A stretch of 33,428 nucleotides of DNA from Bacteroidales bacterium (GTDB taxonomy: Bacteria > Bacteroidota > Bacteroidia > Bacteroidales > Bacteroidaceae). Made by a program: the position numbers and the translations under genes. The stretch lies in NCBI GenBank assembly GCA_022788345.1, contig JALFTM010000177.1:1-33428 (forward strand), in the 5' to 3' direction. Under the pieces are notes generated by a model that was not told where the DNA came from, ran no database searches, and saw only the letters and a list, made by a program, of their open reading frames with translations. Positions 1-33,428 of the stretch are shown one piece after another. Within the stretch, counting starts at the first letter, position 1. Each line of letters begins with the position of its first letter.

Positions 1-1728
1 ACCTTGGCCGACCGCCTTTTGGAGCGTACCAACACCATCCAAATTACAGAAGGGCAAATGCTCGACAATATGGACTTGGAGCGCGAGCGTGGCATCACCA
101 TCAAAAGTCACGCCATCCAAATGGACTATGAACGCAACGGAGAGCACTATACGCTCAACCTCATTGACACTCCCGGACACGTAGACTTTGCCTATGAGGT
201 GTCGCGCAGTATTGCCGCCTGTGAGGGCTGCTTGCTCATCGTAGACTCTACGCAGGGCGTGCAAGCACAGACCATCTCCAACCTCTACATGGCAATTGAA
301 CACGACTTGGAGATTATTCCTGTGCTCAACAAATGCGATATGCAAAACTCTATGCCCGAAGAGGTCGAAGACGAAATTATCGAGTTGTTGGGTTGCAAGA
401 GAGAAGAGATTATCCGTGCCTCTGGTCGCACAGGTTTGGGTATTGACGAAATACTTGAGGCGATTGTTGAGCGTATCCCTGCGCCAACTGGCGAAGAAGA
501 TGCTCCTTTGCAGGCACTCATTTTCGACAGCGTGTTCAACCCCTTCCGGGGAATTATTGCCTATTTCAAAATTGTAAATGGCTCTATCCGTAAGGGACAA
601 GAGGTGTTGTTTGTGAACACAGAAACCAAGTATAAGGCAGACGAAATAGGCGTCCTCAAAATGGATCTCTCGCCTAAAGCAGAATTGCATTGCGGCGATG
701 TGGGCTATATCGTGTCAGGTATCAAAACTGCCACGGAGGTGAAAGTGGGCGATACCATTACTGCCGTAGAACGCCCTTGCTCAAGTGCCATTTCGGGCTT
801 TGAGGAAGTGAAGCCTATGGTGTTTGCTGGTATTTATCCCATTGAGACGGAGGATTTTGAAATGCTCCGTGCCAGTTTGGAGAAGTTGCAACTCAACGAT
901 GCCTCGCTCACTTTCCAGCCCGAAAGCTCTGTGGCACTCGGCTTTGGCTTCCGCTGTGGCTTCTTGGGTATGTTGCACATGGAAATTATCCAAGAGCGTC
1001 TTGACCGCGAGTTCAATATGAATGTCATCACGACCGTGCCAAACGTAAGTTATAATATCTACGACAAGCACGGCGAGATGGAGGAAGTGCACAACCCAGC
1101 AGGGATGCCCGACCCCACGGAGATTGAGCATATCGAAGAACCTTATATTCGCGCTTCCATCATCACGCAGACCGAGTATATTGGCAACATTATGAAGCTC
1201 TGCTTAGGCAAGCGTGGCGAACTCATTAAGCAAGAGTATGTTTCGGGCAACCGTGTGGAACTTCACTACGATATGCCTTTGGCAGAGATTGTGATTGACT
1301 TCTACGACAAGCTCAAGTCTATTTCCAAGGGGTACGCCTCGTTCGACTACCACACGATTGGCTTCCGCACATCAAAGCTCATCAAGCTCGACATCCTGCT
1401 CAATGGCGAACCAGTGGACGCCCTCAGTACGCTGACACACGTAGACAACTCCGTTTACTTCGGACGCCGTATGTGCGAACGCCTCAAGGAGTTGCTCCCA
1501 CGCCAGCAATTCGACATAGCCATCCAAGCTGCCATCGGTGCAAAAATCATTGCCCGCGAAACCGTCAAGCAGTTGCGTAAAGACGTGACAGCTAAGTGTT
1601 ATGGTGGTGATATTAGCCGTAAGCGCAAACTCTTGGAGAAGCAGAAGCGTGGTAAGAAGCGTATGAAAGAAATTGGCAATGTGCAAGTGCCTCAAAAAGC
1701 CTTCCTTGCCGTGCTCAAGCTCGACTAA
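1..1728 (+). CDS. lepA: Elongation factor 4 (LepA), 5'-truncated by window edge
   Basis: Frame open from base 1 ([13 protein letters not shown]...). Translational GTPase motifs ([26 protein letters not shown]) and C-terminal LepA region [41 protein letters not shown]. Confidence 0.97.
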
Positions 1729-1756
1729 TTTTACTAACAACAAACATTCTTGTGGC

Positions 1757-2359
1757 ATGAAAGTAGCCATCGTCGATTATAATGCGGGGAACATTTATTC
1801 TGTGATACACGCCCTGCATCGCGTGGGTATCATGCCCATTGTCACAGACAAAGCGGAGGAGATTCTCTCTGCCGACCGGGTGCTTTTCCCCGGACAGGGC
1901 GAGGCAAGCTCTACAATGGCGAGTTTGAAATCCAAAGGTTTGGACAAACTCATTCCCTCGCTCAAACAACCTGTGTTGGGCATCTGCATCGGACAACAAC
2001 TGATGTGCGCCCACAGCGAGGAGGAAGATACTGATTGCTTGGGCATATTCCCGAACTTGAAGGTGCAACGCTTTGTGCCACAAAGTAGAGAAGATAAAAT
2101 TCCGCACATTGGTTGGAACACGATCGAGCAATTGTCCTCTCCTCTCTTTGCAGGATTGCGTGAGGAAGACTACGTATATTATATACATAGTTATTATGTA
2201 CCCGTTTGCGAACAGACCATCGCAACGACGCAGTACGCAGGTGTTGCTTTCAGTGCAGCCCTCCGCAAGGACAACTTCTTTGCCACTCAGTTTCACCCAG
2301 AGAAGAGTGGTGATGTGGGCGAACGCCTCTTGCAAAATTTCATAGACCTCCAACTCTAA
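1757..2359 (+). CDS. hisH: Imidazole glycerol phosphate synthase subunit HisH
   Basis: MKVAIVDYNAGNIYSV start at 1757 (ORF track extends upstream to 1673); class I glutamine amidotransferase motifs GICIGQQLM and FHPEKSG. Confidence 0.95.
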   Translation: MKVAIVDYNAGNIYSVIHALHRVGIMPIVTDKAEEILSADRVLFPGQGEASSTMASLKSKGLDKLIPSLKQPVLGICIGQQLMCAHSEEEDTDCLGIFPNLKVQRFVPQSREDKIPHIGWNTIEQLSSPLFAGLREEDYVYYIHSYYVPVCEQTIATTQYAGVAFSAALRKDNFFATQFHPEKSGDVGERLLQNFIDLQL

Positions 2360-2371
2360 CAGATTGCGCTT

Positions 2372-3097
2372 ATGATTCTCCCCATTCCTGCCATAGACAT
2401 CATTGATGGCAAGTGCGTGCGTCTCACCAAGGGTGACTACGCCACAGAGAAAGTATATAACGAAGAGCCTGTGGAGGTAGCTAAGTATTTTGCAGACCTT
2501 GGTTTTCCACGACTTCACCTCGTAGACTTGGATGGGGCTAAGACCCATCACATTGTTAATCACCGCGCGCTCGAACGCATTGCCACCCAAACCAATTTGA
2601 TCATAGACTTTGGAGGAGGCATCAAGAGCGAGGAAGATCTCACCAAAGCTTTCGATTTTGGCGCAGAGATGGTCACCATCGGTAGTCTGGCAGCCAAAGA
2701 GCCTACGAAGATAGAGAAATGGGGCAGGAAGTATGGCACACAACGCTTCATCATCGGAGCTGATGCCCAAGACGAGCGGATTTGCACCAACGGCTGGCTG
2801 GAGCAGAGCGATTTGATGCTCACAGACTTCATCGCCCATTATATGCAGAAAGACTTCAAGCAGATTCTCTGTACCGACATCAGCCACGACGGCACACTCG
2901 CAGGCCCTTCAACAACACTCTATCGCAAGGTAATGACTGCTTTCCCAAACTGCGAATTGATTGCTTCGGGGGGAATTTCATGTTTGGACGATTTCGTAGC
3001 ATTGGAGGAAGCTGGCGTGCCTGCCGTAGTATTTGGCAAAGCCATTTACGAAGGGTGCATTGATATGCAAGTGCTCTCTAAAAAGTATTTCCAATAG
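2372..3097 (+). CDS. hisA: Phosphoribosylformimino-5-aminoimidazole carboxamide ribotide isomerase
   Basis: [32 protein letters not shown]; sits between hisH and hisF. Confidence 0.95.
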
Positions 3098-3120
3098 GCA
3101 CTGCCTTAACACTCAGCGCA

Positions 3121-3897
3121 ATGTTAGCAAAAAGAATTATCCCCTGCCTCGATGTGAAGAACGGAGAGACCGTGAAAGGTACGAACTTCGTAGACCTCCG
3201 TTCGGCAGGCGATCCCGTGGAATTGGCTAAGGCATACAACCGAGCAGGAGCAGACGAATTGGTATTCTTGGACATCACTGCCAGTCACGAGGCGCGAAAA
3301 ACCTTCACCGAGATTGTGTCGAGAGTGGCAGCCAGCGTGTCCATTCCTTTTACCGTTGGCGGAGGCATCAATGCGCTGGCAGATGTGGACAGACTGCTGA
3401 ATGCAGGCGCAGATAAAGTGAGCATCAATTCTTCAGCCCTTCGCAATCCCGCTTTGATTGATGAAATAACAAAGCATTTCGGCTCGCAGGTTTGCACCGT
3501 TGCCATCGATGCGCAACAAATGGCGGACGGCACTTGGCAATGCTACCTCAATGGCGGGCGCATTCCCACAGAGCGCACACTCTTTGAATGGGCAAAAGAA
3601 GCACAAGAGCGTGGCGCAGGCGAAATCCTCTTCACAAGTATGAACCACGACGGTGTGAAAACAGGCTTTGCCAACGATGCCCTCGCACAGTTGCATGACT
3701 TACTTTCCATTCCAGTGATCGCCTCTGGCGGAGCTGGTACAATGAAACATTTTGCAGAGACTTTCCAACTCGGGAAAGCGGATGCTGCGTTGGCAGCCAG
3801 CGTTTTTCACTTTGGCGAAATTGCCATTCCCGACTTAAAGCAGTATCTTTGCAACGAAGGTATCCACGTTAGACAACTCTCCAATAATATATTATGA
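3121..3897 (+). CDS. hisF: Imidazole glycerol phosphate synthase subunit HisF
   Basis: [55 protein letters not shown]. Confidence 0.97.
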
Positions 3898-4508
3898 CTA
3901 TCGACTTCCAGAAGAGCAATGGTTTAGTGCCTGCTATCGTACAAGACGCTACGACCAAAAATGTCCTCATGTTGGGCTATATGAATCAAGAGGCATTGGA
4001 CACGACCCTTGCCACAGGACGAGTTACTTTCTTCAGTCGCTCCAAGCAACGCCTTTGGACAAAGGGTGAAGAGAGTGGCAACTTCCTTGAACTCGTCAGC
4101 GTAAAGGTGGACTGCGATGGCGACACACTTCTCGTGTCGACGCGCCCTCAAGGCCCTACTTGTCACAATGGCACAGACACTTGTTGGGGAGAAAAGAATG
4201 AGAGCAACCCTCTCCTATTCCTCAGCGAGCTTCAAGATTTTGTAGAGAAGCGGTATCAGGAGATGCCAGAAGGCTCTTACACAACAACCCTCTTCCGTGA
4301 CGGTATCAACCGCATGGCTCAAAAAGTTGGAGAAGAGGCACTGGAAGCTGTCATCGAAGCTTGCAATGGCACCAACGAGCGTTTAGTCTATGAGGGATCA
4401 GACCTCTTCTACCATCTCATTGTGATGCTCACAGCAAAGGGACTTCGCATTGAGGACTTAGCGGCAGAACTTGTTGCGCGCCATAAGCCCGGCTGGCAAA
4501 AACACTAA
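3894..4508 (+). CDS. hisIE: Bifunctional phosphoribosyl-AMP cyclohydrolase / phosphoribosyl-ATP pyrophosphatase
   Basis: HisI part ([28 protein letters not shown]) plus HisE part ([24 protein letters not shown]); start overlaps hisF stop (ATGA). Confidence 0.95.
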
Positions 4509-4559
4509 GCATTTCTCTTCCTTTCCTGAACCTCTTATTGTTCTCATCATTAAGTATAT

Positions 4560-5273
4560 ATGGCACTCATTGAACTCCAAGGCATTTCCATAGCCCATCA
4601 CGATAAAGTCATCTTGAACGGCGTTAATTTCTCCGTAGATGAAGGAGAGTTTATCTATATTGTTGGCGCTGTTGGATCGGGTAAGAGTACTTTGCTCAAA
4701 GCCCTCTACGCAGAAATTCCTTTGAAAGAAGGCGCTGGGGAAGTACTGGAGTTCAACCTTCAGACTTTGAAGCAGCGCCATGTTCCTGAACTACGGCGTC
4801 AGTTGGGCATCGTCTTTCAAGACTTTCGCTTATTGCACGACCACACCGTGGCGCAGAACCTCGACTTTGTATTGCGCGCCACGGGTTGGAACAAGCGTAA
4901 ACTACGCGAAGAGCGCATTGAAGAAGTGCTCAAAGCTGTCGGCTTAAGTGAAAAAGGAGACAAATTTCCTCACGAACTTTCAGGGGGCGAGCAGCAACGT
5001 ACAGCCATCGCGCGTGCCTTGTTGAACAAGCCCAAAGTTATTCTCGCTGACGAACCAACAGGCAACCTCGACAACGAGAGTTCTGCTTTAATTATGAATA
5101 TCTTGCGCACTGCCGCAGAACAAGGTACTGCCGTCGTCATGGTTACCCACAACCTAAACCTCCTGCAACAGTATCCTGGTATTGTCTATCGTTGTGAAGA
5201 CGAAACGCTCACCGAGATGACACAAGACTACTACAAGCCTATCTCTTACGAAGAGTTTGGCATCGACGCTTAA
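4560..5273 (+). CDS. ftsE: Cell division ATP-binding protein FtsE
   Basis: ABC ATPase: Walker [10 protein letters not shown], signature [14 protein letters not shown], Walker [13 protein letters not shown]. FtsE-type length; located next to lysC. Confidence 0.85.
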
Positions 5274-5311
5274 CGTCCTTTTATAATTTACCCACAACCC
5301 TATCCACAGAC

Positions 5312-6628
5312 ATGAAGGTATTAAAATTTGGAGGCACTTCCGTTGGGAGTCCTCAGCGCATGAAAGAAGTGAGCAAGCTCATCACTAATGGTGAGCGCAA
5401 TATCGTTGTTCTGTCTGCCATGTCAGGCACAACGAACAGCCTTGTTGAGATTGCGGATTATTTTAAGAAACGCAATTTTGAAACAGCCCATTCGCTTATC
5501 AACAAACTGCGCATCAAATATGAAGCTCATGTCAAAGACCTTTACAGCACAGAGGCTGCTGCCCAAAAGACAACAGAGCTTCTCGATGAAGTGTTCGTGC
5601 TCCTGCGCTCTTTTGCCAACGCTGACTTCACTCCAAGCGTAGAAAAAGCTATCTTGGCACAAGGTGAAATTATGAGCACCAATATGGTAACCAACTATTT
5701 GGAAGAGTGCGGTGTAAAGGTACGTCTTGTTTCTGCCCTCGATTATCTACGCATTGACGAAGATGGCGAGCCTTACCTATCACAAATCACAGCATATTGG
5801 GAAGACTTTTTGGCACAAAACGAAGATATTGAAGTGTTCATTACCCAAGGTTTCATTTGTCGCAATGACAACAATGAGATAGACAACCTTCAGCGTGGAG
5901 GTTCCGACTATTCAGCTTGTCTCATCGGAGCGGCTCTGAAATTGGACGAAATCCAAATTTGGACCGACATTGATGGTATGCATAATAATGACCCACGTGT
6001 TGTGGACGGCACAAAACCTGTGCGACAACTTCACTTTGAAGAAGCAGCAGAGCTGGCTTATTTTGGGGCAAAGATATTGCACCCAACCTGCATCCTACCT
6101 GCACGCTTCACTGGTGTACCCGTGCGTTTGCTCAACACGATGGAACCAGAAGCGCCGGGCACAATCATCAACAACGAGATGCGCCAAGGAGCTATCAAAG
6201 CCGTGGCCGCAAAAGACAACATCACTGCCATCAAGATTGTTTCGTCTCGCATGTTGCTGGCCAAGGGCTATCTTCGTGGCATTTTTGAAACCTTTGAACG
6301 CCATAACACCAGCATTGACATGGTGACAACTTCAGAGGTAGGCGTTTCGCTCAGTATTGACAATGACACCCATCTCCACGCCATCGTTGAAGATCTCAAG
6401 GAGAGTGGCACTGTGATTGTAGACAAGGATATGTGCATCATTTGCGTGGTGGGCGACCTCCGTAGCCAAAACGTTGGCTTTGAATCACGTATTGCAAGTG
6501 CTATGTGCGACATTCCTATCCGCATGATTTCTTACGGCGGCAGCGAACACAACATTTCGTTCCTCATTCATCAAGACCACAAGAAAGCAGCCTTACAAGC
6601 GCTCAGTCGTGAGCTCTTCTCTGAGTAA
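5312..6628 (+). CDS. lysC: Monofunctional aspartate kinase
   Basis: MKVLKFGGTSVGSPQRM; RGGSDYSACLIGAAL; C-terminal ACT-like regulatory region. Confidence 0.93.
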   Translation: MKVLKFGGTSVGSPQRMKEVSKLITNGERNIVVLSAMSGTTNSLVEIADYFKKRNFETAHSLINKLRIKYEAHVKDLYSTEAAAQKTTELLDEVFVLLRSFANADFTPSVEKAILAQGEIMSTNMVTNYLEECGVKVRLVSALDYLRIDEDGEPYLSQITAYWEDFLAQNEDIEVFITQGFICRNDNNEIDNLQRGGSDYSACLIGAALKLDEIQIWTDIDGMHNNDPRVVDGTKPVRQLHFEEAAELAYFGAKILHPTCILPARFTGVPVRLLNTMEPEAPGTIINNEMRQGAIKAVAAKDNITAIKIVSSRMLLAKGYLRGIFETFERHNTSIDMVTTSEVGVSLSIDNDTHLHAIVEDLKESGTVIVDKDMCIICVVGDLRSQNVGFESRIASAMCDIPIRMISYGGSEHNISFLIHQDHKKAALQALSRELFSE

Positions 6629-6638
6629 CAACTCCTCC

Positions 6639-6689
6639 TTAACAGCGGTGGGACAACTCAATTTCCTACCGCTGTTAATCTGCTTTTTT
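6639..6689 (+). terminator. Intrinsic-terminator-like hairpin between lysC and lysA (possible attenuator)
   Basis: Arms TTAACAGCGGTGGGA (6639-6653) and TCCTACCGCTGTTAA (6664-6678) pair over 15 bp with one G.U; T6 at 6684-6689. Confidence 0.65.
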
Positions 6690-6723
6690 CCTCACAACAC
6701 AGAACCTCTTTTATCAACCCTTT

Positions 6724-7869
6724 ATGTCTCTTTCTCTCAAACAGATTGCCCAACATCCCACTCCTTATTACTACTACGACATGTCGCTCTTGCGACAAAC
6801 GCTTGCAACCATAAAGGAGGCCATATCCCCTACTCCCAACTATCACGTTCACTATGCTGTAAAAGCAAATGCCAACCCTTTGCTCACCAGCGAGATTGCA
6901 CGTCAAGGCTTCGGTGCCGATTGCGTCAGTGGTGGTGAAGTGCAAGCTTGTCTCGATGCAGGTTTTGCTCCTCAAGACATTGTCTTCGCTGGCGTAGGCA
7001 AAGCCGATTGGGAAATAGCTCTTGGCTTGGATAACGACATCTTTTGCTTCAATGTAGAAAGCATGCCAGAACTTGAGGTCATCAATGAACTGGCCGCTGA
7101 ACGTAACAAAACTGCCCGTGTTGCATTCCGCATCAATCCAAACATTGATGCCCATACGCACGAGAAAATCACAACAGGTCTCAACGAAAACAAATTTGGC
7201 TTGGCCATGGAAGACATGCTGCCAGCCATCCAGCGTGCCAATACACTCAACAATGTTGAATACATCGGACTTCACTTCCATATAGGTTCTCAGGTGCTTA
7301 ACCCCGATTTCTTCACCCCTCTCTGCCACCGCATCAACGAACTCCAAGTGCAACTTGAAGCAGAGGGTATCGCCACGCATAACATCAACGTTGGCGGAGG
7401 TTTAGGCATTGATTACGAAAATCCCAACGAGCATCCTATTCCTGATTTCGAGGGCTATTTCTCCATTTTCCGCACGCATCTTAAATTGCGTCCACACCAA
7501 CATCTGCACTTCGAACTCGGTCGTAGCATTGTGGGCCAATGTGGTAGCCTCATCACCAAAGTGCTTTACATGAAACAGGGCCATGAGAAGAAGTTCCTTA
7601 TCACCGATGCTGGCTTCACCGAACTCATTCGCCCTGCTCTCTACGATGCAAAACATTTCATTGAAAACCTCTCTGCGACAACAGCAGAAACAACAGTTTA
7701 CGATGTTGTGGGCCCGATCTGCGAAAGTAGCGATGTGTTCGACAAAGGCGTGAGACTTCCACTCTCACAACGTGGCGACATCCTTGCACTCCGTTCCGCA
7801 GGTGCTTATGGCGAGGTCATGGCCTCGACCTATAACTGTCGGTCTTTGGTAAAAGGCTACACGGAGTAA
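6724..7869 (+). CDS. lysA: Diaminopimelate decarboxylase
   Basis: HYAVKANANPLL (PLP lysine), GADCVSGGEVQACLDAG, NVGGGLGIDYE, ELGRSIVG, GPICESSDVF, GAYGEVMASTYN. Confidence 0.95.
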   Translation: MSLSLKQIAQHPTPYYYYDMSLLRQTLATIKEAISPTPNYHVHYAVKANANPLLTSEIARQGFGADCVSGGEVQACLDAGFAPQDIVFAGVGKADWEIALGLDNDIFCFNVESMPELEVINELAAERNKTARVAFRINPNIDAHTHEKITTGLNENKFGLAMEDMLPAIQRANTLNNVEYIGLHFHIGSQVLNPDFFTPLCHRINELQVQLEAEGIATHNINVGGGLGIDYENPNEHPIPDFEGYFSIFRTHLKLRPHQHLHFELGRSIVGQCGSLITKVLYMKQGHEKKFLITDAGFTELIRPALYDAKHFIENLSATTAETTVYDVVGPICESSDVFDKGVRLPLSQRGDILALRSAGAYGEVMASTYNCRSLVKGYTE

Positions 7870-7919
7870 AAGCGCCTGCTTTAAGTGGCCAAGTTTTCTA
7901 TCAGCAATGATACATATTT

Positions 7920-7978
7920 CGAGAGGCGCAAGAAGAAAATTCTTCCTGCGCCTCTCGTTTTTTCTTCTTGCGCCTCCC
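7920..7978. repeat. Dispersed GAGGCGCAAGAAGAAAA palindrome, copy A
   Basis: CGAGAGGCGCAaGAAGAAaaTTCTTCcTGCGCCTCTCG (7920-7957) followed by a second reverse half-site TTTTTTCTTCTTGCGCCTC; intergenic lysA-nadD. Confidence 0.8.
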
Positions 7979-8146
7979 GACACATTAAGTTGCGCCCCAT
8001 CGAAAAAGAAAACACAACACGCTAACTACCAGACACATACAAGCGTATCTACTTTCTTATCTTCGACATCTAAAAGTTCACTCCCCAAGTAGTGGCAGTT
8101 TTCTTTTCTTCGCTCTAAGATGTCTTCATTTTTATCCTTCTAAGTC

Positions 8147-8722
8147 ATGCAACACACTCTCCTCTTTGGCGGTTCATTCAACCCCATCCACAACGGTCAC
8201 ATTGGACTGGCACGTTGGACTTTGTCGCAAGGTATTGCCAACGAAGTGTGGTTCATGATTTCACCACAAAATCCACTCAAAAAACAAACCTCGCTATTAG
8301 ATGAAACAGAAAGGCTATCACTCTGTCGCACAGCAGTGAGTGGCGAAATAGGTATTGAAGTATCAGACTTCGAATTTAGTCTACCACGTCCCTCTTATAC
8401 ATGGGACACGCTACAAGCCCTGTCGCAAGCCTACCCCAATCGCACTTTCTCGCTCCTCATCGGTGCTGACAATTGGGTCAAATTTCCACATTGGGCTCAT
8501 CACCAAGACATTCTTCGCCATCATCATCTTTATATCTATCCTCGCCAAGGTTTTCCCATCATTCTCGACACGCTCTCAGCATGCGTGCACTATCTCTCGG
8601 AAGCACCCACTTTCCCTTACAGCGCTACAGACATACGCCAACTCATAGCAAAAGGTAGCGACATCACCGCTTTAGTGCCAACCCCCATTATCTCAGAAGT
8701 GCTTCGTCTTTATGCTCAATAA
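8147..8722 (+). CDS. nadD: Nicotinate-nucleotide adenylyltransferase
   Basis: LLFGGSFNPIHNGHIGLARW; LLIGADNWVKFPHW; ATDIRQLI. Confidence 0.93.
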   Translation: MQHTLLFGGSFNPIHNGHIGLARWTLSQGIANEVWFMISPQNPLKKQTSLLDETERLSLCRTAVSGEIGIEVSDFEFSLPRPSYTWDTLQALSQAYPNRTFSLLIGADNWVKFPHWAHHQDILRHHHLYIYPRQGFPIILDTLSACVHYLSEAPTFPYSATDIRQLIAKGSDITALVPTPIISEVLRLYAQ

Positions 8723-8791
8723 AAGCACAGAAAATCAATCGTCCCCTCAAAGATAACAGAGTGGAAATTTCATCGTTTCAAATAAAAACGC

Positions 8792-8799
8792 TATTTTTG
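8792..8799 (+). promoter_or_regulatory. Bacteroidetes-type -7 element (TATTTTTG) upstream of tig
   Basis: Matches TAnnTTTG, about 85 bp upstream of the tig start. Confidence 0.5.
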
Positions 8800-8883
8800 C
8801 AAAGCAAACTTTTCACCTCCCCAAAGACCCTTTCTTTGGGCGTGATTTCATACGAAAATTTCTAAAGACATACTAAATAAAAT

Positions 8884-10233
8884 ATGAACGTATCATTTGA
8901 AAAAAATGGCAACGTAAGCGGTGTTCTCACCATTCAAATTGAGAAAGCCGACTATGCTGACAACGTAAAAAAGTCTCTCAAGAACCTTCGCAAACAGGCT
9001 CAAGTACCCGGTTTCCGTCCGGGTCACGCTCCTGCTGGCTTAGTTGACAAGCGTTTCGGAGCACAGGTAAAGATGGACGAGGTGAACAAGCTCATCAGTG
9101 ACAACCTATTTGGCTATATCCGCGACAACAAGTTGAATATGCTTGGTGAACCTCTCGGTGCTGAAGACCAAGAGCCACAAGACATCGAACAACAAGACGA
9201 TTTTACGTTCAAGTTCGACATCGCTTTGGCACCTGAATTCAAGGCCGAATTAACGGATAAAGACACTGTTGTTTACTACGACATCGAAGTTTCTGACGAG
9301 CAAGTTGAAAACCAAGTGAAGTCTTTGGCACAACAAGCAGGTCGCCCCGAATCATTCGAAGAGTATCAAGAACGTGACATCCTCCGCGGTAAACTCGTTG
9401 AACTCGAAGGTGGAGAAGCTAAAGCAGACGGCATTGTTGTCGAGAAAGCTTCTTTGATGCCAGTTTACTTTGCCGATCAAGAACAGGCAAAGCTCTTTGA
9501 AGGTGCTAAAAAAGATGGCGTTGTAACGTTCAACCTTGCTAAGGCATATGCTGGCCGTGAGGCAGAAGTAGCCACCATCCTCAAGATTGAAAAAGAAGAA
9601 GTGGCCAATCACTCTGGCGACTTTGCTTTCACCATTGACGACATCTCTCGCATCGTTCCTGCCGAACTCAATCAAGAGTTGTTCGACCGCATTTTCGGCG
9701 AAGGTGAAGTAAAAAGCGAAGAAGAGTTCAAGGCACGTATCAAGGAAGAAACAGCTAAGCAATATACAAGCGCCAGCGACTTCCGCTTCTTGCAAGATGC
9801 TCGTGCATACGTAATTGAGAAGATTGGTAAGCTGGAGTTCCCCGATGCTCTTCTCAAGCGTTTGATGCTACAGAACAACCAAGACAAGGGTGCAGAGTTC
9901 GTTGATGAGAATTACGACAAGAGCATTGAAGTGCTCACTTGGCAACTCGTCAAAGAGCAATTGGCTGAAGCCAATGGTGTGAAGGTAGAAGATGCCGATG
10001 TGCGTCGTGCAGCCATGTCTTTTGCTCGTATGCAGTTTGCACAATATGGTATGAACAACATCCCTGAAGAATACTTGGAGCAATATGCAGAGAACCTCCT
10101 CAAGGATCGCAACCAAGTGAACGGTTTTATTGAGCAAGCAGTTGACATGAAGCTCACAGCCGCTTTGAAAGAAGTTGTGAAGCTCGACCATAAGAGCATC
10201 TCTATGGAGGATTTCAACAAGCTCGGTGAATAA
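8884..10233 (+). CDS. tig: Trigger factor
   Basis: N-terminal ribosome-binding domain (KSLKNLRKQAQVPGFRPGHAPAGLVDKRFG), FKFDIALAPEFK; 449 aa. Confidence 0.92.
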   Translation: MNVSFEKNGNVSGVLTIQIEKADYADNVKKSLKNLRKQAQVPGFRPGHAPAGLVDKRFGAQVKMDEVNKLISDNLFGYIRDNKLNMLGEPLGAEDQEPQDIEQQDDFTFKFDIALAPEFKAELTDKDTVVYYDIEVSDEQVENQVKSLAQQAGRPESFEEYQERDILRGKLVELEGGEAKADGIVVEKASLMPVYFADQEQAKLFEGAKKDGVVTFNLAKAYAGREAEVATILKIEKEEVANHSGDFAFTIDDISRIVPAELNQELFDRIFGEGEVKSEEEFKARIKEETAKQYTSASDFRFLQDARAYVIEKIGKLEFPDALLKRLMLQNNQDKGAEFVDENYDKSIEVLTWQLVKEQLAEANGVKVEDADVRRAAMSFARMQFAQYGMNNIPEEYLEQYAENLLKDRNQVNGFIEQAVDMKLTAALKEVVKLDHKSISMEDFNKLGE

Positions 10234-10258
10234 TTTCACCATAGCTTCGCTATATATA

Positions 10259-10305
10259 ATTTCGGCGGTCTGTATTATTAAAATACAGACCGCCGAAATC
10301 TTTTT
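10259..10305 (+). terminator. Strong intrinsic terminator after tig
   Basis: Perfect 18-bp stem ATTTCGGCGGTCTGTATT (10259-10276) / AATACAGACCGCCGAAAT (10282-10299), 5-nt loop, then TTTTT at 10301-10305. Confidence 0.92.
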
Positions 10306-10329
10306 ATCGAAACACAGGAAACATTTCCC

Positions 10330-11535
10330 CTACTCCTCCATTTTTTCTAAATCTTCAGGCATATATATTTTGTGGCGACCAGTTTTTGGAGGCGCACCAG
10401 TAGTGGATGTTCCATCCAAAGGCATAGCGTTTGGAGTAGCTGAGACTGCACCGCCATAAGTGCGATAACGTTCCATAATAGCATTGACATATTCGTAAGT
10501 TTGGCTACCTATCATATAACCATACTTAACAACAGGGTCGCGATAGTAGCGTGGCTGTTGAAGCCCCAAAACAAACATGCTCACATCTCCCCACGATGTG
10601 GATTGCTTACCATACTTCTTGGCTAAAGCCATAGCATCGCGAATGTGTCCAGAGCCACCATTATAGGCAGCCAACACGAAACGCAGGCGCTCCTCACCAT
10701 TAGGAATATCCGAGAATTGACTCCCAAGCAAGCGCAAATAGCGCGCACCTCCCATGACATTCTCTCGCGGATCATGCACATTGCTCACCCCCATCGCTGT
10801 GGCCGTAGCTGGCATCAATTGCATCAGCCCTCTCGCCCCAGCCCATGAGACTGCTTGTGGATCAAATGCCGACTCTTGATAGGCTTGAGCTGCTATGAGT
10901 CGCCAATCCCAACCAATCGCACGAGCAGCCTCTTGGAAGAGTGGATCGTAGGTGGATATTTGGCCTTTTTCCCGCGAGATAAATGGCGCATAAACATGGC
11001 GACGCACCAGCATAGACCCAGTGGGTATCTGCTTGGTATGCAACGTTTCCAAGACCTTGCCACCTTGCCACCACAACTCAAGCGCTTCCGAAAGTTCCCT
11101 GCTTTCGCTCCGTACAGCCCACGCAGTATGCTTCTTTGCATCTTGCGCACCTGTTGCTTGAAGCCCTTCCGCTTCGACCATCTTTTTGGGCAAGGGAAAG
11201 ACCACAATGTCAGCGTTACCAGAAACCAGCATCTGCAACATCTCTGTCGTATCATGTGCCACTTCGATGCGCAAGCGCAAGCCTTCGCTCACAGCAAAGT
11301 TACTTATTAGACTATACTCACGCCCCAAAGGGACACCTTGATAGTCGTAATAAGTGTCTGGCCCGCTCAGCGTTGTCACGATAAGCTCCCCTGTCTCTTT
11401 GATTTGAGAGAAGTCCACGCTCTCCGTAGAGCCCGCTTTTTCTTTGGCAAATGCCCCATTTTCCTCTCGCTTTTCAGAATTTCTGCAAGCCGAGAGTAAT
11501 AAAGTTAGGGCCAAAGGGTAAATATATGCTTTCAA
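10330..11535 (-). CDS. Membrane-bound lytic murein transglycosylase F-like lipoprotein
   Basis: Lipobox-like LLSAC; periplasmic solute-binding-like N-terminal half (TGELIVTTLSGPDTYYDYQGVPLGREYSLI); C-terminal SLT domain (AAQAYQESAFDPQAVSWAGARGLMQLMPATA, AAYNGGSGHIRDA). Confidence 0.85.
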   Translation of the reverse strand: MKAYIYPLALTLLLSACRNSEKREENGAFAKEKAGSTESVDFSQIKETGELIVTTLSGPDTYYDYQGVPLGREYSLISNFAVSEGLRLRIEVAHDTTEMLQMLVSGNADIVVFPLPKKMVEAEGLQATGAQDAKKHTAWAVRSESRELSEALELWWQGGKVLETLHTKQIPTGSMLVRRHVYAPFISREKGQISTYDPLFQEAARAIGWDWRLIAAQAYQESAFDPQAVSWAGARGLMQLMPATATAMGVSNVHDPRENVMGGARYLRLLGSQFSDIPNGEERLRFVLAAYNGGSGHIRDAMALAKKYGKQSTSWGDVSMFVLGLQQPRYYRDPVVKYGYMIGSQTYEYVNAIMERYRTYGGAVSATPNAMPLDGTSTTGAPPKTGRHKIYMPEDLEKMEE

Positions 11536-11554
11536 TGTTGTAATTTTGAAAGAG

Positions 11555-11562
11555 CAAAGTTA
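11555..11562 (-). promoter_or_regulatory. TAACTTTG -7-like element upstream of the transglycosylase
   Basis: Minus-strand TAACTTTG, 20 bp from the ORF start. Confidence 0.35.
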
Positions 11563-11573
11563 CAAACTTATCA

Positions 11574-11867
11574 ATGAAACACATCGTACTTTTCCAACTC
11601 ATTGAAGAAATGAGTGCTGAGGAGCGCAAAAAATTGATGACTCGCTTCAAAGAAGGCATCGAAGCCTTGCCCTTAACAATTCCTGCTATCCAAAGTATAG
11701 AAGTAGGCTTTAACGAAAATCCTGCAGAAAGCTGGGACATGGCTCTCGTAGGTGAGTTTGCCTCCTTGGCCGACATTGAGGCTTACGCCCTACACCCCGA
11801 TCATATCGCAGTGGCACAAACTCTTAAAGGTTTTGTAAAAGGGCGTAGTTGCGTAGACTGCCAATAA
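11574..11867 (+). CDS. Dabb (stress-responsive alpha/beta barrel) family protein
   Basis: MKHIVLFQL...IPAIQSIEVGFNENPA...DMALVGEFASLADIEAYALHPDHIAVAQTLKGFVKGRSCVDCQ, typical Dabb pattern. Confidence 0.8.
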   Translation: MKHIVLFQLIEEMSAEERKKLMTRFKEGIEALPLTIPAIQSIEVGFNENPAESWDMALVGEFASLADIEAYALHPDHIAVAQTLKGFVKGRSCVDCQ

Positions 11868-11868
11868 G

Positions 11869-12288
11869 ATGATAGTACCTCACGATTTAGACACATTGAC
11901 CCTTACTTTTCCCACGTTCAGCGATGAACGCGGGCTTCTCTCTGTGGCAGAAGGAGCAGGAGGGGTATCTTTTACGCCCAAAGGGCTACCTTTTATACCG
12001 CAACGCGTATTTTGGCTCTACAACATCCCAACAGAAAAGGAGCGTGGAGGGCATGCCCATCGTTCATGCTGGGAAGCTTTAGTTGCTCTTCAGGGGAGTG
12101 TTGAAGTCACTCTACGTAGTGCAACAGCCGAGCGCACCTTTTTGCTCAATTCTCCAACAAAGGGGATTCTCATTCCTCCTGCCATTTGGTGCGACTTAAA
12201 GCACTTCTCTTCAGATTGTATCTGTCTTTGCATGGCCTCTGAGCCTTACGATGCCACGGGGTATATCACAGAATTCAAAACAGAATGA
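11869..12288 (+). CDS. WxcM/FdtA-like cupin (sugar 3,4-ketoisomerase-like)
   Basis: FPTFSDERGLLSVAEG, PQRVFWLYNIPTEKERGGHAHRSCWEALVALQGSVEVTL, pattern typical of FdtA/WxcM cupins. Confidence 0.75.
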   Translation: MIVPHDLDTLTLTFPTFSDERGLLSVAEGAGGVSFTPKGLPFIPQRVFWLYNIPTEKERGGHAHRSCWEALVALQGSVEVTLRSATAERTFLLNSPTKGILIPPAIWCDLKHFSSDCICLCMASEPYDATGYITEFKTE

Positions 12289-13277
12289 TTGTTGCGCGCC
12301 GTTATAGTCCTGCCGACAAACCTGCTTGGGATAGGTTTGTCTTCGAATCGCGGGAAGGAACTTTTCTCTTCCAACGCGACTTTATGGACTATCATCAGGA
12401 TCGCTTTACAGATGCGTCACTTATCTGTTTTTCAGGCAAACGATGTGTGGGTATCTTACCTGCTTCTGCGCATAAAGAGGCTCGCTCTATCAAATCGCAT
12501 GGTGGATTAACGTACGGCACACTACTCACCCTGCCCGATGCAAGCGCAGAACTTGTCCGACAGATGTGGGTAGCAATTGCTACGACCTATCGCTCTGAAG
12601 GCTTCGAGCGTATCGAGATAAAACCAACACCACATATCTACCATCGCATCCCTGCAGAAGAAACGCTCTACTGGCTCTTTCGGGCTTCAGCAACGCTCTC
12701 TGCGCGCACGCTCTCTGCAACCATAGATTTGCAACAAGCGGTTTCCTTTACCACCCTGCGTCGGCGAATGCGCAATAAAGCACTTAGAAACAATTTGAGC
12801 CTCCAACATGACAATCGCGAAGGCTGGCAGATGTTTTGGCCCATATTGGAAGAAGCACTTCTTCGCCACAACACATCTCCTGTACATCGTATTACGGAGA
12901 TGGAGCAATTAGCCACTCTTTTCCCAAAAAACATCTCTCTGCACACCGTGCATAAGGAAGGAAATTGCATCGGAGGTTGCGTTCTTTTTCACACACCGCA
13001 AACCATTCATGTTCAATACATCGCTACGAACAGCTGTGGACGGCAATATGGCGCACTTGATTTGCTTTTCGCTCATTTGATAGAGCAGTTTTCAGCACAA
13101 TACCACGCAAGTTCACAAACTTGCCCTCGCTATTTCGATTTCGGTATCTCAACAGAGCGAGGCGGGCAGGTGCTCAATCATGGCTTAATGCACCAAAAAG
13201 AGGGCTTTGGAGGCCGTGCCATTTGCTACGACACTTATCTCGTGGAACTTTCGCAATTAGAAGTTCTTTCTCTTTAA
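12285..13277 (+). CDS. FemAB/GNAT-like acyl- or aminoacyltransferase family protein
   Basis: 330 aa; FLFQRDFMDYHQDRF N-terminal, RRRMRNKALRN mid-region, GGCVLFHTPQTIHVQYIATN and FDFGISTERGG C-terminal. Start overlaps the preceding cupin stop. Confidence 0.6.
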   Translation: MIVARRYSPADKPAWDRFVFESREGTFLFQRDFMDYHQDRFTDASLICFSGKRCVGILPASAHKEARSIKSHGGLTYGTLLTLPDASAELVRQMWVAIATTYRSEGFERIEIKPTPHIYHRIPAEETLYWLFRASATLSARTLSATIDLQQAVSFTTLRRRMRNKALRNNLSLQHDNREGWQMFWPILEEALLRHNTSPVHRITEMEQLATLFPKNISLHTVHKEGNCIGGCVLFHTPQTIHVQYIATNSCGRQYGALDLLFAHLIEQFSAQYHASSQTCPRYFDFGISTERGGQVLNHGLMHQKEGFGGRAICYDTYLVELSQLEVLSL

Positions 13278-13307
13278 CACAACTCTTTTCTTAACATATT
13301 CCCTTTT

Positions 13308-14105
13308 ATGAGCGACAACTTCTCTGAGACTTCAACCACCCTGCGCACCGAGGGTCTCGTAAAGCGCTATGGCAAGCGCACAGTAGTGAACGATGTGGCC
13401 TTTGAAGTGAAGCAAGGCGAAATTGTTGGCCTACTTGGTCCTAATGGTGCAGGCAAGACTACTTCTTTTTATATGACCACAGGATTAGTAGTGCCTAATT
13501 CGGGACATATTTATATGGACAACGAGGAAATCACCAACTATCCTGTCTATAAGCGCGCCAAAGCTGGCATCGGTTATTTGGCACAAGAAGCCTCTGTCTT
13601 CCGCACGATGTCTGTTGAGGATAATATCGCTTCTGTATTGGAAATGACTGGCAAGTCACGCGAATACCAGAAGGATAAACTTGAAAGCCTCATCAGCGAA
13701 TTTCGCTTAGAGAAAGTGCGCAAGAATAACGGCAACCAACTCTCTGGCGGCGAGCGACGACGCACTGAGATTGCTCGTTGCTTGGCCATTGACCCTAAGT
13801 TCATCATGCTAGATGAACCTTTTGCAGGCGTCGACCCTATTGCTGTTGAAGATATTCAATACATCGTATGGAAACTCAAAGACCGCAACATCGGCATCCT
13901 TATCACAGACCATAATGTAGAAGAGACTTTGTGCATTACCGATCGTGCCTATCTTCTTTTTGAAGGGCGCATCCTCTTTCAAGGCACTCCTGAAGAGTTG
14001 GCTGAGAACCAAACAGTGCGTGACAAATACTTGACCAACAGTTTCAAACTGCGCAAAAAAGACTTTCAGCTCCTTGGGCAACTTCGTGAGGAAAGCGAGA
14101 AATAA
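13308..14105 (+). CDS. lptB: LPS export ABC transporter ATP-binding protein
   Basis: LVKRYGKRTVVNDVAFEVKQGEIVGLLGPNGAGKTTSFYMTTGLV; LSGGERRRTEIARCLAIDPKFIMLDEPFAGVDPIAVEDIQ. Confidence 0.93.
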   Translation: MSDNFSETSTTLRTEGLVKRYGKRTVVNDVAFEVKQGEIVGLLGPNGAGKTTSFYMTTGLVVPNSGHIYMDNEEITNYPVYKRAKAGIGYLAQEASVFRTMSVEDNIASVLEMTGKSREYQKDKLESLISEFRLEKVRKNNGNQLSGGERRRTEIARCLAIDPKFIMLDEPFAGVDPIAVEDIQYIVWKLKDRNIGILITDHNVEETLCITDRAYLLFEGRILFQGTPEELAENQTVRDKYLTNSFKLRKKDFQLLGQLREESEK

Positions 14106-14123
14106 ACTCTGTTTATAAACTTG

Positions 14124-14173
14124 TAAAATCTCCGTTCAGTATCCTGCAACAGGTTCACTGAACGGAGATTTTA
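14124..14173. terminator. Bidirectional terminator between convergent lptB and acyl-CoA synthetase gene
   Basis: Perfect 17-bp stem TAAAATCTCCGTTCAGT (14124-14140) / ACTGAACGGAGATTTTA (14157-14173). Confidence 0.85.
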
Positions 14174-14189
14174 TAGGTGTGCTATTCAA

Positions 14190-15860
14190 CTAAACTTCTT
14201 CGTCGATATAGAGGAAGCGTTTGATACTACGCTTAGGTGTTTTCTCAAACTCGCTTTCCATCATCTTAATAGCAGAGATTTGCTCATAGGCTGGGATTTG
14301 CTTATTCAGTTCATTGCGATTAAACTCCAGCATTTCAAACAGACGCTCTCGGCTTACTGCTTGCTTTTCCGCCTCATCGTAGTCGGGATATATTAGAGCT
14401 ACGAGTTTTTCTCCTTTCTGAATGACCAAACATTCACTTACAAAAGGCATCGCCGAAAGCTTGTCTTCTATTTCTTCAGGATAAATGTTTTGTCCTGAAG
14501 CTCCCAACAACATGTTCTTAGAGCGCCCTTTGAGATAGAGGAAACCGTCTTCATCCAAAAGTCCAAGATCACCCGTGTGATACCATCCGTCACGTAATGT
14601 TTCAGCTGTAGCTTCTTCGTTTTTATAATAGCCCAGCATGACATTCGTGCCACGTACCAACACTTCTCCCACTCCGCTTTGAGGATCTGGATTGTCTATT
14701 CTGATTTCCATACGAGGCACTGCTCTACCGCAACATCCAAGACGGAATTCTTTCCAGTCGACATAGCTGATGATAGGTGCGCATTCCGTAGCACCATAGC
14801 CAACGGTGAAAGGAAAGTTGATGTCCTTCAGAAAGTGCTCTACTTCACTATTGAAAGCAGCGCCACCAATGATAACTTGGTACACATTGCCACCAAATGC
14901 CTCCATGAGTTGCTTGCGAACACGCTCCCGGATACCGCTATTGATGATTGGCACATTCATCAAGAGTTTCATGCCGATGTTCTGTAACTTGGGCAACACT
15001 GACTTCTTGATGATTTTCTCTATAATCAATGGTACAGAGATAATGATATGAGGCTTGATTTCTCCAAAGGCTTGGAAAATAATCTTGGGCGAAGGCACAC
15101 GCGTCAAGTAATAAACATGCGCACCTGCCAAAAACTCAAAGATGAACTCAAAAGCCATGCCATACATATGTGCCATCGGCAACATAGAGATAACTTTGGC
15201 CTTTCCAGAGGGCATTTTATCGCCCAACACCTGTACTGCAAAGTCGTAATTCGACCACAATGCACGGTAAGGAATCAACACGCCCTTAGAGTTGCTCGTT
15301 GTGCCTGAAGTATAGTTGATCAAAGCCACTTCATCTTCCTCGGCATGACGATATGAAATGTGTTCTGGTCGGAAATACTTTGGATACTTCCTTCCAAAAA
15401 ACTCGTTCAGCCTTTCACGCGCTTCTGTCAAGCGTTCTGTTCGGCTGACAAGAAGCGAGAAATCTACAAGACTTACTACGCCTTCCAATTGGGGCATTGC
15501 ATCTGCCACCAATGTAGGCCACACCATATCGCCAGCAAACAGCAATCGCGCCTCTGAGTGATTGACGATATCATGCACTTGCTCGGCCTTAAATTCGTGG
15601 AGAATGGGCACACAGATCGCTCCATAGGTTAGCGTTGCCAAAAAAGCTGTCGCCCAATTCGCACTATTGCGTCCACATAAAGCAATCTTATCGCCGGGAA
15701 CAATTCCTGCATTCTCAAAAAGGATGTGCATCTTCTCAATCTTGCGTGCCACATCCTTATACTGAAACGTAGCTCCTTGATAGTCGGTCAAGGCATCTAA
15801 GTCCCAATGCTTTATAATACTCTGCTCTATGTAATGAATGAAGTCTCTATTCTCTTCCAT
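14190..15860 (-). CDS. Long-chain acyl-CoA synthetase (AMP-binding)
   Basis: INYTSGTTSNSKGVLIP, VGYGATECAPIIS, WYHTGDLGLLDEDGFLYLKGRSKNMLLGASGQNIYPEEIEDKL. Confidence 0.9.
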   Translation of the reverse strand: MEENRDFIHYIEQSIIKHWDLDALTDYQGATFQYKDVARKIEKMHILFENAGIVPGDKIALCGRNSANWATAFLATLTYGAICVPILHEFKAEQVHDIVNHSEARLLFAGDMVWPTLVADAMPQLEGVVSLVDFSLLVSRTERLTEARERLNEFFGRKYPKYFRPEHISYRHAEEDEVALINYTSGTTSNSKGVLIPYRALWSNYDFAVQVLGDKMPSGKAKVISMLPMAHMYGMAFEFIFEFLAGAHVYYLTRVPSPKIIFQAFGEIKPHIIISVPLIIEKIIKKSVLPKLQNIGMKLLMNVPIINSGIRERVRKQLMEAFGGNVYQVIIGGAAFNSEVEHFLKDINFPFTVGYGATECAPIISYVDWKEFRLGCCGRAVPRMEIRIDNPDPQSGVGEVLVRGTNVMLGYYKNEEATAETLRDGWYHTGDLGLLDEDGFLYLKGRSKNMLLGASGQNIYPEEIEDKLSAMPFVSECLVIQKGEKLVALIYPDYDEAEKQAVSRERLFEMLEFNRNELNKQIPAYEQISAIKMMESEFEKTPKRSIKRFLYIDEEV

Positions 15861-15929
15861 TATTTATTTTCCATACGAGTTAAGCTAAAAGCCACACAGA
15901 CTCATTCGCTCATTATGTCTTGTTTTGTG

Positions 15930-15937
15930 CAAAGATA
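15930..15937 (-). promoter_or_regulatory. TATCTTTG -7 element for the acyl-CoA synthetase gene
   Basis: Minus-strand TATCTTTG 70 bp upstream of the start codon. Confidence 0.5.
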
Positions 15938-16089
15938 GGCATTTTTCCGTTTCGAAGCACTTCTTTTCCCCTGAAAATGACACCCAAACTTACATATTTA
16001 TATCTTTGCACAACTATTCTTTATGTGCAAATAGGGAAAGAGACATCTTCTACCGACAGCATTGTTTCTCGCATCGTTAGGTCTTCTTC

Positions 16090-16149
16090 CGGGAGGCGCA
16101 AGAAGAAAATTCGGGAGGCGCAACTTGTTTTTTCTTCTTGCGCCTCCCG
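16090..16149. repeat. Dispersed GAGGCGCAAGAAGAAAA palindrome, copy B
   Basis: Perfect 20-bp arms CGGGAGGCGCAAGAAGAAAA (16090-16109) / TTTTCTTCTTGCGCCTCCCG (16130-16149), with an extra direct half-site CGGGAGGCGCAA in the loop. Confidence 0.85.
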
Positions 16150-16307
16150 AAAATACAAATATAGCCTCATGAAACAAAGGTTTATAGACAGCTATATTTC
16201 AATGACTTACAAAAAAGAAACAACTCATAGCGATCAGTGTCCAACCATGGCGAGAAAACGTTTGGTGTCAAACGAACGCTTGATACAGGCATCTTCAAAA
16301 CACACTT

Positions 16308-17318
16308 CTACTCTCGTCTTCTCGTCATAGATGCCTGACGAGAAATCGCCCTCCAAGACGGAGCACGTCCATCTATCACAGCCGTTGAGTCAGAGATAGT
16401 TGGTGGATTTTGAGGTTGAGGAGGACGGGTGCTATCACTGGGCACAGGGTCTATAGGAGTTGCCTTTGAGAGCGTGTCCAAGCGATAGCTCACTATGTTT
16501 GTAATGCCATTAACCCCAAAATAAGTAGTGACCACGCCACTCACGGTCAGTCTCTGCCCTAACAAATTGGGGTGAGCATAAAGGTCCAAAACTATCCGCT
16601 CTTCACTTTTGTCTTTCAAGCGAACGGGCACCATCTTTGCCACATCGGTCTCTGTGGGTGTTGTCGCTAAAAGGAGGTTTGTGGCAGGCTTTTTTGCCTT
16701 TCCCACTACCGCAGAACTTAAAAGACTCCCTCCTAAAGTTCCCACTATGTAACCTCTCAGCGTAACAAATTGGTTGATTTCTAAAGCTAAAAATTGCAGT
16801 GGCGTAATGGTATCGTTCTTTGAAATAGAAGTTGAATCCTCATGCTCTTGTGGCTCTGATGGCGGAAATGGCAATAGTTCTATTTTCTTTGGGTCACGAA
16901 TGCCTTTAATGCCAAAATAAGTTTGCAGTTTTCCATAAACAAAAAGATACTTCCCTAAACGTTCGGGATTTTTTGCCAAGTTCCACGCTTCGTGAAAGAC
17001 ATTGCTCTTATTCAGCCCAACGGCGGTCAGTGTCGTTGCACCTTCCAGCGTAGGCGTATCAGAAAGCAAAAAGTTGGTATTTGCTTCTTCTGGTATCTCA
17101 TTTGACGCAGCTTTCAAGCTTGTTCCCATGCAATAGCCCACGAGATACCCTTTTACGCCAACCATCTCGCCGATGTCTTTGCCCGCAAGCATCGACACTG
17201 TGAGCGTATCTTTCACCACCACTGTAGATGTGTTTGGCACTGTCGGTTCTTCTGTGAGGTCTATTTTGCTACATGCCATCATGCCACAAAGCAGACAGAA
17301 ATAACATAGCGTTCTCAT
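16308..17318 (-). CDS. Lipoprotein with two divergent OB-fold-like repeats
   Basis: Signal plus lipobox (LCGMMAC). Two similar blocks: VGVKGYLVGYC...NFLLSDTP...LGKYLFVYGKLQTYFGIKGIRD and VTLRGYIVGTL...NLLLATTP...LGQRLTVSGVVTTYFGVNGITN. Confidence 0.65.
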   Translation of the reverse strand: MRTLCYFCLLCGMMACSKIDLTEEPTVPNTSTVVVKDTLTVSMLAGKDIGEMVGVKGYLVGYCMGTSLKAASNEIPEEANTNFLLSDTPTLEGATTLTAVGLNKSNVFHEAWNLAKNPERLGKYLFVYGKLQTYFGIKGIRDPKKIELLPFPPSEPQEHEDSTSISKNDTITPLQFLALEINQFVTLRGYIVGTLGGSLLSSAVVGKAKKPATNLLLATTPTETDVAKMVPVRLKDKSEERIVLDLYAHPNLLGQRLTVSGVVTTYFGVNGITNIVSYRLDTLSKATPIDPVPSDSTRPPQPQNPPTISDSTAVIDGRAPSWRAISRQASMTRRRE

Positions 17319-17351
17319 AAACGTAAAAGGGGAAAGGATATTCGTTCTACA

Positions 17352-18416
17352 TCAAAGTGTTCCTTTTGAAGATGGCACAACCAAGCAATCTATATCGCGT
17401 CGTAAAGCCATGCGCAAAGCACGAGCAAAGGCCTTGAAAAGCCCTTCTATCTTATGGTGCTCATTCGTGCCTTCTGCCTTCAAGTTGAGGTTCATCAAGG
17501 CTGCGTCGGAAAGGCTTTTGAAAAAGTGGAGAAACATTTCTGTGGGCATATCCCCTATTTTCTCACGCTGAAAATTGGCTTCCCAAACGAGCCAAGGCCG
17601 ACCTCCAAAATCGACTGAAGCTTGACAGAGACAATCGTCCATGGGTAAGCAAAAGCCATAACGATTGAGCCCCAATTTATTACCTATTGCTTGGCGGAGA
17701 CAATCGCCAAGTGCAAGAGCTGTGTCTTCTATTGTGTGATGCTCATCCACATGAAGGTCGCCTTTGACAGTGATGTCCAGCCCTATCCCTCCATGGTGGG
17801 CTATCTGTGAGAGCATATGATCGAAAAAACCAAGCCCTGTTGCAATATGACACCGCCCCGGCATATCTAAAAATACAGACACGGAGATGTCTGTTTCTTT
17901 TGTCACACGATGTACAGAGGCTGTGCGCTCTCCTGCTATCAGTATTTCGGCAATGCGTATCCAATCCATGTCATCGCCCAAGCGCAACGCACGAGCCCCA
18001 AGGTTCTCGGCCAATTGCACGTCGGTCTCTCTGTCGCCAATGACATAGCTATTTGACAAATCATAATCGGCAGAAAAGTATTCAGTCAGCATACCTGTGC
18101 CCGGTTTTCGAGTGGGCGCACCATCTTCAGGGAAATGACGATCGATGTGCTGCTTTGTAAAATGGATGCCCTCGCTCTCAAGGGTATTCATGATCAAATG
18201 ATGCACCGGCCAAAAAGTTTCTTCAGGGAACGAATCTGTTCCCAAACCATCTTGGTTGCTGACCAGCACCAATTCGTAGTCCGTCTTGTCCACAATTTGG
18301 CGCAAAGCGTGGAAGACATTGGGCAAGAAAGACAACTTTTCAAAGGCGTCAATCTGCTCATCCGCCGGCTCGTGAATAAGGGTGCCGTCACGATCGATAA
18401 AGAGAACTTTCTTCAT
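17352..18416 (-). CDS. hisB: Bifunctional histidinol-phosphatase / imidazoleglycerol-phosphate dehydratase
   Basis: N-terminal HAD domain [16 protein letters not shown]-terminal [73 protein letters not shown]. Confidence 0.96.
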
Positions 18417-18419
18417 TTC

Positions 18420-19460
18420 TTATACAGAGTATTGGCGCAAGGCACGGAGAAGACTTGTATTTTCTTGAGGCGTACCTATTGTGATGCGTAAGCAATCGTC
18501 ACATAGCATAATCTTGCTACGATTACGCACAACAATGCCTTGGCGAATCAGATAGTCGTATATCTTAGTGGCATTGTCCATTTTTGCCAAGAAGAAATTG
18601 GCGTCTGTTGGATAGACATGCTTGCAACAAGGGAGCAACTTAAAGTTAGCCATCAACGTGGCGCGCTCATGCAAAATACGGTTGCGCCAATCGTTAAGCT
18701 CGTGGCGCTTATTCATCAAATCCAAAGCCGCTTTTTGTGTGAGGATATTCACGTTATAAGGATACTTCACCTTATTGAAAAGGGCAACAATCTCAGGAGA
18801 GGCAAAAGCCATTCCTAAACGAATACCTGCAGAAGCCCAAGCTTTAGAAAAAGTGTTCAAGATGATAAGGTTCGGATAAGCATCCAATTCCTTGCGGAAA
18901 CTGGGCGCGCTTGAGAAGTCGGCATAAGCCTCATCCAACACAACAATACCCGAAAAGCCTGTGAGCAATTTCACGATTTGAGCGCGGTGCAAGACATTGC
19001 CCGTTGGATTGTTGGGACTACACAGAAAGATGACTTTCGTGTTTTCATCTGTCGCAGCCAACAAAGCGTCGGCATCCATCTGAAAATCTTTGTCTAAAGG
19101 CACACGGCGATAAGCCACATCATTTATGTCCGCACAAACGGCATACATGCCATAAGTCGGCTCAATGGCCACGACATTGTCTTTACCCGGATTACAAAAT
19201 ACTCGGAAAACTAAATCTATCGCCTCATCACTGCCATTTCCCAAGAAGATGGAAGCTTGAGGCACACCTTTGAGCTTTTCCAGCTGGGCTTTCACCTCAA
19301 GTTGCAAAGGGTCTGGATAGCGATTGAAAGGCGTGTTGTAAGGACTTTCGTTAGCGTCCAAAAAGACCGTAGCCGTAACGCCTTTATATTCGTCGCGAGC
19401 TGAGCTATAGGGAGAAAGCTCCCAAATGTTGGGACGCACCAATTCTTTGAGTGGACGCAT
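18420..19460 (-). CDS. hisC: Histidinol-phosphate aminotransferase
   Basis: [74 protein letters not shown]. Confidence 0.95.
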
Positions 19461-19484
19461 AAAGATAATTTCGTTGAATGATAC

Positions 19485-20771
19485 TTATTTCGAAAGAGAC
19501 TGCAAGCGCAGCGTCATCGCATGCTTATGGGCAAAAAGCTGTTCTGCATCTGCCATGGTTTCGACAGCAGTTCCAATAGCCACAACGCCTTCTGGAGTAA
19601 GTTCTTGCACCGTATATGAACGCATAAAGCTACTTAAACTCAAACTACTATAGCTACGCACCCAACCTTTTGTTGGTAGAGTATGATTTGTGCCAGAAGC
19701 ATAATCGCCTGCACTCTCACTGCTGTAATTGCCCAAGAAGATAGAGCCTGCATGTGGCATAAGGGGAGCTAAGTCTCGATAACCTTCCACGGATAAAATG
19801 AGATGCTCTGGGCCATAGCTATTAGTGAATTCTACGCCCTGCTCCACTGTATCAAAAAGAATGGCCTTGCTGTTCTGTAATGCTTTCTCGGCAATTTCTT
19901 TGCGTGGCAGGTTCACAAGTTGCTCCTCCAACGCTTCGAGAATTTCTGTCAATGTCGACTCGTTTGTACAAACAAGGATGACCTGCGAATCTACACCATG
20001 TTCCGCTTGGCTAAGAAGGTCTGCCGCCACAAATTGTGGCACACAGGTAGCATCGCAAAACACTTCCACTTCACTGGGACCTGCTGGCATGTCTATCGCC
20101 ACCTGCGACAAGGCTACCAATTGCTTTGCCGCCATCACATATTGATTACCCGGACCAAAAATTTTATGCACCGCAGGCACTGTTTCTGTGCCATACGCCA
20201 TCGCTGCAATTGCCTGTGCACCACCCACCTTGTATATTTTATCGATGCCACACAGCGATGCCGCGTACAAAATAGCTGGGTTAATTTTTCCCTCTGCATT
20301 AGGGGGCGTACAAAGCACTACTGTACGACAGCCTGCAATCTGTGCAGGAATGCCGAGCATCAGCACCGTCGAGAGTAAAGGAGCTGTTCCCCCTGGCACA
20401 TAAAGCCCTACTTTTTCAATCGCTACCGTATGTTGCTCACAGCGGACGCCGGGACAAGTTTCCACCACAAGACTTTGTGGGCGTTGCGCCTCATGAAAAC
20501 TTGCGATATTGCGATGCGCCACTTGCAAAGCCTCTTTAAGAGCAGGCTCTACAAGCGCAACAGCCTCCTCAACTTCGGCAGGCGTCACTTCCAAAGTGGT
20601 TAATTGCGCCTTGTCGAACTTTTCTTCATACTCGAAAAGTGCCACATCGCCTCGCTGTTTTACGTTCTCCAATATCGGCTGGACCACAGAGAACAATTGA
20701 GTCAAGTCGAAGAGTGGGCGCTGTGTGAGACCTGTCCAATCTTCTCTTTTAGGATTGCGCAGAACTTCCAT
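19485..20771 (-). CDS. hisD: Histidinol dehydrogenase
   Basis: YVPGGTAPLLSTVLMLGIPAQIAGC, VGGAQAIAAMAYGTETVP, GPGNQYV, IDMPAGPSEV, LLSQAEHGVDSQ. Start set at MEVLRNPKREDW (20771), not the ORF-track start at 20861 that overlaps hisG. Confidence 0.94.
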   Translation of the reverse strand: MEVLRNPKREDWTGLTQRPLFDLTQLFSVVQPILENVKQRGDVALFEYEEKFDKAQLTTLEVTPAEVEEAVALVEPALKEALQVAHRNIASFHEAQRPQSLVVETCPGVRCEQHTVAIEKVGLYVPGGTAPLLSTVLMLGIPAQIAGCRTVVLCTPPNAEGKINPAILYAASLCGIDKIYKVGGAQAIAAMAYGTETVPAVHKIFGPGNQYVMAAKQLVALSQVAIDMPAGPSEVEVFCDATCVPQFVAADLLSQAEHGVDSQVILVCTNESTLTEILEALEEQLVNLPRKEIAEKALQNSKAILFDTVEQGVEFTNSYGPEHLILSVEGYRDLAPLMPHAGSIFLGNYSSESAGDYASGTNHTLPTKGWVRSYSSLSLSSFMRSYTVQELTPEGVVAIGTAVETMADAEQLFAHKHAMTLRLQSLSK

Positions 20772-20782
20772 ATCCGTGCTTT

Positions 20783-21634
20783 TTAGAGTATCATTTTCTC
20801 GATAGGTATCACCAAGATACCTTGTGCACCTACGGCTCTCAACTGAGCTACAATTTCCCAAAAACGATCACCATCAAGTACTGTATGAACACTGCTCCAG
20901 CCTGCTTCGGCCAATGGCATCACTGTGGGACTCTTCATTCCTGGAAGAATTTTTGTAATGGCTTCAATGCTTTCGTTCGGAGCATTCAGAAGCACATACT
21001 TCTTACCTTCTGACTGCTTCACTGCTTCTAAACGGAAAAGCAATCCATCGAGCAACGCCTTTTTCTCTTCCGAAAGGCTCTTGTTACCTATCAATACAGC
21101 TTCGCTGTGCAACACGACTTCCACTTCCTTGAGGTTGTTGCTCACCAAGGTAGAACCAGAGCTGACAATATCAAAGATTGCATCGGCAATGCCTATACTT
21201 GTAGAAATTTCAACAGAACCCGTAATCACATGGATGCTGGCATGAATACCCTTTTCCTCTAAGAACTGTTGCAATATCTTAGGATAGGATGTAGCAATCT
21301 TCTTGCCCTCGAACCACGACACATCTGTGTAATCCTCTCCCTTAGGGATGGCCAAAGACAAGCGGCAACCTCCAAAACCTAAAGAGCGGACGATGTCCAC
21401 ATCATAGCCCTTTTCTTTCAATTCGTTCAAGCCCACAACTCCCAAGTCGGCAATCCCGTCAAACACTGTCTGCGGGATGTCATCGTCTCTAAGGAAAAGA
21501 CTCTCTAAGGGATACCCTTTGGCTTTCGCCAGAAGAGTGCGCTTCGATTCAGTAATCTTAATATCTGCTTCTGCTAAAAGGGCAACCGTGTCATCGTGCA
21601 GGCGACCTTTGGATTGAATGGCTATGCGCAACAT
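20783..21634 (-). CDS. hisG: ATP phosphoribosyltransferase (long form)
   Basis: LRIAIQSKGRLHDDTVALL, GIADLGVVGLNEL, GIADAIFDIVSSGSTLVSNNLKEVEVVLHSEAVLI; C-terminal regulatory domain. Confidence 0.95.
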   Translation of the reverse strand: MLRIAIQSKGRLHDDTVALLAEADIKITESKRTLLAKAKGYPLESLFLRDDDIPQTVFDGIADLGVVGLNELKEKGYDVDIVRSLGFGGCRLSLAIPKGEDYTDVSWFEGKKIATSYPKILQQFLEEKGIHASIHVITGSVEISTSIGIADAIFDIVSSGSTLVSNNLKEVEVVLHSEAVLIGNKSLSEEKKALLDGLLFRLEAVKQSEGKKYVLLNAPNESIEAITKILPGMKSPTVMPLAEAGWSSVHTVLDGDRFWEIVAQLRAVGAQGILVIPIEKMIL

Positions 21635-21655
21635 ATCTTTCTTCTCTATAAAAGT

Positions 21656-22291
21656 TTAACGAAGGTCGATTATCTCGACACTGGGATACTCTGCTTTATT
21701 AAAGACAAATGTCTTGTTATCAAATTTTTGATGCAAGCGAATGTTTGACACACGGATACGGGTCCAATCGCCTTGCTTGCGTTTCATACGAATGGAGAGA
21801 GGCAGGTGATTTGCACTATTGATGACTAAGCGCAGTTCTTGCAAGTCTACATTCGCATCCTTTGCTTTAAGTTGCACTTCATAGCAGGTGGCATTATTAT
21901 AAGTGATGGTGCGCGCATTGGCACTATACCCTTTTTTGTAAATGTCTACGAAAGCGTAGGGATTCATCGCTTGACGTTCGGCCTCGGATGGGGTGCTGAT
22001 GTTTACTTCGTCGCTGCCACCAATCAAAGTCCATTGCGTGCGTCCGTCAAACCATGAGCTAACCGCATTGGAGCGCACCCTAAAACGTTCGCTCTGCATG
22101 AGCAACTCCCCTTCAACTGTTCCTGTGGGCTTATTGCCTTTATAAGAAGTGGTTTCAAAGTTGGCTTTAATGCCTCCACTTGCTTTCAACGTTGCAGAGG
22201 TTTTGTCCAAAATATGTTGTGCGTTCTGCGCTTGCACTCCCATCAAGGCCGATGCAAACAGCAGGGCGAGTGAAAATAATTGACGTTTCAT
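21656..22291 (-). CDS. LolA-like outer membrane lipoprotein carrier protein
   Basis: Signal peptide; GGIKANFETTSYKGNKPTGTVEGELLMQSERFRVRS...WFDGRTQWTLIGGSDEVNISTPSE, LolA/LolB-like pattern; directly downstream of ftsK. Confidence 0.75.
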   Translation of the reverse strand: MKRQLFSLALLFASALMGVQAQNAQHILDKTSATLKASGGIKANFETTSYKGNKPTGTVEGELLMQSERFRVRSNAVSSWFDGRTQWTLIGGSDEVNISTPSEAERQAMNPYAFVDIYKKGYSANARTITYNNATCYEVQLKAKDANVDLQELRLVINSANHLPLSIRMKRKQGDWTRIRVSNIRLHQKFDNKTFVFNKAEYPSVEIIDLR

Positions 22292-22369
22292 TTAATAAAT
22301 ATATTAGCTTTCCTCTGACAAAGAAATGGCAGACTTTTGCCACTGTTCTTCATCAGAAGTTTTTATGTA

Positions 22370-24865
22370 TCAAGCTCTCAAATTACTCAAGAGCAAATCC
22401 AATGTATTCTCATCAGCCACCAAGACTTCGCGGGGTTTACTGCCCTGTGTTGGCCCTACTACGCCTGCTTTTTCCAGCTGGTCCATCAAGCGACCTGCCC
22501 GTGCGTAGCCTATGGCAAATTTCCGTTGGATGAGTGATGTGGAACCTTGTTGATGCATCACAATGAGACGGGCAGCATCTTCAAACATACTATCCAACAC
22601 ACTGGTATCCAGCTCACCGCTACCCCCTCCCTCACTATCAGTGTCGAGCACCTCAGGCAATTCATACGGGGCCAGCCAGCCGGGTTGCTCTTCAATAAAG
22701 CGGTTGATACGCTCCACCTCTGGTGTATCAACAAAGGCACATTGCACACGAACAGGCTCTGCCCCTGTCATACCACTAAGGAACAACAAGTCGCCTCGCC
22801 CAATGAGCTGGTTCGCACCAGCACCGTCCAAAATAGTGCGACTGTCGATCTGTGCCGATACCTTAAAGGCCATACGCGCAGGGAAGTTGGCCTTAATCGT
22901 GCCAGTGATGATGTTTGTCGTTGGGCGTTGGGTGGCAATAACCATGTGCATTCCCACAGCACGCGCCAACTGAGCTATGCGTGCAATCGGAAGCTCCACT
23001 TCTTTTCCTGCCGTCATGATCAAATCGCCGAACTCATCAATGATGATAACCACAAAAGGCATGAATTCGTGCCCTTCATTAGGGTTGAGTTGCCGTGCCT
23101 TGAACTTCTCGTTATACTCTTTGAGATTGCGCACTCGTGCTTTCTTCAACAAGTCGTAACGATGGTCCATCAGCGCACAGAGACTCTTCAAAGTCTTTAC
23201 AACACGGCTCACATCTGTGATAATCGCATCCTTCTCTTCGGGTAGTTTGGTAATGAAGTATTTTTCCAAAGGCGCATAAATGGAAAACTCCACTTTTTTG
23301 GGGTCGACCATCACGAACTTTAATTCTGTGGGGTGTTTCTTATAGAGCAAAGACGTGATGATGGCGTTCAAACCAACGGATTTACCCTGTCCCGTTGCAC
23401 CTGCCACAAGCAAGTGAGGCATCTTGGCCAAGTCAACCATAAAGACATCATTGGTGATGGTCTTGCCAATGGCGATTGGGAGGTCGTAGGTCGTTTCTTG
23501 GAAACGCTTAGAGTTTAGAATGCTTTCCATAGAAACGATACGAGGATTTTTGTTTGGCACCTCAATACCGACGGTTCCTTTTCCCGGAATCGGAGCGATA
23601 ATACGAATCCCTAAGGCACTAAGGCTCAATGCTATATCATCCTCCAAACCACGTATTTTACTGATGCGCACGCCCTGAGCAGGTGTGATTTCGTAGAGCG
23701 TTATAGTCGGGCCAACTGTCGCCTTGATGCTGGAAATGCCTACGCCAAAGTTATTCAATATCTCGATGATGCGATCCTTGTTTGCGTTTTGCTCAGCCAT
23801 GTCTATTGCGGGAGCATCATCGGGAAACTTTTTAAGTAAATCGAGAGTCGGGAACTTATAGTTTTCTAAACTCTTGCGTGGGTCATAAGGCTCTAAGTTA
23901 AGCCCTTCCTGCCCCACTCCATCCGTTGCGGAAGCGGGCAATGGAGTTTCATTCTCTACCACGGCTTCTTCAGCACTGCCTTCAACCACAAAATCGACAT
24001 CGTCTGCGACTTTTGTTGCTTTGGGCACTGATGGAGACAGCGAAAGCTCAATGCCGTTGTCTTCGTCCTCTTCGTCTTCTAACTCTTCTTCAACAACATC
24101 CGTTTCATCAAGTTCTTCTTCCTCTTGTGCCTCTACATCATCTTCTACGGTCTCAAATGCTTTGTCACCTGCTTCTTGAGCCTCTTCAATAGCCACTCTT
24201 TCCGCTATCCGTTCACGCAAGTTAGGTAGGCTACGAGTAGGATTTAAGAGTTTTCCGACAATGGTGATCGTTTCGCTACTAAGGTAAACAAAATAGCAGA
24301 TGGCTACAGCTATAAGTAGAATGAAAGTGCCAACAACTCCTACATTTTGATTTAACACTTCATTGACATAAACGCCATGATTGCCTCCTAATTCAAAAGA
24401 AAAGAAGTTGAGAAAACTTTTGGGCAAGGAAGGACGTAAGGCACTCGCAAAGACAGAGCCCCAAATCATAACAATGGAAAAGTTGAGGAACCATTTCCAA
24501 AGCCGCACTCTATACACTGCCATGATTTTCATGCTCAACTGGAGCAAGAAAACAGGAATAAAAAGAGCAAAAATTCCAAAGCACTCATTCATAAAATAGT
24601 AGGACACATAAGCTCCTAACTTACCGCCATAGTTGGCAGCAGCATCAAGGGCTTTGTGTTCAATGCCTGCTTGGTCTTGAGCACCCGTATAGAGGTTTGA
24701 GATAAGTGACAAAAAGAAGAATACCGCAACAACAAGTACAATTAGACCAATGAAAAAACGAATTTTCTCACCAGTAAACCAATTCTTCCAATCTTCTAAT
24801 GTGCCCACCTCCGACCATGCAGAGGACTTTGTTTTAGCCGTTTTCTTCTTTTGGGGTTTAGCCAT
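22370..24865 (-). CDS. ftsK: DNA translocase FtsK
   Basis: N-terminal membrane segments, acidic linker, motor domain (HLLVAGATGQGKSVGLNAIITSLL, VVIIIDEFGDLIMTAGKEVELPIARIAQLARAVGMH), C-terminal gamma-like winged helix. Confidence 0.95.
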   Translation of the reverse strand: MAKPQKKKTAKTKSSAWSEVGTLEDWKNWFTGEKIRFFIGLIVLVVAVFFFLSLISNLYTGAQDQAGIEHKALDAAANYGGKLGAYVSYYFMNECFGIFALFIPVFLLQLSMKIMAVYRVRLWKWFLNFSIVMIWGSVFASALRPSLPKSFLNFFSFELGGNHGVYVNEVLNQNVGVVGTFILLIAVAICYFVYLSSETITIVGKLLNPTRSLPNLRERIAERVAIEEAQEAGDKAFETVEDDVEAQEEEELDETDVVEEELEDEEDEDNGIELSLSPSVPKATKVADDVDFVVEGSAEEAVVENETPLPASATDGVGQEGLNLEPYDPRKSLENYKFPTLDLLKKFPDDAPAIDMAEQNANKDRIIEILNNFGVGISSIKATVGPTITLYEITPAQGVRISKIRGLEDDIALSLSALGIRIIAPIPGKGTVGIEVPNKNPRIVSMESILNSKRFQETTYDLPIAIGKTITNDVFMVDLAKMPHLLVAGATGQGKSVGLNAIITSLLYKKHPTELKFVMVDPKKVEFSIYAPLEKYFITKLPEEKDAIITDVSRVVKTLKSLCALMDHRYDLLKKARVRNLKEYNEKFKARQLNPNEGHEFMPFVVIIIDEFGDLIMTAGKEVELPIARIAQLARAVGMHMVIATQRPTTNIITGTIKANFPARMAFKVSAQIDSRTILDGAGANQLIGRGDLLFLSGMTGAEPVRVQCAFVDTPEVERINRFIEEQPGWLAPYELPEVLDTDSEGGGSGELDTSVLDSMFEDAARLIVMHQQGSTSLIQRKFAIGYARAGRLMDQLEKAGVVGPTQGSKPREVLVADENTLDLLLSNLRA

Positions 24866-24929
24866 TTTCTATTTTGAGGTAAAGGAGTCTATTTAGGAAG
24901 TGTTTATTTTCTATGCTATACGCTTTCTG

Positions 24930-24937
24930 CAAAAATA
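24930..24937 (-). promoter_or_regulatory. TATTTTTG -7-like element upstream of ftsK
   Basis: Minus-strand TATTTTTG 65 bp upstream of the ftsK start. Confidence 0.4.
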
Positions 24938-25132
24938 GCAAAAACAGTTGGGAAATCAGGGATAATACGCTCGTTTTTTTACGCTTTTATTCAAGAAAAC
25001 TCCTCTCTATTTTCTTTTCTCTTTTTGGCTTTGAAACGTGAAGTAAGTTGCACCATGATGTTTTATATATCTTTATGATTTCCGACCTTTGCCCAAAGCC
25101 AAAACAACAAGTGGCAAGGGAAGCAATCACAA

Positions 25133-25164
25133 ATGGCGCAAGAAGAAAAAACGGGATGCGCCAT
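25133..25164. repeat. Dispersed GAGGCGCAAGAAGAAAA palindrome, degenerate copy C
   Basis: ATGGCGCAAGAAGAAAAAACGGGATGCGCCAT; 8-bp arms ATGGCGCA / TGCGCCAT; shares the GGCGCAAGAAGAAAA core; intergenic between uvrB and ftsK. Confidence 0.6.
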
Positions 25165-25210
25165 CTATTTTTCCTATCTACGCATAAAGTAGAACGCCTT
25201 TCTATCGGGC

Positions 25211-25245
25211 AAAAAGCAAGACAGCCTTATAAGGCTGTCTTGCTT
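25211..25245 (-). terminator. Intrinsic terminator downstream of uvrB
   Basis: Perfect 32-bp palindrome AAGCAAGACAGCCTTA/TAAGGCTGTCTTGCTT (25214-25245); T-tract on the minus strand. Confidence 0.8.
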
Positions 25246-25322
25246 CTACTGAGGTTACTGCAAAGATAATACATCTTTCCGCCAATTCCAAATCAAAGGT
25301 TAAATACACCTAATCAAAACCT

Positions 25323-27350
25323 TTATTTTTGTTGCTTCTCCAAAGACAAAAGAATATCGCGCAACTGAGCCGCTGTTACAAAATCCATTTTAGCAGCAGC
25401 TTCTTTCATTTGCTTTTTGACCCGTTCGATGCGTTGGCTCAAGGGTTCGTCTGTGGCATAAGCAACAAAAGCCTCTGCCGCCACTTCTAAACGCTCTTCA
25501 GGTGTCGCAACGTAAGTCGTACGTTCCCGCGTTTCGGCCTGCTCCTTACCTATCGCGGCCAACTCGTTACCGCCAACCGTTTTGCGTATTTGTGTGGGCG
25601 TGATACCATGTTCTGTATTATAAGCAATCTGTATAGAACGGCGACGATTGGTTTCATCAATGGTCTGTTGCATGGACTGCGTGATGTTTTTGGCATACAT
25701 GATTACACGCCCATTGACATTGCGAGCGGCGCGCCCTGCTGTCTGTGTAAGTGAACGCCGGGAGCGCAAAAAACCTTCTTTATCTGCATCTAAAATAGCG
25801 ACCAAAGCCACTTCGGGCAAATCGAGTCCCTCACGAAGGAGGTTGACTCCCACCAACACTTGATAGACACCACGGCGCAGGTCTTCCATAATGCGCACAC
25901 GCTCCAATGTGTCCACATCACTGTGAATATAGGCCGTGCTAACACCATTCTTCAGCAAATAGTCCGTCAATTCTTCTGCCATCCTTTTTGTCAGCGTTGT
26001 GACCAACACACGCTCATCTCTGGAGATGGACAAACGGATTTCTTCCATCAAATCATCCACAGGGTAATCCGTGTCTCGCACCTCTATTGGTGGGTCAAGA
26101 AGCCCTGTTGGGCGAATGAGTTGCTCTACAACAATGCCCTCGCTTTCAGAAAGTTCATAATCATCAGGTGTAGCAGAGATATAAATAACCTGCTTGGCCA
26201 GCTCGTGAAACTCTTCAAACTTTAGTGGACGATTATCTTTCGCTGCGGGCAAGCGAAATCCATACTCTACAAGGTTTTCCTTTCGAGCACGATCGCCTCC
26301 GTACATAGCCCGAATTTGCGGAACAGAAACGTGGCTTTCGTCTATGACAATCAGAAAATCCTTAGGGAAGAAATCGAGCAAACAATACGGACGCGTGCCC
26401 GGCTCCCGTCCGTCAAAATAGCGTGAATAGTTTTCAATACCTGAACAATGCCCCAACTCGCGAATCATCTCCAAGTCGTACTCTACACGCTCCTTCAGTC
26501 GCTTAGCCTCCAACTTTTTCCCTTCGCGCTCCAGCTCTTCAAGACGACTCATTAGGTCGTCTTGAATTTTATAGATGGCCATCTGCTGTGTTTCTTTCGA
26601 AGTCAAAAAAAGATTGGCAGGATAAACTTTATACTCTTCAAATCGGGCCTTACGATGGCCAGTTTCTCCATCAACTTCTTCTATGCTTTCAATTTCATCG
26701 CCCCAGTAAGTGATGCGTAAAATCTCATCGGCATAAGCGAGAAAGATGTCCACAGTGTCGCCTTTCACGCGAAAATTACCAGCTTTAGGAGCTATATCGT
26801 TGCGCGTATAAAGGCTATCAACCAATTTGCGCAACAGCACTTGTTGTGGCAACTCATTTCCCACCTTCAAATCTATCACATTCTCGTAGAAAGCTGAAGG
26901 GTTGCCCATACCATAAATACATGACACAGAAGACACCACAACAACATCTTTGCGACCTGAAAGCAGAGACGATGTCGCTGCCAAACGCAGTTTATCCAAC
27001 TCCTCGTTGATGGCAAGGTCTTTTTCTATGTAAGTATCAGACGATGGCAAATAGGCCTCTGGTTGATAGTAGTCGTAGTAAGAGACATAATACTCCACCG
27101 CATTGTCTGGGAAAAAGCCCTTCATTTCTGTATAGAGCTGTGCTGCGAGCGTCTTATTGTGGCTCAAGACAAGAGTAGGCTTATTGAGATTGGCTATGAC
27201 ATTCGCAATTGTAAAAGTTTTACCAGAGCCTGTCACACCCAGTAGAGTTTGAGCAGGCACTCCTGCTAAAGCAGCCTCTGTGAGCTGTCGAATGGCTTCC
27301 GGCTGGTCGCCTGTCGGCCTATAAGTAGAATGTATTCTAAATTTATTCAT
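25323..27350 (-). CDS. uvrB: Excinuclease ABC subunit B
   Basis: YRPTGDQPEAIRQL, LLGVTGSGKTFTIANVI, EYYVSYYDYYQPEAYLPSSDTYIEKD, VGVNLLREGLDLPEVALVAILDADKEGFLRS; C-terminal UVR motif. Confidence 0.97.
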   Translation of the reverse strand: MNKFRIHSTYRPTGDQPEAIRQLTEAALAGVPAQTLLGVTGSGKTFTIANVIANLNKPTLVLSHNKTLAAQLYTEMKGFFPDNAVEYYVSYYDYYQPEAYLPSSDTYIEKDLAINEELDKLRLAATSSLLSGRKDVVVVSSVSCIYGMGNPSAFYENVIDLKVGNELPQQVLLRKLVDSLYTRNDIAPKAGNFRVKGDTVDIFLAYADEILRITYWGDEIESIEEVDGETGHRKARFEEYKVYPANLFLTSKETQQMAIYKIQDDLMSRLEELEREGKKLEAKRLKERVEYDLEMIRELGHCSGIENYSRYFDGREPGTRPYCLLDFFPKDFLIVIDESHVSVPQIRAMYGGDRARKENLVEYGFRLPAAKDNRPLKFEEFHELAKQVIYISATPDDYELSESEGIVVEQLIRPTGLLDPPIEVRDTDYPVDDLMEEIRLSISRDERVLVTTLTKRMAEELTDYLLKNGVSTAYIHSDVDTLERVRIMEDLRRGVYQVLVGVNLLREGLDLPEVALVAILDADKEGFLRSRRSLTQTAGRAARNVNGRVIMYAKNITQSMQQTIDETNRRRSIQIAYNTEHGITPTQIRKTVGGNELAAIGKEQAETRERTTYVATPEERLEVAAEAFVAYATDEPLSQRIERVKKQMKEAAAKMDFVTAAQLRDILLSLEKQQK

Positions 27351-27379
27351 GCTTTCATTAACTGCATATCACACAGAAG

Positions 27380-29350
27380 CTACTTTGCTTTGTGCAATTG
27401 CTTGAGAAGATTATAGGCTTGATAAAGCCCCAATTCCCCAGCCCTTCCAAAATCGGCAATGGCTGTATCTATATGCCCAGCTTCCCACGCAAGTATGCCA
27501 CGATTATAATATGCTTCAGCAAAGCGACGATCCATCTTGATGGCCTGTGCGAGATTATCCATTGCTTCTTTCTGTCGATGCAAAGCAATGCAAACAAGCG
27601 CACGATTATAATAGGCATAAGCATTTCGGGGAGAGAATGCAAGCAATCGGTCATATACGGCAAGAGCTTCCTCCAACTGCAAGGTTACCAGCTTTGCAGA
27701 GGGAGACATTGCTTGCTTCTCTGCTACCATGGTTTTCGCCCGATCCGTCAGCAACAAAGCCTCTTGCCATAGGACAAGGGTATTTGTACTATCCTTTTGC
27801 TTCAGTATTGCAAGATCTTGTTGCGCTCCATTCAAGTTATAGGTTTGGCGACGGAGCACAGAACGGAGCAATAGCGAATCTGCCTGCACAACATTTGCCA
27901 ATTGTTCATACCTTTCCATCACTTCCTCGGAAAGGGTATCTGCATGATGATACCGTGTTAAAACCAGCTTTTCGGAAGTTTTAGTTTGAACGTTAAACTG
28001 CTGAAGTTCTAACAAATAGTAAACAGGAGCTGAAGTCGTTTGTACTGCAATCGTAAAAGCAGGAAGCAACTGACGTTCGGTGTGTTTATTCTGCACCTTA
28101 CCATGTAAGGCATCAGTAAGTGTTGCAGACAGTTGTGCCGTATCCGCATCTTCTTCAATGAGTTGTTGATAATTTTTCATCTCCAACTCGCTACGACGCA
28201 CCACTTTCCGGATTGGTTGGCGACGCTTTTGAGCAAAAGCCAAATCAAGTTGCACACGCGCAACCACGGTTTCATCATTTACAGCTCCTCGCACATCGCC
28301 GATGCGGCGACGACAACGCGCGCGCGCAATGTAACCAGCATAAAAAGAAGGAAATTGTTTGATGATTTGGGTGTAGTCTTCTATTGCGCCACGCATATTA
28401 CCTGTTTGCTCACGCAAAAGTGCACGATTATAGCGAGCTATTGTATTCTGTGGTTCTAATGAAAGCACAAAGTCAAAGTCCTTGATAGCACGATTATTGT
28501 CACCCACCAAAGCACGCAAGAGACCTCTATTGTAGTGCGCCACATAATGTTCTGGCACAAAGTCTATTACTTTTCCATAATCCGCAATAGCTCCGTCAAA
28601 ACGGAAAAGCGCATTGCGTGCTTGAGCACGCAAAAGATAGTGTTCAAACTGACGAGCATCGTAAATGATGGCTTGCGTCAAAAAACTATCTGCCTGAGCA
28701 TACTCTCCTTTCTTAAGGGCATAAATACCCTTAAAACTCCAAGCCACGGGCTCACGTTTCGTGATGGTCAAAAGAGAGTCTATCCAATAAAGCCCACCAA
28801 GAGTGTCTTTTTGCTCCAATCGCGACTGTGCTTTTACAAGATAAGCATTACGAAAATTGCTCCAGCGTTGTAAGATGACAGAAGTGGCACTATCGACTTT
28901 GCCATACTCCTTAACTGCCAAATGACAAATCGCTTTATTATAGAGAGCTGTCTGATTGTAGGGATTTTCTTCCAAGACACATCCATAATCGGCAATGGCC
29001 TCTTTGTAAGCACTCCTTCGAATACGGCACAAGCCCCTCAATTCGTAATACTCTGCCCGGAAAGGATTCAAGTCTATCGCTGTAGAACAATCCACTTCTG
29101 CGCCTTGATAATCATCCAAAGAGAATTTGGCCTGCGCTCGTAAAAAGTAAGCATTGGCTTGACGAGGTGTCGCCTCAATAACTGCATTGAAATAACGAAG
29201 TGCCATGACATAGTCGTCTAATCCCAATGCTGCACGCCCCATCAGAGTAACCTGCTCCGTATTCAATTGCGCCCGCATAGAGGAAAAACTTCCACTGAAC
29301 ACCACTAAGCACAAAGCCATATAGCGAAGTAAGGGAATGATATTTCTCAT
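27380..29350 (-). CDS. Large TPR-repeat protein, probably exported
   Basis: Signal-like N-terminus; many TPR repeats (e.g. ALRYFNAVIEATPRQANAYFLRAQAKFSLDDYQGAEVDCSTAIDLNP; AYYNRGILAWEAGHIDTAIADFGRA). Confidence 0.85.
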   Translation of the reverse strand: MRNIIPLLRYMALCLVVFSGSFSSMRAQLNTEQVTLMGRAALGLDDYVMALRYFNAVIEATPRQANAYFLRAQAKFSLDDYQGAEVDCSTAIDLNPFRAEYYELRGLCRIRRSAYKEAIADYGCVLEENPYNQTALYNKAICHLAVKEYGKVDSATSVILQRWSNFRNAYLVKAQSRLEQKDTLGGLYWIDSLLTITKREPVAWSFKGIYALKKGEYAQADSFLTQAIIYDARQFEHYLLRAQARNALFRFDGAIADYGKVIDFVPEHYVAHYNRGLLRALVGDNNRAIKDFDFVLSLEPQNTIARYNRALLREQTGNMRGAIEDYTQIIKQFPSFYAGYIARARCRRRIGDVRGAVNDETVVARVQLDLAFAQKRRQPIRKVVRRSELEMKNYQQLIEEDADTAQLSATLTDALHGKVQNKHTERQLLPAFTIAVQTTSAPVYYLLELQQFNVQTKTSEKLVLTRYHHADTLSEEVMERYEQLANVVQADSLLLRSVLRRQTYNLNGAQQDLAILKQKDSTNTLVLWQEALLLTDRAKTMVAEKQAMSPSAKLVTLQLEEALAVYDRLLAFSPRNAYAYYNRALVCIALHRQKEAMDNLAQAIKMDRRFAEAYYNRGILAWEAGHIDTAIADFGRAGELGLYQAYNLLKQLHKAK

Positions 29351-29427
29351 ACGCGGGCGTGTTTCTTAAAGTTGGGGTTGACACATCGCTGCGCCAACCC
29401 TTATATTCAAAAAGGGAATAAAACCAT

Positions 29428-29982
29428 TTAGTGAGCAGGCTTTACCTTATAACGAGAAGAAAACTTACCTTTTACTAAAGCATTCAACTTGTTCTTAACC
29501 ATCTGCTTGCGCAAAGGAGAGATGCGATCCGTAAACACATTGCCGTCCAAATGGTCTATCTCATGCTGGAGCACACGGGCATGAAAGCCCTCAAACCACT
29601 CGTCATGTGCAACGAAATCCTCGTCTACATATTGGATGCGCACACGCTCTGCTCTACGTACATTCTCTTGAATGCCCGGAAGGCTCAAGCAACCTTCTTC
29701 CAGCAGTACTGTCTCTTCGCTTTTCTCAACAATATGTGCGTTAATATAGGCTTTTATCAGACCCTCATATTCAGGATAATCGTCTTTCAGCACATCTAAA
29801 TTGATGACAAGCACACGAATAGCTCGCCCTATCTGTGGCGCAGCCAAGCCAACGCCATCAGCGTTGTCCATGGTCTCTATCATGTCCTGCACCAGCTTCT
29901 TAAGTTCTGGATAATCGGGAGCAATGTCTTCACACTCCTTACGCAAAACAGCCTGACCATATGTATAAATTGGAAGAATCAT
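29428..29982 (-). CDS. def: Peptide deformylase
   Basis: Motifs DGVGLAAPQIG, EEGCLSLPG, HARVLQHEIDHLDGNVFTDR. Confidence 0.96.
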   Translation of the reverse strand: MILPIYTYGQAVLRKECEDIAPDYPELKKLVQDMIETMDNADGVGLAAPQIGRAIRVLVINLDVLKDDYPEYEGLIKAYINAHIVEKSEETVLLEEGCLSLPGIQENVRRAERVRIQYVDEDFVAHDEWFEGFHARVLQHEIDHLDGNVFTDRISPLRKQMVKNKLNALVKGKFSSRYKVKPAH

Positions 29983-30014
29983 ATCAGCTTATTAAATTAA
30001 GTTCATTGACAGAT

Positions 30015-30437
30015 TTAACGCATCGCCTGTAAGAAATCTTGAAGGATGATTGTTGCACTGATTTCATCCACCAATCCTTTATTCTCACGGCGTGATTTCT
30101 TCTTCACGCCACTATCGAGAATAACCCTTTGTGCGATGACCGAAGTGTAACGTTCATCATAAAACGTGACAGGAACATCTGGAAACATTTTCTTAAGTTG
30201 CCCTGTAAAACTACGTACCCGGGCTTGATTTTCAGAAGGACTACCATCCGTCTGAGTAGGTAGACCTACCACGATTTGTTCCACACATTCCCGTGCGAGA
30301 TAATCTGTAAGAAAAGCCATGAGTTGTTTTGTCTCCACAGTTGTCAAACCATTTGCAATAATCTGCAAAGGATCTGTCACGGCAATACCTGTACGGCGTT
30401 TGCCATAGTCAAGTGCAAGAATTCTACCCATATACAA
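30015..30437 (-). CDS. ruvX: RuvX/YqgF Holliday junction resolvase family protein
   Basis: MGRILALDYGKRRTGIAVTDPLQIIANGL; VVGLPTQTDGSPSENQARVRSF; YDERYTSVIAQR. Confidence 0.92.
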   Translation of the reverse strand: MYMGRILALDYGKRRTGIAVTDPLQIIANGLTTVETKQLMAFLTDYLARECVEQIVVGLPTQTDGSPSENQARVRSFTGQLKKMFPDVPVTFYDERYTSVIAQRVILDSGVKKKSRRENKGLVDEISATIILQDFLQAMR

Positions 30438-30458
30438 GCCTCTCTAAATCTATCTTTG

Positions 30459-30489
30459 CAAAGTTACAAAGAATTAGTCTACTCACAAA
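30459..30489 (-). promoter_or_regulatory. Consensus-like Bacteroidetes promoter for ruvX
   Basis: On the minus strand TTTG (30486-30489), 19-bp spacer, TAACTTTG (30459-30466). Confidence 0.6.
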
Positions 30490-30784
30490 CACTTGCAAGG
30501 AAAACACTACAAAGAAATAGGCAAAGTATCATAGCTCAGCGCTTCAAGTATGTGCGCAAAAGCATATAGGTTCGCTCTTACAACTGATGCTTGTCACGCT
30601 CAACAGTTCCAAACAAATACCTCCTTCAGAAACGTTTTTCAGAACAAAAAACTCGGAATCGCGGTCCTCTTCTATCCTCTCAACAGCCTCTATCAACCGC
30701 AAATCCAATAAAACACTGATTATCTAAACCTTACAACTTCTAAAAGCATATCATACAACTCCTCAAATCTCCATGCGCATAAAG

Positions 30785-30834
30785 AATTGTCGAGAGGCGC
30801 ATGAAGAAATTCCTCCATGCGCCTCCTAACAATT
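30785..30834. repeat. Dispersed palindrome, variant copy D
   Basis: AATTGT cga GAGGCGCATG ... CATGCGCCTC cta ACAATT: inner arms 30794-30803/30816-30825 and outer arms 30785-30790/30829-30834, symmetric. Confidence 0.75.
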
Positions 30835-31042
30835 TTCCAACCGCAAAGAGATTTGAATAGAAAACTCGAAGGCTTTTCGCAGCACTTCAACTTTGTTTTT
30901 CGTCGCTCTCCATCCACCAACAAACCCAATTTACAAAGACAAAGAGCAAGCTTTTTTGAACAGAAAGAAAACTCTCTATCGTTTAAATCTACGCCACCCA
31001 TCTCCCAAATAACGCAAAATTTTCACAAAAACAATCATCGGC

Positions 31043-31072
31043 TTGGCTGCGTTATGTTTTTTTTTATCTTTG
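31043..31072 (+). promoter_or_regulatory. Putative promoter of the peptide/radical SAM locus
   Basis: TTGG (31043-31046), 18 bp, TATCTTTG (31065-31072); about 110 bp upstream of the first 35-aa peptide ORF. Confidence 0.5.
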
Positions 31073-31185
31073 CTCCGATTAAAATTGGAGATGAGTTTCG
31101 GCATTGCAGTTTTATCATCACAAACGCATCTACCACTAAACTCACTAACTCCCCTTAATGTTTTATCTAATTCATATTCAACTTT

Positions 31186-31293
31186 ATGAAAATTACTTAT
31201 AAGGTTTCAACAACACAAGAGAAAATTGCCTTTTGGGGATGCTTTGCGGTTTGTTGCAAACGAGTGAACTCATATTCAAAAGGTATCCTTTAA
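31186..31293 (+). CDS. Putative 35-aa Cys-containing peptide, copy 1 (candidate RiPP precursor)
   Basis: ATG..TAA, MKITYKVSTTQEKIAFWGCFAVCCKRVNSYSKGIL. Below the ORF-track cutoff. Intact in both duplicate copies with 3 synonymous and 3 conservative changes. Confidence 0.65.
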   Translation: MKITYKVSTTQEKIAFWGCFAVCCKRVNSYSKGIL

Positions 31294-31313
31294 TTCTCTT
31301 CAAGCATATCTTC

Positions 31314-31402
31314 ATGGGCTACTACCAAGGCTTTGAATACACCCGAAGATGAGGGGACGAAGACGAGGACGAAATGGAATACCTTTTAACGGCGAAGTCC
31401 TC
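31314..31402 (+). pseudogene. Decayed copy of the 66-aa small protein gene
   Basis: MGYYQGFEYTRR then TGA at 31350-31352 (CGA in copy 2), plus loss of one G in CTTGTTAAC to CTTTTAAC; then truncated at the duplication junction. Confidence 0.7.
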
Positions 31403-31431
31403 TAATGTTTTATCTAATTCATATTCAACTT

Positions 31432-31539
31432 ATGAAAATTACTTATAAGATTTCAACAACACAAGAGAAAATTGCCTTTTGGGGATGCTTTGCGGTTTGT
31501 TGTAAGCGAGTGAATGCATATTCAAGAGGTATCCTTTAA
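31432..31539 (+). CDS. Putative 35-aa Cys-containing peptide, copy 2 (candidate RiPP precursor)
   Basis: ATG..TAA, MKITYKISTTQEKIAFWGCFAVCCKRVNAYSRGIL; 20 bp upstream of the 66-aa ORF. Confidence 0.65.
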   Translation: MKITYKISTTQEKIAFWGCFAVCCKRVNAYSRGIL

Positions 31540-31559
31540 TTCTCTTCAAGCATATCTTT

Positions 31560-31760
31560 ATGGGCTACTATCGAGGCTTTGAATACACCCGAAGACGACG
31601 GAACGAAGACGAAGGTGAAATGGAATACCTTGTTAACGGCGAATGGGAATTGGCATCCGATCTGAAAGAACTCGCAGCAGAAATGCGCTATTGGACAGAA
31701 GAATGGGCTGCTGAACTCTATGAAGATGGTGAAAATTTGATCTCTTGGGCAGGCGAATAG
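31560..31760 (+). CDS. 66-aa acidic, Trp/Tyr-rich small protein (unknown; possible alternative precursor, partner or immunity protein)
   Basis: MGYYRGFEYTRRRRNEDEGEMEYLVNGEWELASDLKELAAEMRYWTEEWAAELYEDGENLISWAGE; between the 35-aa peptide ORF and the radical SAM gene on the same strand. Confidence 0.6.
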   Translation: MGYYRGFEYTRRRRNEDEGEMEYLVNGEWELASDLKELAAEMRYWTEEWAAELYEDGENLISWAGE

Positions 31761-31780
31761 CCCTATTTTTTTACTCACAT

Positions 31781-31819
31781 GAGGTGGGACTTATCGGAGG
31801 ATATGTCTCACCTCTTTTT
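31781..31819 (+). terminator. Intrinsic-terminator-like attenuator between small ORFs and radical SAM gene
   Basis: Arms GAGGTGGGAC (31781-31790) / GTCTCACCTC (31805-31814), 10 bp with one G.U, followed by TTTTT (31815-31819). Confidence 0.75.
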
Positions 31820-31828
31820 GCAAAGAAC

Positions 31829-33148
31829 ATGGACAAAGAAAAAGAAATAAGCCCATTGAAGCAATATCGCTTTCCGGCTAAGCTAAGAGTAGTGCGCCAC
31901 AAAGGAAAAATCATTGTTATAGCTATAGATACCGCCAATTGGATTGTTTTAGAAAATGAAGCACAACTTACGTTCTTTCAGCTCTTACAGCAATTTGCCT
32001 TGGAAGAAGCCTTAGCACGCTTTACGGGAAAGTTTGAAGATGCACAATATACAGTGATACAAGTTGAGGCTCGTAACTTTGAATTTCAAGATATAAGGCC
32101 GATAGCATATGGCAAAGTCATGCAGTTTCACCTGACCAACGGATGCAATATGCGTTGCCCACATTGTTATATGCACTCTGGTGAAAAAGCAGATGAACTG
32201 ACAACAGAAGAGATATTCGAAGTGTTAGAACACTTTCGTGCAGGAGGTGGTGATGAAGTCACTTTCACAGGTGGAGAAGTGCGTATGCGAAAGGATCTTC
32301 TTGCAATTGTCCAAAAAGCTTTTAGCTTAGGTTTGGGAGTGGTTATCTTGACAAATGGAACACTTTGGGACAAAACACTTATCCGTACTTTTGCACCTTA
32401 TCTAAAGAGAGTTCAGATAAGTGTCGATGGCTTTTCAGAAGAGGAAAATGCAAAAGTGCGGGGCAAGGGAAATTTCACAAAAGCACTACAGGCGATAGAT
32501 GATTTTCTACAAGCCGATGTTCCAACAGATATCGGTATCACACCATGGTTTGACGATGAGCTTGAGCGAAAGGCAAATAGCTTCTCAGAGTTCGGAAAGT
32601 CTTTGCTAAAGAAATATGCAGGAAAGCCTTTCAATATACGCTATACCAGCGAACTCTTAGATGGCCGAGACATACATTTCAGTGCAGAAGAGAAACTAAA
32701 ATATGAAATGATTGTCAATAAAATTTACATCGATGTGATGGGCAATGAGATGGATATGCCTTTCGTAGAATTGCATCGCAAGCATCTCATAGACAACAAC
32801 TGCGAGTTTGGCAACCTAACCATAGAATCGAATGGCAATGTCTATTTCTGCCCAACATTGTCTGTGCTTCCAACAACCGTGAATGTGCGGACACATACCT
32901 TTCAAGAAATATGGGAATACTCAAAGCAGGCAACCAAAGTATCTGATATAGACAACCTTGAGCCTTGTAGGCATTGCCACTTGAAATATATTTGCGGAGG
33001 AGGGGGTTGCCGTATAAAATTCTTCAAAGACTTCCACAAAGAAGAATCGTACAAAATAGCACATCATCCTCAACGCTATTGTTCTCAAGAAGTAAAAGAC
33101 GAAGTTTATGACTTGATGCTTCGCACTAATGAACTTCTCTTTCAATAA
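31829..33148 (+). CDS. Radical SAM/SPASM peptide-modifying enzyme with putative N-terminal RRE (PqqD-like) region
   Basis: rSAM motif CNMRCPHCY (CX3CX2C), TFTGGEV; SPASM pattern CEFGNLTIESNGNVYFC (CX10GX4C) and CRHCHLKYICGGGGC ... C. N-terminal KGKIIVIAIDTANWIVLENEAQLTFFQLLQQFALEEALARF is PqqD-like. Start moved to MDKEKE at 31829 because the 31745 start would place the attenuator inside the CDS. Confidence 0.88.
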   Translation: MDKEKEISPLKQYRFPAKLRVVRHKGKIIVIAIDTANWIVLENEAQLTFFQLLQQFALEEALARFTGKFEDAQYTVIQVEARNFEFQDIRPIAYGKVMQFHLTNGCNMRCPHCYMHSGEKADELTTEEIFEVLEHFRAGGGDEVTFTGGEVRMRKDLLAIVQKAFSLGLGVVILTNGTLWDKTLIRTFAPYLKRVQISVDGFSEEENAKVRGKGNFTKALQAIDDFLQADVPTDIGITPWFDDELERKANSFSEFGKSLLKKYAGKPFNIRYTSELLDGRDIHFSAEEKLKYEMIVNKIYIDVMGNEMDMPFVELHRKHLIDNNCEFGNLTIESNGNVYFCPTLSVLPTTVNVRTHTFQEIWEYSKQATKVSDIDNLEPCRHCHLKYICGGGGCRIKFFKDFHKEESYKIAHHPQRYCSQEVKDEVYDLMLRTNELLFQ

Positions 33149-33150
33149 AG

Positions 33151-33186
33151 AAAGAGCTTGACTACGAAATGTAGTCAAGCTCTTTT
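33151..33186. terminator. Strong terminator after radical SAM gene
   Basis: AAAGAGCTTGACTAC (33151-33165) gaaat GTAGTCAAGCTCTTT (33171-33185), perfect 15-bp stem, A/T flanks in both directions; the downstream ORF is convergent. Confidence 0.9.
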
Positions 33187-33224
33187 CATGCACAAACGAT
33201 TATCCTCGTAAGCGTTGCGTATTC

Positions 33225-33428
33225 TCACGACTCTCCTTCAACCTCTGCCCCAGTGAATTGTTTCATCATCTCGCTCACATAGCCTTTATGAGCGTAGAGA
33301 TTTTTGAAGCGGTGGATGTTGTTCGGCACTATTTGCAAGCGTCCGTCTTCCGTTTCATGAAAGACACAGTCAAGCAATCCAACCAAACGCTCTGCCTGAC
33401 TCTTCGTGATGCCATAACGCTCCGCCAA
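33225..33428 (-). CDS. C-terminal fragment of an unidentified protein (truncated by window edge)
   Basis: Open to the window end on the minus strand: ...LAERYGITKSQAERLVGLLDCVFHETEDGRLQIVPNNIHRFKNLYAHKGYVSEMMKQFTGAEVEGES. No family recognised. Confidence 0.5.
   Translation of the reverse strand: MAERYGITKSQAERLVGLLDCVFHETEDGRLQIVPNNIHRFKNLYAHKGYVSEMMKQFTGAEVEGES

Follow-up and report, generated by a model that had tools for sequence, protein, structure and literature searches.

Near the end of a 33.4-kb contig from a Bacteroidota-type genome lies a RiPP-like locus (31186-33148, plus strand); the whole stretch of DNA analysed, 33,428 nucleotides, is referred to here as the window. On the plus strand, two 35-aa peptide ORFs are followed by a 66-aa ORF, a hairpin and an enzyme with a predicted RRE and with radical SAM and SPASM domains (RRE-rSAM-SPASM). 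Because the contig ends at 33428, 280 bp beyond the enzyme gene, the downstream side of the locus is cut off. The features are as follows:

31065-31072, plus strand: candidate Bacteroidota -7 promoter element (TAnnTTTG), TATCTTTG, read by eye from the sequence
31156-31631, plus strand: tandem duplication with a unit of about 246 bp (31156-31385 and 31403-31631), from repeat comparison
31186-31293, plus strand: putative precursor peptide, copy 1, MKITYKVSTTQEKIAFWGCFAVCCKRVNSYSKGIL, whose leader and C[F/Y]xxC core recur next to the enzyme at related loci
31314-31352, plus strand: cut-short remnant of the 66-aa gene, with a stop after MGYYQGFEYTRR, in the first duplication copy
31432-31539, plus strand: putative precursor peptide, copy 2, MKITYKISTTQEKIAFWGCFAVCCKRVNAYSRGIL, from its ORF and a match to the precursor pattern
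31560-31760, plus strand: acidic small protein of 66 aa, coding-like codon score
31781-31814, plus strand: attenuator-like hairpin with a T run after it, separating the precursors from the enzyme, z = -4.7
31829-33148, plus strand: predicted RRE - radical SAM - SPASM peptide maturase, 439 aa, ATG start, from Pfam, NCBIfam and a structure model
33151-33185, no strand assigned: terminator hairpin of 15 pairs, folding z = -6.7

Every part listed in an earlier note on this DNA (the two Cys peptides, the 66-aa ORF, the hairpin, the enzyme and the terminator) was found at this locus, the terminator after the enzyme being the hairpin at 33151-33185. The putative promoter of that note has a Bacteroidota-style -7 box that is readable by eye, but gains no support from a promoter scan, which covers sigma-70 types only and returned sites no more numerous than in shuffled sequences. 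The remark that the peptide has no GG leader site holds, and no transporter, protease or immunity gene was seen in the window, nor a recurrent one among its relatives. The absence of a protease is thus correct for the window locus, but an M42 peptidase is present in one window-type relative and in the whole sister clade described below. Beyond the terminator, a minus-strand neighbour (33225-33428), cut by the contig end, carries the motif DCxxHE...VPxxxHxxxxHxGYV. Members of its family also lie near the enzyme at L011:6336-7034, L035:5023-5541 and L036:13642-14001 (L numbers denote individual loci). Judged by eye from this motif, the family looks HNH-nuclease- or toxin-like, and a Pfam search gave no firm assignment.

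The window peptides contain three Cys each, and the putative leader stretch MKITYKVSTTQEK has I3, Y5 and V7 as motif residues. The two duplication copies, at a spacing of 246-247 bp, share 29 nt at 100% identity and 202 nt at 93% identity, which puts a measure on the peptide duplication seen earlier; both peptide ORFs are intact. Copy 2 differs from copy 1 by three residue changes and three silent changes, corresponding to a dN of 0.04 and a dS of 0.15, so that silent substitutions per site exceed changing ones. The 66-aa ORF is likewise present and has coding-like codon use, but its conservation is not borne out: searches of 57 further genomes of the genus and of plasmids gave no homologue, and none was seen at related loci. 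Although its codon use looks real, we rule out the 66-aa protein as a core part of the system, and it appears not to be a conserved part of the family.

The attenuator-like hairpin described earlier, on the other hand, has equivalents at the same place in relatives. Specifically, a strong hairpin lies between peptide and enzyme in 9/9 loci tested (the window and 8/8 relatives), with z from -3.2 to -6.1, and the hairpins in this gap differ in sequence among loci. Such a layout would be expected where the precursor must outnumber the enzyme.

In the window enzyme, Pfam detects both domains named in the earlier note, Radical_SAM (90 bits) and SPASM (31.5 bits), and the radical SAM CX3CX2C motif is present as CNMRCPHC at residues 106-113. 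The RRE that this note had called PqqD-like finds no PqqD match in Pfam, but its fold matches are to RREs. When modelled alone (pLDDT 87), residues 1-95 resemble the RREs of TbiB1, CteB, ThcOx and MccB; each of these matches is weak (E 0.03 or worse), yet all high-probability matches are of one kind. A sequence search of the same region against PDB chains returned chance matches only, and we therefore assign the N-terminal domain (about residues 1-95) as a predicted RRE on the basis of structure. The AlphaFold model of the whole enzyme (mean pLDDT 85) has CteB, SkfB and SuiB, all RiPP maturases, as its nearest folds, with Foldseek TM-scores of only about 0.4-0.55 and an identity of 14-19% to the nearest solved folds, CteB and SkfB. 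An anaerobic sulfatase maturase (anSME), the alternative raised earlier, was rejected, since neither the window nor the recurrent neighbours include a recognisable sulfatase and an RRE-like domain is present. In the SPASM domain, the motif at residues 388-395 (ICGGGGC) reads CX4C through an in-frame extra Gly, whereas all relatives covering this motif have CX3C. This calls for caution, as the window copy may differ or be impaired; its frame is intact and its codon score is coding-like.

Comparison across relatives links the peptide to the enzyme. As a precursor pattern, we used a small ORF on the strand of the enzyme with M-x-[IVL]-x-[YWF]-x-[VIW] followed by C[FY]xxC, and the set consisted of 15 window-type loci (the window and 14 relatives). 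Such an ORF lies beside the enzyme in all 15 loci, with two copies in the window and one elsewhere, and in 0/600 shuffled regions, a null that is optimistic because these loci had themselves helped to define the pattern. Most of the peptides had been noticed earlier, when no pattern yet existed, immediately upstream of enzymes that were found independently. The shared motif also occurs in Clostridia, on a Treponema plasmid and in the sister clade, and the peptide-enzyme pair is kept in three phyla (Bacteroidota, Spirochaetota and Clostridia). The claim that the 35-aa peptide is the substrate thus survives the refutation test set for it earlier, conservation beside the enzyme in related genomes, and on this conservation the RRE-rSAM-SPASM enzyme very likely acts on the peptide. 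The core proposed at that time, of the WGCxxxCC type, has to be replaced: what is conserved is C[F/Y]xxC, while the W and the second C of the CC pair vary. In window-type precursors neither Cys of C[F/Y]xxC varies and the residue after the first Cys is always F or Y; in the sister clade it is F. Across the family, precursor length is 33-45 aa and the number of Cys 2 to 5. Taken together, the CX3CX2C motif and SPASM domain, the predicted RRE (with its weak E-values) and the conserved precursor gene beside the enzyme point to a RiPP locus of the RRE-rSAM-SPASM kind. At L013:4944-6330, the enzyme gene is split over two frames, by a frameshift or an assembly error, next to an intact peptide gene.

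Bacteroidales, Spirochaetia and Clostridia all contain relatives of the enzyme, and a tree of these enzymes separates a window type (18 rows, including Clostridia and the Treponema plasmid) from a sister clade (8 rows) with support of 97/91. The nearest kin of the window enzyme, L035 and L036, reach 57% identity at most. The distribution of the locus is patchy: it is present in 1/58 genomes of the genus, in 12/399 genomes of the family, counting both clades, and in 2/393 of an order-wide sample. Three layouts are seen. In the window-type layout of Bacteroidales and Spirochaetia, the peptide is followed by the rSAM gene; in L008 an M42 peptidase follows the enzyme, and in L007 an SNF2 helicase overlaps the enzyme gene. 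In Clostridia and on the Treponema saccharophilum plasmid pTS1, the order is rSAM - SNF2 helicase - class I methyltransferase - peptide (L045, 2721-5916; L039, 8245-11835; L055, 9707-12749, on pTS1), with two peptides after the methyltransferase on pTS1. The sister clade, in Bacteroidota and Spirochaetia, has the order M42 peptidase - peptide - rSAM - SNF2 helicase, and its peptides (34-37 aa) share a nearly invariant core, [AS]MYCF[KR]xCD[VK]N[QRK]N (MYCFKxCDxNQN). A phage origin was rejected, as there was no phage match and IMG/VR contained nothing close to the window enzyme, and so was a plasmid origin, the sole plasmid relative being distant, in Treponema saccharophilum. One IMG/VR contig (L075) carries a sister cassette, and no viral-looking gene was seen on it.

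L035 and L036 represent two species of one genus, and their comparison bears on how fast the precursor changes. Identity is mostly 85-100% across the enzyme gene and its near flanks and 63-78% in the peptide gene; correspondingly, dN is 0.23 for the peptide and 0.03 for the enzyme. Identity drops sharply and locally over the peptide gene alone, as if the precursor had been swapped as a cassette. This fast change and the duplicated peptide gene of the window together suggest that the precursors diversify or are exchanged as cassettes, in the manner of competition systems; this is no more than suggestive, because the fast change concerns a single species pair. The window locus is best read as a minimal form with a fast-changing precursor.

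In the sister clade, the cassette adjoins genes resembling phage-defence components. Six Bacteroidota loci of this clade are independent and have enough flank (L040, L041, L043, L044, L072 and L073, with L075 a near-copy of L072), and each has an RdrB-like gene no more than about 5 kb away; in L040 this gene and the helicase share a strand, with 15 bp between them. Three of these RdrB-like genes score 152-179 bits against NF041744, under its cut-off of 800. L041 additionally has an RdrA-like gene (82 bits). The SNF2 helicases of the family come close to the DpdE/ZorD models, all under curated cut-offs, and no RdrB-like gene was found at the Spirochaetia sister loci L058 and L059. Between the SNF2 helicase and the RdrA-like gene of L041, a 223-aa protein (L041:3492-4163, minus strand) has a nucleotide-cyclase look by eye and no match in NCBIfam. 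Beside window-type loci, PADLOC returned only Cas6 near L005, in a gene (L005:2716-3492) about 1.3 kb upstream of the L005 peptide. Within the window, no SNF2 helicase, M42 peptidase or RdrB-like gene was found, nor was any defence gene recognised near the locus; the family's helicase is not in the window genome at E <= 1e-30, and a helicase of this family acting in trans was rejected on that ground. A defence role at the window locus can therefore be read only across from its cousins.

Several known systems resemble parts of the family. Streptosactin (GggA/GggB; StsB, NF045574) of Streptococcus likewise pairs a short Cys precursor with an rSAM/SPASM maturase, and the search against NCBIfam maturase models, suggested earlier and now run, gave StsB as the best model at 130.7 bits; this is far under its cut-off of 625, StsB family membership was accordingly rejected, and no equivalog model fits the window enzyme. 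The two Cys of streptosactin form S-to-alpha-carbon links, Cys25-Ser28 and Cys31-Gly34 (PMC8172795). Unlike streptosactin, whose Cys are six apart, the window peptides have the leader M-x-I-x-Y-x-V and the core C[F/Y]xxC (spacing i,i+4), and the window family occurs in other phyla, with no Rgg/SHP quorum-sensing genes seen. CteB (SCIFF/ranthipeptide) and SkfB (sactipeptide) share the RRE, the radical SAM barrel and an SPASM or twitch Fe-S domain. SCIFF precursors, however, have six Cys against 2 to 5 in the family and other operon partners, and membership in the SCIFF/ranthipeptide group (CteA/CteB) was rejected, the window peptides having three Cys and the SCIFF maturase model TIGR03974 not being among the best 25 NCBIfam families listed for the window enzyme. 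SuiB/WgkB (streptide, KxxxW) has the same RRE-rSAM-SPASM fold, and the window peptide happens to hold KIAFW; a streptide-like KxxxW crosslink was rejected, as the motif is not conserved in relatives and the WgkB model scores 86.7 bits, far below its cut-off of 650. Finally, the sister cassettes with their SNF2 helicases recall RADAR (RdrA/RdrB), Zorya ZorD and DISARM DrmD through the helicase and the adjoining RdrB-like and, in L041, RdrA-like genes, but all their scores are below curated cut-offs and the window, which ends 280 bp beyond the enzyme gene, contains no such gene, so that the window locus is not a member of a RADAR-like/SNF2 cassette. RADAR, Zorya and DISARM are not known to include a peptide or rSAM gene. 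Within the sources searched, the family appears to be new among RRE-rSAM-SPASM RiPPs; the rSAM RiPP atlas of Clark and Seyedsayamdost (2022), outside these sources, may hold it as an unnamed node.

We propose that the peptide would be made in excess over the enzyme, through the attenuator hairpin. The RRE of the enzyme would then bind the leader strand M-x-I-x-Y-x-V of the 35-aa peptide; by analogy with RRE-leader complexes such as TbiB1, this alternating hydrophobic leader could bind as an added strand. The radical SAM/SPASM core would modify the C[F/Y]xxC core, most likely by thioether formation of the sactipeptide or ranthipeptide type, in which Cys19, Cys23 or both would be joined to a carbon of the backbone or of a side chain; such thioether chemistry is plausible for the window enzyme. 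The leader may be removed by a peptidase encoded elsewhere, a role that position suggests for M42 in the cousins, and any export would run through functions encoded elsewhere. The matured peptide would most likely be a toxin or defence component: a role in microbial conflict is suggested by the genes next to the cousins, which encode a helicase, a peptidase and phage-defence-like proteins. Taken jointly, RRE binding, C[F/Y]xxC modification, attenuation and a conflict product make up our main reading, a RiPP family used in microbial conflict, to which we give a probability of roughly 60%.

What kind of conflict product this might be can be read in two other ways. A secreted, streptosactin-like sactipeptide bacteriocin, exported by a transporter encoded elsewhere and killing close relatives, would agree with StsB as the best NCBIfam model, with the duplicated and fast-changing precursor and with the toxin-like neighbour. 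It would, however, have to do without a GG leader site, neither the window nor, as a recurrent feature, its relatives offer a transporter, protease or immunity gene, and the recurrent partners of the cousins (helicase, M42 peptidase and methyltransferase) are cytoplasmic; we entertain this reading tentatively, as somewhat improbable. An intracellular anti-phage component, working with or replacing a helicase-based defence system, draws on the RdrB-like genes near all six independent, sufficiently flanked Bacteroidota loci of the sister clade, on the likeness of the helicases to DpdE/ZorD and on the helicase overlapping the enzyme gene in L007, a window-type relative. Against this stand the lack of a helicase, peptidase or RdrB-like gene in the window and of an RdrB-like gene at L058 and L059, the RdrB-like scores under the curated cut-off, and the fact that clustering in defence islands is no proof of a single system, and we consider this role doubtful.

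The chemistry and the state of the locus leave room for two further alternatives. SPASM enzymes catalyse several kinds of crosslink, and the position behind the first Cys is always aromatic (F/Y in the window type, F in the sister clade), as would suit a Cys-independent radical modification, such as an aromatic cyclophane or epimerisation at this residue, instead of a thioether. The invariance of both Cys of C[F/Y]xxC, and the presence of the thioether formers StsB, CteB and SkfB among the nearest sequence or fold matches, make such a modification unlikely, to about the same degree as the anti-phage role. That the window holds a decaying or inactive copy, an acquired locus with an impaired enzyme, would be consistent with the CX4C insertion in the SPASM motif, the shortened duplicate of the 66-aa gene with its early stop and the absence of the locus from the other 57 genomes of the genus. 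We consider decay quite improbable, given two intact peptides, an intact enzyme frame with a coding-like codon score, and a dN of 0.04 against a dS of 0.15 between the peptide copies.

Few RiPPs from Bacteroidota have been characterised. For the conflict RiPP family that we favour, the chemistry is directly testable, given its clear leader motif, the two Cys of the core, its natural variants and a system of only two genes. The sister-clade cassette together with its RdrB-like (in L041 also RdrA-like) genes is possibly a new defence system with a RiPP module, and in the literature searched, which covered few subscription journals, no paper ties RiPP radical SAM enzymes to RdrA/RdrB or SNF2 in this way. 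A bolder view, which we hold to be slightly less probable than the anti-phage role as such, makes the window a minimal form of an intracellular anti-phage RiPP class whose full form is M42 - peptide - rSAM - SNF2 beside RADAR-like genes. If true, a RiPP would here work in immunity and not as an antibiotic that is secreted, and a functional tie between the sister clade and its SNF2 helicases and RdrB-like deaminases, should there be one, would join radical-SAM peptide chemistry to phage defence.
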